Source of the DNA: Balneola sp.
GTDB lineage: Bacteria; Bacteroidota; Rhodothermia; Balneolales; Balneolaceae
Reading direction: 5' to 3'
DNA: 64,000 bases
NCBI GenBank assembly: GCA_002696035.1
Contig: NZQV01000010.1
Span: 496,001-560,000 of the forward strand
Of the stretch, positions 1-64,000 are shown piece after piece. A model generated the notes under the pieces. The model was not told the origin of the DNA, did no database searches, and saw only the letters and a program-made list of their open reading frames with translations. Positions within the stretch are counted from its first letter, which is position 1, and each line of letters begins with the position of its first letter. The position numbers and the translations under genes were made by a program.

Positions 1-413
1 TGTTCGGATGCATTGAGAGAGTCGGGGGAAAATGATGCTACTTGCTCTCCAATGGAATAATAATTGATCGCAGCATTACCCAGATTATCGAAACTGATTG
101 TGTTCAGTGTATTCTGATAGCTTTCCAGTCCATTATAATCACCTTTTGAAATGCCGATGCTTTCAGAATTATCCAGAAATACCGCGATCTTTGGAGGAAT
201 ATCCATTTCCCTTGACGAGTAGAAATATGGATTTAACAAAAGGAGGAATAATAAGATAAGTGCGCTCGCTCGCAAAGAGATCAAAAACCAGCGGGAGAGG
301 GGTGTGATGCTCGTGAATTTCCGGTAGGCATACCAGGATAATATGATCAGAAACAGGGATACCAGTATTATGATTGCCGGCGATATAATATGTTGAAAAC
401 CCTGAAATTCCAC
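1..413 (-). CDS. VWA-domain membrane protein, N-terminal part (runs off window)
   Basis: Open reading frame leaving the left edge; about 137 residues are visible. Two hydrophobic segments (residues about 9-28 and 43-63) come before a short loop and then KIAVFLDNSES. There D81-x-S83-x-S85 matches the DxSxS metal-site motif that opens a von Willebrand factor A domain. I chose the GTG at 413 because an AAAAGGG Shine-Dalgarno-like tract lies just upstream and the overlapping ATG two bases inside it is in another frame that soon stops. It lies 25 nt downstream of the MoxR gene, and MoxR-VWA pairs are common (BatA/BatB-like). The exact family cannot be settled from the fragment. Confidence 0.7.
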   Translation of the reverse strand, partial: MEFQGFQHIISPAIIILVSLFLIILSWYAYRKFTSITPLSRWFLISLRASALILLFLLLLNPYFYSSREMDIPPKIAVFLDNSESIGISKGDYNGLESYQNTLNTISFDNLGNAAINYYSIGEQVASFSPDSLNASE

Positions 414-438
414 ATCAATCCCTTTTTAATTTTTGATT

Positions 439-1431
439 TCAGGCTTCTTCAATCAGCATGTTAATGAGTTTTACCGTTGTATACCCGTCTGCTTCAGCGG
501 CATAATTGTTTACGATACGGTGACGTAGAACGGGGGTAGCCAGAGCTTTGATGTCTTCTTCCGTAACATGATACCGACCTTGCGAAAGTGCGCGGGCTTT
601 ACCGCCTAAGATCAAATATTGGGAGGCTCTTGGTCCGGCTCCCCAGCTCATGTATTTATTCACGTAGTCAGGAGCCATATCGGTGCCGGGACGGGTTTTT
701 GAAACCAGTTCAACAGCAAAATCGAGTACATTTTCAGGGACAGGGACTTCGCGAACCAGCTCCTGCAACTTTTTCAGCTTTTCTTTGGATACCAGCGGCT
801 CAATACTGTATTGCTGATGAGCCGTGGTTTTACTGACTATCTCTTTCTCTTCGGCAAGTGTAGGATAGTCAACCCAGATGTTGAACATAAAACGGTCGAG
901 CTGAGCTTCCGGCAGTGGATAGGTTCCTTCCTGCTCAATGGGGTTCTGCGTGGCTAATACAAAGAAAGGAAGATCCAGGTCATACGTTTTGCCGGCTGTT
1001 GTTACATGATATTCTTGCATGCCTTCAAGCAGTGCAGCCTGAGTTTTTGGGGGCGTTCGGTTGATCTCATCTGCCAAAACGATATTGGCGAAGACCGGTC
1101 CTTTGATAAAGGTAAATTCTTTGCGACCTGAATCTTTGTTTTCTTCAATTACTTCCGTTCCGGTGATGTCGCCGGGCATAAGGTCTGGAGTGAACTGAAT
1201 CCGGTTGAAGCTAAGGTTTAATGAATCTGCTAATGTTCTTATGAGCAAGGTTTTAGCAAGGCCCGGAACGCCGATCAGGACACAGTGTCCTTTCGAAAAA
1301 AGACTGATCAAAAGCAGATCTATGATGTCATCCTGTCCAATGACGGCTTTGTGAATCTCTTTCTTAATACTGTGGAAAGTCTCATGAAATTCATCCGCCA
1401 GCTTTACGGCGTCTTTATCATCAAAGTTCAT
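439..1431 (-). CDS. MoxR-family AAA+ ATPase
   Basis: A 330-aa cytosolic AAA+ ATPase of the MoxR type, thought to act as a chaperone-like maturation factor for VWA-domain partners. Walker A is GVPGLAKT (residues 54-61) and Walker B is IVLADEIN (117-124), followed by NRTPPKTQAALLEGMQE, typical of MoxR, and the sensor region ATQNPIEQEGTYPLPEAQ. The length is normal for the family. Its ATG overlaps the stop of the upstream SurA-like gene by 4 nt, so translation is probably coupled. The downstream gene is a VWA-type membrane protein, the usual MoxR partner. The family call is firm; the target is unknown. Confidence 0.95.
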   Translation of the reverse strand: MNFDDKDAVKLADEFHETFHSIKKEIHKAVIGQDDIIDLLLISLFSKGHCVLIGVPGLAKTLLIRTLADSLNLSFNRIQFTPDLMPGDITGTEVIEENKDSGRKEFTFIKGPVFANIVLADEINRTPPKTQAALLEGMQEYHVTTAGKTYDLDLPFFVLATQNPIEQEGTYPLPEAQLDRFMFNIWVDYPTLAEEKEIVSKTTAHQQYSIEPLVSKEKLKKLQELVREVPVPENVLDFAVELVSKTRPGTDMAPDYVNKYMSWGAGPRASQYLILGGKARALSQGRYHVTEEDIKALATPVLRHRIVNNYAAEADGYTTVKLINMLIEEA

Positions 1432-2858
1432 CGTGTATCTCCTGTACTTCCTGCAGGACTAAGTTCTTCCATGGTGTTTTCAATTTTTTTATCACTTGGA
1501 GTGTCGATGGTATACTCGACATAAATGGTTTCACGTAAGTTCTGCATCCATTTTTGCATGATGCGATATTGCTTTTGCTGTAAGGCAATGTTCTTGATCC
1601 GTTCATAATCCTGTTGAAGATTTGCAATATGTTCCGGGATCTGTCGGTCGAGCCGTACAATACGATATGCTTTTTTATTTTGACGTTGAAGTGTAAAGGA
1701 CTTCGGTTCAGATATAGTTCCTACCTCATCCATCAACAACACAATACGATACATAGACGGATCCAGTCTGTTGAGTGGAATAAGACGTTCACCACTTTGT
1801 GGGTCAAATATCTTTCCGCCGAGGTTGGCCGTATTTGGATCTTCGCTGTATTTGCGGGCTACATCAGAAAATTCAACATCAAGGTTATTCACAATGCTGT
1901 CGCGAAGAGCTTCGAGCCTGTTAATAGCATACTGCTCATCCAACTGATCTTCATCAATTGATATAAGGATATGATTGGTTTCGATCTGATCGCCAACACG
2001 TCTATTCAGGCGAATAATGTGATAACCGAATTGGGTTTTAACCACCTCAGAAATACCGCCGGGTTTCAGGGCCGACGCTGCTGCAGAATATTCAGGAACC
2101 AGCTCATCAAGTCCCATCATCGGGAGTAAGCCACCATTTTCAGCACTACCGGGATCATCGCTATGCCGGCGGGCCAGTTCCTCAATAGATTTACCATGGG
2201 TTACAATGGAATCACGTAATTGTTGGGCAAGCTCAAGTGCTCCTTTTTCAGCATCTTTCTTAGCAGGGGGGACGATAACGATCTGTGAAAGTGAAACCTG
2301 CTCCGGTATAGTTGGGAGAGAATCGGTAGGAATTCTGTTAAAGAACTCTCGAACCTCAGGGCGGGTGATCTCTACTGTTTGTATTTTTTGTTCACGAACT
2401 TTGCTTGTAAGCATTTGTTCACGAAACTGCTCACGAAAATCTGCTTTGATCTGGATAATGGATTTTCCAAACGCCTGTTCAAGTGCTTGTTCGCTGCCGG
2501 CTTGCTGCACCAGCTGTTGCATGCGCATATCCATACGGGAATTCACTTCATCATCAGAAACCGTGATGGAATCAATTTCAGCTTTCTCAAGCAGCACATA
2601 ATTATCTACAGCGGATTCCAGAAAAGCATACCAGAGTTCAGTACTGAACTCAATGGGCTCTCCCGAAACACGACTTTGACGGATATAATCAGCCACATTT
2701 TGATCGATCTCTGACTTAAGGATTATATTCTCATTTACATGAGCTACGATCTGATCAGCAAGTTGCCGTGATTGCTGTGCGTGTGATTGATGAGTAATTA
2801 AAAAGCCAAATAGAAAGAAGAGGGGGAGTAATAGGTAGTTTTTATTCATTATAAGCAT
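1428..2858 (-). CDS. surA: SurA-like periplasmic peptidyl-prolyl isomerase, two parvulin domains
   Basis: A 476-aa exported folding factor. A hydrophobic signal sequence (residues 5-27, ending HAQ) comes before a SurA-type N-terminal chaperone region (about 30-175). Then come two parvulin domains, at about 187-286 (with TQFGYHIIRL) and about 291-405 (beginning TNHILIS). This is the SurA arrangement, so a role in outer-membrane protein folding is likely by family. The ATG at 2858 overlaps the preceding lipoprotein gene; a second ATG at 2849 is an equally possible start, and no clear ribosome site separates them. It is the third of three consecutive PPIase-type genes and overlaps MoxR by 4 nt. 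Confidence 0.88.
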   Translation of the reverse strand: MLIMNKNYLLLPLFFLFGFLITHQSHAQQSRQLADQIVAHVNENIILKSEIDQNVADYIRQSRVSGEPIEFSTELWYAFLESAVDNYVLLEKAEIDSITVSDDEVNSRMDMRMQQLVQQAGSEQALEQAFGKSIIQIKADFREQFREQMLTSKVREQKIQTVEITRPEVREFFNRIPTDSLPTIPEQVSLSQIVIVPPAKKDAEKGALELAQQLRDSIVTHGKSIEELARRHSDDPGSAENGGLLPMMGLDELVPEYSAAASALKPGGISEVVKTQFGYHIIRLNRRVGDQIETNHILISIDEDQLDEQYAINRLEALRDSIVNNLDVEFSDVARKYSEDPNTANLGGKIFDPQSGERLIPLNRLDPSMYRIVLLMDEVGTISEPKSFTLQRQNKKAYRIVRLDRQIPEHIANLQQDYERIKNIALQQKQYRIMQKWMQNLRETIYVEYTIDTPSDKKIENTMEELSPAGSTGDTR

Positions 2859-3750
2859 TATTCAGTGTATCAGTATCAATAACTGATGGATTCGATTCTA
2901 CGTTGTTAACGGAATGGATTTTGATTTCATTATTTGCCTGACCCTGAAGATAAAGATTCTTTACGTATGTGTTAAAAGCTCTTTTCCTTTTTTCGAGCGT
3001 CAACCACTCTTTGATCTGCTCGATAAGCCAGTCCAAGTCGGGATGATCTCCTTCAGGTCGTTCCTCAAGCAGTTGAACAAAATGATACTCTCCGGAAGTT
3101 CTGTAAGTAGGGGAGATCTCGGAAGGGCCAATAATTTTGAGGTAGCGGTTTAGCATGTTGATATCTCCACCGGCGATAGAAATTGGCCAGAATCGCTCAG
3201 ATTCCCGGATCTTGAGGTCAGCAAATCTGGAATATTTTTTTGCAACGGTCTCCCAGTCTGTGCCTCTCATTAATTCCCGTTTTGCACTTTCGGCTTCTGC
3301 GTTCGTAGATGCAATTAAATGCCGGTATCGCACATATCGTTCATCCAGTACAAAACGATCTTTATGTTGCTGATAGTAATCCCGTGCTTCCTGTTCAGAA
3401 ACGGTAAGGTCATCTTCAAATTCTGCAATGATGTAATCCTGCACTTGTTGAAGTATGAATTCCTCGCGCATGCGTCTCAGCTTTTCCTCCATACCCGGAC
3501 GATTGGTGAAGTTCAGGCGTTCTGCTTCCTGCAAAATGATCTGCCTTCTGATCCATTCATCCCGGTAGGTTTGAATGGCTGAGGCACTATCTGATTGCAA
3601 CACGATGGCAGGTATTTGCTTGCGGGCGTCCTCTGCGGTAAGCCGTTCTTCGCCTACTTCAGCCAGGATCACTGTGTTTGTTTCAGCTGGCTTGGTACAG
3701 GCTGTAACAGCAATTAATAAGGAGAAAATGCAAAACCGGATGTAATTCAT
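2842..3750 (-). CDS. PPIase-like lipoprotein with degenerate parvulin domain
   Basis: A 302-aa probable lipoprotein with a short signal and lipobox LIAVTAC near residue 18. It has a SurA/PrsA-like N-terminal helical region. A central stretch (about 125-235, FVLDERYVRYRHLIAS... to YHFVQLLEE) sits where a parvulin domain would be. The usual GG/FGYH landmarks are weak or absent, so it may be a chaperone without isomerase activity. The open frame extends to a TTG at 3756, but I prefer the ATG at 3750, which gives a clean lipoprotein signal. It is 8 nt after the larger PPIase gene and overlaps the next one, so it sits within one operon. Confidence 0.75.
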   Translation of the reverse strand: MNYIRFCIFSLLIAVTACTKPAETNTVILAEVGEERLTAEDARKQIPAIVLQSDSASAIQTYRDEWIRRQIILQEAERLNFTNRPGMEEKLRRMREEFILQQVQDYIIAEFEDDLTVSEQEARDYYQQHKDRFVLDERYVRYRHLIASTNAEAESAKRELMRGTDWETVAKKYSRFADLKIRESERFWPISIAGGDINMLNRYLKIIGPSEISPTYRTSGEYHFVQLLEERPEGDHPDLDWLIEQIKEWLTLEKRKRAFNTYVKNLYLQGQANNEIKIHSVNNVESNPSVIDTDTLNNAYNE

Positions 3751-3758
3751 AAGCAAAG

Positions 3759-5708
3759 TTATCGGCTTTCTTGATTGTAGGCCCGTTCAAGATTCTTCGA
3801 ATTCACTTTAACATTGTAGGTTTTCCTGAGCTCTTCAATCCATTCTTCTTCTCGTTCAGGCTGAAATTCAGACAGAAGACGGTTAAACGCTTCATCAAAG
3901 GTCATGGCGCGGGCCGGTAATCGATCTTCAAGCCAAAAAACCGCAATTCTGTTGTTGTACTCAAACGGATTTGAAAAAGATTGTTCTTCCATCTCTTGAA
4001 GCTTATCGAAAGGAGGTTCTGAAAAATCACTTGTTGAGTCGCTGGAGACACTCAGGTTTTTAATATTTGTGCGGAGGCTATCCGGAGAGCCACCGTTTTC
4101 AACAAAGTTGATGGCATTTTGGATGGTAGAATCCTGCCTTGCACTTATTAAGTAGTAAAATGGACGCTCCGGGTACTGATAGTTCTCCAGGTTTTGTTTA
4201 TACATCATCTTCAATCTGGAAGTGTCAACTGTTGCTGAACTCCAGATGTTAGTTTCGTTGATGTTATAGACGATCAAACCATTCAGATAATTTTCAGACT
4301 GCTCCTCAAAAGCAGGGTATCGGTCTAGCGTAAGGTTGATGATATTTTTGTCGGCTACGTATCGTCTGTAACTGTCAACCCATTCGGGAGTATAATCAAC
4401 CGCTAACCGTCTTGAGAATTTATCCTGCAGGTAGTCATGGAAATCCTGAAGGCTATAATCGTTGTCTGCGAAGGAGAGAATGGATTGCTCCGGAAGTTCT
4501 TTAGAAAAAGAAATGTCTGCCATGGTCACTGAATCTTTTTGGATGAGCCACTCTGCATACGTATTAAGGGCTGATTGATCTTTTATAGAGCCATATTTCT
4601 CATTCAGATAATCAAGTACAAATTGGTTGTTCTCTTCAAAATAAGGAGTATCACTCAGGCGCTGCATCAAAGCCTCATCCCGCTGAGCTTCAGAGACATA
4701 GCTTTCAACCGAGTCGATCTTAAAGATATGGTATCCGTAATTGGTTTTAGCGGGTTTGGAATATTCCAGGTCCGGATCCTGTCTCATTACTGCATCCACA
4801 AAGTTCATGGCATAGTTCCCCTGATAGCTTACCCAGCCAATGCGTCCGTTGTTTCTGAGGGAGGCACCGTCTTCAGAATAATTGCGGGCAACCGTGCTCC
4901 AGTCTGAGCCACCTTCAAGTTCTTCGTAAGCATTATAGATCTTGTCATAAGCAGCGCTGTCACCTGTTCCCCGAACATAAATATGACTGGTTAGGCGTGC
5001 GGGAGTACGTTCCCTTTTATCCTGAAGCAATGCAATGTGATAGCCAAATTGGGTGCGGAAAGGCTCAGAGATCTCGCCAACATCCAGACTATATAATACA
5101 TCTTCAAAAGGCTTCACGGTTCTTCCGGCAGAGATCCAGGGAATATCGCCGCCCATACTTCGCCCTCCGCGTTTGGTAGAATATTTTTCATCTACTTCAT
5201 TTAAAGGAATACCGTCTTCGATCTCGCTGCGTGCATTCTCTAGCTTATCTATAGCTTCCTGAATTTGTTCTTCAGTTGCATTTTTATCTACTGCCACCAA
5301 AATATGAAATGGTTTCAGCTCAACACTCGACCTTTCCTTGAAGGTTGTAAAAGCCGCTGGTTTGATCTCTTTTTCGAGCCACCAGGCATAAGCGGCCTGC
5401 TTTACATAATTGGTATGTTCGGCAATAAGAGTTGAATCTTTGTAATACCCCTGATCTTTTGCGGCCTTTAGCTTGGCTTTGTAATCAAGAAAGATAGGGA
5501 GGAAGGATTCGAGTTCTTCCAGGGAGACTTCATCTATGTTTCCGCTGCTGTAGTTTTTTTTGAGTTCAGCGTAGGTAATATCTTCTCCACCAACTTCACC
5601 AACTACTATCTTATCTGATTGGGATTGCCCAAAAACGAAAGTGGGGAAAAGGAACAACAGTAAACTAAATATGAATAATTTATTAGTGCTCGCCATTGCG
5701 AAGTTCAT
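3759..5708 (-). CDS. Periplasmic peptidyl-prolyl isomerase, SurA/PpiD-like, two parvulin domains
   Basis: A 649-aa exported protein: signal sequence about 9-28 (FPTFVFGQ), a helical chaperone domain, and parvulin domains at about 131-229 (FHILV ... QFGYHIALL) and about 240-333 (SHIYV ... NYGYHIFKI). A long C-terminal extension of about 300 residues follows, with no motif I recognise. It is larger than SurA and lacks the N-terminal membrane anchor of PpiD, so I leave the gene symbol open. It is the first of three consecutive PPIase-like genes. The ATG at 5708 has no Shine-Dalgarno site; an ATG at 5696 is an alternative. Confidence 0.85.
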   Translation of the reverse strand: MNFAMASTNKLFIFSLLLFLFPTFVFGQSQSDKIVVGEVGGEDITYAELKKNYSSGNIDEVSLEELESFLPIFLDYKAKLKAAKDQGYYKDSTLIAEHTNYVKQAAYAWWLEKEIKPAAFTTFKERSSVELKPFHILVAVDKNATEEQIQEAIDKLENARSEIEDGIPLNEVDEKYSTKRGGRSMGGDIPWISAGRTVKPFEDVLYSLDVGEISEPFRTQFGYHIALLQDKRERTPARLTSHIYVRGTGDSAAYDKIYNAYEELEGGSDWSTVARNYSEDGASLRNNGRIGWVSYQGNYAMNFVDAVMRQDPDLEYSKPAKTNYGYHIFKIDSVESYVSEAQRDEALMQRLSDTPYFEENNQFVLDYLNEKYGSIKDQSALNTYAEWLIQKDSVTMADISFSKELPEQSILSFADNDYSLQDFHDYLQDKFSRRLAVDYTPEWVDSYRRYVADKNIINLTLDRYPAFEEQSENYLNGLIVYNINETNIWSSATVDTSRLKMMYKQNLENYQYPERPFYYLISARQDSTIQNAINFVENGGSPDSLRTNIKNLSVSSDSTSDFSEPPFDKLQEMEEQSFSNPFEYNNRIAVFWLEDRLPARAMTFDEAFNRLLSEFQPEREEEWIEELRKTYNVKVNSKNLERAYNQESR

Positions 5709-5746
5709 ATGATTTTTTTGTTGATAATTGATAATTAAGACTCTTC

Positions 5747-7075
5747 TTAAAATAACATCCCGGCAAATGTGGCAGTCATTAAATTAGCCAGTGTTCCTGC
5801 GAAAACAGCTTTGATACCAAATTTAGCCAATTCTGATTTTCTGCTTGGAGCCAATCCGCCAATACCGCCAATTTGAATGGCAATGGAGGAGAAATTAGCA
5901 AATCCACACAACGCAAACGTTGCCATTGCAATTGTTTTCGGTGAAATACTTGCTGCGGCTACCTCTTCAGCCAGTAACAGGTATGCTACAAACTCATTCA
6001 GTACAATTTTAGTACCCAGCATAGATCCCATATTTACAGCATCTGCCCAGGGTACGCCGATCAGCCAGGCGATTGGGGCAAATGCCCATCCGAGGATCAT
6101 TTCTATAGTAAGGCTTTCTCCCAGCAATGAAGTGATACCTGTGAGGTCACTTCCCCATCCTAAAATACCATTGAACATGGCAAGCAATGCGATGAATGCC
6201 AATAACATAGCACCGACATTTGCGGCTAATTTAAGGCCTACGCTGGCACCTGTTGCTGCTGCATCAATACCATTAGCATCCGTTTGTTCCACATGCATGG
6301 AAACATCGCCTTTTGTGACAGGTTCGCTGTCTTCAGGGTATAAGATCTTTGCGATCACAAGTGCAGCAGGAGCCGCCATCAAGCTGGCGCCAAGAAGTCG
6401 TTCAGCAAATAATTGTTGAGCCACAGCAATTTCAAGGCCATTGGCTTCTGCAAAAGGCGTTCCCAACATGGCTACATAAGCAGCCATCACGCCACCGGCA
6501 ATGGTTGCCATACCACCGGTCATCACAACCATGAGCTCAGATTTGGTCATCTTTTCAATAAAAGGCTTGATGACGAGTGGGGCTTCGGTTTGTCCCACAA
6601 AAATATTTGAAACCACAGACAGCGTTTCAGCTCCTGATGTACCGAGTAATTTTTGAATACCTTTAGATACAATTTTTACTACAAATTGTAATATCCCGTA
6701 GTGATACAATATGGCTGTTAGTGAAGCAAAGAACACAATGGTCGGTAGTACCTGAAATGCAAAGAAAACACCCAGGCTTTCAGGATGTTCTGGTCCTTGC
6801 CCCAAGCGGCCGAATATGAACGAAGCACCTTCTGTCGTATAACTCAAAACTACTACAAAGAAGCTCGCTACCTGCTTAAAGGCGACCATAGGCCAGCCTA
6901 AAGGCCCCCAAAAAGATGCCAGCAGATCAGCTTTCAAAATGAATATTGCGAGCAGGAACTGAAACCCAATGCCGATGGCAACCAGCTTCCAGTTTATGTT
7001 TCGCTTGTTGTTACTAAAAATGAAGGCGAGTCCCAAAAGACTCATAACTCCAATTAAACCGCGTATTATATCCAT
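5747..7075 (-). CDS. Concentrative nucleoside transporter (CNT/NupC family)
   Basis: A 442-aa integral membrane protein with many hydrophobic segments and CNT-family landmarks: [12 protein letters not shown], the [14 protein letters not shown] stretch, and a C-terminal [23 protein letters not shown] proteins import nucleosides using a cation gradient. It starts 5 nt after the thymidine kinase stop codon, so imported thymidine or deoxyuridine would be phosphorylated by the product of the same transcript. Length and motifs are complete. Substrate preference and coupling ion cannot be read from the sequence. Confidence 0.92.
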
Positions 7076-7080
7076 TAGGG

Positions 7081-7755
7081 TTACTCTGCGTTTGTTTCTT
7101 CAGTTTTCTGTTGTGTTTCCTTTTCAGTTGAAGCTGATCCGGAAATATTATTCATAAAAGGGGTTATGGGCCGGCCTCGACGCTTATCAACCGGTGGACG
7201 AAAGCAGTGGCGGGCACGAGGCTCATAGGCATCATATTCTCCTACTAAAACCTGATCTTCATCTTCTACCACGCGCTGGGAGTAGTGCGCCATGGTTCCA
7301 CTTTCAGCACAGATGGCGTGAAGTTTGGTTACATATTCGGCAATGGCTAAAAGGTAGGGCATAGGGCCAAATGGTTTCCCTGTGAAATCCATATCAAGGC
7401 CGGCTACGATCACTCGTTTTCCATCATTGGCAAGTGAGTTGGCCACATCCACTACCCGGTCATCAAAAAATTGTGCTTCATCTATACAAACTACGCGCGC
7501 GTCGCCCGTAAGTAATACTATTTGATCTGCGGTGTCTACTAAAATACTGGGAAGGGCCGTTTCGTTGTGCGAGACTACTTCGTCTTCAGAATAACGTTTA
7601 TCAAGTGCAGGTTTTACAACCACAACTTTTTGTCCGGCTATATGAGCGCGTTTTGCCCGGCGTATCAATTCCTCGGTTTTGCCGCTAAACATTCCGCCAC
7701 AAACAACTTCAATCCATCCAAATTCACGTGGTGCTAACGAAGGCTCGTTGATCAT
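7081..7755 (-). CDS. tdk: Thymidine kinase with an incomplete zinc ribbon
   Basis: A 224-aa type II thymidine kinase catalysing ATP-dependent phosphorylation of thymidine to dTMP. Walker A is GGMFSGKT (residues 20-27), the catalytic-base region is CIDEAQFF with E93, and the lasso/thymidine region runs [14 protein letters not shown]. The family normally has a four-cysteine zinc ribbon (CxxC ... CRHC). Here the first pair reads CAES (C149, S152) and the second reads ARHC (A181, C184), so one cysteine of each pair is missing. The C-terminal tail of about 25 residues is polar and rich in Glu, Lys and Gln. The gene heads an operon with the nucleoside transporter. Confidence 0.93.
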
Positions 7756-8060
7756 TAACTAATTTATTCTGGTTTGAACCTTAAGATTTCAAAGGTTGGA
7801 ATATATCAGGCAAGCAGGAGAAAAGGAAAGAGGAAAAGTGATGTATTTTTAAGAGTCGATAATTTCAGAAACCATCTTTCCATTCAGTTTGAAAATGAAA
7901 CTATGTTTGATGAAGAGAGAGCAGGGTGATAGATGATCTTGGTGTATTTCTGGAATGCTTTGCTTGAAGGTTATGGTCGGACAAGCAGTCCGATTTGTAT
8001 TTCTCATGAATCTCTTAATACATAATTTTTACATACAGGTACAGATTCATATCTTGGGCT
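7756..8060. other. Divergent intergenic region between tdk and the helicase
   Basis: A 305-nt spacer between two divergently transcribed genes, which must carry both promoters. I could not pin down a convincing promoter for either side. Two small inverted repeats are visible: AACCTT/AAGGTT near the tdk start and CGGAC/GTCCG at about 7978-7992. Neither is followed by a T-run. I see no tRNA, riboswitch or plausible small ORF. Confidence 0.5.
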
Positions 8061-10079
8061 ATGAAGAAATTTGTTCTACAAAAAGAAGAACCACGAAAAA
8101 GACCGGAAGATTATTCCATTCCTTATGCCGATCTGCTCAATAAGCAGCAGCTGGATGCCGTATTTCATGAAAAGGGACCGGCGTTGGTAGTTGCAGGTGC
8201 AGGAACAGGAAAAACACGAACCCTGGTGCATCGTGTGGCTCGCTTGGTGGAAAGCGGAATTGATCCATCCAATATATTGCTGCTGACCTTTACTCGTCGT
8301 GCAGCAAAAGAGATGCTGAATAGAGCAAGTAAGATCCTTGATGAACGCTGTAAACAAGTGCAGGGAGGTACGTTCCATTTCTACTGCAGTATGTTACTTC
8401 ATCGTTATTCTGAAATGATCGGGTATCCCTCAAATTTCACTATTATTGATACTGCGGATGCACTTGAGGTGATCCAGTTTGTGCGAACACAGCTCAATCT
8501 TCATAAAAAGAAAAAACGATTTCCCAACAAAAATACATTGCTGAATATCATCAGCTCATGCAAGAATAAGAATCTTGATCTTCGGGTGGTTTTACTTGAG
8601 GAATATCCCCAGTTTTTGGAGCAGGAAGAGAAGATCCTGAAAGTGGCAAATGGGTATGAGGATTATAAGGAAAAGAACTTTGTCATGGACTTTGATGACC
8701 TTCTTATAAAAACTCGCGATATGCTTACACAGCATGAGGATATAAGAATTAAGGTAGCTTCTAAAAATAAGTTTGTTATGGTTGATGAGTTCCAGGATAC
8801 CAACAAGCTTCAGGCTGAACTGACAGCCTTATTTTCGAGTGTTCATGGAAATGTAATGGCTGTGGGTGATGATGCCCAAAGTATCTATTCATTTCGGGGA
8901 GCCGATCATCAGAACATCATGGATTTCCCGGATAGATTTGAAGGCACAAAGCTGATCAAACTGGAGGAAAATTATCGTTCCACTCCGCAGATCCTGGAAG
9001 TAGCCAATAACTTGTTGAAGCAGGCTAACTTTAAATTCGATAAGCAGCTGTATTCCAATAACGACAAAGGAGAATTGCCGGCGTTGGTTCAAACTTCAAG
9101 TGAACATGAGCAAAGTCGGTTTATCACGCAGGTTGTGTTGCAGCTCAGGGAACAGGGATTGGATCTGAATGAAATGGCCGTGCTCTTCAGAAACGGCCGC
9201 GATTCTTTTGATCTGGAAGTAGAATTGAATCGAAAGAATATTCCATTTGTAAAGTACGGAGGACAAAAGTTTACCGAGGCGGCTCACATAAAAGATGTGT
9301 TGGCGCACGTCAGAGTGCTGGTTAATCCCATGGATACTATTGCATGGAACCGCGTGCTGATGCTGCTTGATGGAATTGGACCTAAGACAGCCCAAGATCT
9401 TTTCGAGTGGATTCGTCTTGCCAAAAATCCTTACCGGTTGGATCTTTCCGACGCTACCAGTCAGTCTTATATAGATCAGCTAAAAGTGTTGAGTAAATTG
9501 CTTGTAAAACTGAAAGAAAATGATCATTCCGTATCCAAAGTGATCGAACTGATCGTGGATTACTATCGTGATTTTTGTAAATCGAGATATGATGATTACC
9601 CCAAGCGCCTTAAAGATTTGGAAGCTTTTGTTAATGTATCACAGAGCTTTACTTCACTTCCTAAAATGCTCGAGGAATTGGCCCTTGATCCGATCACGGC
9701 CACCGCGGTTGATACGGAACAAAAGACCAAGGAAGAGGCTCCACTTATCCTCAGTACCATACATTCTGCCAAAGGACTGGAATGGAAGCATGTGTTCATC
9801 ATTCAATGCCTGGATGGAATAATTCCATCGGCTTATTCGGTGGAGGATGAAGAACAGCTGGATGAGGAATTGCGCCTGTTATATGTGGCCGCTACACGTG
9901 CCGAAGAAATGCTCTATTTCAGTTATCCTGTGCTGGCGCAATCGGCATACGGAGATTATTTCACACAGCCATCCCGTTTTATTGAGGAGATGAATACAAA
10001 ATTGATCGAAGAATGGAAATTAGTGGAAGAAGAACAACAGCAGCTCAGTGAAGGCGATAACAATTTACTGGAAGAGTAG
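8061..10079 (+). CDS. UvrD/Rep/PcrA-type superfamily 1A DNA helicase
   Basis: A 672-aa ATP-dependent 3'-5' DNA helicase. Visible motifs: Walker A AGAGTGKT (residues 45-52) followed by TFTRRAAKEM (motif Ia), motif II VDEFQDTN, motif III VGDDAQSIYSFRGAD, motif IV LEENYRST, motif V STIHSAKGLEW and motif VI LRLLYVAATRAEE. All catalytic motifs are present and no nuclease domain is attached. The length fits the family, which has several paralogues per genome, so I do not choose between uvrD, rep and pcrA. It begins at the ATG at 8061 and converges on the small membrane protein gene 7 nt beyond its stop. Confidence 0.95.
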   Translation: MKKFVLQKEEPRKRPEDYSIPYADLLNKQQLDAVFHEKGPALVVAGAGTGKTRTLVHRVARLVESGIDPSNILLLTFTRRAAKEMLNRASKILDERCKQVQGGTFHFYCSMLLHRYSEMIGYPSNFTIIDTADALEVIQFVRTQLNLHKKKKRFPNKNTLLNIISSCKNKNLDLRVVLLEEYPQFLEQEEKILKVANGYEDYKEKNFVMDFDDLLIKTRDMLTQHEDIRIKVASKNKFVMVDEFQDTNKLQAELTALFSSVHGNVMAVGDDAQSIYSFRGADHQNIMDFPDRFEGTKLIKLEENYRSTPQILEVANNLLKQANFKFDKQLYSNNDKGELPALVQTSSEHEQSRFITQVVLQLREQGLDLNEMAVLFRNGRDSFDLEVELNRKNIPFVKYGGQKFTEAAHIKDVLAHVRVLVNPMDTIAWNRVLMLLDGIGPKTAQDLFEWIRLAKNPYRLDLSDATSQSYIDQLKVLSKLLVKLKENDHSVSKVIELIVDYYRDFCKSRYDDYPKRLKDLEAFVNVSQSFTSLPKMLEELALDPITATAVDTEQKTKEEAPLILSTIHSAKGLEWKHVFIIQCLDGIIPSAYSVEDEEQLDEELRLLYVAATRAEEMLYFSYPVLAQSAYGDYFTQPSRFIEEMNTKLIEEWKLVEEEQQQLSEGDNNLLEE

Positions 10080-10086
10080 AATAGAC

Positions 10087-10326
10087 TTATTCTTCTGACA
10101 TATGCCTGTGCTGCATAAAAATATCCAGTAAAAGCCAAAGAATAGGGTAGGGTGGAAAAAGCACAGCTACAATGATCTGCCAGTTGTTTCCCTTTTTACG
10201 GCCTCCGTCGTAGGGCAATGTGATTCCTGCAATGCCTGCCATCCAGAAAATGAATAGAAAGAATAAAAGGAGTGCTGTAAATAGCGCTCCGAAAAAACCG
10301 AGATTCTCATAAAAGCTTTGAAGCAT
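10087..10326 (-). CDS. Small two-helix membrane protein, unknown function
   Basis: A 79-aa protein with two hydrophobic segments (about residues 10-37 and 48-68) separated by a charged loop GGRKKGNN, and a short histidine-containing tail. It starts at ATG 10326 and ends 7 nt from the convergent helicase stop. The composition (aromatic and branched residues in two clean helices) and lack of any overlapping better frame make a real gene likely, but I recognise no family. Function unknown. Confidence 0.6.
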   Translation of the reverse strand: MLQSFYENLGFFGALFTALLLFFLFIFWMAGIAGITLPYDGGRKKGNNWQIIVAVLFPPYPILWLLLDIFMQHRHMSEE

Positions 10327-10393
10327 GGTATAATTAAGTGCTGAATTTTGCGTACCTTTAAGACTTGTTTAATCTAAGAATCTAATAGTTAAA

Positions 10394-11701
10394 ATGCTTC
10401 CAGTAGTTTCTATCGTTGGCCGGCCTAATGTCGGTAAATCAACATTATTTAATCGCCTTATCGGATCACGTAAAGCCATTGTTCATGATGATTATGGCGT
10501 TACGCGCGATCGCCATTATGGGGAAACGTTCTGGAACGGGCGCGACTTCACCGTAATTGACACCGGGGGATATCTTCCCGATGAAATGAATGTAATGGTC
10601 GTAGGAATTCGCGAGCAGGTACATATTGCATTGGAGGAATCGGATGTGATCTTATTCATTGTCGATTCTAAAGATGGTATTAATACCCTGGATAAATCTG
10701 TAGCAACTTTGCTTCGCCAGCAGGAAAAGCCCGTAGTGCTGGTAAGTAACAAAGCGGATAATGAAGAGCGAAGAATGAATTCCACTGAATTCTATGAGCT
10801 TGGATTTGAGAATTTGTTTCCTGTTTCGTCAATAAATGGAACCGGAACCGGGGAATTGCTTGATAAAGTGGTTGAATTACTACCAGAATCCGAACCGGAA
10901 GAAAAATCAGAAGTCCCTAAGCTGGCTTTTATTGGTCGTCCAAATGTGGGTAAAAGCAGTCTCTTTAATGCTATTTTAGATGATGAGCGTGCTATTGTAA
11001 CCAATATTGCCGGTACCACCCGGGATTCCATTAACAGTAAACTAATGTATGACGGTACAGAATATGTTTTAGTTGATACAGCCGGGCTCCGAAAGCGCAC
11101 CAAAGTTAAAGAAAACATAGAGTTTTACAGTACAATACGTACAGAGCGTGCCATTCGGGAATGCGATATTGCGGTCTTATTGGTAGACGCTATGCAGGGC
11201 TTTGATGCACAGGATCGTCGTGTGTTGCGGCAGGCCGAACAGTTTAATAAAGGACTTGTTATCGTTCTTAATAAATGGGATCTGGTTCCTGAGAAAGATT
11301 CGAATGTGGTGCGGGAATTTGAAGAGTACATCTATTCGAATGTGCCGCAAATGTATTATGTGCCCATTGTGACTATTTCTGCAATGAATAAGCAACGCGT
11401 ACACCGGGTTATTGATGTAGCACAGGAAGTGATCGATGAGCGGAAAAAAGAGATCCCAACCTCAGAATTCAATGATTTCCTTGAGCACATGCTTAATCAA
11501 AAATCATTGCCCATGAAAAGGGGACGGCAGCTTAAGATCACGTATGCGACTCAAGTTAAAAGTAATCCACCGGTCTTTAAGTTTTTCATGAATAGTCCTG
11601 AAGACCTGCCGGCAAACTATCGAAAATTCATCGAAAATAAGATCCGGGAACGTTTTGGTTTTATTGGTGTTCCTATTACCATGATTTTCCGACAAAAATA
11701 A
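10394..11701 (+). CDS. der: Ribosome-assembly GTPase Der (EngA)
   Basis: A 435-aa double-GTPase that acts in 50S ribosomal subunit assembly. Two tandem G domains are complete: the first P-loop is GRPNVGKS (residues 9-16) with DTGGY as G3 and SNKAD as G4; the second P-loop is GRPNVGKS (about 180) with DTAGLRKR as G3 and LNKWD as G4. A C-terminal KH-like domain follows, ending FIGVPITMIFRQK. The length is typical. It is transcribed divergently from the small membrane gene and lies 91 nt upstream of nuoI. Confidence 0.97.
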   Translation: MLPVVSIVGRPNVGKSTLFNRLIGSRKAIVHDDYGVTRDRHYGETFWNGRDFTVIDTGGYLPDEMNVMVVGIREQVHIALEESDVILFIVDSKDGINTLDKSVATLLRQQEKPVVLVSNKADNEERRMNSTEFYELGFENLFPVSSINGTGTGELLDKVVELLPESEPEEKSEVPKLAFIGRPNVGKSSLFNAILDDERAIVTNIAGTTRDSINSKLMYDGTEYVLVDTAGLRKRTKVKENIEFYSTIRTERAIRECDIAVLLVDAMQGFDAQDRRVLRQAEQFNKGLVIVLNKWDLVPEKDSNVVREFEEYIYSNVPQMYYVPIVTISAMNKQRVHRVIDVAQEVIDERKKEIPTSEFNDFLEHMLNQKSLPMKRGRQLKITYATQVKSNPPVFKFFMNSPEDLPANYRKFIENKIRERFGFIGVPITMIFRQK

Positions 11702-11792
11702 TATCAAAAAGAAATTAAATATCTTTGATGCTGAGCACACAAAGGTTTATTTTCTCAAAAAATTAGTTCATCACGAAAACGATTTTGATTGA

Positions 11793-12482
11793 ATGGCTAA
11801 AAACCTTGAAAAACCAACGGTAAACGCAGTTAGCGATAATCATAAGAATGAGCGTAAGCTGAATTTCCTGGAGCAGCTATATCTTCCTGAAATTCTGAAG
11901 GGGATGTGGTACTCTCTAAAGCAAATGTTTCAGCCTACGTTTACACTTAAATATCCAGAAGAAAAGTGGGATCCACCGGCCATTTTCCGGGGACGTCCGG
12001 TTTTGGTTGAAGATCACGGCAAAGAGCGTTGTGTAGCATGTGGTTTATGCGCCCGAGCATGTCCGCCGCTGGCTATCAGCATGCAGGCCAAAGAAACTGA
12101 CGACGAAAAAGAACGCTATCCTGATTTCTTCGAGATCAATATGCTGCGCTGTATTTATTGCGGTTATTGCGAGGAAGTGTGTCCTGAAGAAGCTATTGTG
12201 ATGAGTCAGGATTACGATATTGTATTCGAGTCTAGAGAAGATGCTGTTTATGATAAATCCCGTCTGCTGGTTCCTAAAGAAGATGTTTCCGATCGTTTAG
12301 AATATCTTCGAAATTACAGAAATCAACAGTTTGGCTCATTTTGGGATTTCCAGGAAGAGAATAATATCCATTCCGTTCGTGATCGTGACACAGACTGGAA
12401 TACCGGCTTATCATTAGTTGATATGTTAGAACAGCAAGAGAAAAATGACTCAACCCCGGCATCTCAAAGCTGGAATACATAG
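11793..12482 (+). CDS. nuoI: NADH-quinone oxidoreductase subunit I, isolated gene
   Basis: A 229-aa iron-sulfur subunit of respiratory complex I, carrying clusters N6a and N6b. Two ferredoxin motifs are intact: [12 protein letters not shown] and [15 protein letters not shown]. The N-terminal segment [24 protein letters not shown] and the TLKYPEEKW stretch match NuoI. There is a longer than usual acidic C-terminal tail. No other nuo gene is adjacent: der is upstream and a DinB-fold protein follows 15 nt downstream. A TATCTTTG box (11720-11727) upstream fits the Bacteroidota -7 element, but I see no good -33 partner. Confidence 0.93.
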
Positions 12483-12497
12483 AGGTCGTTCTTTAGA

Positions 12498-13028
12498 ATG
12501 GATATAAAACAAAGCCAGATAGATTCACTTATAGACGACGTTGCCTACCTGGAACACGAAGCTGAAGCATTGAAATATGTGATAGACTCTGTTCCATATG
12601 ATGAAACTCCTCCCGGAGGACGTTCCATATCTGAGATACTCATGTATCTTGACCATGCCCAGCAAAAGTATTATCGAAGGGTGATAGAAGATGCCTATAA
12701 GAATTCGCGTCCTATCAATTTGAACTCCTATGATTCACCAAAAGATACTTTTGAGATCGACGAGGAATTGGCCAAAGATATTCAAAAGCTGCTTTATAAA
12801 ATATCAAAGCACCGGGTAGCCTTATTGAAACTAATTGAGGAGATCCCGTTAATTGACTGGGAGAGAACAATTAGCAAAGGCAGAGACTCCATTACATTAT
12901 ATGATTTTGTATACCAAATGGTCCGAAGCGAGCGCAATACCTTAAAGGAAATTGCCGATCTCGTAATGACCTATCAGAAAGGCAAGCAAGCTCAAAGAGA
13001 GATAGAAAGCCGTAATCCCCAGAGCTAA
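12498..13028 (+). CDS. DinB-like four-helix protein
   Basis: A 176-aa mainly helical soluble protein. The pattern of long amphipathic helices, the early phrase PPGGRSISEILMYLDHAQQKYY and a later DFVYQMVRSER suggest the DinB/DUF superfamily fold, a four-helix bundle that is often metal-dependent. The usual three metal-ligand histidines are not clearly present: one histidine sits in LDHAQ and another in SKHRVALL. It may therefore be a non-catalytic member. It follows nuoI by 15 nt and precedes a membrane protein by 5 nt, so it is part of a short operon. Function unknown. Confidence 0.55.
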   Translation: MDIKQSQIDSLIDDVAYLEHEAEALKYVIDSVPYDETPPGGRSISEILMYLDHAQQKYYRRVIEDAYKNSRPINLNSYDSPKDTFEIDEELAKDIQKLLYKISKHRVALLKLIEEIPLIDWERTISKGRDSITLYDFVYQMVRSERNTLKEIADLVMTYQKGKQAQREIESRNPQS

Positions 13029-13033
13029 GCTAA

Positions 13034-13651
13034 ATGGATACGGTTAAATGGATAGACCTGGTGGTATCATTATCCTTCGGGACGGTCTTTTTTTTGATGC
13101 TAAAGCTTTTCATTAAACGCCCATCTTTGTTGGTTGCCTACTTTGGGATCTCTGCACTGGCCATTTCAACTCCGTATTTCTTGGATCTTTTTGGTGTTGA
13201 GTCCTACATCGATCTATTCCAGTGGGGCAAGCTGATCTCCATAACATTTTATATAAGTGGACTACTTGTGCTGATCAGAGAATCAAAACCGATATTTGCC
13301 CGTTTTCCGGTCTACCTGACAGGGTTGCCGTTCGTGAGTTTCCTTTTCTTTCCGCTTATAATTGATTCTATTGTAATTAAAGAACTTATTAATGCAATAT
13401 ATCAGGGGGGAGCATTAGTGGTAACCGTTCTGATATTTACCTTAAATCAGGCCCGCCAAAGAAATCGACGGTATTATATCATTGGTATCACAGGCATTGT
13501 AGCGGCCTATATAAGCTATTGGATCGTATTCAAACAACTGAACATGGCAGAGTTTAACTGGGTTTCGGAAATTTTATTAGCTACAGGAATTCTTTTTGCC
13601 TCGTTTCGATTTGTAAATGGTGAATATGAAAAATTGACGCAGCCTCAATAA
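13034..13651 (+). CDS. Multi-pass membrane protein, unknown function
   Basis: A 205-aa protein made almost entirely of hydrophobic segments; I count about seven, separated by short polar loops such as LIKRPS, RESKPIFARFP and NQARQRNRRYY. The layout resembles the seven-helix sensory membrane domains found in front of signalling modules, but no such module is attached here. It lies 5 nt after the DinB-like gene and 19 nt before the peroxiredoxin, on the same strand. I recognise no family and assign no function. Confidence 0.65.
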   Translation: MDTVKWIDLVVSLSFGTVFFLMLKLFIKRPSLLVAYFGISALAISTPYFLDLFGVESYIDLFQWGKLISITFYISGLLVLIRESKPIFARFPVYLTGLPFVSFLFFPLIIDSIVIKELINAIYQGGALVVTVLIFTLNQARQRNRRYYIIGITGIVAAYISYWIVFKQLNMAEFNWVSEILLATGILFASFRFVNGEYEKLTQPQ

Positions 13652-13670
13652 TCAATCATTAAGGAAGTAC

Positions 13671-14126
13671 ATGAAAAAAGCCCCTGAATTCACCTTGCTA
13701 AATACAAATGGAAAAAAGGTCTCACTCAATGATATCAAAGGGAACCAAAATATAGTGTTGTTATTTTTTCCGCTGGCATTCAGTGGAGTCTGCACCAAAG
13801 AATTATGTTCAACCAGGGATAACATGAAGATCTACGAATCTCTTGATGCAGAAGTAATAGGTATTAGTGTAGACAGCTTTTTTACGTTAAAAGCATTTAA
13901 GGAAGCAAACAATTTGAATTTTTCGCTTCTAAGCGACTTCAACAAAGAAGTAAGTAAAAAGTACGATACTTTTTATGAAGATTACTTTGGTATGAAAGGT
14001 GTGTCCAAAAGATCCGCTTTTGTAATAGATAAAAATGGAGAGATCGTGCACAGCGAGATCCTTGAAGATTCTGACAAGATACCTGATCTTAATAAAGTAC
14101 AAGAAGTACTTGCCGGTTTACAGTAA
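13671..14126 (+). CDS. Bcp/AhpE-type peroxiredoxin
   Basis: A 151-aa thiol peroxidase of the AhpC/TSA superfamily that reduces peroxides in the cytosol. The active-site segment is FFPLAFSGVCTKELC with the peroxidatic cysteine at C41. A second cysteine, C46, sits at the spacing seen for the resolving cysteine in Bcp-type enzymes. The preceding P-x3-S/T-x2-C context and the later conserved Arg (KRSAFVID) are present. A strong Shine-Dalgarno AAGGAAG precedes the ATG. It is the last gene of the run starting at nuoI. Confidence 0.9.
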   Translation: MKKAPEFTLLNTNGKKVSLNDIKGNQNIVLLFFPLAFSGVCTKELCSTRDNMKIYESLDAEVIGISVDSFFTLKAFKEANNLNFSLLSDFNKEVSKKYDTFYEDYFGMKGVSKRSAFVIDKNGEIVHSEILEDSDKIPDLNKVQEVLAGLQ

Positions 14127-14299
14127 CACTATAGCAATGGGGAAGATGTATGCATGGATTATAAATGTATTCAATTCAACATTACTTTACATAATATAAA
14201 TTATAAGACTTAAACATGACTGTTATTTCTGAATAGCTTTGGGCATTTTTAGCTCATAATTGCTTTAGAGGTATTCAAGTAATTCTATATATTTCGTGT

Positions 14300-14668
14300 A
14301 TGAAGATTTTAATTGTTGAAGACGACAAAGTCTTATCCTTACTGCTTTCTAAGATGATCGAACGACTTGGCTATGAAATTATCGATGTAGTCACTAAAGG
14401 TCGGGACGCAATCGAACAGATTGAAAAGACATCCCCTGATCTCGTTCTTATGGATATCATGCTCGAAGATGATATTGACGGCATTGATGCGATGATCGCT
14501 ATAAGGAAAAAAGACATCACCGTCCCTGTTATATTTATTACCGGTAATTCTGATCCCTACCACCAAGAGCGCGCTAAAGTAACCGATTACGAAGAGTATC
14601 TCATCAAACCCGTTGGCTTTGACGATCTTAAAAAGAATATTGCCAGCGTAGAACAAAAAAAGTCCTGA
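14300..14668 (+). CDS. Single-domain response regulator (orphan receiver)
   Basis: A 122-aa CheY-like receiver with no output domain. The acidic pocket is E7-D8-D9, the phosphoacceptor is D52 in LVLMDIML, and the conserved Thr (T81 in FITGN) and Lys (K103 in EYLIKP) are present, so it should be phosphorylatable. No histidine kinase lies nearby. The gene has its own upstream space of 173 nt and ends inside a bidirectional terminator. A TAGCTTTG box at 14234-14241 is a possible -7 element, without a clear -33 match. Confidence 0.93.
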   Translation: MKILIVEDDKVLSLLLSKMIERLGYEIIDVVTKGRDAIEQIEKTSPDLVLMDIMLEDDIDGIDAMIAIRKKDITVPVIFITGNSDPYHQERAKVTDYEEYLIKPVGFDDLKKNIASVEQKKS

Positions 14669-14686
14669 ATTTTCATCCAGGACTTT
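14659..14686. terminator. Bidirectional intrinsic terminator
   Basis: Perfect 9-bp inverted repeat AAAGTCCTG (14659-14667) and CAGGACTTT (14678-14686) around a 10-nt loop. The left arm overlaps the stop codon of the receiver gene. On the minus strand the stem is followed by seven T, on the plus strand by ACTTTT, so it can end both the receiver transcript and the convergent tonB operon. Confidence 0.9.
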
Positions 14687-14741
14687 ACTTTTGAGGTATA
14701 TGTATGCGTATGCTACTAACGCAACCTATTTTAAAGTGTGG

Positions 14742-15425
14742 TTACTGATTTTCTCTGTCTAGCTTAAAGGTGATCGGTAAACTGTATCGAACTCTTACTG
14801 GTTTTCCTCGTTGTCTTCCCGGTACAAATTTGGCGTGTTTTTGAACAGCTTTCAGTGCTTCTTCATCACAGCCACCTCCAATTCCCCGAACAACAACCGG
14901 ATTGTTTACGTTACCATTTTCATCAATGATGAATTGCAGGACCACTCGTCCCTCAATTCCTGCTTTCCGGGCAAGTTCGGGATACTGAATGTGTTTTTGA
15001 ATACTGGCCAAACCGCCAACCAATTCGGGCATTTGTTCCACTATTACAAATATTTCTTCTTCCTCTTCTTCTTCAAATTTAGGTGGTGGCGGCGGCATAT
15101 CTATTATACCGGTGTCCATATCCAGTTCAGAATCAAGGTCAATGATCTCATTTTCTATGATCTCATCGTTAGGAACTTCCACAGGCACTACCGGTCTTGG
15201 TGGTGGCGGTGCTTTTAGTTCTTGCTTGGTTTGAACGATCTCTTCCATAAATACTTCTTCCTGACGATCTACAGTTACTTGATCATTCTCGCCGGATGAC
15301 TGTATATTTATTTTGAAAGCGGATATAAGGATTAGAAGTGAAGCAATTATACCTAGTTCAAGACGAATTAAGTAGCCTCTTTTTAAGTCGTTTTTTCGAT
15401 TGATTATTTTTACCGGACCTCGCAT
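14742..15425 (-). CDS. tonB: TonB family energy-transducing protein
   Basis: A 227-aa inner-membrane protein that transmits proton-motive force to outer-membrane receptors. A cytoplasmic N-terminus with basic residues comes before one membrane helix (about 24-41). A proline-rich periplasmic linker follows (APPPPRPVVPVEVP and MPPPPPKFEEEE), then the TonB C-terminal domain (about 140-225) with YPELARKAGIEGRVVLQFIID and GGGCDEEALKAVQ. A strong GGAGG site lies upstream of the ATG at 15425. It is the last gene of the six-gene rimB-like/rimK operon, 69 nt after the lipid kinase. No exbB/exbD is adjacent. Confidence 0.92.
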   Translation of the reverse strand: MRGPVKIINRKNDLKRGYLIRLELGIIASLLILISAFKINIQSSGENDQVTVDRQEEVFMEEIVQTKQELKAPPPPRPVVPVEVPNDEIIENEIIDLDSELDMDTGIIDMPPPPPKFEEEEEEEIFVIVEQMPELVGGLASIQKHIQYPELARKAGIEGRVVLQFIIDENGNVNNPVVVRGIGGGCDEEALKAVQKHAKFVPGRQRGKPVRVRYSLPITFKLDRENQ

Positions 15426-15494
15426 GGTAACCTCCGATTATGTTAGAAGTTTCCTAATGATACCCACGATCCGTGAAGATTTGATGAAGCGCTT

Positions 15495-16397
15495 TCAGGA
15501 ATTATTTGGTCCTGTTATTACAGTAATTGCACCCGGTACTATTTCGAATTTTCCGGACTGAAATGGGGTGATTTGTTCACCGTCGGAATGTACTTTTTGG
15601 GGATGATCGGTCTTAATAAAAGCAGATTTATCTGAAGTATAGATGCGTACAACATCATCCCGGAATGGAATTCCAAAAGAGAGCTTAATGAACTCAAATA
15701 TCAGTCGGATCCTTGAGATCGGATTTACAACTACTATTTCAAATATGCCGTCAGCGTGGTCTGAATCAGGAGATATGGTATACCTACCTCCTTCATTTTT
15801 ACCATTTGCCAATGCAGCCATCCAAATTTTTTGAGGTAAGCGAATGTCTTTACCAGAGATCTTTAAAGAGATGCCAAAGGGTCTTGAGGTAGCTAAAGCC
15901 CTTAAACCTCCAACAAAATAGCGTAAGAAACCAGATCTAAATCGGCTCTTGGATGCGAAATAGTTTGTAACTCCATCTACACCGATCCCGAAGGTGTTCA
16001 AAATATAGCCTTGGTCAGATTCAATGACATCGATCTTTTTAAGTGAATTTGTTTTTAGCGACTGAATAGCCTGTTCAAATTCACCGTTAAGAGATATACT
16101 CTGGGCAAAATCATTTCCACTGCCAAGGGGGATCACCCCAAGAACGGTATCGGTGCCAATTAATCCGTTTGCAACCTTGTTAACCGTCCCATCTCCGCCG
16201 CACGCCACTATATAATTGAATGCAGTAGCTTTATCTTTTGCTATATCTTCAATGGAATCATCCTTGCGGATATATACAAAATCAGCCCCGGGAAACAGTG
16301 ATGATAATTCAGCTTCTCTCTGTTTAAAAAATCCCTCAGCCCTGAAGGAGTTAGAGGCGCAATTTATGAGGAAGCAATATGTAGAGTCCCTGCTCAA
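15495..16397 (-). CDS. Diacylglycerol/lipid kinase family protein (YegS/DagK type)
   Basis: A 300-aa soluble lipid kinase of the DAGK catalytic superfamily. The nucleotide-binding signature VACGGDGTVNKVANGL (about 60-75) and the GVIPLGSGNDFAQS motif (about 85-98) are intact. The later DHADGIFEIVVV and KVHSDGEQI segments match the C-terminal half. No in-frame ATG exists near the start; I use a TTG at 16397 that overlaps the stop of the DUF952 gene (TTGA), indicating coupled translation. The lipid substrate cannot be told from sequence. Confidence 0.88.
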   Translation of the reverse strand: MSRDSTYCFLINCASNSFRAEGFFKQREAELSSLFPGADFVYIRKDDSIEDIAKDKATAFNYIVACGGDGTVNKVANGLIGTDTVLGVIPLGSGNDFAQSISLNGEFEQAIQSLKTNSLKKIDVIESDQGYILNTFGIGVDGVTNYFASKSRFRSGFLRYFVGGLRALATSRPFGISLKISGKDIRLPQKIWMAALANGKNEGGRYTISPDSDHADGIFEIVVVNPISRIRLIFEFIKLSFGIPFRDDVVRIYTSDKSAFIKTDHPQKVHSDGEQITPFQSGKFEIVPGAITVITGPNNS

Positions 16398-16741
16398 TCG
16401 AAATGATTGACATTTATTGAATAGTGGCCTTCCTTGTCCGGTTTAAGCTTAATCCTGTCGATCACAACATCTAAGGAAATGCCTTCCTGTATCTCAATGA
16501 TCTGAAAACCATCTTTTTTTATCCGTTTGAATGGAGATTGTATTCTAAGTGGATCCAGCAGGATCAGTAAAAGTTCTTCTTCTCCTTCAAAATAGTGGTT
16601 CACAACCTTTTCGGCTTCGTTACCTTCAAAACACCACACGTATTCTTCCTCTTCCATTGAGGTGTTTGAAAATGTCCCGGCGTTTGATATTGAACGCCAT
16701 TCGTCTTGTGTTACTGCGGCAAAAAGTAGATCTATATCCAA
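16394..16741 (-). CDS. DUF952 family protein
   Basis: A 115-aa small soluble protein resembling the DUF952 family, whose fold is related to ADP-ribosyl-transferase-like domains; no established function is known to me. Family-like features are the opening LLFAAVTQDEWRSI, a central YVWCFEG, LLILLDPLRIQSPFK and a C-terminal DVVIDRIKL. It starts at a TTG (16741), since no upstream ATG is available. It lies 12 nt after the AstE-like gene and overlaps the lipid kinase by 4 nt. Confidence 0.6.
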   Translation of the reverse strand: MDIDLLFAAVTQDEWRSISNAGTFSNTSMEEEEYVWCFEGNEAEKVVNHYFEGEEELLLILLDPLRIQSPFKRIKKDGFQIIEIQEGISLDVVIDRIKLKPDKEGHYSINVNHFD

Positions 16742-16753
16742 GTTTACTGAGGT

Positions 16754-17698
16754 TTATTTGTTGTATGCAAAGTGAATGAGAGCATCTCCCTTATTTACTA
16801 CAGGACAGTTATTTAAACCGATCACCATCCCGTCATATGGAGCTTGCACTCTCGAGTTTAGATCTCCGTATGGATCTTTTATTGAACCCAAAACCTGCCT
16901 TTTGTTAAACATTTCTCCAAGGTCTGCTTTGGTGATAAACAGTCCGGCATTTTTAGTTCTGATCCAGGTGGAGTTAGTGAATGTCTTTGATTTATTAGTT
17001 TTCGGTGCTTCTTTTATCATACCCAGATGCTTCATTAGCCGCTGCGTACCTTTGATCCCTTCTTCGATCCCAAATTCATCGTATCTGAGGGATTCTCCGG
17101 TTTCATATACAAGGATCTCTTTCCCTTTTTTATGAGCCGCACTTCTGAAAGATTTCCCGATCAGGCTTGAATGCATTAAAACAGGAGCTCCAAATGCATC
17201 TCCTAATTCTTTTCCTTTTTTACTTTTAAAGGTACAGCGTATCTGAGGATAATTGGCTCTTGCTGCTCCGCCCGTATGAAAATCAATACCATAGTCAATT
17301 TCAGGTATGATCTCATTCATTAAAGTATAGGCCAGAAGCTTGGCAAGAGAGCCGCCCTTTGCCCCGGGAAAGCTACGGTTGATATCTTTTCCGTCTGGCA
17401 GGCCGCGGGAGTTTTGAATAAATCCGTAAATATTTACAATAGGAATGGCAATAACGGTGCCTTTTTCAGGGATTACGATATCGCGCTCAATCATGCGGCG
17501 AACGATCTCCACGCCATTAACTTCGTCGCCATGAAGTCCGCCGGTAAGCAATAACACCGGCCCGTCTTTAGGGGCTCTGTAGACAAGTACGGGCAGGTTT
17601 ATGGTGGTATAAGTAGGCAGCCGGGCAATGTTCAGGTCTATGACCTTTTGCTCTGCCAATCCTACTTTTTCCTTGTTTATGGTAATAAACTCAGGCAT
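16754..17698 (-). CDS. Succinylglutamate desuccinylase/aspartoacylase-like zinc hydrolase
   Basis: A 314-aa M14-superfamily zinc enzyme. The metal motif [13 protein letters not shown] supplies His and Glu; GIDFHTGG supplies the second His. The [14 protein letters not shown] region holds the candidate catalytic Glu. A C-terminal barrel-like segment ([18 protein letters not shown]) is typical of the AstE/AspA-like subgroup. The frame stays open to 17782, but the ATG at 17698 ([11 protein letters not shown]) fits the family start and leaves only an 8-nt overlap with rimK. Members cleave N-acyl amino acids. Here it is co-transcribed with a glutamate ligase and a retropepsin, so a glutamylated product is a plausible substrate (inference). 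Confidence 0.85.
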
Positions 17699-18614
17699 GT
17701 TTTTTCGCTTTCTTTTTGCGAGCAGGATTGACTTTCCGTTCTTCCACGGCTTTCTCAATATATTCAAGGATCTTGGTAGCAATATCCTTATTGGTGGCCT
17801 TTTCGATGCCTTCCAGTCCCGGAGAAGAGTTCACTTCAAGGATCAAGGGGCCGCGTTCGGATTGAAGCATGTCAACACCGGCAATTTGAAGATCCATGGC
17901 ACTGGCCGCTGTTAAAGCAGCCGTACGTTCTTCTTTACTCAATTTGATCAGCGAGCCACTTCCACCCTGATGTAAATTAGACCGGAATTCGCCCTCTTTG
18001 CCTTGCCGTTTCATGGCTCCGACAACTTTTCCATCTACCACAAACGCCCGGATATCGGATCCTTTTGATTCTTCGATAAATTCCTGAACGATCACACGCG
18101 CTTTCATAGCGTGAAAAGCTTCAATAATAGATTCAGCAGCTTTCTTTGTGGGGCCTAAAACAACACCGTGTCCCTGGGTTCCTTCCAGTAGCTTCACGAT
18201 AAGCGGAGCGCCGCCCACCGATTCGATCAAGGTTTTAACCTCTTTGGAATAATTGGTAAATACGGTTTTGGGAAGTCCCACTCCGGAGCTGGCCAGCAAC
18301 TGCAAACTGCGCAATTTATCCCTGGAACGCACCAACGCCTGTGAATGGACAGCGCTAAATACTTCCATCATTTCAAACTGACGAACAACGGCTGCTCCAT
18401 AGAAGGTCACAGAAGCTCCGATACGCGGAATGATGGCATCAAGGTAGTCAATGCGATCACTTTTATAATAGATCTTGGGGTTGTCCTGTTCGATCACAAT
18501 GTCACATTTCAGATGATCTATGATCTCAACATTGTGGCCTCGTTCTTTAGCGGTTTCGAACAGGCGGGTTGTAGAGTATAGCGATGAGTTTCTGGAAAGT
18601 ATTCCGACATTCAT
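17691..18614 (-). CDS. rimK: RimK-type alpha-L-glutamate ligase (ATP-grasp)
   Basis: A 307-aa ATP-grasp ligase. In E. coli, RimK adds glutamate residues to the C-terminus of ribosomal protein S6. The N-terminal domain starts [15 protein letters not shown], as in RimK. The ATP-grasp core has [14 protein letters not shown] and the metal/ATP loop [18 protein letters not shown]. The basic tail [14 protein letters not shown] extends beyond the usual end. It overlaps the retropepsin gene by 1 nt upstream and the AstE-like gene by 8 nt downstream, a tightly coupled three-gene unit. The target protein or peptide in this organism is not known. Confidence 0.93.
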
Positions 18615-19069
18615 TAATTAGGGTTCCCCGGATTTTTGGGTGAGAGTTTAACTTTGGTTACATCCACAACAAATGGTCCTTTTTGAAGAAACTTCCGTCC
18701 AATTAGCAACGGATATTTCATGGCTGACCGATCGGCCAGTGAAAACTCGATAAGGTATTCGTTATCAAAAAAGTGCAATCGAGTTTGAACAAAATAACGC
18801 AGCGACACTTCTCCATTCGAGCTCTTTACTTCACGCTGATCATGTATCGGCATTTCGAGCTTTTGCTCATTATAGGCCTCATGGTCTGGATCCAGTAAAT
18901 AGAACCGGACCCAGTCCTTCCCATCCTTTGTGAATGTTTCAAGATTGTGGCAATGCAAACTGGAGGTATACGCACCGGTGTCGATCTTGGCATCAAGACC
19001 ATAAAACTTCCATTCCGGAAGATCCACTCGTTCTACGCGACCAACTATTTTCTGTTTTGATGAATTCAT
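18614..19069 (-). CDS. RimB-like retropepsin (putative ATP-dependent zinc protease family)
   Basis: A 151-aa small aspartic-protease-fold protein. It starts [20 protein letters not shown], and the catalytic-type motif [12 protein letters not shown] (D-T-G) is present, followed by the PLLIGRKFL segment usual for this family. Such proteins neighbour RimK in many bacteria, and the Pseudomonas RimB, a retropepsin-like protease, counteracts RimK glutamylation. It heads a six-gene operon here. The overlap with rimK is 1 nt (stop TAA and ATG sharing a base). The start at ATG 19069 is the natural one. Confidence 0.87.
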
Positions 19070-19187
19070 TGAGAGCTAAAATACAGGTTTTAAACCGCTA
19101 TTCACATTATCATTAAAAATAACTTTAGCTGTTTCCATGTTTTTATATCTTAGCAACAAATTAAAAATTCTTAGAAATCCATAGATA

Positions 19188-20042
19188 ATGAAAGTTCAAA
19201 ATTCTCTCTTCCTGTTGCTCGGTTTTTTAATTGTGGGATGCAGTACCACGCAAAACACTACTTCCACCAACGCACTTCCTGACGATAAATCGGTTCAGGC
19301 TACCTTATGGGTTCAAAATTCCGCTGAATATCAGGCACTGAGTGTGCAGGCTTATGAAACGGCTAAACGTAATCTTTCCCTGCCTTTGGAAGATTCATTC
19401 TGGACGGCCTCCATCACCCAGGAAGAAACAGAGTCTTACATGCAGCTCCCTCCTGCTATTATCCTGGATATTGACGAAACGGTACTCGACAATTCTCCTT
19501 TCCAGGCCCGGATGATCAAGCAGGGCAAAAGTTTTAATGTAGAGGATTGGAATGCATGGTGTAATGAAGGTAATGCCGAGGCTGTTCCCGGAGCCGTCCA
19601 TTTTACGCAATATGCAGCTGAGCAAGGCGTGGAGATCTTTTACATATCAAACCGTGCGTACGAAGTTGAAGATGCCACCCGCAGAAATATGATCGAGCTT
19701 GGATTTCCTGTTTCAAGTGAAATGGATAACATTATGCTGAATGGCGAAGAGCCCGGCTGGACTTCTGACAAGATCAAACGTCGTCAGCTTATTGAAGAGA
19801 ATTACAGGGTTATTATGGTTTTTGGGGATGACCTGAATGACTTTTTCCCGGCTAAGAATACCACCCAGAAAAAAAGAGCAGATTCCGTAAACCGTTACTC
19901 CAATTATTTTGGTAAGAAATGGTTTGTGCTTCCTAATCCCGTGTATGGCTCCTGGGAAAATGCTATGTTCGACTTTCAGAGCGACCTCACCAACGAGGAG
20001 CGCAATGCCATTCTGCAGGAACGTCTTGATACCCGAAATTAG
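19188..20042 (+). CDS. Class C-type acid phosphatase / 5'-nucleotidase lipoprotein, e(P4) family
   Basis: A 284-aa HAD-superfamily phosphatase anchored as a lipoprotein: signal and lipobox LIVGC with C18. The nucleophile motif ILDIDETVLDNSPFQ supplies both aspartates, ISNRAYEVE gives motif II, and VMVFGDDLNDFF gives the acidic motif. Family members remove phosphate from nucleotides or cofactors in the periplasm or at the cell surface. The gene is divergent from the rimB-like operon (118 nt apart) and 17 nt upstream of the PLP enzyme. The length is normal. Confidence 0.92.
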   Translation: MKVQNSLFLLLGFLIVGCSTTQNTTSTNALPDDKSVQATLWVQNSAEYQALSVQAYETAKRNLSLPLEDSFWTASITQEETESYMQLPPAIILDIDETVLDNSPFQARMIKQGKSFNVEDWNAWCNEGNAEAVPGAVHFTQYAAEQGVEIFYISNRAYEVEDATRRNMIELGFPVSSEMDNIMLNGEEPGWTSDKIKRRQLIEENYRVIMVFGDDLNDFFPAKNTTQKKRADSVNRYSNYFGKKWFVLPNPVYGSWENAMFDFQSDLTNEERNAILQERLDTRN

Positions 20043-20059
20043 CTTCTGAGATCTCAGTT

Positions 20060-21124
20060 ATGAAACCTTTCCCAACCCTGTTTGTAGATCTTGAAATCGT
20101 ACGCAAAAACATAGAGCGAATGGCTCAGAAAGCCACTCGTAATTCCGTTGAATTCCGTCCTCATTTCAAAACCCATCAGTCGCGGGCTATCGGACAAATT
20201 TTTCGGGATTTTGATGTTTCGGGGATCACAGTTTCTTCTATAAAAATGGCTGATTTTTTTCTAAAGGATGGTTGGGATGATATTACCATCGCTTTCCCTG
20301 TCAATGTTTTAGCCGCAGAATATTATAACGTCATAGCTTCACGGGCATCCCTGAAAACGCTGGTTATTTCTTCTGAAGTGGTTGAAGAACTGGATAGCAA
20401 AATGAATCAGGAAATGGGTTTGTATGTGGAAATTGATCCCGATTATGGGCGAAGCGGAATTCCGGTTTCTCAGCCTGAAAAGATCAAGGAAGTCGTTGAT
20501 GCCATTGAACGATCCGAGCATTTTTATCCGGCCGGATTTTACTGCCATGCCGGTCACACCTATAAAGCCGGATCAGCTAAAGAGGTCCGTGAAATTTCGA
20601 CTCAGGTATTGCAAAAACTAGGATCATTAAAGGCCGCATTCCCCGATCTCCCCCTTTGCTTTGGGGACACTCCCTCCTGCAGTGTGTTGGATGACCTTGA
20701 TCCTGCCGACCAGATCAGTCCCGGCAACTTTGTTTTTTACGACTGGATGCAGGTTCAGATCGGTTCCTGTTCTCCCAACGAAATTGCGGTGTACATGGAA
20801 TGTCCTGTGATTGAGAAGTTTGAAGACCGAAACCAGGTGTTAATTCACGGCGGAGCGGTTCACTTTTCTAAAGATGCTGTGGATATCGATGGGATCAAAA
20901 GTTTTGGGGAGCCAAGGCTTAAGTATCTGTCTGAAGAAACCTACCTCAAAAGCCTTTCCCAGGAACATGGGATCATTCAGTGCAGCGAAAATGTATTCAG
21001 TAAACTAACTGTTGGTGAAACCATTCAGATCTTCCCTATCCACTCCTGCCTTACTGCTGACCTGATGCGGGAATACCATACCGAAGATGGCCGGGTTCTG
21101 GATCATATGAATGGTGGGAAATGA
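20060..21124 (+). CDS. DSD1-like PLP enzyme (D-threonine aldolase / D-serine dehydratase family)
   Basis: A 354-aa fold-type III PLP enzyme. The PLP lysine is K37 in RPHFKTHQS. GFYCHAGHTY lies on the barrel, and FPIHSCLTADLM near the C-terminus has the H328-x-C330 pair that binds zinc in D-serine dehydratases of the DSD1 type. The sequence therefore supports a metal-dependent enzyme acting on a D-hydroxy-amino acid. Whether it cleaves D-threonine or dehydrates D-serine cannot be decided. It starts 17 nt after the acid phosphatase stop, so the two are probably co-transcribed. Confidence 0.88.
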   Translation: MKPFPTLFVDLEIVRKNIERMAQKATRNSVEFRPHFKTHQSRAIGQIFRDFDVSGITVSSIKMADFFLKDGWDDITIAFPVNVLAAEYYNVIASRASLKTLVISSEVVEELDSKMNQEMGLYVEIDPDYGRSGIPVSQPEKIKEVVDAIERSEHFYPAGFYCHAGHTYKAGSAKEVREISTQVLQKLGSLKAAFPDLPLCFGDTPSCSVLDDLDPADQISPGNFVFYDWMQVQIGSCSPNEIAVYMECPVIEKFEDRNQVLIHGGAVHFSKDAVDIDGIKSFGEPRLKYLSEETYLKSLSQEHGIIQCSENVFSKLTVGETIQIFPIHSCLTADLMREYHTEDGRVLDHMNGGK

Positions 21125-21214
21125 ATTCCGAGTAATAAATTCTTTTAGACACGTTTCGAAGTTCCGGTATCCAAATATTGAATCAGATCAAAGATATTGG
21201 GCTCACAAATATAC

Positions 21215-21271
21215 GGACCGGGTGGTCCGTAAAGGCATTCTCCAACCGGGTGGTTGGGAACGAGGACTAAA
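21215..21271 (+). repeat. REP-like palindromic repeat, copy 1
   Basis: A 57-bp element with two hairpins: ACGGACC/GGTCCGT around GGGT, then CCAACC/GGTTGG around GGGT, ending GGGAACGAGGA. About 88% identical (seven differences including one indel) to the copy at 25902-25957, in the same orientation. The CATTC...GGTTGGGAACGAG core resembles REP-type interspersed repeats seen in many genomes. No transposase is nearby. Confidence 0.88.
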
Positions 21272-21405
21272 TTATAATGATCTGGCGAGGAGCACATTTA
21301 GTGCGACTCAGGAAAAGCCCAAACTCTGACTTCGGTATTTTTCATTTAACAGATTCCCTGTTACATTTTATTGTTTCGAATAGTTAACACAATTCAAAAT
21401 TGCCC

Positions 21406-23565
21406 ATGAAAGCCTCCCTCCTGTTTATTTCCATTTTTGTGCTCCTTCCGTTTCAAGGTATTTCACAGAATGTGTACCTGTTGTATGACAAATCGGTGCC
21501 ACAGGCGGCTTATTCTGCTGAGCAGCTGAAGTCTGCACTTTCCGAACAAAATTATACGGTGACCACAGACTCTGTAAGCTATGATTTTTTACTGAATATT
21601 GGGGTGAATGAAGTAACGTTGCAGCCGGAAGCATTTGAGATCATTCCCAACGGCAGGTTCATAACCATATACGGAGGTGATGAATCGGGTATGGTGTATG
21701 GCTCCCTGGCATTGGCGGAAGAGCTGGGCAACGGTGTTTCATTAGCAGATATCGCGTCGATACAGGAGACTCCAAACTTTCCATTCCGCGGCATCAAACA
21801 TAACCTGCCTTGGGATACCTATCGTCCAAGCATGGCTCTCGATCAGCATTATGAGACCGCCCGCGACCTTGACTACTGGGAGTCCTTTCTCGACATGATG
21901 GCCCAAAACCGATTCAACTCTCTGACTTTGTGGAATCTTCATCCATTCACCTACATGATTATGCCCGAAAACTTCCCGGAGGCGAGTCCTTTCACTGAAG
22001 AAGAGCTGGACGAATGGCGGGAACTGTACCACGGTATTTTCAGGATCGCCAAAGAGCGCGGCATCGATACCTACCTTGTAAACTGGAGTATTTTTGTGAG
22101 TGAGGAATTCTCCAAAGCGCATGATGTAGCTCACGACAATTTCTACCCGCATTACTATGTAGATGGAGATACGTCGGAAATCGTAAAACGCTACATCCGC
22201 GAAAGCGTTACTCAGGTGCTGAAGGAATATCCCGACCTCTCCGGTTTTGCCATTTCTCATGGCGAGGGAATGGGCGGAATGACACCGAGGGAGCGGCAGG
22301 ACTGGATGAATGAAACCATGATCGAAGGAATGCGGCTGGCCGATCGTCCGGTCAAGTTTATACACCGCGTGCCATTTTCAGCCGGCACGGGTTCGGAAGG
22401 ATCAACGAGTTTGAATACCGAACAGATCACCCGTCAGGCTATGGAAAAGTTGGACTATTTTGACGGCCCGATCTGGGTGGAAATGAAGTTCAACTGGTCG
22501 CACGCCCATTCTACTCCTGAGCTAGTAAAAGTACATGGCGGCGAGTTAGGCGACACCTATTTTGAGCCCGAACCCGAGAATTATAAAATCACCTGGATGG
22601 CCCGGAATGAAGATTTCTTTGCCCTGCGGTGGGGTGTGCCTGATTTCATCCGTGAACACATTGAAACCAACACCGCTTCGTATGTAGGCGGGTATTTTAT
22701 CGGGTCAGAAACCTACATCCCGGCAAAAGATTATTTCACAAAAATTGAAGAGCCTGTAGACTGGACCTATGCCTTTCAACGACAATGGCTTTTTTACAAA
22801 CTCTGGGGGCGATTGCTTTATAATCCCGATACGCCTGATGAGGTATTTGAAAATGAGTTCACCCGACGCTACGGTAATCAGGGAAAGAACCTCCTGGAGG
22901 CCTTTTCCCTGTCATCATCCACTGCACTTCGCCTTGCTTCTGCCTGGGATTTGCGTTGGGACTTCACCCTGTACAGCGAAGGATTTCTATCACTCAACGA
23001 AAACGAAGATGATTACGAATCCTCTACCCTCGACTACATCTCCGTTGACCGGCTGATACAACGCCCTCCCCTCGATCCGGATTATGTTTCCATCAAAGAT
23101 TATGTTGAAGCCACCCTTTCAGGAACATCATTTCCGGAAGATGCCATCACTCCGCCGGTTCTGATCGATATGCTGGAAGAAGATTGTGAGCGTGCACTGG
23201 AGTTGGTAAAAGACATTGATACGGCAGATAATGCATCCCTGATGTACGAAGTTTCGGATATTAAAACCTGGGCAAACCTGGGACTTCATTTTGCTGAAAA
23301 ACTTAAGGGCGGCATTGCGCTGCAAACCTACCGGATGTCGGGCGGAGAAGACAACAAAGAGCAAGCCGTAAATCATCTCGAAAAAGCACTCGCTTACTGG
23401 GATGAAGTGGTTCGCATCACACGCCCTATTTATAAAGACATGCACCTGACCCACTACATGGGCGGTGGATTTGAGCGGGATGATGAAAAACTATTTCACT
23501 GGGAACATATTCGTCCCGAAGTGGCAGAGGATATTGAAATAGCTAAAAATGCATCACATGAATAA
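21406..23565 (+). CDS. Putative secreted glycoside hydrolase, GH20/GH67-like N-terminal domain
   Basis: A 719-aa exported protein. A signal peptide (MKASLLFISIFVLLPFQGISQ) is followed by an alpha/beta domain of about 100 residues with DESGMVYGSLALAEEL, typical of the domain in front of GH20/GH67/GH115 catalytic barrels. From about residue 125 a TIM-barrel-like region begins FPFRGIKHNLPWDTYR, with acidic candidates in ISHGEGMGG and WVEMKFNW. The C-terminal 200 residues look helical. The open frame reaches a TTG at 21400, but the ATG at 21406 is preferred. I cannot name the family or substrate; an exo-acting uronidase or hexosaminidase-like role is only a guess. Confidence 0.6.
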   Translation: MKASLLFISIFVLLPFQGISQNVYLLYDKSVPQAAYSAEQLKSALSEQNYTVTTDSVSYDFLLNIGVNEVTLQPEAFEIIPNGRFITIYGGDESGMVYGSLALAEELGNGVSLADIASIQETPNFPFRGIKHNLPWDTYRPSMALDQHYETARDLDYWESFLDMMAQNRFNSLTLWNLHPFTYMIMPENFPEASPFTEEELDEWRELYHGIFRIAKERGIDTYLVNWSIFVSEEFSKAHDVAHDNFYPHYYVDGDTSEIVKRYIRESVTQVLKEYPDLSGFAISHGEGMGGMTPRERQDWMNETMIEGMRLADRPVKFIHRVPFSAGTGSEGSTSLNTEQITRQAMEKLDYFDGPIWVEMKFNWSHAHSTPELVKVHGGELGDTYFEPEPENYKITWMARNEDFFALRWGVPDFIREHIETNTASYVGGYFIGSETYIPAKDYFTKIEEPVDWTYAFQRQWLFYKLWGRLLYNPDTPDEVFENEFTRRYGNQGKNLLEAFSLSSSTALRLASAWDLRWDFTLYSEGFLSLNENEDDYESSTLDYISVDRLIQRPPLDPDYVSIKDYVEATLSGTSFPEDAITPPVLIDMLEEDCERALELVKDIDTADNASLMYEVSDIKTWANLGLHFAEKLKGGIALQTYRMSGGEDNKEQAVNHLEKALAYWDEVVRITRPIYKDMHLTHYMGGGFERDDEKLFHWEHIRPEVAEDIEIAKNASHE

Positions 23566-23617
23566 ATAAGGTGCAATGCTCTTGGTGGTATTTAACCTAT
23601 TATTGAGGGGGGCATAA

Positions 23618-23635
23618 TCACTTGAGACCAAGTGA
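23618..23635. promoter_or_regulatory. Palindrome upstream of the GH43 gene
   Basis: Perfect 7-bp inverted repeat TCACTTG/CAAGTGA with a 4-nt spacer, about 105 nt before the GH43 start. It is not followed by a T-run, so it is not a terminator. It could be an operator for a sugar-responsive regulator; no regulator gene is in the window. Confidence 0.3.
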
Positions 23636-23740
23636 CCTGAAATTAATTAATTAGAGAACTTTAGCTACGAAATAACGAACTTGGATCGTTTGGAAGTAGC
23701 ACTATAAATATTTAGATAATCACATCAAAAGGATCAAAAA

Positions 23741-25849
23741 ATGAAGAAGATTTTACGAGCAGTGATAAAACCACAGATACTTTTAGCCATCGGAGCTATG
23801 TTTCTGTTAGTCAGTTGTCAATCAAATGATAACAGTGCTGATTTGAAAGTTGATCCGGAAACCGGTCAGTATGTACACAATGCCGTAGGTAATCCATATT
23901 TACCCTTATGGGAACATCTGCCGGATGGAGAACCAAGAGTTTTTGAAGATCCCGATAACCCGGGGAAATATCGGGTTTACATTATAGGTTCGCACGATGT
24001 AAGAACTACAAGTTATTGCGGGCCGGATATCAGGGCATGGTCGGCACCGGTTGAGGATCTATCTAAATGGCGCGATGAAGGCCCTCTTTTTACCTACCAT
24101 GTAAATGGACAGTGGGATGTAATGTATGCACCGGATCTTGTTGAGGTAAAAAGAAACGACGGGACCAAGGAATACTATCTATACCCACACAGCAGAGGGC
24201 CGGGACGGGAAGCCATGGTTGCCAAAGGTGACCGACCTGACGGACCTTTTACACCTATCAACATGACGGACGATAGTACAAGAACTGTAGAGGGAAGCAT
24301 TATGGGATTTGATCCCGCCGTTTACATTGAATACATAGATGATCCCGAAGATCCTGATTATGAGATCGGTTTCAGAGCCTACGGATACTGGGGTTTTCAA
24401 CGATCCTTGGCAGCGGAGTTAGATCAAAAAACCATGTATTCGCTCAAGCCCGGAACTGAAGTTATCGACCGCTTCATTCCCGCCAGTAATAGTTATGGTG
24501 ATATCAGAGACCCGGAAGGAACAACATATCCTAATGTATACGAAGGAGAAGATCTGGACGCTTTCAACTTTTTTGAAGCGGCATCTATCCGAAAAATTGG
24601 CAATAAATATGTATGGGTGTTCAGTGGATATTCAGGTCCGGACTATGGGTTGACCAGTACGAATTCGACCTTGCGTTACGCCTACGGAGATTCACCGCTC
24701 GGCCCATGGAAAAGCGGCGGAGTTCTGGTTGATTCCCGCGCAGTAGTGCAGGGAAAAGATGGCAGCTCACTTCAAACAAGTTATTCGGGGCATAATACAC
24801 ACGGCAGTATCGAGCTGATTAACGATCAGTGGTATGCATTCTATCACCGGGCCCCAAGAGGATTCGGTTATGCACGCCAGCCTATGGTAGCTCCCATTAC
24901 CATCGAATGGGATGAGACACCAGTCTCCGAAGGCGGAAAAGTAACCATCAGAGCCTATGATCCTTATGCGGAAGACAACATTTGGACGGCAGAAGACAGT
25001 CAGGGAAATGAGTATACCGGAGCCGAAGTAACTTCTGAAGGGTTTAATATTTACGGCCTCGATCCCTATCAATATTACTCTGCGGGATATGCGTCCTATC
25101 TATCCGACATCAGTTTGCAACAGGATTCCTGGGATATTTGGGAGAACAACATGCCCGTTGCCAATATTGAAAACGGCCATATCATTGGATACAAATATTT
25201 TGGCTTTGGCGGACTTGATGATGACAAGAAAGGCTTGAAGGCTTTCGAAGGAACAAAATCCGGCAACAATACCGAATTCAACCTCTACCTCACCCCAAAA
25301 ACAACGGGATCATTTAAAGTGAATGTTTGGCTGGACGGACCCTGGGACAATGATACCTGGAATGGTAAAAAGATCGGCGAAATTATAGTGCCTGAAAATT
25401 CAGCACAAGAGATCTCAGAATTTACCATTGATGTATCCGAACAAGTGGATCAGCTGGACAAGAAACACGCCATCTTCCTTGTAGCTGAAGGGGCTGACAC
25501 TACCGCACTTTTTAACCTCATCGGACTTGGATTTAGTTCAGATACAAAGGACATAGAGCCCCTTCTTGCCCCTACCGTTGATATACAAGTAAACGGAGAA
25601 TCCATAGATGTACCCGATACTCCGGTCAGATCAACGAATGAGAACGGTATTGTGGACTATGATATTTACGAGGCTACGTACACCATCCCATCCGGGATAA
25701 CGGAAGTGCCAACCGTATCGGCCTCAGCAAGCGACCCAAGGGTTAAAATTGATGTTACCCAAGCAGAATTAAGTTCAGGAAAAGCTGTAGTAAAGTTTGA
25801 TTATCAAGGCGTTGTCAAAACCTTTAACGTGATGTTTTTTAAGGAATAG
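23741..25849 (+). CDS. Glycoside hydrolase family 43-like lipoprotein
   Basis: A 702-aa surface lipoprotein: signal ending in lipobox LLVSC, then a five-bladed-propeller GH43-type domain (about 45-410). The opening NPYLPLWEHLPDGEPRVFEDPDNPGKYRVYI is typical of family members. Candidate acidic residues lie in VFEDP, MGFDPAVYIE and FFEAASIRKI. The region from about 480 to 620 looks like a beta-sandwich carbohydrate-binding module, and the last 75 residues form an Ig-like domain. A Shine-Dalgarno AAAGGA precedes the ATG. Known activities in the family include xylosidase, arabinofuranosidase and galactosidase; the substrate is unknown. It follows the other glycosidase by 175 nt. Confidence 0.85.
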   Translation: MKKILRAVIKPQILLAIGAMFLLVSCQSNDNSADLKVDPETGQYVHNAVGNPYLPLWEHLPDGEPRVFEDPDNPGKYRVYIIGSHDVRTTSYCGPDIRAWSAPVEDLSKWRDEGPLFTYHVNGQWDVMYAPDLVEVKRNDGTKEYYLYPHSRGPGREAMVAKGDRPDGPFTPINMTDDSTRTVEGSIMGFDPAVYIEYIDDPEDPDYEIGFRAYGYWGFQRSLAAELDQKTMYSLKPGTEVIDRFIPASNSYGDIRDPEGTTYPNVYEGEDLDAFNFFEAASIRKIGNKYVWVFSGYSGPDYGLTSTNSTLRYAYGDSPLGPWKSGGVLVDSRAVVQGKDGSSLQTSYSGHNTHGSIELINDQWYAFYHRAPRGFGYARQPMVAPITIEWDETPVSEGGKVTIRAYDPYAEDNIWTAEDSQGNEYTGAEVTSEGFNIYGLDPYQYYSAGYASYLSDISLQQDSWDIWENNMPVANIENGHIIGYKYFGFGGLDDDKKGLKAFEGTKSGNNTEFNLYLTPKTTGSFKVNVWLDGPWDNDTWNGKKIGEIIVPENSAQEISEFTIDVSEQVDQLDKKHAIFLVAEGADTTALFNLIGLGFSSDTKDIEPLLAPTVDIQVNGESIDVPDTPVRSTNENGIVDYDIYEATYTIPSGITEVPTVSASASDPRVKIDVTQAELSSGKAVVKFDYQGVVKTFNVMFFKE

Positions 25850-25901
25850 AGGTTTTACCGGCTTGTACGTACCCCTTGACTATTAAGCTCAGGGGAAAAT
25901 T

Positions 25902-25957
25902 GGACCGGGTGGTCTGCACAGGCATTCCCAAACGGATGGTTGGGAACGAGGAGTAAA
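25902..25957 (+). repeat. REP-like palindromic repeat, copy 2
   Basis: A 56-bp second copy of the element at 21215-21271, same orientation. The first hairpin is GGACC/GGTCT (one G-T pair). The second is TTCCCAA/TTGGGAA, where the two copies have drifted but the arms still pair, indicating selection or recent origin for the palindrome. It lies 52 nt after the GH43 stop, so the two copies bracket the glycosidase pair. Confidence 0.88.
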
Positions 25958-26022
25958 GGAGGAGAACTCTGAACATTCAACATTGAATGGTGAACTACTT
26001 AATTCCTCACCGAACTACCTGA

Positions 26023-26496
26023 TCATTCCACTTCAAAAGAGACGCTAATTTCTACTTCGTGATCTTCCAAGAGGAAAGCCCTTAAGGTGTACGTTCCAGT
26101 TTCAAGATTTGTATTCTTAGTGTGATCCGGAGAAATTTCAATGGTTTTTGTTTCTCCCGGAGCGATATTCATAGCACTGGTTGCCATTGTACAGACCATG
26201 TCTTCTGTAGAATCGTAAATATTGTTTTCTCTTTTCTTTACCTGGTACCCCGTCTGACATCCGGAAGGAAAATCATAAGTCAAATCATGTTCTGAGATAT
26301 TGGTTAATGAAAAAACAGCCTGGATGTCATGCAAAGCGGAAATTCTATCAGATTCCAAAAGTAACTCTATTTCAAGACCATCGGATACTTTTGAAGTATA
26401 GTTTTCCTCAGTTTCACTTTTTGAGGTTGGAAATAAATTACTCTCACAAGCTGTGAACAAAAATATTAACAGAAATACTGTGCTTATGGCCTTCAT
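26023..26496 (-). CDS. BsuPI-domain lipoprotein
   Basis: A 157-aa lipoprotein with signal MKAISTVFLLIFLFTAC, the lipobox cysteine being the first residue of CESN. The mature part is one immunoglobulin-like domain of the BsuPI type, named after a Bacillus intracellular proteinase inhibitor. Family-like phrases are VFSLTNISEHDLTYDFPSGCQTGYQV, a central run to a second cysteine, NIAPGETKTIEI and GTYTLRAFL. Two cysteines in the domain (SGCQ and MVCT) could form a disulphide. It stands alone, about 120 nt downstream of the propeller lipoprotein on the same strand. Confidence 0.8.
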   Translation of the reverse strand: MKAISTVFLLIFLFTACESNLFPTSKSETEENYTSKVSDGLEIELLLESDRISALHDIQAVFSLTNISEHDLTYDFPSGCQTGYQVKKRENNIYDSTEDMVCTMATSAMNIAPGETKTIEISPDHTKNTNLETGTYTLRAFLLEDHEVEISVSFEVE

Positions 26497-26617
26497 ATAA
26501 CTGAACTTTTGTTTTTTGTTTTTGTTTTAATCAAAGCAAGCTATGAAACTACTGGCTAATTTAAGAACTAACCTTCCAATCCTCCAATTTTGGGAAGCTG
26601 ACAACACCGCACGTTTT

Positions 26618-27715
26618 TTAATTAAGTTCTGCTTTATATCGAAGTACTTGTGCATTCATGATATCGATCAGGTAGATGGTGTTTGTGTGGTCGATCATCA
26701 TATCATATAGAAAGTGTTCCCGCTGTGGGTCGGTGAATACCAGCTGCTTTTTCAGCTCCCCCTGAAGGTTATAGATCAAGAGCTGGGAGTCTGGCAGGTT
26801 TGGATCCAATCCTTGTTTTGGGATAAAGATGTAGAGGAGCTCATTTTTGACTTGAACGTCCTTGGCATACTGCAGCGGAGCTACCACGCCCGGACTATCC
26901 AGCTCTGTATTTCTTTGTACGATATGATCGAATATCGGATCTCTGACAGTGTTTGGGATCAGTTTTTTAAAGAGCAGCTTACCCTGATCTGAGTATTTCC
27001 GGATTTCACCAAGGGCATTAATGAAAAGTATAAATCCATCTTCTGTCTTAGCTGCCAGGGCTTCATTTTGAGCGCTTTTAGGAATTTCGCCGTTGACATA
27101 GGCCTGTCGCTCCTGATCCAGATCTACTCGTTGCGAATAATTGGTTGCAGGCTTTCCAATGCGTTGTCTTATGTCCTCCTCGTCATCCAATGAAGTTACG
27201 ACCGCCAGTGCATTCTCCTTCCCCAAAGTAGACACCAGCAGTTCATTGTCAGCGATCCAGACTTTTTGGCTGTACCTTGGATAGTGACTGTACGGAATCG
27301 TCTTAATGTGCTCGCCTTCACGACTGAAAAGGTCTAACCTGAACTCTTCCCGGTTGGTGGTTAGAAACTGGTCATTTCGGAAATTCAGATCTGCCGCACC
27401 TGACATCGGATCCCACTCCCCCGGTCCCCGCCCAACACTCCCAAAATCATATTGCTTGCTGCCGGATGTATCAAACACCATGATCTTATTAAAAGCATGA
27501 TCATAGATGGCAAAATGCTGTTCATCCATATAAACGATCTCCCGCGGCTCCCCCAAAAGATCAGTTTCTTGCGATATGACAACATCAAGGCTCCCGATCT
27601 GTACGGATTGGGGATCTACAGAGGGAATATTAGCCTGTGGTGGACCATCTTGAGAACAGGCATGAACTAGTATAAATAATACGCTGAAGAGTGATAACCT
27701 AAGGATATACCTCAT
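26618..27715 (-). CDS. 6-bladed beta-propeller lipoprotein
   Basis: A 365-aa lipoprotein with signal MRYILRLSLFSVLFILVHAC and a repetitive beta-rich mature region with NHL/6-bladed-propeller character: repeats around IMVFDTSGSKQYDFG, LDLFSREGEHIKTIP, IRKYSDQGKLLFKKL and IYNLQGELKKQLVF. Such proteins are abundant in Bacteroidota and their role is mostly unknown. The frame remains open to a TTG at 27769, but the ATG at 27715 gives the correct signal peptide. That ATG lies 21 nt downstream, in the direction of transcription, of the attC-like site. Confidence 0.82.
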   Translation of the reverse strand: MRYILRLSLFSVLFILVHACSQDGPPQANIPSVDPQSVQIGSLDVVISQETDLLGEPREIVYMDEQHFAIYDHAFNKIMVFDTSGSKQYDFGSVGRGPGEWDPMSGAADLNFRNDQFLTTNREEFRLDLFSREGEHIKTIPYSHYPRYSQKVWIADNELLVSTLGKENALAVVTSLDDEEDIRQRIGKPATNYSQRVDLDQERQAYVNGEIPKSAQNEALAAKTEDGFILFINALGEIRKYSDQGKLLFKKLIPNTVRDPIFDHIVQRNTELDSPGVVAPLQYAKDVQVKNELLYIFIPKQGLDPNLPDSQLLIYNLQGELKKQLVFTDPQREHFLYDMMIDHTNTIYLIDIMNAQVLRYKAELN

Positions 27716-27736
27716 GGAGAGTTTTTTATGGTGTTT

Positions 27737-27827
27737 GTTTAACAAACCGGAAAATAAGCGGCGAGCCAAGTTGTTAAAATTAATGTTCCGAACCCAAAAC
27801 GAGTCCGCTTATAACGCCTTGTTATAC
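27737..27827 (-). other. attC-like integron recombination site
   Basis: A 91-bp imperfect inverted repeat with integron attC architecture. The outer arms are GTTTAACAA (27737-27745) and TTGTTATAC (27819-27827), 8 of 9 paired. The inner arms are ATAAGCGG (27754-27761) and CCGCTTAT (27805-27812), a perfect 8 bp. They are separated by unpaired spacers of unequal length (8 and 6 nt). On the minus strand the site ends GTTAAAC, matching the GTTRRRY core, and begins TATAACAA like V. cholerae repeats (recalled). It starts 7 nt after the stop of the outer-membrane-protein gene, where a cassette's attC belongs. No integrase gene is in the window. Confidence 0.6.
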
Positions 27828-27834
27828 CTAAGGT

Positions 27835-28503
27835 TTAGTTTTGAGCTAGAACAAAACTTAGTGAAAGACCGAAAGTAGTGACATCTTCCTGTATCCCTAA
27901 TTTTGGGGTTACTACAAATGAATTACTTGGAGATGTTTCAAAAATCAAGGACACTCCTAAATTAAAAACAGTTGAATTGTCACTTTCTGATACAGATCCA
28001 GATGAGTCTTCGACCTTAGTTTCACCTGTAATGTAGTTTACTCCTACTTTAGGCTGGACTTTCATAGCATCAGAGGCTTCAACATCAGTAAATAAAGCAG
28101 CTCCAATTGTGAAATAATCACCCGTCACATCAATATTATTGTCGTCCAAAACATCATTCGTATATAATTGTTTCTGATAAAAACCACCTAAACTAAAAGA
28201 TACAGGAATTGACTCATCTTGTTTAATGGGGATATAAGAAACAAAGGGAGATATAACTGTAGCATTTAAGTCTTCACCAAGAAGCTGTTCATCAAATCCG
28301 AGACGACTTACTGAAAGCCCAAAATCGAGTACTCCAGAAAATGAATATCCAACTTCTCCACTAAAACCAGATATGTCATCATTTGTGGAAAATCCACCAC
28401 CTATTCCAAATCCATTTTGTCCTTTCTCCAAGTAAGAACTTTGTGCAAATGATACTGTGCTAAATGCCCCAAAAATTAGAAGTGAGAGAATTATTTTCTT
28501 CAT
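27835..28503 (-). CDS. Outer-membrane beta-barrel protein, possible gene cassette
   Basis: A 222-aa exported protein: signal MKKIILSLLIFGAFSTVSFAQ, then alternating amphipathic strands (FGIGGGFS, VGYSFSGVLDFGLSVSRLG, VSFSLGGFYQKQ, TFGLSLSFVLAQN) typical of a small eight-strand outer-membrane barrel. It ends in a hydrophobic strand. The stretch I counted (28081-28260) is about 32% G+C against about 47% in a sample of the next gene (27241-27300). It is followed at once by an attC-like site and preceded by a 25-nt sequence similar to one arm of that site. I recognise no specific family. Confidence 0.8.
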   Translation of the reverse strand: MKKIILSLLIFGAFSTVSFAQSSYLEKGQNGFGIGGGFSTNDDISGFSGEVGYSFSGVLDFGLSVSRLGFDEQLLGEDLNATVISPFVSYIPIKQDESIPVSFSLGGFYQKQLYTNDVLDDNNIDVTGDYFTIGAALFTDVEASDAMKVQPKVGVNYITGETKVEDSSGSVSESDNSTVFNLGVSLIFETSPSNSFVVTPKLGIQEDVTTFGLSLSFVLAQN

Positions 28504-28828
28504 AACGTCTTTTTATTTGATACTGATTTAGTAGGAATAACATAATATTATCCGAACGAAGACACTATTAGGGAAAACAAGCCGAAACTGCTTATACACG
28601 CTTTACTGTACCCTCGTATTCGTATAATGTGATTTTTAGGACAGTATCCGTTTAGTTGTTCGCCTAAGGTGTTTGGATAACAGACCTTTATCATGTCACC
28701 TAAGATAACACGATAACTTATTATTCCAATTATATTAATCCCTAAGAGATAATAGGTGTTGTTTAAGGGAGGCTAAGACCTTTGGTGGGGATGATGGAAA
28801 TCTTTCGGAGGTGCTCAATCATTACTAA
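28504..28828. other. Non-coding tract with repeated motifs upstream of the barrel gene
   Basis: A 325-nt AT-rich region without a credible ORF. It contains CTGCTTATACACGCTTTACT and five more bases (28588-28612), which match 19 of 24 positions of one arm of the attC-like site. It also holds a hairpin TTATCATGT/ACACGATAA (28688-28696 and 28708-28716), and repeated CCTAAG/CACCTTAGG words around 28663-28760 that form imperfect inverted repeats. It may be remnants of further recombination sites or a structured RNA. The promoter of the barrel gene should lie here. Confidence 0.4.
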
Positions 28829-29007
28829 AGTTGTCACCCCGAGTCGCGACGTTGCTGAAATAGATCTGGGAAGTCTTCCGCGAGGGGCCTCAAAGTCTCT
28901 AAAGGCATGTGGTATTTTACGTTGGGATCACGCCGGTAGTCGGACACAGTCCCTCTTGTTCAAGAAGCTCTCCCTTTGCTTTTCACGGGGCACTCGGGAT
29001 GACAACT
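28829..29007. repeat. 179-bp interspersed element with terminal inverted repeats
   Basis: The ends AGTTGTCACCCCGAG (28829-28843) and CTCGGGATGACAACT (28993-29007) are inverted copies matching at 14 of 15 positions. The interior has no ORF starting with its own signals; short frames read through it but look random. Similar GTCAYCCCGAG-ended intergenic elements are familiar from Bacteroidota genomes. Only one copy is in this window. Confidence 0.7.
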
Positions 29008-29062
29008 GAGATATTGAATTACAAATTTATACCTAATATGACTGAACATTCCTCCAAACAAA

Positions 29063-29088
29063 AAAAGGCTCCCTTTCGAGAGCCTTTT
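29063..29088 (-). terminator. Intrinsic terminator of the propeller-amidohydrolase gene
   Basis: Inverted repeat AAAAGGCTC (29063-29071) and GAGCCTTTT (29080-29088), 9 bp with an 8-nt loop, followed on the minus strand by a run of T. It lies 46 nt beyond the stop of the large amidohydrolase gene. Confidence 0.88.
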
Positions 29089-29134
29089 GGTTATTCGTTA
29101 TTTTGGATAACTAATGGGTTTCTTCGATCCAATC

Positions 29135-32100
29135 CTACTGCTTTCCTGGCAGGTTCGCTTTCCCGGGATTCACGTGGTTCCACTCAAACGGTCCGGCCTT
29201 CACCTGATTTGGATACACTTCATTCAGCGTATCTCCTTCATACAAACGTCCGTTTTTCATCACCCATTCTACGGTGTTGGTGTTTCGAAGGTCGTCCAAC
29301 GGATTTTCGTTGAGAATGATGATATCTGCCAGTTTACCGGCTTCAATGGAACCAATATCTCCATCAAGACCGATGGCCGTTGCGCCGTCTATGGTGGCTA
29401 CCTGAAGGGCGTCGTGGTTATTCATCCCTCCTGCGGCCATCGCCCAAAGCTCCCAGTGGTAACCGAGTCCCTGCAGCTGTCCGTGACTTCCAACTCCGGA
29501 AAGTCCGCCGGCTTCTTTCAGGTCTTTCTGAAATTCGGCATGCTTTTGAAATACATGCTCATCATCATGGAACCAGCCCGGACGTCTTCGCGACTTGGAC
29601 GCAAGTTCTTCGTACGGAGTGAAAGTCCTCAGCTTCTCATCAAAGAAGGGGTTTTCGCGGGAGTAGAAATAGTTTTCCGCCCACGGTCCGCCGTAAGAAA
29701 CCAGCAAAGTTGGAGTGACCGCCATTTGCGCCTCGGAAGTCACTTCGATCACATCATTGTAGATCGGGTAGATCGGAAATGAGTGCTCGTGCCCCGGGTA
29801 ACCATCAATGAGCTGAGTCATATTCAGTTTCCAGTCGAGGGCGCCTTCGGTGGTTGGCATGATGCTTTGCTCCTTAGCCGCCATCAGGATCCACTGCCGC
29901 TGTTCCCGGTTTCCGGCCAGATACATTTTGATGGTTTTGGTGTCGTAGTACTTGCTGTACTGCTTCATCACGTTTTTGGCATGCTCAAGGCTCTTGATGT
30001 TGTACGCCCAGAACCCAAGTCCGGGTCCGGTAGAATACACGCGCGGTCCGGGCATCATTCCGGTTTCAACCATATCTGCATAGGTCAGCACGTCGGTGGT
30101 GGCTGTTTGGGGATCACGCGTTGTGGTAACTCCGTAGGCCAGATTGGCCGCATATCCAAAGAATTCCTGTTTGTGGATATTCCACGGCGCCCACAAGTGA
30201 GCATGCGTATCTACAAAACCAGGGATGACCGTCTTGCCAGAAAGATCTCTGGTTTCGGCTCCATTTGGGGCCGTCAGGTTGGTTCCTACTTCAATAATGC
30301 GGTTATTTTCGATGAGGATATCGCCATTTTCGATCACCTCTTCCCCATTCATAGTGATGATACGGGCGTTTTGCAGCAAGATGGTTCCTTCGGGAATATC
30401 GCGCTCAACCGTTACTTCTATGCTCAGTTCCTGAGGCTTATAGCCCTCCTCTTCTTTTTCTTCCTCTTCATCATTCGAAGATTCTTCATCCTCACCGTTT
30501 TCATCGGAATCTGAATCATCATCTTTCTTAGCCTTTTCTTCCGCTTTTTTGGCTTCAGCTTCTGCTTTCTCAGCAGCTTCCACACTGTCGGCGTAAGCTT
30601 CAGAGTCACCCAGATCATAAATAAAATGTCCGTGCCCGATAGACCAGTGTACTTTGGAGGCATCATCCGACCAGTTCGGGAATTGTCCGCCAATGGTGGT
30701 CAGTTTTTTGGATGGAAAAGCTGCGCCCTCAGGATTCGCTACAGAAATATGAGGCGTATCGCCACCCACTTTGGGGACGGTGACTACATAAATATCATTG
30801 TTGATGAGCGCCATCGCCTGATCTCCTTCCGGAGCCATCGCGATCAAACCGGCACTGGAAGGCGGATTGTTTTCTTTGGCCGCTTCTTCAGGGTGAAGCA
30901 TATCCGGAGTGGGATAATTGGATCCCATCGCTCCAAATCCTGCCGTGGTAATACCGGTGATGCGCACGTGCTCCTTCTCATCGGTTCCATCCCACCGAAT
31001 GGAAACCAACGTTCCATTTCCGCGATTCAGATAGATACGATCATTGGATTTCACAAAATGCGGGTTACTTCGTCCGTTACTTTTTGCAATGAAATTATTG
31101 GAGCCGCCATTAGCTGAGATCCAGACCAATTCATCTGTTGAACCGAAGGCATTTGGGCCATAAGAACGCTCATAACTACGGTTATCTCCCCGAAGCGCTA
31201 CAATGCGGTTGCTATTATACGACCATACCGGCTCACTATAAATTCCGGGCTCTCGCGTGATCTTTTCCGGACGAACACGCCGCGCATTCGGATTCACTTT
31301 GTACAAAGCGCCGCCTTCTTCTGCATCGTAGGTAGCATATACGATCCATTCTCCATTCGGAGACCAGGTCGGCTGGGCTTCAATGGTTTCGGAATTGGTC
31401 AGTCTTTTTGGCTCACCATCCGGCAGATCCTGAACATACAGATCGTTTAAAACAGTAAAGGCAAGCTGCTCTCCGTTTGGCGAAGGAACGGCATCACGGA
31501 TCTGTGTAGCCACCATTTCTTTTTCATCAGAAACGGGATATTTGAAAAAGACTTCGGGTCCCATTTCAAGATGAACATCGGCTTCAAATGGAATTTCAGT
31601 CTCTTTACCTGACGCAATATTGATCTTGTATATCTTTCCATTGTAGGAAGTTAGCAGATTCTTATTATCCGGGGTGAAGGTCATTCCGGGCAGTACACCC
31701 ATCGTGGCAATAGACTCCTGATCATCTCGCTGCACCGGATAGGCAAGCCATCGCTCATCACCGGTTTCCATATCGCGAAGCACCAAACCGGTTTGATCTT
31801 CATAGCGTGAACCGTACACCATCCACTTTCCATCATGCGAAATAGTTGGGGTGAAAGCCGATCCGTATCGGGAAGTTACCCGGTCGGTGGAGCCATCTTC
31901 CCGGTCATACACGCCGATCTGATATTGTGGAAGTTGGGCGTTGTAATCCCAGGCACCGCTGCGCTGAGAATAATAAATGTATCTTCCATCTGGAGTGATC
32001 GCCGGGTCTATGATCTTCAAATTCTGCGGTTCTCCGATCAAAGCCGTTCCGCTTCCGCCCTCTTTATGAATAAGCCATAATTTGGGAGTCAAGCCGCCTT

Positions 32101-32602
32101 TGGAGGCCACCACATATTTTCCGTCCGGAGTCCAGACCGCGTTTGTGTAGCGCGTATTGCCGCCTTTGGTGATCTGTGTGATCTCGGAGGTGTCTTGCAC
32201 GTCAACATAATAAAGATCCTCTTCCCCGGAAGCATCCGAAGTGAAAAGCACATATTTGCCATCGGGACTATATCGGGGATGCGTATCGAAAGCCATGCCG
32301 TCGGTCAGCTGTTCCGCTTGTCCACCCGACATGGGGATTCGGTAGATATCCCCCATAAGATCGAAGACGATATGCTGGCCGTCGGGACTTACATCCAGCG
32401 ACATCCAGGTGGCTTCGTCGGTAGAAAACTCCACGACTCGTCCGGGTTCCATAGGCAGTTCATTTTCTGCTTTCTTGATCTTGTTGGTGTCGGTTTCAGC
32501 CGTATCCTGAACCATCGGAAAGATCGACGCCTCAGCATGTTGTACCGAAAAAAGGCCCAACAAAACCATCATTAATAATCGAAATGGTTTTAGCACATTC
32601 AT
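29135..32602 (-). CDS. Exported PD40/TolB-type propeller fused to an amidohydrolase
   Basis: A 1155-aa exported two-part enzyme. Signal peptide about 1-25. Residues about 55-680 carry many PD40/TolB-like propeller repeats (SPDGQHIVFD, SPDGKYVLFTSD, SPNGEWIVYATYD). A strongly charged linker (about 690-750: Glu/Lys/Ala-rich, then runs of Asp, Ser and Glu) leads to an amidohydrolase barrel. That barrel has VIPGFVDTHAHLWAP (the HxH metal motif), TIKMYLAG (candidate bridging lysine) and a C-terminal TIDGATAIGLDGDIGSIEAGKLADIIIL. Fusions like this occur in Bacteroidota and are often annotated as amidohydrolase; the substrate is unknown. It appears to be a single-gene unit ending in a strong terminator. 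Confidence 0.88.
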   Translation of the reverse strand: MNVLKPFRLLMMVLLGLFSVQHAEASIFPMVQDTAETDTNKIKKAENELPMEPGRVVEFSTDEATWMSLDVSPDGQHIVFDLMGDIYRIPMSGGQAEQLTDGMAFDTHPRYSPDGKYVLFTSDASGEEDLYYVDVQDTSEITQITKGGNTRYTNAVWTPDGKYVVASKGGLTPKLWLIHKEGGSGTALIGEPQNLKIIDPAITPDGRYIYYSQRSGAWDYNAQLPQYQIGVYDREDGSTDRVTSRYGSAFTPTISHDGKWMVYGSRYEDQTGLVLRDMETGDERWLAYPVQRDDQESIATMGVLPGMTFTPDNKNLLTSYNGKIYKINIASGKETEIPFEADVHLEMGPEVFFKYPVSDEKEMVATQIRDAVPSPNGEQLAFTVLNDLYVQDLPDGEPKRLTNSETIEAQPTWSPNGEWIVYATYDAEEGGALYKVNPNARRVRPEKITREPGIYSEPVWSYNSNRIVALRGDNRSYERSYGPNAFGSTDELVWISANGGSNNFIAKSNGRSNPHFVKSNDRIYLNRGNGTLVSIRWDGTDEKEHVRITGITTAGFGAMGSNYPTPDMLHPEEAAKENNPPSSAGLIAMAPEGDQAMALINNDIYVVTVPKVGGDTPHISVANPEGAAFPSKKLTTIGGQFPNWSDDASKVHWSIGHGHFIYDLGDSEAYADSVEAAEKAEAEAKKAEEKAKKDDDSDSDENGEDEESSNDEEEEKEEEGYKPQELSIEVTVERDIPEGTILLQNARIITMNGEEVIENGDILIENNRIIEVGTNLTAPNGAETRDLSGKTVIPGFVDTHAHLWAPWNIHKQEFFGYAANLAYGVTTTRDPQTATTDVLTYADMVETGMMPGPRVYSTGPGLGFWAYNIKSLEHAKNVMKQYSKYYDTKTIKMYLAGNREQRQWILMAAKEQSIMPTTEGALDWKLNMTQLIDGYPGHEHSFPIYPIYNDVIEVTSEAQMAVTPTLLVSYGGPWAENYFYSRENPFFDEKLRTFTPYEELASKSRRRPGWFHDDEHVFQKHAEFQKDLKEAGGLSGVGSHGQLQGLGYHWELWAMAAGGMNNHDALQVATIDGATAIGLDGDIGSIEAGKLADIIILNENPLDDLRNTNTVEWVMKNGRLYEGDTLNEVYPNQVKAGPFEWNHVNPGKANLPGKQ

Positions 32603-32774
32603 AGGATTGGTAGTTAGTTATGGTTGAAATTCCTGTTACGGAAACGGGAAGAAATGTTGTACTCGAAAACGATAAAATCCGTAATCAGAAGAAAGGGATT
32701 GTAAGAAATTTGAACAGTGAATTAAAATTAGATGTACTCATAAATCACATGAAATATAGAAATGGAATTCAACA

Positions 32775-32797
32775 GCATCCATCACGCCGCCGGATGC
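32775..32797. other. Hairpin in the 253-nt spacer 32603-32855
   Basis: Perfect 6-bp arms GCATCC/GGATGC with an 11-nt loop, about 58 nt past the stop of the DUF5686 gene. There is no T-run on either side, so termination is uncertain. The rest of the spacer shows no gene or other motif. Confidence 0.35.
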
Positions 32798-32855
32798 TTT
32801 CCTGAATTATGATCCCTCCCCCCCCGGTCAGGCAGAAAGATGGCTCTTTGGTGGT

Positions 32856-35282
32856 TTAAAAGATCACGGAAATGCCATAGGAATTGCCAAATCGTCCGTA
32901 GAGTTTCTTGCTGAACTCGGCATAAAAGACCCCAAATATCTTCGAAGCAGCGATACCGATCTCAACCTGTGCTTCCGCCTCAGAATGTGGAATTAAGGGC
33001 TCAAGCGAGTCATTTCGGTCCAGAATACCCGCCGTTAAAATGGTGGAGATCTGGATCCCGCTTTTCTGTATAAAGCCAATGGGAATGCTTCGCGTCAAAG
33101 AACTTCCAAACTTGTAGCGAACGTTGATCTCGGATACCCGATGTCCCAGTGGCTGTCTGTAATCAACCGTGTTGAAAGGCCGGAAGCGAACGTAATCATC
33201 CACTACATACCCGTTGTAGGTTAGCAAGCGCTGATTGGGCGTCTCCCGGTCAGAAGCAGCCATGATGATATCTGTCTGAAAGAAATGAGAGGAAAAGACT
33301 GGCCAGTAGAATTTCAGTCCTACTTTATAGCGGTTGTAATCGAAATCGCTTTCCCAGCTTTGAATGCCTTTCTCGAGTACCGCATCCACAAGCCACCCAA
33401 ACTCCCGGATGTTATAATCGCGCAAGAACTGGGTTCTGAGATACTGGCGGGTATCGTGGTGAAGGTGCAGATATAGACCACGGATCTTGCCTTCTTCCGC
33501 CGGATATACCGGATCGTTGTTCTGGAATTCAACCGGTTCAAGTTCACCCCAAAACAGGCCGGACCTTTGAGTAGCATTCAGGGACCGATGCGTCTCATCC
33601 ATATACAAAACTCTGAAAAATGATTCGGTATTCAACCTGAATCTCAGTCCCGCGTTCACTCCTTCCCTTTCGAAGTAATTGTTACCGGTAGAGCCGGTGG
33701 TCAAGGCATTTATGGTCTGCCTGAATTCAAAGAAATCAATAGGTGTTCGGTTGTATTCGTAATCCTGATATTGTTGCAGGGTTTGCTTGAAATAGCTTGC
33801 CTCTGGAGCTAAAAAGAAGTCTCCCGGAAAATGATACCCGCTGAGTTTATAGCTCCAGGAGTTGTTCCCGAAACCATAGCCTGCAAGAGCCCGGTACTCG
33901 TAATTATCATGCACCGGTGTGCGAAGGCCAAGGCCAACATAGTGCCCCTGAACCCGGTTATATTTATAGAGGTGACTTGGGTTGGTTATGTAAAATCGCT
34001 CCAGCTGATACGGCAGCCTGAAGAAGGAGCGAAACACAGACATCCCCACTTTTAAGACTACGCTCTTCTCCTGATTCTGCTCTACCTGCGACAACAACCG
34101 GGTGTTCGAATTTTTGGGTTTACCGGAGAGGGAATCCCAATAGGCCTCTTCTTTCTGATGCGCATCAGACAAGATATTGATGGTGTTCAATTTTATGTTT
34201 TCAGTCTGAACTTCTTGATTGACCTTATGCCTGGTCCAGGTCCACTCATCTTTGTAAAGGATCTTGTCTTTGGTGCCAATAAATTCAAGGATAGCAGATA
34301 GTTCAGTGGTTTCAGGCAGCCAGAAATCACCCACTTTTGTATAGGTTTGTTTATATCTGAGGTCAGAAATTTTGAAGGTGCCGGTATTGGTTTCAGCATA
34401 TTCGTTCAGTTTTACATCTACACCCAATACCGTTTTAGTGTCAGGATCGTACCATGCCTTTCCCTTAAATAACGGCCGGTTATCTTTTTTGGGATAAAAG
34501 GAAACCTCTACGGTTCCTTCGGGCCAGGTGCTGTCGGCTTCGTCATCATAGAGCTCATAGAACTGTCCGGCCCTCTGTGATATGGGGCCAACCACGGTGA
34601 TGCTTTCGGAGAGAATACTCAGGGAGATCTCGTCGTCGTTCAAGTTGAGTGGCTCTCCCCCGGTGGAAAAGAAATCATATTCGCTGAAGAAATTTTCACT
34701 GGCGCGGTTCGCTACCAGCGTCTCAGTATATCGTTCAGGATCGGAAACATAATTCAGTTTCGTCCGCCGTTCGGAATACGCGATGGGTTCAATGTTGATA
34801 CTGTCCAATTTCTGGTACGTGAATTCACGACCTACATTACTCAAAATAGCAAGCTTGTACACTTCAGCCTGATAAGAGCTCAGGTTGGACTTTTGCTGAT
34901 CACGCATGCGGGCCAGGTTTTGCATCTCACGCGCCACACGGTTGGAGCTTACAGTCACATCCATTGACATGACTTCTGGTTTCAGATACACCGTTTGCTC
35001 GGTTTCTTCTCCTGCGGTGATCTGTACGGTGATGACGGTATCCTGAAAAGACAGAAACCGATATCGAATATTTACCTCACCCTCGGGTAGTTTGATCGAA
35101 TAGGCTCCCATATTATTGGTGTATGTGCCCTTGGAAGTGCCTGTGACAATGATATTGGCATAAGGTAGCGGATCTTCTGTTTCGGCATCAAACACAAACC
35201 CTGTAAGGGTTCCGGTTTCATTCTGTGCAAAAGTAGTTAATGGGAAAAGCGAGATGATCGCAAAAAGATATACGAACCACAC
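32856..35282 (-). CDS. DUF5686 outer-membrane protein with carboxypeptidase-regulatory-like domain
   Basis: An 808-aa outer-membrane protein. After a signal segment (to TTFAQ, about 20) comes a CarboxypepD_reg-like beta-sandwich: GTLTGFVFDAETEDPLPYANIIVTGT ... GAYSIKLPEG. Then a long DUF5686 region follows, ending in beta-barrel strands (YNIREFGWLVDAVLEKG, INVRYKFGSSLTRS, YGRFGNSYGISVIF). The only plausible start with a signal peptide is GTG at 35282; the upstream in-frame codons encode a very basic stretch with no ATG. Members may act in outer-membrane transport or assembly, but I know of no settled function. It follows the LD-carboxypeptidase by 59 nt. Confidence 0.82.
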   Translation of the reverse strand: MWFVYLFAIISLFPLTTFAQNETGTLTGFVFDAETEDPLPYANIIVTGTSKGTYTNNMGAYSIKLPEGEVNIRYRFLSFQDTVITVQITAGEETEQTVYLKPEVMSMDVTVSSNRVAREMQNLARMRDQQKSNLSSYQAEVYKLAILSNVGREFTYQKLDSINIEPIAYSERRTKLNYVSDPERYTETLVANRASENFFSEYDFFSTGGEPLNLNDDEISLSILSESITVVGPISQRAGQFYELYDDEADSTWPEGTVEVSFYPKKDNRPLFKGKAWYDPDTKTVLGVDVKLNEYAETNTGTFKISDLRYKQTYTKVGDFWLPETTELSAILEFIGTKDKILYKDEWTWTRHKVNQEVQTENIKLNTINILSDAHQKEEAYWDSLSGKPKNSNTRLLSQVEQNQEKSVVLKVGMSVFRSFFRLPYQLERFYITNPSHLYKYNRVQGHYVGLGLRTPVHDNYEYRALAGYGFGNNSWSYKLSGYHFPGDFFLAPEASYFKQTLQQYQDYEYNRTPIDFFEFRQTINALTTGSTGNNYFEREGVNAGLRFRLNTESFFRVLYMDETHRSLNATQRSGLFWGELEPVEFQNNDPVYPAEEGKIRGLYLHLHHDTRQYLRTQFLRDYNIREFGWLVDAVLEKGIQSWESDFDYNRYKVGLKFYWPVFSSHFFQTDIIMAASDRETPNQRLLTYNGYVVDDYVRFRPFNTVDYRQPLGHRVSEINVRYKFGSSLTRSIPIGFIQKSGIQISTILTAGILDRNDSLEPLIPHSEAEAQVEIGIAASKIFGVFYAEFSKKLYGRFGNSYGISVIF

Positions 35283-35341
35283 CGTTGATCTACACCTGCT
35301 ATCTGACTTCCTGCTTCTATCTACTATGTTGCCTGAAAGAT

Positions 35342-36379
35342 CTATACCGCCACCCCCGATTCTAAAAGCTGTATGGTCCGGTTATCAGCATCGATCTCGG
35401 CTTCAATTCCTATGGGAAGCGTAATATTATCATCCTCGTGGCTTATCATGGCTCCATAAAAAGCCGGAATTCCCAGTGGTTTGATGTGGTCGTCTAACAT
35501 TTGTTCCAAGCTAAGACTGTTGTTTCCTGCGGAACAATCGGTGCATTTTCCAAAGACAAATCCGCTGAGCTCATCCAGTATGCCAGCTAATTTTAGCTGC
35601 GTTAACATCCGGTCGATCCGATAGACACTTTCACCGATATCTTCAAGAAACAGGATCGCCCCTTTGAAAGACGGCAGATAACCGGAGCCTACCATAGAGC
35701 TCAATACTGAAAGATTTCCTCCAAAAAGCCGGCCTCTGCTTTTGCCGGAATTCACTACAAAACTGTCGTCAAATTCGGAGGGGATCATAAATAATGAGGG
35801 GGTTCCTTTTTCGGTAATGCTTTGAAATGCCTCTTTGGTGAAATCTGTCCAAACCGACTTCCCAACCGGACCATGAAAACTTATAAGATCGCTTTGTGTA
35901 TAGAGAGCCATATGCAGTGAAGTGATATCGCTAAAGCCGATCAAAAGTTTCGGATTTCGGCGAATTTCCTCATAATCCAGCAGTGGTAAAATTCGATTGC
36001 AGCCCCACCCTCCCCGAATACACATTATGGCGTCTACCGTGTCATCCCGGAACATGGCCATCAGGTCGGAACTGCGTTCCTCGTCCGTTCCGGCTAAATA
36101 TCCCCGTTGACTTCGTACATGTTCCCCTAATTTCAATTGGAAGCCCAGTGCCTTGAGGTCGACAAGCATTTGGTCAAAAACGGAGCTTTGGTAAATAGGA
36201 CTTGCCGGTGCTACCAGACCAAGAGTGTCTCCGGGTTTAAGAGGCTGGGGTTTTATTTTTTGTGAATTTGGTACCGAAGGGGATTCAGACTCAATAGTAC
36301 AGCCGGCAGTTGAAAACGCCATTCCTGCCGTACCCAAAAGGGCTGTTTTTTTTATAAAATCTTTTCTTGTGAATGCCAT
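35342..36379 (-). CDS. LD-carboxypeptidase (S66 family), lipoprotein-like
   Basis: A 345-aa peptidase of family S66, which trims D-alanine from L,D linkages in murein tetrapeptides. The nucleophile motif IGFSDITSLHMAL and the preceding IRGGWGCNRILPLLDY are characteristic, and the C-terminal ISHEDDNITLPIG supplies the catalytic histidine region. The N-terminus MAFTRKDFIKKTALLGTAGM followed by AFSTAGC looks like a lipoprotein signal, unlike the cytosolic E. coli LdcA, so a periplasmic location is likely. It starts 28 nt after nadD ends. Confidence 0.9.
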   Translation of the reverse strand: MAFTRKDFIKKTALLGTAGMAFSTAGCTIESESPSVPNSQKIKPQPLKPGDTLGLVAPASPIYQSSVFDQMLVDLKALGFQLKLGEHVRSQRGYLAGTDEERSSDLMAMFRDDTVDAIMCIRGGWGCNRILPLLDYEEIRRNPKLLIGFSDITSLHMALYTQSDLISFHGPVGKSVWTDFTKEAFQSITEKGTPSLFMIPSEFDDSFVVNSGKSRGRLFGGNLSVLSSMVGSGYLPSFKGAILFLEDIGESVYRIDRMLTQLKLAGILDELSGFVFGKCTDCSAGNNSLSLEQMLDDHIKPLGIPAFYGAMISHEDDNITLPIGIEAEIDADNRTIQLLESGVAV

Positions 36380-36407
36380 TCTGAACCTGTTTTATGAATG
36401 GATATAG

Positions 36408-36992
36408 TTAGCTATATAACCGCTCTTTTTCAATGATCTTTAGGACGCTTTCGGGAACTTCATCAGAAACAGATCGCCCGCTTTTAACCTTCTCCCTGAT
36501 CTCAGAAGAAGCAATATCAAGTGGTTCGTGATCCACAAAATGCGACTGTGCAAGGATCTCCTTGTCTACATTTTTGTGGGTCTCTCCGGGTCTATGAGCA
36601 ACCAGGAGCTCACATTCTTCTACGATCTGATGGTGATCTTTCCAGGTGTGAAACTGACTCAGGCTGTCTTCCCCCATACAAAAATAGAAGGTGGTATCAG
36701 GATACTCTTCCTTTAAATGCCGGATGGTTTGTATGGAATAGGATGGCTTTGGGAGCTGTTCTTCAATCGTACTGATCGATACATGCTCAATATCGCGGAA
36801 AGCCGCTTCAAGCATCTTTAGCCGAAGTGTATATCCGGAATGATCTGCCCCGGTTTTGTGAGGAGGATACGGAGTGAGAAGTATCCAGATCTCATCAATG
36901 AGCCCGGAAGCTAAGAAAGACCGGGCAATGGAAATATGTCCGTTGTGAACGGGGTCGAAAGTACCCCCGAACAGACCAACCCGGGCCGACAT
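36408..36992 (-). CDS. nadD: Nicotinate-nucleotide adenylyltransferase
   Basis: A 194-aa enzyme of NAD biosynthesis that joins nicotinate mononucleotide and ATP to give deamido-NAD. The nucleotidyltransferase signature GLFGGTFDPVHNGHISIA is at the N-terminus (T/HxGH), and the C-terminal SSSEIREKVKSGRS-like motif reads ASSEIREKVKSGRSV. Length and motifs are complete. Its ATG shares one base with the bamD stop codon, so the two are coupled. NadD and BamD have no obvious functional link; the arrangement is a housekeeping run. Confidence 0.95.
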   Translation of the reverse strand: MSARVGLFGGTFDPVHNGHISIARSFLASGLIDEIWILLTPYPPHKTGADHSGYTLRLKMLEAAFRDIEHVSISTIEEQLPKPSYSIQTIRHLKEEYPDTTFYFCMGEDSLSQFHTWKDHHQIVEECELLVAHRPGETHKNVDKEILAQSHFVDHEPLDIASSEIREKVKSGRSVSDEVPESVLKIIEKERLYS

Positions 36993-37828
36993 TAACTCTG
37001 CCCTTCTTCAGTTTCAGAGTCATCAATGGTTACCACATTAGCGAGTTTATTCTGTGCTTCATCGTGATAATTTTCGATCTCGGCTCTCAGTTCGCTTTGT
37101 GGAAATAACTGCAAGAAAGTTTCATAACTCTCAATGGCTTTGGAGTACCGTTCTCTCTGAGATTGACGAACGCTGTTGTCGGCATATTCAATATAGGTTT
37201 TTACCTGATCCACCAAGGCTCTTTCGGCCCATTTAGATTCAGGATACTGGTCTACCACGCGATCAAGATAAAGCGTAGCGGCTTTGAACATATCGTTTCT
37301 CACATAGAACTGTGCAGCATTATAGGCTTTGTGGGCAAGTTTTGCGCGCAATTCATCGATTCGGCTTGCCGCATCAGTCACCCTTTCAGAATCAGGATAA
37401 CGATTGATGAAAAGTTGGAACCGTTCTATAGCCCGCCGTGTATCACTTTGATCCAGTTTATACCGTGGACTTTGTTGATAGTAACACAGGGCCGCTTTAT
37501 ACTCCATTTCCTGTCTTCGTTCATCCTGAGGATAATAACTCACAAAGCGGTCGTACTCAGAGGCTGCCAGCAAAAACTGATTATTTTTGAAATAACTTTC
37601 TGCCAGGTAGTACTGGGCATCCTGTCCATATTCAGTTCCACGCCCTACCCGGGTAACCGTGTCAAAAGCATTTGCTGCTTCCGAATAATTTTCTTCCTCA
37701 TAGAAAGACATTGCCTTCTGATAGGCCACTTCAACAGAATCGCCGCGCTTTATAAGCTTGTCGTTTTGACAAGCTGAGAATATGAATGTAAAACCAAGTA
37801 CGAATAATAGAAGTAATTTAGATTGCAT
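36992..37828 (-). CDS. bamD: Outer-membrane assembly lipoprotein BamD
   Basis: A 278-aa lipoprotein of the BAM complex, which inserts barrels into the outer membrane. Signal MQSKLLLLFVLGFTFIFSAC with lipobox cysteine, then five TPR-like helical repeats: AFDTVTRVGRGTEYGQDAQYYLAESYF, EYDRFVSYYPQDERRQEMEYKAALCYY, RYPDSERVTDAASRIDEL and so on. The frame stays open to a GTG at 37864, but the ATG at 37828 begins the lipoprotein signal. It may act together with the PPIases at 1.4-5.7 kb and the RseP site-2 protease at 62.4 kb in envelope assembly. Confidence 0.92.
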   Translation of the reverse strand: MQSKLLLLFVLGFTFIFSACQNDKLIKRGDSVEVAYQKAMSFYEEENYSEAANAFDTVTRVGRGTEYGQDAQYYLAESYFKNNQFLLAASEYDRFVSYYPQDERRQEMEYKAALCYYQQSPRYKLDQSDTRRAIERFQLFINRYPDSERVTDAASRIDELRAKLAHKAYNAAQFYVRNDMFKAATLYLDRVVDQYPESKWAERALVDQVKTYIEYADNSVRQSQRERYSKAIESYETFLQLFPQSELRAEIENYHDEAQNKLANVVTIDDSETEEGQS

Positions 37829-37853
37829 TGAGTTGGTTTGGGTGAAGTGTGCT

Positions 37854-38849
37854 TTAATGGTCACGATTTCTTAAAAAGATAAGAAGATTTTCGAGTTCTT
37901 GTTGATATTCGGATGAATCAAAATGGTTAAGCAGCTCAAGCGCTTTTTGGTAGTGCTGATCGGTCTCAGCAGCCACATCATCCAGTACATTTAGATTTTT
38001 CATGATCGAAAGTACTTGCTCAACATCATCCTGAGAGGGATCCTCGGTTTCTAAAGTTTCTGTGATCTGTTTTTTCTGTTCGTCATTTGCCCGTTCTAAC
38101 GAAAGAATGGTGAGATATGTTTTCTTACCCTCATAAATATCTCCACCGGGTTTCTTGCCAAATTTTTCAGGATCGGCAATGGCATCAAGCAGGTCATCCT
38201 GAATCTGAAATGCAACACCCATCTCATGGCCCAGTTCAGCAAGCTCGGCTCTTTTCTGGGATGATGCATGTGCCACAATAGCTCCTATTTCAAGCGAGGC
38301 GCTTAGCAAAGCTGCGGTCTTACCTGAGATCATCTGTATATATTCCCGATGATCGACGGTAGAACGGTTAACGAATTCCATGTCAAGAGCCTGACCTTCA
38401 CAAACGGTGATCACGGCTTCGGAAAATACCTTATGGATGTCCACATATTCTTTTTTGGTGAATGCCTCTTCCTCGCCATAATAGGAAAGCTGTCTGTAAG
38501 CATCAGCAAACATCACATCTCCAGACAGAATAGCAATATTCTCGTCCCATTTTTTATATACGCTGGCTTCGCCACGGCGGGTTTCCGCACTATCCATGAT
38601 ATCATCATGAACAAGGGTGAAATTATGAAGAATCTCTACGGCAAGAGCTCCGGGCAGGGCTTCGTCAGGGTCTGCTCCACAAAGTCCACACGATAGCAAA
38701 GTTAAAAGCGGCCGGATACGTTTTCCACCGACCTCAAGTGCATACCGATACGGTTGATATAGTGTATCTGGAGCATCAGGAAGATCGAGCTCTTCGAGTC
38801 CTGATTCTATTTTACCTAATAAGTGTTTATGTAAATTACTTTTGCTCAA
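37854..38849 (-). CDS. Polyprenyl diphosphate synthase
   Basis: A 331-aa trans-isoprenyl diphosphate synthase. The first aspartate-rich motif is DDIMD (residues 82-86) without the two-residue insertion seen in many bacterial farnesyl synthases; the second is QDDLLD. GGKRIRP (41-47) and the GKTAALLSASLEIGA segment are present. An aromatic residue, F77, lies five positions before the first motif, which usually limits chain length, so FPP or GGPP is likely. A TTG start at 38849 follows an AAAAGG site; no in-frame ATG lies upstream. It neighbours idi2, which supplies its allylic primer. Confidence 0.9.
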   Translation of the reverse strand: MSKSNLHKHLLGKIESGLEELDLPDAPDTLYQPYRYALEVGGKRIRPLLTLLSCGLCGADPDEALPGALAVEILHNFTLVHDDIMDSAETRRGEASVYKKWDENIAILSGDVMFADAYRQLSYYGEEEAFTKKEYVDIHKVFSEAVITVCEGQALDMEFVNRSTVDHREYIQMISGKTAALLSASLEIGAIVAHASSQKRAELAELGHEMGVAFQIQDDLLDAIADPEKFGKKPGGDIYEGKKTYLTILSLERANDEQKKQITETLETEDPSQDDVEQVLSIMKNLNVLDDVAAETDQHYQKALELLNHFDSSEYQQELENLLIFLRNRDH

Positions 38850-38915
38850 TGGCCTTTTGTCATAGATGAATAGTGGAATATAGGGAATTTAACAGACGGA
38901 ATTAGAGCCTCTGCC

Positions 38916-39944
38916 TTATTTTTCAACCCTTTTGAGATGACTGCGATTGAGTTCAGAAACGCGTTCACAACCTAACAGTGTAAGGATGGTTTTAAGATCT
39001 TTTTGCCACTGACCATATAGCTGTGATAAGCCTTCATATCCTTCATTTACTACCGCTTTAATGATGGGTTGAGCCGAAGCCGTAAAATGAGCTCCAAGAC
39101 AAAGCGATTTTGCAATATCAAAAGCAGAGCGAATGCCACCGGAAGCAATGATCTCAAAACTTCGCTCCCACTCCAGTTTACTTAACTCCAGTATACATTC
39201 TACTGTAGGATTTCCCCAGTCATTGAATTGATGGCTGGCATTGGTATTTGATCTGCGTGAATTCTCTACTTTGGCCCAGCTTGTTCCGCCAGAGCCGGCA
39301 ACATCAATTACATGAATTCCGACATTAAGCAACCTGCGGGCAGTGTGCTCTGAGATTCCAGCTCCGGTTTCTTTAACAATTACAGGAAGCCCGGCATCTG
39401 TCACTAATTGTTCAATGCCATCCAGGATGCCTTTAAAATCCCGATCCCCTTCAGGTTGCATAAGCTCCTGCAGTGGATTCAAATGTACAATAACCGCATT
39501 GGCTTCTATAGAATCGATGAGCCGGTTCAGTTTATCGGAAGACAGGCCTCCAATGAGCTGAGCTCCACCTATATTTGCGCAAATAAATGCATCCGGAGCT
39601 TTTTTACGAACTATAGAAAAAGTCTCAGTGAGCGATTCATCCTCCAGCATAGCACGCTGACTCCCCACACCAAAGGGTAAATTTTCCTGTTGACAGAATT
39701 CGGCAATTACGGCGTTTACTGGTCCGGCATCTGCGTAGCCACCTGTCATCGAAGAAATAAAAAGAGGAAAACTGAACGAACGGTCTAAAAAGGATGCCTC
39801 GGTGTTTACAGAATCAAAACTTACTTCAGGTAATGCATTGTGTATGAATCTGTACTGTTCAAATCCGGTTGGGTGCTGGTACTGCGTTTTGTCACCTACG
39901 GTGAGCTCAACATGGTCTTTCTTTCGATCTCTTATATCTGTCAT
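38916..39944 (-). CDS. fni: Type 2 isopentenyl-diphosphate delta-isomerase
   Basis: A 342-aa FMN-dependent isomerase interconverting isopentenyl and dimethylallyl diphosphate. Characteristic parts are RDRKKDHVELTV at the N-terminus, SSMTGGYADAG, the GSQRAMLE loop, NIGGAQL, HLNPLQELMQPEGDRDF, VKETGAGIS, DVAGSGGTSW and the FMN-phosphate site ASGGIRSAFDIAKSLCLGA. All expected catalytic segments are visible. It lies 66 nt upstream of the polyprenyl synthase; together with dxr at the right edge the window carries steps of the MEP isoprenoid pathway. Confidence 0.95.
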   Translation of the reverse strand: MTDIRDRKKDHVELTVGDKTQYQHPTGFEQYRFIHNALPEVSFDSVNTEASFLDRSFSFPLFISSMTGGYADAGPVNAVIAEFCQQENLPFGVGSQRAMLEDESLTETFSIVRKKAPDAFICANIGGAQLIGGLSSDKLNRLIDSIEANAVIVHLNPLQELMQPEGDRDFKGILDGIEQLVTDAGLPVIVKETGAGISEHTARRLLNVGIHVIDVAGSGGTSWAKVENSRRSNTNASHQFNDWGNPTVECILELSKLEWERSFEIIASGGIRSAFDIAKSLCLGAHFTASAQPIIKAVVNEGYEGLSQLYGQWQKDLKTILTLLGCERVSELNRSHLKRVEK

Positions 39945-40202
39945 ATACTTAACGTCTGAAAATCACGCTTTAATTGCTGAAAAGGATTTAACAATAGAAT
40001 TGAATGATTTTGGTTCAATGGCTTTGAAGTGTACTTGGGGCTAGAAAAGATGATTGTACCCCGAAAACCCAAACCCTGTGTGGAAGCGCTTTTATCTGCT
40101 TTTAGTGTAATGAATTTTAAGCTTAAAATCCTAATAAAATCTGATTTTAAGTGAGTTAAATGGATGAAAGCACAATGAAGTCGATTCATAAATAAATATT
40201 AC

Positions 40203-40985
40203 TCAACTAAGGTCCTTTTTGGCAGCCAGGTAAACAATATGCCATTTTACCTTAAGGTTATTATCTGATTTCTGATCCCAGTGCTGCGTCAAAAGTTTAA
40301 ACTGTTTGTAACTGAGTCTGTTCTTTTTCACCGAGTGAGAAGCACCGATGCGTTTGAGATGTCGGAAGAAATCAAGCGAGTGTTCAAACTCCTGATACAG
40401 GTCGTTTTCGTAATAATCGATCTGCATAGGCCCCATAGATAATTTCACCACTACCTCCTCTACATTGGGAAGTGGGTTTGCAGTATGAGGTAGTCCAAGT
40501 TCGAGGCATGATTCATACCATTGACCAAAACTTTCGTTACCAGGAAATGAAGTAAGCAATAACCCGCCGGGCAGTAAACTTTCAGAGAGTTGTTCTAACG
40601 CAAGAGCTGTATCCTTGAACCAATGCGGTGTGAAGTTTGAGATCACCATCGCAAAGGATTCCTGGGCTGGATCAAACTGCTGGGCATCCAACACTTCAAA
40701 CCTGACCTTTCTTCCTTCAAGAAGGCCATCCTTAGCCAGGGTTTCTTTATTGAACTGAAGCATTTCAGAAGAAGCATCACTAATGAGAAATTCTTTATCG
40801 GGAAAATGCTCAAGAAGCTGCCGGGTTAAAAACCCTGTACCACAACCTATTTCAAGAATAGGACCTTCCGGAAGTATGCCTTTCCACGGTAAAAGTGAAG
40901 AGATAAGACCATCTGCAACCTTCCGCTGAATTTCGGCCTCTTCATGATAAACAGAAGCAGCTATACCAAATTTGGTTGAGATCAT
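40203..40985 (-). CDS. BioC-like SAM-dependent methyltransferase
   Basis: A 260-aa class I methyltransferase. The N-terminus FGIAASVYHEEAEIQRKVADGLISSL follows the pattern of BioC (malonyl-ACP O-methyltransferase, first step of pimelate synthesis for biotin), and motif I is ILEIGCGTGFLTRQLL. Then DASSEMLQ and a region typical of BioC, LEQLSESLLPGGLLLTSFPGNESFGQW, are present. No other bio gene is nearby; it lies 3 nt downstream of the DUF4837 gene. I keep the symbol empty because related methyltransferases share these features. Confidence 0.65.
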   Translation of the reverse strand: MISTKFGIAASVYHEEAEIQRKVADGLISSLLPWKGILPEGPILEIGCGTGFLTRQLLEHFPDKEFLISDASSEMLQFNKETLAKDGLLEGRKVRFEVLDAQQFDPAQESFAMVISNFTPHWFKDTALALEQLSESLLPGGLLLTSFPGNESFGQWYESCLELGLPHTANPLPNVEEVVVKLSMGPMQIDYYENDLYQEFEHSLDFFRHLKRIGASHSVKKNRLSYKQFKLLTQHWDQKSDNNLKVKWHIVYLAAKKDLS

Positions 40986-40988
40986 ATA

Positions 40989-42092
40989 CTAAAGTGCAGG
41001 ATCATTTTGGGATTCGTTCCAGGTAGAATCTGATTCAAAGGTACGTCCCATAGCGCGGAACTGTCGCACAAAAGGAAGTTTCTTACGTACACTTGGAGCG
41101 AATTGATTGTAATCAACCATAAACAGTCGTTCTGTATCCGGATCATAATACGTGAAATTCACAAACGGTCCGCCCATAGCACCATTTACCATATGCCAGG
41201 TTCCCAGGGTTTCGTATACAATTAAACGTCCCATTTGGAAGGAATTTGTTTTCACCGGACGATTTAGATCGGGACGCCGGAATGTTTGCACATACATATT
41301 ATCCCGGGCGCCTTTGATATACTGTTTTTGTAACGAATCACGTGTGGCAATGATCCAGTCATCATCCAGGAAAGAAATATCGTTTACATCATCCATGTGC
41401 CAGGTCCACAACCAGCGATCGTTCTGAGGCAAAAAGCGACGATAACTGTGGAAATTCAGCGTATCGATGTTTGGGATATAATCGTGCTGAATTCGAACTT
41501 TATAGCCATAATTTTCCCACAAAGAATCAGATAACTGAGTCTGTTCTTTCATTTCATATACAAAATATTCCCACCGTTTCAATTCCTTTTCAAGCATGTT
41601 ACTCAGCAACGAATTTTCCGTGTTCTTGATCTTCTGAGCAAGCTCTTCATCCGATGTTGAGGTCAGTATCAAAACATATTGATCGCGATACCACTGGTCT
41701 TCCACCGGAAACGCAAAGCTCTCTCCTTCCCGAACCCGTTGTTCCACATTTTCATCCAGAAAACCACGTATTTGTCGGCCTACATTCGACTCTTCATTAA
41801 TAGGGGCTGCAAAGATTATATTTTTTTGTCGCCTGATCCGCTCCAGGTGAGATTGAGAACGAATTTGTGTGAAAGTAAGATCATAATAGGGTTCTGCATT
41901 GGGCACTGTTTGAACCCATTTCCCGAACACCAATCTTATAGCCTCAGCTGTCTGGCTGTCCCATTGAGTAGAATCCATCACAACAGTGACTTCCCTGGTA
42001 TTTCCCTCTGCTAACGAACGATAATCTCCGTCGCAAGAGATCATGAATAACCCTAATAATGAAATAAGAATTGAACCTGCTACCTGTCGCAT
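40989..42092 (-). CDS. DUF4837 family lipoprotein
   Basis: A 367-aa probable lipoprotein: signal MRQVAGSILISLLGLFMISC with lipobox cysteine, then a region matching the DUF4837 family by its overall pattern (NTREVTVVMDS, FGKWVQTVPNAEPYYDLTF, NIIFAAPINEESNVGRQIRGFLDE and a C-terminal YYDPDTERLFMVDYNQFAPSVRKK). Function unknown in the family as far as I know. It starts 9 nt after trpA and precedes the BioC-like gene by 3 nt, so it probably lies on the distal part of the trp transcript. Confidence 0.8.
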   Translation of the reverse strand: MRQVAGSILISLLGLFMISCDGDYRSLAEGNTREVTVVMDSTQWDSQTAEAIRLVFGKWVQTVPNAEPYYDLTFTQIRSQSHLERIRRQKNIIFAAPINEESNVGRQIRGFLDENVEQRVREGESFAFPVEDQWYRDQYVLILTSTSDEELAQKIKNTENSLLSNMLEKELKRWEYFVYEMKEQTQLSDSLWENYGYKVRIQHDYIPNIDTLNFHSYRRFLPQNDRWLWTWHMDDVNDISFLDDDWIIATRDSLQKQYIKGARDNMYVQTFRRPDLNRPVKTNSFQMGRLIVYETLGTWHMVNGAMGGPFVNFTYYDPDTERLFMVDYNQFAPSVRKKLPFVRQFRAMGRTFESDSTWNESQNDPAL

Positions 42093-42101
42093 AATGTATG
42101 T

Positions 42102-42899
42102 TTAGTTTCCAAATTTCAGTGAATGAACGAAGGAAAATAACTCAGATTGCCAGCCCTCGTTCGGATAATGATTTTTGATGGTATCAATTAAGGCACTTCC
42201 CACAATAAATCCATCGGCATTTGATGCGATATTTTGAGCATCGTTATGGGTTTTGATGCCAAAGCCAACCATCACCGGATTTTGGGTGATATTACTGCGA
42301 ACCCGTTCAATAAAACGAGAAACCGACTTTGAAACTTCATCCCCGTCCCGGGCTCCGGTTACCCCGGTTACGGAAACGCAATATACAAATCCCTGAGAGT
42401 TTTCATCGGCCAGCTTCATGCGGGAATCGGAAGTATTTGGGGCTACAAGGTGGATGACATCAAGGTTATTTGTAGCTGCATGTTCTTTGATGATGCCGTC
42501 TTCTTCCAGTGGAATATCCGGAATTATAAGTCCATCAACGCCGGCCTCTGCTGCTTTTTGGGTGAATGCCGAAACTCCATATCGAAGCACCGGATTCATA
42601 TAGCCCATCAAAATGATGGGGATCTCAGACTGTTTCCGAACTTCCTTCACCATCTCAAAGATCTTGTTCATGGTGATGCCATTTTGAATGGCCACATCAC
42701 TTGAATGTTGAATGGTAGGTCCATCGGCCAGAGGATCGCTGAAGGGCATTCCCAATTCAATGATATCGGCTCCGTTTTCTTCAAATCCCAAAATGAGATC
42801 CACGGTCGATTCCATATCAGGATATCCGGCAGTGATGAACAAGCTCATCAGCTTCTCATCGGCTTTCTTGTTGTTAAATACGTTTTGAATTCGGTTCAT
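42102..42899 (-). CDS. trpA: Tryptophan synthase alpha subunit
   Basis: A 265-aa TIM-barrel subunit that cleaves indole-3-glycerol phosphate to indole. Hallmarks: LFITAGYPD, the catalytic Glu in DIIELGMPFSDPLADGPTIQ, the catalytic Asp in DGLIIPDIPLEE, and the phosphate site VMVGFGIKTHNDAQNIASNADGFIVGSALI. Complete length. It is the last trp gene, separated from trpB by 149 nt, an unusual gap for this pair, which often overlaps. Confidence 0.97.
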   Translation of the reverse strand: MNRIQNVFNNKKADEKLMSLFITAGYPDMESTVDLILGFEENGADIIELGMPFSDPLADGPTIQHSSDVAIQNGITMNKIFEMVKEVRKQSEIPIILMGYMNPVLRYGVSAFTQKAAEAGVDGLIIPDIPLEEDGIIKEHAATNNLDVIHLVAPNTSDSRMKLADENSQGFVYCVSVTGVTGARDGDEVSKSVSRFIERVRSNITQNPVMVGFGIKTHNDAQNIASNADGFIVGSALIDTIKNHYPNEGWQSELFSFVHSLKFGN

Positions 42900-42933
42900 T
42901 GCTGTAATTTCGTTATCAGTGCCACCTTTTTCA

Positions 42934-42955
42934 CTCCAACACAGAGCGTGTGGAG
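42934..42955. other. Hairpin in the trpB-trpA gap
   Basis: Imperfect inverted repeat CTCCAACAC/GTGTGGAG with a 5-nt loop and one bulged A, in the 149-nt spacer. There is no T-run, so it is not an obvious terminator; it could be an RNA processing or stability element. Confidence 0.35.
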
Positions 42956-43048
42956 CGAGGAGGTAATTATTTTTCTGCTTAAAAAATCAATTATGTCTGA
43001 TGACGATTCTCTGAATCGGCACCAATATTTTATTAGCTATGAGTTTTA

Positions 43049-44266
43049 CTAATCGTTATCTCGAATGTAGTCTGATATGGTACCCATATCTTTGTCTCCC
43101 CGGCCGGATAGGTTTATCATCACAATTTCATCTTCCGAAGTTTCCGGCATCAGGTCTTCAAGCCAGGCAAACGCATGAGCGGTTTCAAGAGCCGGAATGA
43201 TGCCTTCTGTTTTTGAGAGTAACTTCACAGCATCCATAGCTTCTTCGTCGGTCACTGCGTGATATTGAACCCTGCCCAGATCTTTCAAATGAGCATGTTC
43301 AGGTCCTACACCGGGATAATCCAATCCTGCACTGATGGAATGGGCCAGCTCGATCTGACCTTCATCACTTTGTAATAAATAACTCAGCGATCCGTGCAAA
43401 ATTCCGGGTGTGCCTTTACTCATTGTGGCGGCTGTTTTGCCTGAATCTACTCCAAATCCGGCAGCTTCAATACCGATGATCTTTACTGCTTCATCTTCAA
43501 TAAAAGGATAGAAAAACCCAATGGCATTTGAGCCTCCGCCTACACAAGCTAACAGGTAATCTGGATTGCGACCCTCGTAATGTTGAATTTGTTCTTTTGC
43601 CTCATTCCCGATCACTTCATGGAAATGACGAACCATCATGGGATATGGATGAGGTCCAACTACGGAACCGATAATATAAAAGGTCGTGTCGACATTGGTC
43701 ACCCAGTCGCGGATAGCTTCATTGGTAGCATCTTTTAAAGTTTTGGAACCGCTCGTCACGTTCCGTACTTCAGCTCCCAATAACCGCATTCGGTCAACAT
43801 TTAGCTTCTGGCGCACCATATCCTCCTCGCCCATGTACACGATGCATTCCAATCCAAACTTTGCACAGGCGGTCGCTGTCGCCACACCATGCTGACCAGC
43901 ACCGGTTTCAGCGATGATGCGCTTTTTGCCCATTCGTCGGGCCAGCAAAACCTGCCCAATGGCATTGTTGATCTTATGAGCTCCGGTATGGCACAGGTCT
44001 TCACGCTTTAGGTAGATCTTAGCCTTACCGTAGTGCTCGGTAAGACGATTGGCAAACGTAAGTTTTGTGGGGCGACCTACATATTCATCCAGTAGTTCAG
44101 CCAATTCAGCATTAAACTCCGGATCTACTTTTGCTTTGTTGAATTCTGCTTCTAATTCCTGAATGGCAGGGATCAAAATTTCAGGAACGAATTTCCCGCC
44201 AAACTGACCATAATAGCCACGTTCGTCAGGGAAATTGTAAGTTGCTGTCTTAGTTTGTGTGTTCAT
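43049..44266 (-). CDS. trpB: Tryptophan synthase beta subunit
   Basis: A 405-aa PLP enzyme condensing indole with serine. Typical segments: [32 protein letters not shown] with the PLP lysine, [39 protein letters not shown] (phosphate loop) and [10 protein letters not shown]. TrpB1-type length. It follows trpF after a 99-nt gap occupied by an interspersed repeat. Confidence 0.98.
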
Positions 44267-44283
44267 AATGAATACTTACGATA

Positions 44284-44357
44284 GTCATCCTGAGGGTACT
44301 CCCGAAGATCTTCACAAGTCGAACAAGTGAAGGTTCTTCGCTATCGCTCAGAATGAC
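44284..44357. repeat. 74-bp palindromic interspersed repeat between trpF and trpB
   Basis: Terminal inverted repeats GTCATCCTGAG (44284-44294) and CTCAGAATGAC (44347-44357) match at 10 of 11 positions, with an inner CTTCAC/GTGAAG palindrome. The GTCATYCTGAGCG...GAAG design is familiar from intergenic repeats of Bacteroidota. It fills most of the 99-nt gap inside the trp operon. Confidence 0.75.
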
Positions 44358-44365
44358 GTTAGGAT

Positions 44366-45016
44366 TTAATTTTCTTCTAATGCTCTGATCTCATCCATAA
44401 AGGATTCGATCTTACCAAAGTCTTTGAGTCCTGGTTTCTGCTCTAAACTGCTGGAGACATCTACCGCATAAGGTTGAACCGTTTCAATAGCTTCTTTGAT
44501 GTTTTCTGCCTTCAATCCACCAGAAAGAAAGAACGGAATATCAACATCCAGATCGGTGATCATCGACCAGTCAAAGCTCTTGCCTGTTCCTCCCCACAGT
44601 CCGTCGATCTTGGTATCAAATAGCAGGTAATCGGCTACATCGGCATACTGCTGGATCTGATGCTTCAACAAATAATCCACTGATTCTTCTTCAATGTGAA
44701 TGACTTTTATGATCGGCTTATCTACCAACTCACAGTATTCTGGAGATTCATCTCCGTGAAGCTGCACGTAATCGAGTCCGGTTTGTCTTGCGATGCTATT
44801 CACATCATCTATGGGTTGATTTACAAAAACGCCGACTTTTTCAGGCCCTTCGATCCAGTTGATGATAGCTCCGGCTTCCCCCGGCTCAATATAACGTGGA
44901 GATGGCTCATAAAAGATAAAGCCGAGGTAATCCACTAAAGCTCCGGCTGCAAACCGGGCATCTTCCAGGTTGGTGATCCCGCAAATTTTGATTTTCGTTC
45001 TTTCTTTATCAGTCAT
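44366..45016 (-). CDS. trpF: Phosphoribosylanthranilate isomerase
   Basis: A 216-aa TIM-barrel enzyme converting PRA to CdRP in tryptophan synthesis. The catalytic cysteine lies in KIKICGIT near the N-terminus; YVQLHGDESPEYC, DYLLFDTKIDGLWGGTG and FFLSGGLKAENI follow, and the C-terminal DVSSSLEQKPGLKDFGKI holds the end of the active site. It overlaps trpC by 8 nt. The two are separate genes here, unlike the E. coli fusion. Confidence 0.96.
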   Translation of the reverse strand: MTDKERTKIKICGITNLEDARFAAGALVDYLGFIFYEPSPRYIEPGEAGAIINWIEGPEKVGVFVNQPIDDVNSIARQTGLDYVQLHGDESPEYCELVDKPIIKVIHIEEESVDYLLKHQIQQYADVADYLLFDTKIDGLWGGTGKSFDWSMITDLDVDIPFFLSGGLKAENIKEAIETVQPYAVDVSSSLEQKPGLKDFGKIESFMDEIRALEEN

Positions 45017-45827
45017 TCGCTAATAGCTTTTCAAATTCTTCTTCCGATTGCTCCAGCAGGTCTCTTACAGCCTGCCCCGGATCTTCTTGCCGCATAAAAT
45101 GTTCGCCGATCAGTGCGGAGTGAATGCCTTTTTGCTTCAATAAAGCGAGGTCTTTGCCTGTTGAGAGCCCGCTTTCAGAAACCAAAACCGTCTCCTCAGG
45201 CGCCTGCTGCAGAATGGAAATGCCCCGATGCACATCCACATCAAATTTCTTCAGATCCCTGTTATTGACGCCCAGAATATCTGTAAGCTCAAAATCTAGT
45301 CGATCAAAATCATCCTGATCGTAGCACTCAACCAAAGCATCCAATCCAAATTCTTTAGCTGCGTGTTGAAGTTCCTGAAGTTGTTTTCCTTCTGTAATGG
45401 CTACAATAATTAGCACGGAATCGGCCCCATAAGCCCGAGCTTCCTTGATCTGATAGGGATCGATGATAAAATCTTTCCGGAGCAGCGGCAATTCGACTCG
45501 CCTGGAAATTGCTTCAAGGTATTTGAGGTCACCCTTAAAAAAAGGTTCATCCGTTAGTACTGAAATTGCGGAAGCCCCTCCTTCTTCATATCTCAGAGCA
45601 ATATCAACCGGATCAAAATCTGGACGAATAATACCTTTGGACGGGGAAGCTTTCTTTACTTCGGAAATGATGGAAACAGCTTCATTTCCGGCCAAAGCCT
45701 CTCTGAATGAAATACGCTCTTTCTCAAATCCTTCAAAAGAATTGAAATCTGAAAAAGACACCTTTTGCTTGCGCTTGGCAAGGTCTTGGGCTGTTTGTTC
45801 TGTTATCTTTTCTAAAATATTACTCAT
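45009..45827 (-). CDS. trpC: Indole-3-glycerol phosphate synthase
   Basis: A 272-aa TIM barrel closing the indole ring of CdRP. Visible landmarks: IISEVKKASPSKGIIR with the catalytic lysine, FFKGDLKYLEAI, PLLRKDFIIDPYQI, VECYDQDDFD, ILGVNNRDLKKF, LVSESGLSTGKDL and ALIGEHFMRQEDP. Length is typical for a monofunctional enzyme. It overlaps trpF and abuts trpD (one shared base at start/stop). Confidence 0.97.
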   Translation of the reverse strand: MSNILEKITEQTAQDLAKRKQKVSFSDFNSFEGFEKERISFREALAGNEAVSIISEVKKASPSKGIIRPDFDPVDIALRYEEGGASAISVLTDEPFFKGDLKYLEAISRRVELPLLRKDFIIDPYQIKEARAYGADSVLIIVAITEGKQLQELQHAAKEFGLDALVECYDQDDFDRLDFELTDILGVNNRDLKKFDVDVHRGISILQQAPEETVLVSESGLSTGKDLALLKQKGIHSALIGEHFMRQEDPGQAVRDLLEQSEEEFEKLLAND

Positions 45828-46867
45828 TAGTACTTGAACGTCCCCATAGCGTCGTTTGTAGCATCTACAAAGTCATTGAACAGTTTGCGGGCTTTACCTG
45901 ATTCCAGGGCATCTTCAGCCAATTCCTTCCCTTCTTCCAAAGTCTCAACTTTACCGGAAGCCTGAATAGCAAAAGCCGCATTCAGCAGCGCTATATTCTG
46001 CTGGGCTTCTGTGCCCTCATTGGCCATGATAGCCGTTAAGATCTTAGCATTTTCTTCTTTTCCGCCCCCCATAAGATCATCCATTTTAACTTTCTGGAAG
46101 CCAATGGATTCCGGCTCGAATATAATAGAAGTGGAAACTACGCTGTCCTTCAATTCGAAGATCTCAGATTGTGAAGTCAGGCTTACCTCGTCAAGGCCAT
46201 CATGGGCGTTGAAAGTGTAGGCAAAATCAGTTCCGAGATTAGAAAGAATATGCACCATTTTCTCAGCTACTTGTTTGCTGAAGGCGCCGATCACATACCG
46301 TTGTACGCCGGCCGGATTCACCATGGGGCCAAGAATATTAAAAAATGTACGGAACCCCAGTTCCCGCCTGGCAGGCATTACATGTTTCATGGCAGGGTGA
46401 AACATAGGCGCAAACATAAAGGCCATTCCTACTTCATCAAAAACCTGTTCCACGCCCTCTTTTCCAAGCTCGATGGAAGCTCCCAAATACTCTAAAACAT
46501 CTGCGCTGCCGCATTTACTGGAGGCACTTCGGTTTCCGTGCTTAATAACCGGAACTCCAGCCGCCGCTGTAATAAAGGAAGCCGAAGTGGAAATATTAAA
46601 GGTTCCGGATTGATCTCCGCCGGTTCCTACGAGATCGATGGCTCCGGTGACATCCACATCCACCTTAACGGCTTTAGAGCGCATTACTTTTACGAAAGCG
46701 GTAAGCTCTTCCACCGTTTCACCTTTTAACCGCATGGCCGTTAAAAAAGCAGCGATCTTAGGTTCGGAAATCTCGCCGGACATGATCAGGTTCATCGCCG
46801 TTTCAGCCTCAATTTCGGTTAGATCTTCAGAAAACGAGAGTTTATTCAGAATACTTTTGAAATCCAT
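45827..46867 (-). CDS. trpD: Anthranilate phosphoribosyltransferase
   Basis: A 346-aa type III phosphoribosyltransferase joining anthranilate to PRPP. The glycine-rich loop LVGTGGDQSGTFNIST, the HGNRSASSKCGSADVLE segment and the C-terminal half are all present. It is a single-function protein, not fused to trpG. Its ATG shares a base with the trpG stop, suggesting coupled translation. Confidence 0.97.
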   Translation of the reverse strand: MDFKSILNKLSFSEDLTEIEAETAMNLIMSGEISEPKIAAFLTAMRLKGETVEELTAFVKVMRSKAVKVDVDVTGAIDLVGTGGDQSGTFNISTSASFITAAAGVPVIKHGNRSASSKCGSADVLEYLGASIELGKEGVEQVFDEVGMAFMFAPMFHPAMKHVMPARRELGFRTFFNILGPMVNPAGVQRYVIGAFSKQVAEKMVHILSNLGTDFAYTFNAHDGLDEVSLTSQSEIFELKDSVVSTSIIFEPESIGFQKVKMDDLMGGGKEENAKILTAIMANEGTEAQQNIALLNAAFAIQASGKVETLEEGKELAEDALESGKARKLFNDFVDATNDAMGTFKY

Positions 46868-47430
46868 TATTGTCGTAACCAGTTTTGAATGATTTTGGGT
46901 CCTTCTATTGTAAGAATACTTTCGGGGTGAAATTGAATTCCCTGGATCGGAAATTCTTTGTGGCGCACGCCCTGTATCACCCCGTCATCAGAATGAGCAG
47001 TAATTTGAAGTACATTGGGAATGGTATCAGGATCTAAAATTAAAGAATGATATCGGGTTGCGGTGAAGTCTTTCTCGATCCCTTTAAATATAAATGTATC
47101 ATCATGTGAAACCTGCGAAACTTTGCCATGCATTAGTTTAGGAGCATGTACAACTTTTGCACCAAACACTTCACCAATGGCTTGGTGACCTAAACAAACT
47201 CCAAGTATAGGCGTCTGTTTACCGAGTTCACGAATGATCTCCTCAGTGATTCCGGCTTCGTGTGGACGTCCCGGTCCGGGCGAGATCAGGATCTTTGATG
47301 GGTTGAGTTCCCGGACCTCATCCAGCGTCATGGCATCGTTGCGGATCACTTTATAGTCATCCGTTTCTGCCGCGACCAAATGAACGAGGTTATAGGTAAA
47401 GGAGTCGTAGTTGTCAATAATAAGGATCAC
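46867..47430 (-). CDS. trpG: Anthranilate synthase component II (glutamine amidotransferase)
   Basis: A 187-aa class I glutamine amidotransferase supplying ammonia to TrpE. The nucleophile is in GVCLGHQAIGEVFG; the catalytic His-Glu lies in FHPESILT; the N-terminal IDNYDSFTYNLVH is standard. The start codon is a GTG at 47430 with no clear ribosome site. It may also serve folate synthesis as PabA, as in many bacteria, but its place between trpS and trpD supports the Trp role. A 128-nt gap separates it from trpS. Confidence 0.95.
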   Translation of the reverse strand: MILIIDNYDSFTYNLVHLVAAETDDYKVIRNDAMTLDEVRELNPSKILISPGPGRPHEAGITEEIIRELGKQTPILGVCLGHQAIGEVFGAKVVHAPKLMHGKVSQVSHDDTFIFKGIEKDFTATRYHSLILDPDTIPNVLQITAHSDDGVIQGVRHKEFPIQGIQFHPESILTIEGPKIIQNWLRQ

Positions 47431-47558
47431 AGATGGTGAGATTTAGGGATTGAACAGATAGGTAAAGAAAGCTTGGACTTTCTGAATTTTCTATTAGTAC
47501 TAAAAAATGAATTTGGGTTGAACATAAATTTATATTTGATCTCTGAAATCCATCAATC

Positions 47559-48548
47559 CTAAGATCTGTGATTCACAATGCCGGTTACTTCACGGATCGG
47601 TTGCATGACTTCTTCGGCGCGTTTACGAGCTATTTTACTTCCTTCGCGAAGAACATCATGAACGTAGTCAAGATCTTTAACCAATTCATGTCGTCGCTCG
47701 CGGGCTTCACCAAAATAATCCTCTATCATGCCTAAGAGTTCCTTTTTAGCATGACCATAGCCATATCCGCCTGCACGATATTTACCGGCGATCTCATCCT
47801 GAGTTTCCTTATCTGCAAAAAGCTTGATGAGGGCAAATACATTATCCGTTTCCGGGTCTTTGGGATCTTCAAGGGCCGTTGAGTCCGTTTGAATGGACAT
47901 TACGCGTTTCTTCAATGCCTTCCCTTCTGCAAAAATATTGATCGTGTTGTCGTAACTCTTGCTCATCTTGCGTCCGTCGATGCCCGGAACTACAGCTACG
48001 GATTTCACAATATGCTCTTCGGGAATTTTGAGGAATTCTCCTTCGTATGCATAATTAAACTTTCCGGCCAAGTCGCGGGTGATCTCAATATTCTGCTTTT
48101 GATCTTCTCCAACCGGTACAATATCAGAATGATATATAAGAATGTCTGCTGCTTGTAGTATTGGATAGGTAAAGAGGCCAATGTTGGGATTCAGCCCGGC
48201 TGCGATCTTATCTTTGTAGGAAACGCCCTTTTCCATCATGGAAACCGGGGTCAATGTTCCAAGTATCCAAGCCAGTTCTGTCACTTGAGGAACATCGGAT
48301 TGAGCAAAGAAAGTTGCTTTTTTAGGATCTAAGCCAAGCGCAAGGTAATCCAGAGTCACATCGATCGTATTCTGTCGAAGTTGTTCTCCGTCATTCAAAG
48401 AGGTCAGAGAGTGATAATTGGCGATGAAATAAAACGCCTCTCCCTCCGACTGCATAGCTATATGTTGACGAATGGCACCAAAATAATTTCCGATGTGTAA
48501 TTTTCCGGAAGGCTGAATGCCTGAAAGTATCGTTTTAGTTTTGCTCAT
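47559..48548 (-). CDS. trpS: Tryptophanyl-tRNA synthetase, inside the trp operon
   Basis: A 329-aa class I aminoacyl-tRNA synthetase charging tRNA-Trp. The HIGH-type motif is GKLHIGNYFGAI, the KMSKS motif is GRKMSKSYDNTI, and GVSYKDKIAAGLNPNIGLFTYPILQAADIL is characteristic. It lies between trpE and trpG on the same strand, so it should be transcribed with them, downstream of the leader attenuator. No separate promoter is obvious in the 158-nt gap before it, which is largely palindromic repeat. Confidence 0.96.
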   Translation of the reverse strand: MSKTKTILSGIQPSGKLHIGNYFGAIRQHIAMQSEGEAFYFIANYHSLTSLNDGEQLRQNTIDVTLDYLALGLDPKKATFFAQSDVPQVTELAWILGTLTPVSMMEKGVSYKDKIAAGLNPNIGLFTYPILQAADILIYHSDIVPVGEDQKQNIEITRDLAGKFNYAYEGEFLKIPEEHIVKSVAVVPGIDGRKMSKSYDNTINIFAEGKALKKRVMSIQTDSTALEDPKDPETDNVFALIKLFADKETQDEIAGKYRAGGYGYGHAKKELLGMIEDYFGEARERRHELVKDLDYVHDVLREGSKIARKRAEEVMQPIREVTGIVNHRS

Positions 48549-48594
48549 TGATCTGTTTTATCGAGTCTTTTGTTAATTCAATTTCGAGGTAAGC

Positions 48595-48692
48595 AACCTC
48601 GCAGCGTCTTATAAGACTTGCGAGCGTTGCGGGTAAAAGCGTTCTAAATTGAAATTCGAACGCTGCGAGGACCGTTGGACGCTCGCAGGTTC
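48595..48692. repeat. Two palindromic repeat units in the trpE-trpS gap
   Basis: The first unit (about 48595-48632) is a hairpin built on the perfect palindrome GTCTTATAAGAC with flanking CTCGCA/TGCGAG arms. The second (about 48660-48692) has GCTGCGAGG and GCTCGCAGG words from the same family. Both are non-coding and lie between two co-transcribed genes, so any stem would form in the trp mRNA. Confidence 0.65.
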
Positions 48693-48706
48693 TGCCATAA
48701 TTAATT

Positions 48707-50167
48707 TCATTGTATATCCAACGCTACGCTGAGCGCCTGAATGAGTGCGCCTGCTTTATTTTGGGTTTCTTCGAATTCCTTTGTGGGATCGCTGTCGGCC
48801 ACGATTCCTGCTCCGGCCTGAATATAGGCTTTGTTATCCGTCACAACCATAGTTCGAATAGCAATACAAGTATCCATGTTGCCCGAAAAATCAAAATAGC
48901 CAACAGCACCGGCATAGGTGCCACGCTTGGTGGGCTCGAGTTCATCAATGATCTCCATAGCTTTGATCTTAGGAGCCCCGCTTACGGTTCCGGCCGGGAA
49001 ACACTGCATAAGTGCGTCCACTGAGGTTTGATCATCCTGCAATTCCCCAACTACATCACTTACAATATGCATAACATGCGAGTAACGCTCTATCACCTGG
49101 TTTCGCTCCATTTTTACCGTACCGGGCTTGCAAACCCTGGAGAGATCATTCCTTCCCAGATCTACCAACATAATGTGTTCAGCTACTTCCTTGGGATCGT
49201 TTTTGAGATCTTCTTCCAATGCGAGATCTTCCTCGTGGGTTTTTCCCCGGGGACGTGTTCCGGCAATAGGCAACACTCTCGTCTCGCCCTCCTGCACACG
49301 AACCAGTACTTCCGGGGATGAGCCGACAAGTTGAAAATCCTCAAAATCCAGATAGAATAAATACGGAGATGGATTCACCATGCGAAGCGCACGATAGAGC
49401 ATAAAAGGATCGCCGCTCATATCGGCTTCAAACCGCTGGGAAAGAACCACCTGGAAAATGTCACCTTCATATATGTACTCTTTGCCCTTCTTCACGATCT
49501 TCTCAAAATAATCCTGTTCCATATTACTTGAGAGCGATTCCGTATCAATACTAAAGGGCCGGTTTTGATAATTGGAATCCAGCGCGGCCGATTCCATTTC
49601 ATCCAGGCTCTTCTGTGCCTTATTGTAGGCTTCATTCAGATCCTCTTCCTCTTCCACAAAAACCGTTTTGATCAACACCACCTGATGCTTCACATGATCG
49701 AAAGCGAAGATCTCATCATAAAAAGCCCAAATGGCTTCGGGGAGATTCAGGTCGTCTTCGGGCACATCCGGCAGATCTTCCACTAATCGAAAAGTGTCAT
49801 AAGCGGAAAATCCCACAGCGCCGCCTTTTAATCTCGGAAGTTCAGGTAGCGTTGGCTCCGAATAAGCGGTGGTAAGTTCCCTGAGTTTATCGAAGTAGGA
49901 AGCTTCAATTTGTTGAGGATCATCATTTTGGGAAAGTGTGGTTTCCTTTCCATCAAACTTAAGAATTTGATAGGGATTCCGGCCAATGAAAGAATAACGG
50001 GCCAGCTGCTCGCCGCCTTCAACCGATTCCAGCAAGAACGGATACTTTGCTCCCTCCCGGATGTTCATAAACAGAGAAACGGGTGTCAGCACATCAGCCA
50101 GCAATCTCCGATATACCGGAACCGCTGTATATTCTTTACTGAGTCTTAAAAATTGATCTTTATTCAT
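48707..50167 (-). CDS. trpE: Anthranilate synthase component I
   Basis: A 486-aa chorismate-using enzyme that starts tryptophan synthesis. The feedback-inhibition motif LLES occurs in PFLLESVEGGEQLARYSF. Catalytic segments are DIFQVVLSQRFEAD, SPYLFYLDFEDFQLVGSSPEVLVRV, VLPIAGTRPRGKTHEED, HIMLVDLGRNDLSRVC and FPAGTVSGAPKIKAMEII. It begins 43 nt downstream of the attenuator's T-run. It is the first structural gene of the operon. Confidence 0.97.
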   Translation of the reverse strand: MNKDQFLRLSKEYTAVPVYRRLLADVLTPVSLFMNIREGAKYPFLLESVEGGEQLARYSFIGRNPYQILKFDGKETTLSQNDDPQQIEASYFDKLRELTTAYSEPTLPELPRLKGGAVGFSAYDTFRLVEDLPDVPEDDLNLPEAIWAFYDEIFAFDHVKHQVVLIKTVFVEEEEDLNEAYNKAQKSLDEMESAALDSNYQNRPFSIDTESLSSNMEQDYFEKIVKKGKEYIYEGDIFQVVLSQRFEADMSGDPFMLYRALRMVNPSPYLFYLDFEDFQLVGSSPEVLVRVQEGETRVLPIAGTRPRGKTHEEDLALEEDLKNDPKEVAEHIMLVDLGRNDLSRVCKPGTVKMERNQVIERYSHVMHIVSDVVGELQDDQTSVDALMQCFPAGTVSGAPKIKAMEIIDELEPTKRGTYAGAVGYFDFSGNMDTCIAIRTMVVTDNKAYIQAGAGIVADSDPTKEFEETQNKAGALIQALSVALDIQ

Positions 50168-50210
50168 TCTGATTTAATTCATTCGTTCCAACGTGCCGAT
50201 TATCACAAAC

Positions 50211-50246
50211 AAAAAAACCCACCATTCGGAGGAACAGTGGGTTTTT
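50211..50246 (-). terminator. trp attenuator terminator (3:4 stem)
   Basis: On the minus strand the arms are AAAAACCCAC (50237-50246) and GTGGGTTTTT (50213-50222), perfectly complementary, with a 14-nt loop and a run of seven T (50211-50217). It sits between the leader ORF stop and trpE. Its 5' arm overlaps CCCACTGTT (50233-50241), which can instead pair with the leader (see the antiterminator entry). Confidence 0.93.
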
Positions 50247-50308
50247 CTTTAAAAGTCTTTGTCAATTGCTCAATTACGTAGCAGTCCCACTGTTATGTTC
50301 TATAACAG
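50233..50308 (-). promoter_or_regulatory. trp attenuator: mutually exclusive 1:2 and 2:3 stems
   Basis: Read on the minus strand, segment 1 CTGTTAT (50302-50308) pairs perfectly with segment 2 ATAACAG (50290-50296). Segment 2 also reads AACAGTGGG (50286-50294), an exact complement of segment 3 CCCACTGTT (50233-50241). Segment 3 is part of the terminator's 5' arm. Segment 1 starts one base after the Trp codons, so a ribosome stalled there masks segment 1, frees segment 2 for segment 3 and prevents termination. One that reaches the stop codon covers segment 2 and lets the terminator form. Confidence 0.92.
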
Positions 50309-50348
50309 GCCACCACCAATTGTTGTTTTGAGCAAATTCGTTTTTCAT
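50274..50348 (-). CDS. trpL: trp operon leader peptide with three adjacent Trp codons
   Basis: A 24-codon ORF, ATG at 50348, TAA at 50274-50276. It begins MKNEFAQNNN, then has three consecutive UGG codons (residues 11-13, 50310-50318) followed by a Pro codon and ten more residues. Trp is rare, so three in a row in a leader of this length is a strong attenuation signature. It lies 106 nt upstream of trpE and overlaps the 1:2 stem. There is no Shine-Dalgarno-like site in front of the ATG. It is too short to be a functional protein; translation itself is the signal. Confidence 0.93.
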   Translation of the reverse strand: MKNEFAQNNNWWWPVIEHNSGTAT

Positions 50349-50355
50349 AACGCGA

Positions 50356-50386
50356 CGAATATAAAAGGCTCACTCAGTACATGCAA
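50356..50386 (-). promoter_or_regulatory. Candidate trp promoter (Bacteroidota -33/-7 type)
   Basis: Minus strand: TTG (50384-50386) and TATATTCG (50356-50363), one mismatch from the TAnnTTTG -7 consensus, 20 nt apart. Transcription would start around 50350, almost on the leader ATG, so the leader peptide might be translated from a very short or leaderless 5' end. This is a motif match only. Confidence 0.4.
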
Positions 50387-50478
50387 TATAGAATCTAAAC
50401 AATTTGTAAAAGGTGAATACGTATTGGAATTAAGAATCATGAATCCGTACCATTAAGAAAATTAATTTTCATAAGAGA

Positions 50479-51276
50479 TTGAGTTTGAAACTCCCATTCA
50501 TCTACGGCATTATATTGCTTGTAACAGTGTCCATATTAGGGGCCTGTGATTCAACTACCGCACCTGCCGATATCCTTAAGGATTCCCCTGCTATTGTCGA
50601 ATTTGACATCTCCCCGAGCCGGGTCAATTTCACCCCAGCAGATGGAGTACGGGATACTACGGTCAACATTCAGTTTTCGGGTAGAACGTCAAATCATATA
50701 CAAGAGCAGTCTGTAATTCTGGTCATTAACAGACGGAATTCCGGAGAGCTTTTTAGAGAAGAAGAATTGGCGATAACCTCCGATGGTACTTTTGATTTTG
50801 AACTTGATGTTGAAACCAACACCACTTTCTTTAACGACTTTGAGGTTTTCACCCGGCTTTCCGGTGATAATTCGGCTTATGCAGAAGGAAAGGTTAGCAT
50901 TCAGGGATTCTCTGAATTCGCTCCTGAAATTCTGGAGATAAATAATCCTGAGTCGGTTCAGCTTCCTTCTTCCGGAGAAAGTGCGCGATCGGTATCATTC
51001 AGGGCTAAAGTTTCGGATGTAGAAGGATTAGTATCTATCGAAGGCGTTTATTTACGATTGATAAGCAGATCTACCGGAGAACTATCGGGTTCTCCATTTA
51101 GATTGTACGACAATGGCTCCAATGGAGATCTTGCCCCTAATGATTCTCTCTTTACCAGGGTATTTCAGTTTAATTCAGGCAATAACAGTGATTTTTATGA
51201 TGTCGAATATTTTGCCATTGACCGTGGCGGTTTGATCAGTGATACCTTGCGAACCACATTTAGAATTACACAATAA
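50479..51276 (+). CDS. Lipoprotein with Ig-like domains, unknown function
   Basis: A 265-aa lipoprotein with lipobox SILGAC (C23) and a beta-rich mature part that looks like two immunoglobulin-type domains (PAIVEFDISPSRVNF..., then PEILEINNPESVQLPSSGESARSVSFRAKVSD...). The end has YDVEYFAIDRGGLISDTLRTTFRI, as in bacterial Ig/cadherin-like domains. No in-frame ATG is found; it starts at a TTG (50479), with a second TTG at 50485. It ends directly before the ATG of the propeller gene and probably heads the surface cluster. Function unknown. Confidence 0.75.
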   Translation: MSLKLPFIYGIILLVTVSILGACDSTTAPADILKDSPAIVEFDISPSRVNFTPADGVRDTTVNIQFSGRTSNHIQEQSVILVINRRNSGELFREEELAITSDGTFDFELDVETNTTFFNDFEVFTRLSGDNSAYAEGKVSIQGFSEFAPEILEINNPESVQLPSSGESARSVSFRAKVSDVEGLVSIEGVYLRLISRSTGELSGSPFRLYDNGSNGDLAPNDSLFTRVFQFNSGNNSDFYDVEYFAIDRGGLISDTLRTTFRITQ

Positions 51277-52869
51277 ATGAGATATCTGATTTCTTTTCTT
51301 TTACTGATGATACTGCCCATGCTAGGTTTTGCACAAGTTGTGGGTCCTGTTGATTCAAAGTTTAATTCCATCCGCCAAAACGGGGTTAGCACCATGGCTT
51401 CTATCGGTGACACGGTTTGGATCAGTCCCACTTTAAACAGGAATATTGATAACCGCCCAGAATGGTTCACACCGGAAAATGCTGACAGCGTTCTGAGTGG
51501 AAAAGGCAGAGTATTCTCATTAGCCCTTGCTAAGGATACGGTTTTAGCAGGATTAGGGTATTCTGCAGAGATTGAAAGCGGAACCGTTCATGCCGCATTC
51601 GGTTATTACAAAAGCATTAATGGTGGCGAAAACTGGGATTACATTCCTTTTTATACCGACCCGCGCGGTGACGGCGACACCACCTTTGTATATGGGGGAC
51701 AAACCTACGACCGCATTCGCATCACCGTACCTCAGCAATCGCCTCCTTATATGGTAGATTTTAAGGGGGATGTCATTTTCTCAGCAAATTGGGCTTCCGG
51801 TTTGTTACGAAGTACTGATTTTGGTGAAAGCTGGCAACGTGTGGTACTCCCTCCTTTTTCTGAGCTCAACCTTACTCCCGAAAACGAAAACTATTACTGG
51901 GCTTCCTGTACCGATACTGATTCAGATGGAAATTGTATTGAATCGGAGAATTTGTATGATAATGTAGATGATGATAACCTGAAGGGATTTGGCGTACTCA
52001 TCGACTCGCAGGATCGTGTTTGGTTTGGCAGTGCCGGTGGGATCAATATTTCAGAAGATGCTTTGACGGCCCCTATTGATAGTATTTCCTGGAAACATAT
52101 CCGTTCGGACAACACCCCAACCGGATTGCTGGGTAACTGGATCATTTCCATGAAAGAAGAACCGGGTACGGGGCGAATCTGGATGACCAACTGGATAGCA
52201 ACAGAACCGCAAAAACAGGGCCTTGTTTATACCGAAGACGGTGGAGATACGTTCAACCAAATGCTCATTGGCCAGCGTATCAACGATATAGGATTTAAAG
52301 ACGGTTACGTATTTGCCACCGGCGACGACGGGTTATTCATCTCAGATGATAGCGGCGATACCTGGATCAAATCACCCCAAATAAAAAGCCCAAATACTTT
52401 TTTAAAGCCATCCGCGGTGTTTTACACTGCTACTGCCACCACTGAACGTATATGGATCGGTACAGACGATGGAGTTGCCTCTCACGAATGTTGTAGTCCC
52501 GGTCAGCGCTTTGATAACTGGCAAATTACCCGTGTCGATTTCCCGCTCAAAGGTGGAAACATCTTCGATTCCGATGCCCCCGATGTTAATACCTATGCAT
52601 ACCCAAATCCATTCTCACCTGAGGTGTACGATCTGGTTCGTATTAAATTTGAGGTTAAGGAACAGAGTAATGTTCAGGTACGAATATTTGATTTTGGGAT
52701 GAATCTGGTTCGGGAACTAGAGACGGAAGGAAATTATGTTGCAGGAACCTACGAAGCCGTATGGGACGGCAATGATGGCAAAGGACGCAAAGTAGCTAAC
52801 GGCCCTTATTTTTATGTAGTTGAATCCGGAGATCTGCAGATCAAGGGGAAAATTCTGGTGGTAGAATAA
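51277..52869 (+). CDS. Asp-box (BNR) propeller protein with type IX-like C-terminal domain
   Basis: A 530-aa exported protein: signal MRYLISFLLLMILPMLGFAQ, then several BNR/Asp-box blades (INGGENWDYI, TDFGESWQRV, EDGGDTFNQM, DDSGDTWIKS) giving a sialidase/sortilin-type propeller. The last 80-odd residues begin YAYPNPFSPE and end GPYFYVVESGDLQIKGKILVVE, the pattern of the FlgD-Ig/type A C-terminal domain used by type IX secretion cargo. It is followed at once by two PorV/PorQ-like barrels. No catalytic residues are identified; it may be a surface binding protein. Confidence 0.8.
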   Translation: MRYLISFLLLMILPMLGFAQVVGPVDSKFNSIRQNGVSTMASIGDTVWISPTLNRNIDNRPEWFTPENADSVLSGKGRVFSLALAKDTVLAGLGYSAEIESGTVHAAFGYYKSINGGENWDYIPFYTDPRGDGDTTFVYGGQTYDRIRITVPQQSPPYMVDFKGDVIFSANWASGLLRSTDFGESWQRVVLPPFSELNLTPENENYYWASCTDTDSDGNCIESENLYDNVDDDNLKGFGVLIDSQDRVWFGSAGGINISEDALTAPIDSISWKHIRSDNTPTGLLGNWIISMKEEPGTGRIWMTNWIATEPQKQGLVYTEDGGDTFNQMLIGQRINDIGFKDGYVFATGDDGLFISDDSGDTWIKSPQIKSPNTFLKPSAVFYTATATTERIWIGTDDGVASHECCSPGQRFDNWQITRVDFPLKGGNIFDSDAPDVNTYAYPNPFSPEVYDLVRIKFEVKEQSNVQVRIFDFGMNLVRELETEGNYVAGTYEAVWDGNDGKGRKVANGPYFYVVESGDLQIKGKILVVE

Positions 52870-53924
52870 TGATGAGATCAATTTCACAAAAAACACTGTT
52901 TGTAACGTTAGCAGCATTATTTTCTTTTGGGGTGATGCCGGTTGAGCTCCTCGCCCAAAATGGAGGATTTGCCGGAGCCTCTACCCGAATTGGTTATTCT
53001 GCCCGGGGAATAGCCATGGGAAATGCGATGTCGGCCGTAACTTCTGAAGGCGCCTTTTCCTACTATAACCCGGCCCAAACGGCCTTAGAGATCGGATCGG
53101 GACAAATGGACCTTTCTGCAGGAGTGTTGCAATTCGACCGCGTGTTGCAATCTGTGGGAACCCAGTTTTCATTGCCCCCTACTGCCGGACTCTCTTTTAT
53201 CCTGTTACGAACCGGAGTGAATGATATTGACGGACGCACTCAAAGCGGCTACTCCACCGGATCTTTTGATATCTCAGAATATCAGCTTGCGAGTGGTTTT
53301 GGAATACGGCTCAGCGAGAAATTCAATGCCGGTATAGGGCTGAAGTTCAACCTTGCAAATTATCACGAGGAATTGAGTAACGCCGTTGCTGTTGGGGTTG
53401 ACTTAGGATTCCTATACGAAATCTCCCCCCAAATCAATTTTGCAGGCTCTGTTCGCGATCTGTTTGCCAATTATTCCTGGAATTCACAGGATCTGTACAA
53501 CCTGAGTCAAGCACGAAATGTGGTTAACAATTTCCCCACCCGCATTATCTTTGGGTTAGCCTGGCAGAAACAGAATTTCACGGTTTCAAGTGATTTTGAG
53601 ATTCAGGCTTACACCTCAGAGATCACCGAGCGTGATGTTTTTATGGATAATGGCATTCCTACTGTGATCACATCAACTGAGACCATAAACACTAGTTCCA
53701 CTCAATTTCGAGTGGGTGCTTCCTGGGATGCACACGAACGTTTCACATTACGTGGCGGCTGGAATCTTCCCGAAACCTCTGAATTAGACAGTTGGGGGTT
53801 AAGCAGCGGATTTTCTATTCACCTGCCTTTTGACGTATTTTCCCCCTCCATCGATTATGCCTTTGTGATGGAACCGTATCGCGTATCTAACATACACGTA
53901 TTCTCACTCCGATTGAACTTATGA
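52869..53924 (+). CDS. PorV/PorQ-family outer-membrane protein (first)
   Basis: A 351-aa outer-membrane barrel of the PorV/PorQ type: signal to LAQN, then FAGASTRIGYSARGIAMGNAMSAVTSEGAFSYYNPAQTAL, the family opening. Alternating barrel strands follow, ending YRVSNIHVFSLRLNL. PorV in type IX systems shuttles C-terminal-domain cargo to the surface sortase. It begins on the last base of the propeller gene stop and overlaps the next gene by 4 nt, so the three are one translation-coupled unit. Confidence 0.82.
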   Translation: MMRSISQKTLFVTLAALFSFGVMPVELLAQNGGFAGASTRIGYSARGIAMGNAMSAVTSEGAFSYYNPAQTALEIGSGQMDLSAGVLQFDRVLQSVGTQFSLPPTAGLSFILLRTGVNDIDGRTQSGYSTGSFDISEYQLASGFGIRLSEKFNAGIGLKFNLANYHEELSNAVAVGVDLGFLYEISPQINFAGSVRDLFANYSWNSQDLYNLSQARNVVNNFPTRIIFGLAWQKQNFTVSSDFEIQAYTSEITERDVFMDNGIPTVITSTETINTSSTQFRVGASWDAHERFTLRGGWNLPETSELDSWGLSSGFSIHLPFDVFSPSIDYAFVMEPYRVSNIHVFSLRLNL

Positions 53925-54868
53925 AATCAGCCCTAATTACAACATTTTTATTTTTGATGACCACCGGCCTATACGCACAAGACACCGGCCGGGGTTTCCC
54001 TTTGCTTGAAATTGCCCCAACGCCCTATTCACTTTCAAAATCTGAGGCAACTACATCTGTTACTGATGGTTCTGCATCAATCTACTCCAATCCTGCCCTG
54101 CTTGCGCTCAACGATATTTCCTCCATTGATCTTGGGTATTCTTCATGGGTTGCCGGCGTCAATAATATATTTGGCGGGGTGAATTTCAGAAACGACAAAC
54201 GCGCCATCGCCTTTGCCTTCTATACCTCCGGAGCCAGTGATTATGAGCAACGTAATAATCCGGGTCCGTCTAATGGTACTTTTTCCATAGGCTATATTTC
54301 TATTGCAGCCGCCTATGCTTATGATTTCAATTACTTCACAGTTGGCGGATCTTTCCAATATCTCAATGAGCAGAATTATACCTATCGAGCCAACGGTTAT
54401 GCTTTTAGTGCCGGTATTGCAAGTCAGTTTTTAGACGACCGCCTCAGGGCCGGAGCTTCTATATCAAATCTCGGTGAAATGGAAGTACTGGTAAGTGAAG
54501 CCACAAATTTACCCACCAACTTTAAAGTGGGCACTTCGGCAGATGTGATCCGATTTCTTCCTCCCAAAAACGACAACCTCCCTATTCTGGTAAAAGTATT
54601 TGCTGATTATGTACATCCGCTGCAGGATATCGCAGACAAAGATTTTGCTGATTACGAGTTTAGCGACCCCTATTTCAATCTGGGACTCGCATTCAACGTA
54701 GCAGAAGTGATTGAAATAAGCGGTGGATTCAAACCTAATAATGATATTCGTCCCGTTTCGTTTGGAGCCGCGTTTATGGTCAGTGAGCTTGCCTTCAATT
54801 ATGCACTTGTACCTTTCAATACCGGTTACGGAACGGTACATTCCATCGGACTACAGTATCAATTTTAA
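53921..54868 (+). CDS. PorV/PorQ-family outer-membrane protein (second)
   Basis: A 315-aa barrel: signal ending GLYAQ, then YSLSKSEATTSVTDGSASIYSNPALLALNDISSIDLGYSSWV, again the PorV/PorQ-type opening. It ends TVHSIGLQYQF with the aromatic last residue expected of a barrel. It overlaps the first PorV-like gene by 4 nt. Two paralogues in series could form different cargo complexes; this is inference. A short A/T-rich hairpin-like stretch lies in the 23 nt before the next gene. Confidence 0.8.
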   Translation: MKSALITTFLFLMTTGLYAQDTGRGFPLLEIAPTPYSLSKSEATTSVTDGSASIYSNPALLALNDISSIDLGYSSWVAGVNNIFGGVNFRNDKRAIAFAFYTSGASDYEQRNNPGPSNGTFSIGYISIAAAYAYDFNYFTVGGSFQYLNEQNYTYRANGYAFSAGIASQFLDDRLRAGASISNLGEMEVLVSEATNLPTNFKVGTSADVIRFLPPKNDNLPILVKVFADYVHPLQDIADKDFADYEFSDPYFNLGLAFNVAEVIEISGGFKPNNDIRPVSFGAAFMVSELAFNYALVPFNTGYGTVHSIGLQYQF

Positions 54869-54891
54869 AAAGATCGTTTAGGGGCTTTTTT

Positions 54892-55914
54892 ATGGAGGCT
54901 ACTTCTCTGAAGGAGATTTATGCATCGGTCAACCCGGATGCCAAAACTATATATGTGGTTCCCCTCATCCGGTTTGAGGTCAAAAAATCGGACTACCTGT
55001 ATTTGCTGTATGAAGAGCTGCTCAACGACGATGACTATCATATTCAGCCCATCAGTGTCTTCAACCACTTCAAATTGGTGTTTGGCCTTTTAAAGAACCG
55101 CAAGCAAGCCATATTGCATTACCACTGGCTTGAATTTCAGGATATGCGTTCACTTGCCGGCATGCCCTGGAAGATCTTTTGCATCTACCTGTTTCAAAAG
55201 CTTGGAGGTACTATAGTGTGGACACTCCATAATGAATTTCCACACGACCAAAAATATCTGAAGCTCCACGATTATCTTCATAATAAAATGGCTAGTTGGG
55301 CAAGTATACTTCATGTTCATTGTAAGAAAGCGGTTGATATCATGAGTGAGCGTTTACAAGCTCCTAAAGATAAATTCCGGCTGGTTCCTCATCCCGACTT
55401 CCCCGCCTTCCCCGTCGACAAAAATAAGGCGCTACAACATCTCAATGATGTCTATGGATGCGATCTTACCGGTAACCAACCTGTCCTTTTGATGTTTGGG
55501 AACATTAGCCGTTACAAACAAATAGAACGGGTAGCCGACATTGTAATAAATGCCGATTATGACTGCAGATTAATGATTGTAGGCCCGATAAAAAAAGGAA
55601 ATGACGACCTGTATGATGAGCTTGCAGCACAATCCCGTAGAAGTGATAAGATCGAAGTAGTGGCAAAATTCATACCCGAAGAACACGTTCCATGGTTTTA
55701 TTCTGCTTCCGATTACTGCATTTTCCATTATCGGGAGATCTTGTCATCCGGAGGCTATCATATGGCAAAATCCTATCAAAAAGAGATCATCGCGCCCGAC
55801 CTTGGTTGTCTTTCTGAGGAAGGCGATCAACCCAATGTACATTTATTTAAGGATGAAGAAGCGCTCAAATCAGAACTGTCCAAACAATTGAAACCTCCTG
55901 AAAATGGGCGATAA
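54892..55914 (+). CDS. Glycosyltransferase, GT4-like
   Basis: A 340-aa GT-B-fold glycosyltransferase. An N-terminal domain contains HYHWLEFQD and WTLHNEFPHD, as in sugar transferases acting on polysaccharide. The C-terminal half has LLMFGNISRYKQIERVADI, LMIVGPIKKG and DYCIFHYREILSSGG, typical of donor-binding regions. Some catalytic glutamate signatures of GT4 are weaker than in the second transferase. It overlaps the flippase gene by 11 nt. Donor and acceptor are unknown. Confidence 0.78.
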   Translation: MEATSLKEIYASVNPDAKTIYVVPLIRFEVKKSDYLYLLYEELLNDDDYHIQPISVFNHFKLVFGLLKNRKQAILHYHWLEFQDMRSLAGMPWKIFCIYLFQKLGGTIVWTLHNEFPHDQKYLKLHDYLHNKMASWASILHVHCKKAVDIMSERLQAPKDKFRLVPHPDFPAFPVDKNKALQHLNDVYGCDLTGNQPVLLMFGNISRYKQIERVADIVINADYDCRLMIVGPIKKGNDDLYDELAAQSRRSDKIEVVAKFIPEEHVPWFYSASDYCIFHYREILSSGGYHMAKSYQKEIIAPDLGCLSEEGDQPNVHLFKDEEALKSELSKQLKPPENGR

Positions 55915-57310
55915 ACTTAAAGAAAAAGCTTTTTGGATCGCTTTAGGAGATATTGCCGGTCGTGGGTTGTCCTTCATTACCTCCATTTACCTGGCACGCA
56001 CGCTCGGTTCCGAGTTTTATGGGCTGATCACCGTTGCCATTTCTATTTTGGGCTATGCAACCTGGTCCACCGACCTTGGGTTAAACAACATCGGGACTCG
56101 GGAAACAGCCAAGGAACCTTCAAAACGAATTTTCAGAGTACTTGAAGTCTTCCGGTTGAAGCTCTTTCTGGGGATCATTGTATTAGTTGGGGCTACATTG
56201 GTGGTCTCGATGATCGAAATGGGAGATATTGAAAAGCAGGTGATCCTTGGATATTTGTATTCCATAATCCCCTATATGGTTCTTTTGGAGTGGTATTATT
56301 CCGGAAAGCAACAGTTTGGGAAGATCGCCCTTTCCAAAGTCCTGAATGGGTTGTTCTATTTCTTGCTGGTTGTGATCATGGTCGAGAATATGGAAGATGT
56401 AACCCTGGTTCCGGTGTTGTATACCGTCGGAGTTACCGTTGCAGCCCTGACACTGGGCACTTTTGCCATTCAGGATAAACCCTTTGCACTACCTTCGCGA
56501 GGAGTTCAGATCTACCCTGATCTTATAAAATCAAGTTCTATATTGGGGCTTGGACAATTTTTTGCACAGATCGTACATCTTCTCCCTGCCATTTTAATCG
56601 GGGCTATTCTATCCCTGAAAGATGCCGGTCTTTATGGGGCGGCATTTCGAATTGTTGTCGTTGCTATGATGATAGATCGTGTGTTTGTGAACCTGTTGCT
56701 TCCTAATCTTGCCTCCATATGGAGTATTGATCCAAACACGGCAAAGCAGAAAATTGGGGTGGTATTTAGATTTGCTGCAGCCGGGGGCGCTTTCATCGCA
56801 TTGATAACTGCTGTAGGAGCAGAACAGATCATTGGATTGCTATATGGGCCGGAGTATTCCGCGAGTGTCCCACTCCTACAGTTACTTTCCGTAATGATCG
56901 CGGTAACATTCATAAACAGTCTGTTTTCATTTGGGTTAATAGCCACCAATAAAGACCGCGAGTACTTTTTAGCTACCTGCTTTGGCGGAACCATTTCTGC
57001 TATTGTGATCTTCAGCTTCGCCGCTTTTGGTGATATTCTACTTGCTGCAGCTTCTGTATCAATCGCTGAAATTATCATCACCTCATTCACCTACTTCTGG
57101 TTTAGAAAGGTAGCACCTTTAAATTATATGCGTCCTGTACTCGTAAGCTATTCTGCAGCTCTGTCACTTTTCTTTATTTTTAACTGGATGCCTCTACCCA
57201 TACTGGTCAACACGCTGTTGGCCGGTATCCTGTTTTTAGGCATTATTTGGTGGAGCGGCATCATTGACCGAGAACATTATGATTGGGCAAAAAGAAAGCT
57301 AACAGAATGA
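55904..57310 (+). CDS. Polysaccharide flippase (Wzx/MOP superfamily)
   Basis: A 468-aa inner-membrane protein with about twelve to fourteen hydrophobic helices, in the MOP-type layout of lipid-linked oligosaccharide flippases. The N-terminus KEKAFWIALGDIAGRGLSFITSIYLARTLGSEFYG is the family opening, and the repeated PxL/GLI...TNK segments are usual. It moves undecaprenyl-linked glycan units across the membrane, supplied by the neighbouring transferases. It is coupled by short overlaps to the gene before (11 nt) and after (4 nt). Confidence 0.88.
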   Translation: MGDKLKEKAFWIALGDIAGRGLSFITSIYLARTLGSEFYGLITVAISILGYATWSTDLGLNNIGTRETAKEPSKRIFRVLEVFRLKLFLGIIVLVGATLVVSMIEMGDIEKQVILGYLYSIIPYMVLLEWYYSGKQQFGKIALSKVLNGLFYFLLVVIMVENMEDVTLVPVLYTVGVTVAALTLGTFAIQDKPFALPSRGVQIYPDLIKSSSILGLGQFFAQIVHLLPAILIGAILSLKDAGLYGAAFRIVVVAMMIDRVFVNLLLPNLASIWSIDPNTAKQKIGVVFRFAAAGGAFIALITAVGAEQIIGLLYGPEYSASVPLLQLLSVMIAVTFINSLFSFGLIATNKDREYFLATCFGGTISAIVIFSFAAFGDILLAAASVSIAEIIITSFTYFWFRKVAPLNYMRPVLVSYSAALSLFFIFNWMPLPILVNTLLAGILFLGIIWWSGIIDREHYDWAKRKLTE

Positions 57311-58833
57311 AGCAACGAATTTGTATCGGTATACAAGAGTTAGATGAAGGCTGGTCGGCCGTATTGGATCAGATCGGGGTTTGCTACGAAAAAGTGAACT
57401 ATGACCTTGAACTGGCCCAAAATTACAGTGCCATTATTCTAAACGAGACTCCGGACTCTTACTCTGTGTCTGAATTGCATCAGTACATGAAAGACGGCGG
57501 AGCCCTGGTTGAACTGAAAGGCATTCACCCTTTTCTGCACCGTCACCATTTCCGGAAAGAGCACATTGAAACCTTGTTCAACAATACCTCGAACGAAAAT
57601 TTCCGGCATATTCCATACCTGGATCTATTTTCTGAAGTCGAATTTCACAATGAGGCTACATTATTCGAAGGCCTTATTCATTTTCAGGTTTGGAAACGCG
57701 GGGTGATCGGTTTTTTTGGAGCCGATCCCTCCAAATTGATCCATAAAACGGGATATAAGCGTAAACGATTTTACAGTGAATCTGGATTTTATCCGGATGA
57801 GATCGTGAGTAAAGTGTCTAAACATGCGCTGTTGCAGTCCTTTGTCGTCATGCTGAGGCAACTGCATTATCGGCGTTCATTGCCTTTTGTGCAAAAATGG
57901 ACCTCTCCAGATAAAAAGCCCGTTTTTGGCTTCCGCATAGATACTGATTTTGCCGATCAGGAAGCCATCGACCGTTTATACCAGGTGCTGCATAAGAATA
58001 AGGTAAAAGGCACCTGGTTTCTGCATGTAAAAGCCCACGAGGAATGGCTGTCAGCTTTCAAAGACCTTGAAGATCAAGAGCTTGCATTGCATGGGTATGA
58101 TCACGGTACCTCTAAAGCTGTTTCAAAAACACGGGATAATATCAGTACAGGACAGGAACTCCTTCAACAAAATAATATTGAGTCAGATGGTTTCTGTGCT
58201 CCATATGGAATCTGGAATAAAGCGCTGGAGCGTGCCATATCCGATTTTAATTTTAAATACAGCTCTGAGTTCACCTTTACTTACGATGGATTTCCACTGA
58301 AGCCTGAAAAACCATTTCCCATTCAGGTTCCGGTTCACCCCATATGTACCGGAAGTTTGAGTCGTAAGAGGTATGATGAAGCAGCAATGGCTTCCTATTT
58401 CGCTCAGGTTTTACAGCGCAAGTTAGGACGGTTTGAACCGGTTATATTCTATCACCACCCCTTACAGCCCGGCCTTCAGGTCTGGGATCATCTTTTTAAA
58501 TTGATCAATGCGCAGGAGCTGACGAATCTTACGTTCTTGGAATTCGCTGAATTCTGGAATTCCCGTGCACAAATAAACTTTGAAGCTGTTTTTGACGGTA
58601 ATTCAGTACTGATCGAATCGGATTCAGCATCCCAGTATTTCCAGGTTTCCAATTCCCAGACAGGATTTTCTCTGGTACAGGCCGGTTCAAAATCTGACGT
58701 CAAAGAATCAAACGATTTTCAGTACGCCAACCACTATCTTCCCGATGCGAAACAAGCCTCAAAACTACATAAAATGAATATCAGGCTTTTGAAAACATCC
58801 TTTATGGATTGGAAAAACAGGATCCGCTTATGA
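57307..58833 (+). CDS. NodB-type polysaccharide deacetylase-like protein with GATase-like N-terminal domain
   Basis: A 508-aa two-part protein. Residues about 1-185 have a Rossmann/flavodoxin-like pattern (SAIILNETPDSYSVSELHQYMKDGGALVEL), resembling class I glutamine-amidotransferase-like domains. Residues about 200-445 are a NodB/CE4 homology domain: FGFRIDTDFAD supplies D212 and D214, HGYDH (262-266) supplies the metal histidines, and GFCAPYGIWNK and VIFYHHP complete the motifs. A roughly 75-residue tail follows. The ATG at 57307 overlaps the flippase stop. It likely trims acetyl groups from a cluster-made glycan, or is an inactive relative. Confidence 0.78.
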   Translation: MKQRICIGIQELDEGWSAVLDQIGVCYEKVNYDLELAQNYSAIILNETPDSYSVSELHQYMKDGGALVELKGIHPFLHRHHFRKEHIETLFNNTSNENFRHIPYLDLFSEVEFHNEATLFEGLIHFQVWKRGVIGFFGADPSKLIHKTGYKRKRFYSESGFYPDEIVSKVSKHALLQSFVVMLRQLHYRRSLPFVQKWTSPDKKPVFGFRIDTDFADQEAIDRLYQVLHKNKVKGTWFLHVKAHEEWLSAFKDLEDQELALHGYDHGTSKAVSKTRDNISTGQELLQQNNIESDGFCAPYGIWNKALERAISDFNFKYSSEFTFTYDGFPLKPEKPFPIQVPVHPICTGSLSRKRYDEAAMASYFAQVLQRKLGRFEPVIFYHHPLQPGLQVWDHLFKLINAQELTNLTFLEFAEFWNSRAQINFEAVFDGNSVLIESDSASQYFQVSNSQTGFSLVQAGSKSDVKESNDFQYANHYLPDAKQASKLHKMNIRLLKTSFMDWKNRIRL

Positions 58834-59858
58834 AGGTTGGATATGTGATCCCAATGAGCGTAGCTGCCGTAAATGGTGGTGTCCGTACGCAGGCTACCTT
58901 TACCGTTCAGCATGTAAGGGAATTTGGGGTTGAACCGGTTTTGCTTTCTCCCTGGAATGATCTCCAGGAGCATGAGCTGGAGATGGTACACGTGTTTGGC
59001 GCCTCCGTAGAAAACTCTGAGATCATCCCAAAGTTGCAAGACCTGCAGATCCCTGTAGCCCTCTCCCCTGTTTTTTACTCTAATCATCCGCCCTCCCGCA
59101 TTCGGAAAATCATTGGCATAGAGAAATTTCTCTCACGATTTGGCAGTGGTATCCGCTCTGACTTTGGCATTAAATCCAAACTGTGTCGACAAGCCGATCT
59201 GTTGCTTCCCAATACATCCGACGAAGCAAATCTGATCATGCATGGATTTGGTGTACCGGAGGCAATGATCGAAGTAGTTCCAAACGGCGTGGAACAACGG
59301 TTTAGTAAAGCCACTAAAGATGCATTCGTAAAAGAATACGGCATTAAGGATTTTGTGCTTTTTACAGGACAGGCCGCGGCTCCCCGAAAAAATGTGATAC
59401 AACTTTTGAAGGTGGCTCCCAAACTGGACGTGCCTGTAGTTGTGATCGGTGATTTCGGAAATAATAAGTATAGCAGAGAATGTCTTTCTATGGCTAAGGA
59501 GGCTTCAAATATCACCCTGGTACCAACCCTTCCCCATGATTCTGAGTTACTGGCTTCAGCCTATGCAGCAAGCAGCGTTTTTGTACTTCCATCCTTCTAC
59601 GAAACTCCGGGCATTGCCGCGCTAGAAGCTGCCTTGGCCGGTTCAAATATTGTGATCACTAAACATGGGGGTACTAAAGATTATTTCGCTGATTATGCTG
59701 AATATATTGATCCGGATTCAACAACATCTCTCTTAAAAGCCATTCAGAGATCACTTAAAAAACCAAAAAAAGATCTGAAGGAAGTGATCTTTGATAAATT
59801 CACGTGGGAGAAAGTTGCCCAAAAAACCGTAACCCAATACCAACGATTACTCAATTAA
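58830..59858 (+). CDS. Glycosyltransferase family 4 protein
   Basis: A 342-aa GT-B transferase. Opening MKVGYVIPMSVAAVNGGVRTQA, then LLLPNTSDEANLIMHGFGVPEAMIEVVPNGVEQRF. The donor region LFTGQAAAPRKNVIQLLKVAPKL and the VLPSFYETPGIAALEAALAG motif with the E-x7-E-type glutamates are typical of GT4. The frame extends to an earlier TTG at 58809, but the ATG at 58830 overlapping the preceding stop (ATGA) is preferred. It ends one base before the epimerase gene. Confidence 0.88.
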   Translation: MKVGYVIPMSVAAVNGGVRTQATFTVQHVREFGVEPVLLSPWNDLQEHELEMVHVFGASVENSEIIPKLQDLQIPVALSPVFYSNHPPSRIRKIIGIEKFLSRFGSGIRSDFGIKSKLCRQADLLLPNTSDEANLIMHGFGVPEAMIEVVPNGVEQRFSKATKDAFVKEYGIKDFVLFTGQAAAPRKNVIQLLKVAPKLDVPVVVIGDFGNNKYSRECLSMAKEASNITLVPTLPHDSELLASAYAASSVFVLPSFYETPGIAALEAALAGSNIVITKHGGTKDYFADYAEYIDPDSTTSLLKAIQRSLKKPKKDLKEVIFDKFTWEKVAQKTVTQYQRLLN

Positions 59859-59859
59859 G

Positions 59860-60954
59860 ATGAAGCATCTTCTCATTGCATTTGGAACCCGGCCGGAAGT
59901 CATAAAATTAGCTCCTGTCATCAACGAGCTCAAGAAGCATTGCAGGGTTACCGTATTGCATACTGGTCAACACAAGGAGCTGGTGGAGCCGATGCTGAAG
60001 CTATTTGGAGTTGAACCGGATGTAGATCTTGGCATCATGGAGCCCGGACAGGATCTGTACGACCTGACCCAGAATTTACTTCCACGAATTCGGGATGTAC
60101 TGGATGAATCTGCTCCTGATCTTGTGATGGTTCAGGGAGATACCACTACTTCTTATCTAACGGCTTTGGCTGCATTTTATAAAAAAATTCCTGTGCTTCA
60201 TGTGGAGGCGGGCCTGAGAAGTCACGATCCCTACAATCCTTTTCCTGAGGAGATGAACCGAAAACAGATCACACATCTTTCACGACATCATTTTGCCCCC
60301 ACTTCACTTAACAAAAAGAACTTACTTCTGGAAGGCATTGTCGAAAATGCGATCACTGTAACCGGGAACACCGTGATAGATGCCCTTCAATTTATCAAGC
60401 ATTCAGAGTCCTATATGCGCTCTAAACCGGAGATTTTATCGGGGATTGGTTCTGCGGACAAGCTGATCGTTTTAACGGCACATAGACGAGAAAATCATGG
60501 AGAGCCGCTTCAGAATATCTTCAGGTCAGTCAACGAATTACTTTCCACAAATACTGATCTTAAAGTGGTCTTTCCGATACATCCTAATCCTGCTGTTCAG
60601 GAAGCACTCACAGAAGTCTGGATCAACAGTGATCGGTTTTTGCAAACAACGCCATTCGATTACCTCTCTTTCCTTCACATCCTGGATCGGGCAGATCTGA
60701 TCCTGACAGATTCAGGAGGCATTCAGGAAGAAGCGGCTTCTCTTGGCAAACCAGTTTTGGTTCTTCGGGGAGAAACTGAGCGACAAGAACTCATCGAATC
60801 CGAACTTGGGGAGCTTGTAGGGACAGATACTTCAAAAATAATAGATCGATCGAACTGGTATTTATCTGAAGAAAATAGTTCTGTTACTACTTCCATCTTT
60901 GGAGATGGAACAGCTGCTCAGCAAATTCGGGATGTCATTCTGAATCAGCTGTAA
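59860..60954 (+). CDS. wecB: UDP-N-acetylglucosamine 2-epimerase (non-hydrolysing)
   Basis: A 364-aa GT-B-fold epimerase converting UDP-GlcNAc to UDP-ManNAc. The sequence has AFGTRPEVIKLAPVI, LHTGQHKELVEPML, MVQGDTTTSYLTALAAFYKKIPVLHVEAGLRS, FPEEMNRKQITHLS, VTGNTVIDAL, VLTAHRRENHG and DSGGIQEEAASLGKPVLVLR. The product would feed the neighbouring transferases with an activated ManNAc precursor. It is the last gene of the surface cluster and its stop overlaps the convergent pssA gene by 10 nt. Confidence 0.94.
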   Translation: MKHLLIAFGTRPEVIKLAPVINELKKHCRVTVLHTGQHKELVEPMLKLFGVEPDVDLGIMEPGQDLYDLTQNLLPRIRDVLDESAPDLVMVQGDTTTSYLTALAAFYKKIPVLHVEAGLRSHDPYNPFPEEMNRKQITHLSRHHFAPTSLNKKNLLLEGIVENAITVTGNTVIDALQFIKHSESYMRSKPEILSGIGSADKLIVLTAHRRENHGEPLQNIFRSVNELLSTNTDLKVVFPIHPNPAVQEALTEVWINSDRFLQTTPFDYLSFLHILDRADLILTDSGGIQEEAASLGKPVLVLRGETERQELIESELGELVGTDTSKIIDRSNWYLSEENSSVTTSIFGDGTAAQQIRDVILNQL

Positions 60955-61775
60955 TCCTGAAATTCATCTACGCCTTCCGGGCCATAATCGTCGTTGTAGA
61001 ATTGAATGGCTCCAACTATGATTCCCTTTAGCATAAAGATGGTGAACACCAGCATAAGCCCATATTCTTTGAACAGAAGGATCAGCGTCAGGTAGATCAG
61101 AAATAGGATAAACTTCCCTTTCTTTTCCCGGATGGTGTCCCGGTCAAAGCGGGGGATCTTGTCAAAAGGAAGAGTGCTTACCATGAGGAACGAGATCACT
61201 ACGATTATTGGGATCAAAGCCGAATTGACGCCATTCTCAAGGAATGAGAATAACTCAAGAGACTCCCGGAATGTAAGAAAAAAGGCTCCCAGAATAATGG
61301 CTTGAGCAGGTATCGGCAATCCTATAAAGTAATCTTTGGTGGGTTGAAGTCTGGCATTGACGTTAAAGCGAGCTAGTCTTACCGCTCCACACAACGGAGG
61401 TAATGCACTCACAATAATCCCAACAAATCCCAATTCATGCAATGTCCACGTATAGATTAAGAAACCGGGAGCTACACCGAAAGAAACCATATCACTGATG
61501 GAATCTAGTTCGATACCAAAATCGCTGGTTGCATTGGCAAGACGAGCCATCAATCCGTCAAATACATCAAATAAACCGGCTAAAGCGATCAGCCACGCAG
61601 CCCGGACAAATTCACCTTCAGAAACAGATATGATCGCCAAAAACCCACTAAACAGGTTCATTAACGTGAAAAAACTGGGAACAGCGATCTTTTTATTTAC
61701 CGGGGGTTTACCGTTCTTGCGCTTTTCTCTGCGCTCTTTAAAGGAATGATATTTTTTCTGGATCGGATACTTCAT
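60945..61775 (-). CDS. pssA: CDP-diacylglycerol-serine O-phosphatidyltransferase
   Basis: A 276-aa integral membrane CDP-alcohol phosphatidyltransferase making phosphatidylserine from CDP-diacylglycerol and serine. The signature D-G-x2-A-R-x8-G-x3-D-x3-D is intact in FDGLMARLANATSDFGIELDSISD. Hydrophobic segments surround it, and a basic N-terminus of about 28 residues precedes the first helix. It overlaps psd by 4 nt and converges on wecB, whose 3' end it overlaps by 10 nt. Confidence 0.95.
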   Translation of the reverse strand: MKYPIQKKYHSFKERREKRKNGKPPVNKKIAVPSFFTLMNLFSGFLAIISVSEGEFVRAAWLIALAGLFDVFDGLMARLANATSDFGIELDSISDMVSFGVAPGFLIYTWTLHELGFVGIIVSALPPLCGAVRLARFNVNARLQPTKDYFIGLPIPAQAIILGAFFLTFRESLELFSFLENGVNSALIPIIVVISFLMVSTLPFDKIPRFDRDTIREKKGKFILFLIYLTLILLFKEYGLMLVFTIFMLKGIIVGAIQFYNDDYGPEGVDEFQDYS

Positions 61776-62425
61776 GGGTTGATAACTCCAAGAATGGATT
61801 CACCCGCCCGGGTGGTATCTCCCGGTTTTACCTGTATATCAACATTTCCGGGAACCACGATATCCATGCGGGAACCGAATTTCATGATACCAAATCGTTC
61901 GCCAGCGGTAAGCTGATCTCCTTCTGAAATATTGTAAACAATTCGTCGGGCCAAGAAACCAGTTATTTGCCGGAAGAAGATCTTAGTATTGGAAGGATGA
62001 AGGACCCCAAAATCAGCCCTTTCATTCAATTCAGATGCATGCTCGGTCCACGCCATCAGGTATTCCCCGGGATGATATTTCACATACTCAAGCAAGCCCG
62101 AAACCGGATTCCGATTTACGTGTACATTCAGCGGAGAAAGAAAAATACTGATCTGCGTGGCCTTCCCCTTGATATATACATCCTCCTCTACTTCCTTCAC
62201 AAAAACGACTTTCCCATCAGCGGGAGAAACGATCAGGTTTTCATCCTCAGGTAGAATTCTTTCAGGATCCCGAAAGAAATAGATCGTTAGCAAAGTCAAT
62301 CCGCCGAAAAAGATATAAACGATAGTGGCAAACCAATCCGGGAGAAAATACTCTGCAAAAACAGAGATCAGAACAGATGCTAAACCAACAACAAATATAG
62401 TTGCAAAACCTTCCTTTGAGATCAT
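61772..62425 (-). CDS. psd: Phosphatidylserine decarboxylase
   Basis: A 217-aa small-type (archaeal/PSD-A-like) decarboxylase making phosphatidylethanolamine. It is a proenzyme that self-cleaves before a serine that becomes the pyruvoyl group; the expected cleavage region is MKFGSRMDIVVP. Two N-terminal membrane helices precede ILPEDENLIVSPADGKV and ISIFLSPLNVHVNRNPVSG. It directly precedes pssA in the operon, and the 3' end of the rseP gene lies 1 nt upstream of it. Confidence 0.95.
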   Translation of the reverse strand: MISKEGFATIFVVGLASVLISVFAEYFLPDWFATIVYIFFGGLTLLTIYFFRDPERILPEDENLIVSPADGKVVFVKEVEEDVYIKGKATQISIFLSPLNVHVNRNPVSGLLEYVKYHPGEYLMAWTEHASELNERADFGVLHPSNTKIFFRQITGFLARRIVYNISEGDQLTAGERFGIMKFGSRMDIVVPGNVDIQVKPGDTTRAGESILGVINP

Positions 62426-62426
62426 C

Positions 62427-63767
62427 TTAAAGCCCGAAATATCTAAATGCGTCGTTAAACATTACGAATATGAAAAGTCCTACCATCAGGAAAAACCCAA
62501 TTTGCTGGGCAATCATGCGGACTTTATCTGAAGGCTCGCGCCTTGTAATACCTTCGTAAATAAGAAAAACCAAGTGCCCTCCATCAAGAGCAGGAATGGG
62601 TAGAATATTGATAATAGCCAGTGTAATACTTAGCAAAGCTGTAATATTCCAAAAACCGATCCAGCCGGCAGTATCGGTTGCTTCCCGCGTTAAACTAGCG
62701 ATAGCTATAGGTCCGCCAAGATTTTGACTCACAGAAATATCGCCAGTTATCATCCGCGTGAATCCCTGCAAAATACCTACTGTTTGCTCTATGGTTTGAT
62801 TGTAGCCTTCCCCAATGGATTCAAAAAATCCATAGTCGATTCGTTCCAGTCCCAGGGTTTGCAGGCTTGGTGAAGCAATTCCTATAGTTTTGGTTTCAGG
62901 ATCCGGGGTGATGGATGTATAGAACAAAGAGTCAGCCCGCTTTACACCAAAATTGATGGCCGTATCGGCGCTTTGTATGATCTCTACCAGCTGAACCCAA
63001 TACTTTACCGTATCACCATTGGCTGATACGATCCTATCTCCGGCTTTCAGGCCGGCTTCCGCCGCTGGTCGGCCCGCAGGTACAGATGAAATTCTGCTCG
63101 GGTACATGTAGGTGACATCCAAAAATCCACGGGTTTGAAGACTATCCAGATAATTGGGAGTAACCGGAACATTTACCTGCTCACCATTTCTAATAACTGT
63201 ATAATTAAGATCATCAACGGTAAGTTCTGATGCAGAAACCAATTCATTGAAGTAAGAAACTTCTTGTCCGTTCACCCCAATGATCTTATCGCCTGTTTCA
63301 AATCCAATTTCATTTAAAATAGATGTTTCAGGCACATACATACCGGCTGTTTCCTGAATAGGAAGTACGGATTTACCATTGGAGTAGGTCATCCCAAAAA
63401 AGATCAGGAAGGCGAGTATCATATTGAAGATCACCCCGGCAGTAATGGTAATGATGCGCTGCCAAACGGGTTTACTCCGATATTCCCAGTCTTCCGGTTC
63501 AGATTCCAGGTGCTCGGTATCCATGCTTTCATCGATCATACCGGAGATTTTAACATATCCCCCCAGCGGTGTTGCCCCAATGCAGTAATCGGTATCCCCT
63601 TTTTGGAAACCCCAAACACGAGGCGGAAATCCGATAGAAAATCGTTCTACTCTCATTCCGAAAAATTTGGCAGCTAAAAAGTGCCCCAACTCGTGTACAA
63701 AAACGAGGATCATGAGGGCTCCACCAAAAATAAGAAGCGTATTTAATAAGCTTAAAAACCAGTCCAT
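62427..63767 (-). CDS. rseP: Site-2 zinc metalloprotease RseP
   Basis: A 446-aa membrane protease. HExxH is VHELGHFLAAK (residues 25-29), and the second motif NILPIPALDGGH lies near the C-terminus. Between them are two PDZ-like regions (about 135-210 and about 220-300, e.g. PAAEAGLKAGDRIVSANGD). Family members release membrane-bound regulators by intramembrane cleavage, typically of anti-sigma factors. It starts 3 nt after the dxr stop, the usual dxr-rseP order. Confidence 0.96.
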   Translation of the reverse strand: MDWFLSLLNTLLIFGGALMILVFVHELGHFLAAKFFGMRVERFSIGFPPRVWGFQKGDTDYCIGATPLGGYVKISGMIDESMDTEHLESEPEDWEYRSKPVWQRIITITAGVIFNMILAFLIFFGMTYSNGKSVLPIQETAGMYVPETSILNEIGFETGDKIIGVNGQEVSYFNELVSASELTVDDLNYTVIRNGEQVNVPVTPNYLDSLQTRGFLDVTYMYPSRISSVPAGRPAAEAGLKAGDRIVSANGDTVKYWVQLVEIIQSADTAINFGVKRADSLFYTSITPDPETKTIGIASPSLQTLGLERIDYGFFESIGEGYNQTIEQTVGILQGFTRMITGDISVSQNLGGPIAIASLTREATDTAGWIGFWNITALLSITLAIINILPIPALDGGHLVFLIYEGITRREPSDKVRMIAQQIGFFLMVGLFIFVMFNDAFRYFGL

Positions 63768-63770
63768 GTA

Positions 63771-64000
63771 TTATTTAATTGATTGTGCGAACGTGCGCGT
63801 CTCTTTGTCTATTTCCTTTAAAATATCAGGGCTCAAACTATCATTCCAATGAATGTTAGCCAAACTTTTTTCCACTATTACAGGGATTTGAATATAACCA
63901 ATTTCTCCCTTCAAAAATCGCTCTACAGCCACTTCATTTGCAGCGTTTAACACTGCGGATGCATATCCCCCGGCCGAAATACTATCCATAGCTAATTTCA
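63771..64000 (-). CDS. dxr: 1-deoxy-D-xylulose 5-phosphate reductoisomerase, C-terminal end (runs off window)
   Basis: The last 76 residues of Dxr, the MEP-pathway enzyme that makes 2-C-methyl-D-erythritol 4-phosphate; the coding frame continues past base 64000. The visible part KLAMDSISAGGYASAVLNAANEVAVERFLKGEIGYIQIP is the conserved C-terminal domain, with LNAANE and the EVAVxxFL pattern. It is followed by rseP on the same strand with a 3-nt gap. Confidence 0.93.
   Translation of the reverse strand, partial: KLAMDSISAGGYASAVLNAANEVAVERFLKGEIGYIQIPVIVEKSLANIHWNDSLSPDILKEIDKETRTFAQSIK

Follow-up and report, generated by a model that had tools for sequence, protein, structure and literature searches.

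Anatomy of the leader region before trpE

We asked whether the stretch in front of trpE in this Balneola genome is a ribosome-mediated transcription attenuator of the trp operon, as a first-pass annotation, made from the sequence alone, had proposed. Such an attenuator is placed ahead of genes for Trp biosynthesis, carries a run of Trp codons in a short leader ORF, and combines an intrinsic terminator between the leader and the first structural gene with a 2:3 antiterminator that excludes it and a protector hairpin 1:2. In the window (the whole stretch of 64,000 nucleotides that was analysed), direct reading of the minus strand gave a leader ORF, trpL, of 24 codons plus TAA (50274..50348; ATG at 50348, stop at 50276..50274), which encodes the peptide MKNEFAQNNNWWWPVIEHNSGTAT and has three adjacent regulatory UGG codons as codons 11–13 (50310..50318). 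This frame and its Trp codons had been annotated correctly, base for base, over minus-strand positions 50348..50211. A short ORF with three adjacent Trp codons was found in one of 284 450-nt tiles of the window, namely trpL itself, and in 10 of 20,000 Markov-generated 450-nt regions (0.05%).

The pairing segments lie on the same strand. Segment 1, CTGTTAT (50308..50302), starts one base past the Trp codons and pairs with ATAACAG (50296..50290) in a perfect 7-bp 1:2 stem. ATAACAG belongs to segment 2 (50286..50296), which is located inside the leader ORF and also offers AACAGTGGG (50294..50286) for a perfect 9-bp 2:3 stem with segment 3, CCCACTGTT (50241..50233). Both stems read from the sequence exactly as first described. 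Segment 3 is at once the antiterminator partner and part of the 5' arm of a terminator hairpin, 3:4 (50211..50248, dG −19.5 kcal/mol), which stands between the leader and trpE and has a tail of seven T (50217..50211); the T-run and the position of segment 3 had been recognised before, whereas the stem, given then as 10 bp, really comprises 16–17 bp with G-U pairs. Folding of the 146-nt leader gave a stability 3.75 s.d. below that of dinucleotide shuffles, and none of 200 shuffles was equally stable.

The leader element stands 44 bp before trpE and is followed on the minus strand by a complete trp operon, identified with NCBIfam models: trpE (anthranilate synthase component I, 48707..50167; TIGR00564, 582 bits, above the cut-off), trpS (tryptophanyl-tRNA synthetase, 47559..48548; TIGR00233, 286 bits, above the cut-off), trpG (anthranilate synthase component II, 46867..47430; TIGR00566), trpD (45827..46867; TIGR01245), trpC (45009..45827; NF001377), trpF (44366..45016; NF002298), trpB (43049..44266; TIGR00263) and trpA (42102..42899; TIGR00262). 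The nearest gene upstream of the leader (50479..51276, plus strand) is divergent, so the terminator cannot serve an upstream gene; this candidate role was rejected, as no minus-strand gene ends upstream.

Conservation, covariation and alternative readings

At least two adjacent Trp codons together with a terminator were present before trpE in 64 of 68 Balneolales genomes and at 29 of 36 other loci of the class (Rhodothermia). Among named relatives (TrpE at least 60% identical), all of which are Balneolota-type (Gracilimonas, Balneola, Balneolaceae and related MAGs; L022 and L042 are labelled otherwise), each of the 37 named Balneolota loci with an intact upstream region had, before trpE, a terminator and a leader in which two to four Trp codons are adjacent. 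The best named relatives were Gracilimonas and Balneola, in line with the original assignment to a Balneolota-type genome. The first-pass annotation had also called for a check of conservation, and its expectation held: close relatives keep the Trp run, which is the most conserved part of the leader region, and all three stems, and the class as a whole keeps this run together with stems 2:3 and 3:4. Two leader geometries occur within Balneolales: in type I (42 loci, the window included) segment 2 lies within the ORF and the stop well downstream, and in type II (22 loci, e.g. WWWPIC-stop) the stop is close behind the Trp run, about where segment 2 begins. Among the exceptions were a WRW leader with terminator (L109), a locus with no recognised leader (L139), three loci apparently without a free intergenic region (L154, L168 and L178) and two loci of one Balneolaceae genus, g19 (L122 and L125), which keep the terminator hairpin before trpE and have no recognisable Trp-run leader; here the sensor may possibly have been lost.

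We then considered the pairing itself. Across 42 distinct elements with segment 2 in the ORF, 91.8% of cells in the 2:3 helix were paired, and 17 cells were double-changed compared to 2.5 expected (a number that 0 of 500 shuffles reached); when the register was shifted by 1 to 3 columns, pairing fell to 32–68%. The 3:4 helix had 63 double-changed cells compared to 22.6 expected (0 of 500 shuffles). Because relatedness inflates such shuffle counts of double changes, a second test was made in which arms were swapped between species. Native 2:3 arms had a mean of −16.8 kcal/mol, compared to −13.7 when swapped, and native 3:4 arms a mean of −19.9 compared to −14.4 kcal/mol; in neither case did any of 1000 permutations reach the native value, and the outcome for the rest of the class matched that for Balneolales. 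Some effect of relatedness persists in the swap test, too. Covariation and swapping thus both back a 2:3 antiterminator that is exclusive with the terminator, as segment 3 is common to both. As the 1:2 register slides between lineages, column-by-column covariation was replaced there by a shuffle test. For the protector hairpin, perfect over 7 bp in the window, this test gave support within Balneolales, where the mean z was −2.15 and 40 of 63 fell within the lowest 10% of the distribution from their own shuffles; it gave none in the rest of the class (mean z −0.10).

These results bear on other ways to read the locus. A stalled ribosome might act mainly via translation of trpE or via access of Rho to the leader, and not via the intrinsic terminator; leader-linked control of this kind, without an intrinsic terminator, has been described elsewhere in candidate cys leaders of mycobacteria (PMC1262725). 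However, nearly all relatives have a strong hairpin with a T-run in a similar position ahead of trpE, and covariation links the two arms of this hairpin; we regard such a route as very improbable. Still harder to credit is a leader that senses tRNA or a protein (T-box or TRAP-like) and contains a short ORF by coincidence. Systems of both types do control trp genes in Firmicutes, but a search of Rfam at the gathering score gave no match, Trp_leader and T-box included (best sub-threshold leader matches 14.6–16.3 bits), no TRAP-style repeat was seen by eye in the leader, and it is the Trp run that is best conserved; the T-box was rejected because its covariance model did not match. Finally, the hairpin might be no more than a terminator or a site of processing, with an ORF that is incidental, as suggested by how common intrinsic terminators are and by L122 and L125, where a terminator stands before trpE with no recognisable leader. 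This is scarcely believable given that no gene on the minus strand ends upstream, that ORFs of this kind are so rare in random regions, and that segment 2 covaries with segment 3.

We therefore return to ribosome-mediated attenuation of the trp operon, the reading first proposed, which is supported by the anatomy, the conserved Trp run, the covarying stems and the trp operon downstream, and which we judge to be about 95% probable. It builds on sequence anatomy, conservation, covariation and gene order, and from these we infer where transcription starts and the ribosome is positioned, and that transcription terminates and responds to Trp.

Further leaders were sought in other places. TrpE loci of other phyla in the TrpE-relative set had no such leaders, except for three Hydrogenedentota loci; single stray matches occurred at L071 and L079. 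The Hydrogenedentota loci (L048, L056 and L059) have short ORFs with HWWRR or HWWWRW runs ∼150 nt before trpE, possibly a trp leader in another phylum; at L059 there was no clear terminator and the fold was no better than shuffles. A leader-based plasmid search gave no match. A search for attenuators before hisG, ilvB, pheS and three aspartokinases of the same genome yielded one Thr-rich candidate, which lacks a T-run terminator. This Thr/Ile-rich leader candidate (L253:1307-1420, with the stretch MTMITTTTITTIITTP) stands ∼190 nt before the match to a long aspartokinase gene (an 822-aa open frame); a short hairpin overlaps its stop and is followed by no T-run.

A predicted promoter and the proposed switch

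Where would transcription of the leader start? The best predicted promoter, TTGCAT-N17-TATATT, is located within 50349-50386 of the window (minus strand), with its −35-like hexamer TTGCAT at 50381..50386 and its −10 hexamer TATATT at 50358..50363, and relatives have this arrangement at the same position ahead of their leaders. The best promoter-like site ended 6–10 nt before the ATG at 52 of 67 Balneolales loci and at 28 of 31 other loci of the class, compared to only 5 of 67 when the Balneolales sequences were shuffled. Since the predicted −10 hexamer ends 9 nt before the ATG in the window, transcription would be expected to begin 0–4 nt upstream of the ATG, which makes it probable that the leader is translated as a leaderless mRNA. 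According to a published study, Shine-Dalgarno initiation is mostly absent in the bacterium's phylum (PMC3155529).

In the proposed switch, RNA polymerase would start transcription just a few bases ahead of the leader ATG, and translation of the leader by a ribosome would follow at once. When charged tRNA-Trp is scarce, the ribosome would stall on UGG codons 11–13 and cover segment 1, so that segment 2 could pair with the emerging segment 3; the terminator would then be blocked and trpE-trpS-trpG-trpD-trpC-trpF-trpB-trpA transcribed. When Trp is plentiful, the ribosome would proceed across segment 2 as far as the stop codon (or leave, with 1:2 re-forming), so that segment 3 would remain available for pairing with segment 4; transcription would end at the T-run. 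Constrained folding behaved in this manner: when the Trp codons and segment 1 were masked, as by a ribosome, P(2:3) was 1.0 before segment 4 was made; with no ribosome, P(1:2) was 0.99 and P(3:4) was 1.0; and with the ribosome at the stop codon 3:4 formed. At equilibrium, 3:4 wins even with a stalled ribosome, so the antiterminator would have to act kinetically.

Range of trp attenuators and probable coupling to trpS

Finally, we asked how this element compares with known systems. The E. coli trpL attenuator (Rfam Trp_leader) has adjacent Trp codons, mutually exclusive 1:2, 2:3 and 3:4 stems and an intrinsic terminator before trpE, all of which recur here; it differs in that here segment 2 is inside the ORF, the mRNA is predicted to be leaderless, trpS is in the operon and the sequence matches no Rfam family. 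The element would work like the Rfam leader families but is a member of none of those sequence families. A documented precedent for a leaderless leader is trpL (rnTrpL) of Sinorhizobium meliloti, whose leader mRNA starts at the ATG and is terminated by attenuation (PMC7298713); compared with it, our element is leaderless by prediction and belongs to another phylum with another sequence. In S. meliloti, the RNA and the peptide also have trans-acting roles. In Actinobacteria (Corynebacterium, Streptomyces), leaders with double or triple UGG are known or predicted before trp operons, and S. avermitilis has a candidate attenuator before trpS2 (PMC1262725); there trpS2 has its own attenuator, whereas here a single-copy trpS is inside the trp operon behind one attenuator. 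A transcriptome paper on Flavobacterium psychrophilum, from the same superphylum, found strong clues that leader-peptide attenuators precede amino-acid operons; its main text gives no trp-specific details (PMC9723704). A paper of 2010 called leader-peptide systems unknown outside Proteobacteria and Actinobacteria before the Firmicutes case that it described (PMC2965389).

When Bacteroidota trpE loci were sampled outside the class, 18 of 34 had a leader with adjacent Trp codons, 3 more had spaced ones and 13 had none, in counts that score the Trp-codon leader by itself. Vitreschak et al. 2004 reportedly list some Bacteroidetes/Chlorobi attenuators as well. The earlier suggestion that this locus widens the known range of attenuation therefore needs toning down in view of the published precedents (PMC9723704, PMC1262725) and of roughly half of the sampled Bacteroidota loci outside the class. 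As the kind is known from Proteobacteria and Actinobacteria, with clues from Flavobacterium, and Trp-run leaders are common in Bacteroidota, attenuation here is ordinary rather than surprising. Within the open-access literature, we found no described trp attenuator from Balneolota or Rhodothermota, nor any trp operon under attenuation that includes trpS. Most deserving of further work are the proposed coupling to trpS and the probably leaderless leader; trpS in the operon and the conserved promoter before the leader were both absent from the first-pass annotation.

No TrpRS match besides the trpS of the operon occurs in the genome of the window, and nearly all other genomes likewise have one match. 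In Balneolales, it comes next after trpE in every locus that reaches far enough, and trpG follows in nearly all loci that extend beyond trpS; in the other genomes of the class, trpS lies at most 1 kb downstream of trpE on the same strand in 30 of 34 (linkage was scored at window positions 47559-48548 and at L002-L042, L083-L111 and L229-L243). In contrast, the gene order behind trpE differs in four sampled Bacteroidota genomes outside the class (L244-L247), which have trpE-trpG-trpD-trpC without trpS. Co-transcription of trpS with trpE is suggested by this gene order; the gaps in the window are 158 nt before trpS and 128 nt before trpG, and internal promoters may be present before either gene. 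The trpE-trpS (48549-48706) and trpF-trpB (44267-44365) intergenic stretches have a palindromic, REP-like look by eye, and in Balneola the trpE-trpS gap is near zero.

The attenuator thus probably also controls the cell's only tryptophan-charging enzyme, and, since the operon includes the sole trpS, the switch would increase the supply of Trp as well as the capacity for charging. With some reservation, we favour the view that in Rhodothermia one leaderless trp attenuator, old and class-wide, reads charged tRNA-Trp and controls both Trp synthesis and the sole tryptophanyl-tRNA synthetase. The analysis adds a well-supported, class-wide set of trp attenuators that is absent from Rfam and whose leader ORFs escape ordinary annotation. 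If the broader view is true, the sensor feeds back on its own signal via substrate and enzyme together, and the linked single-copy trpS with its probably leaderless leader would offer a simple, testable case of a charging sensor that controls its charging enzyme.
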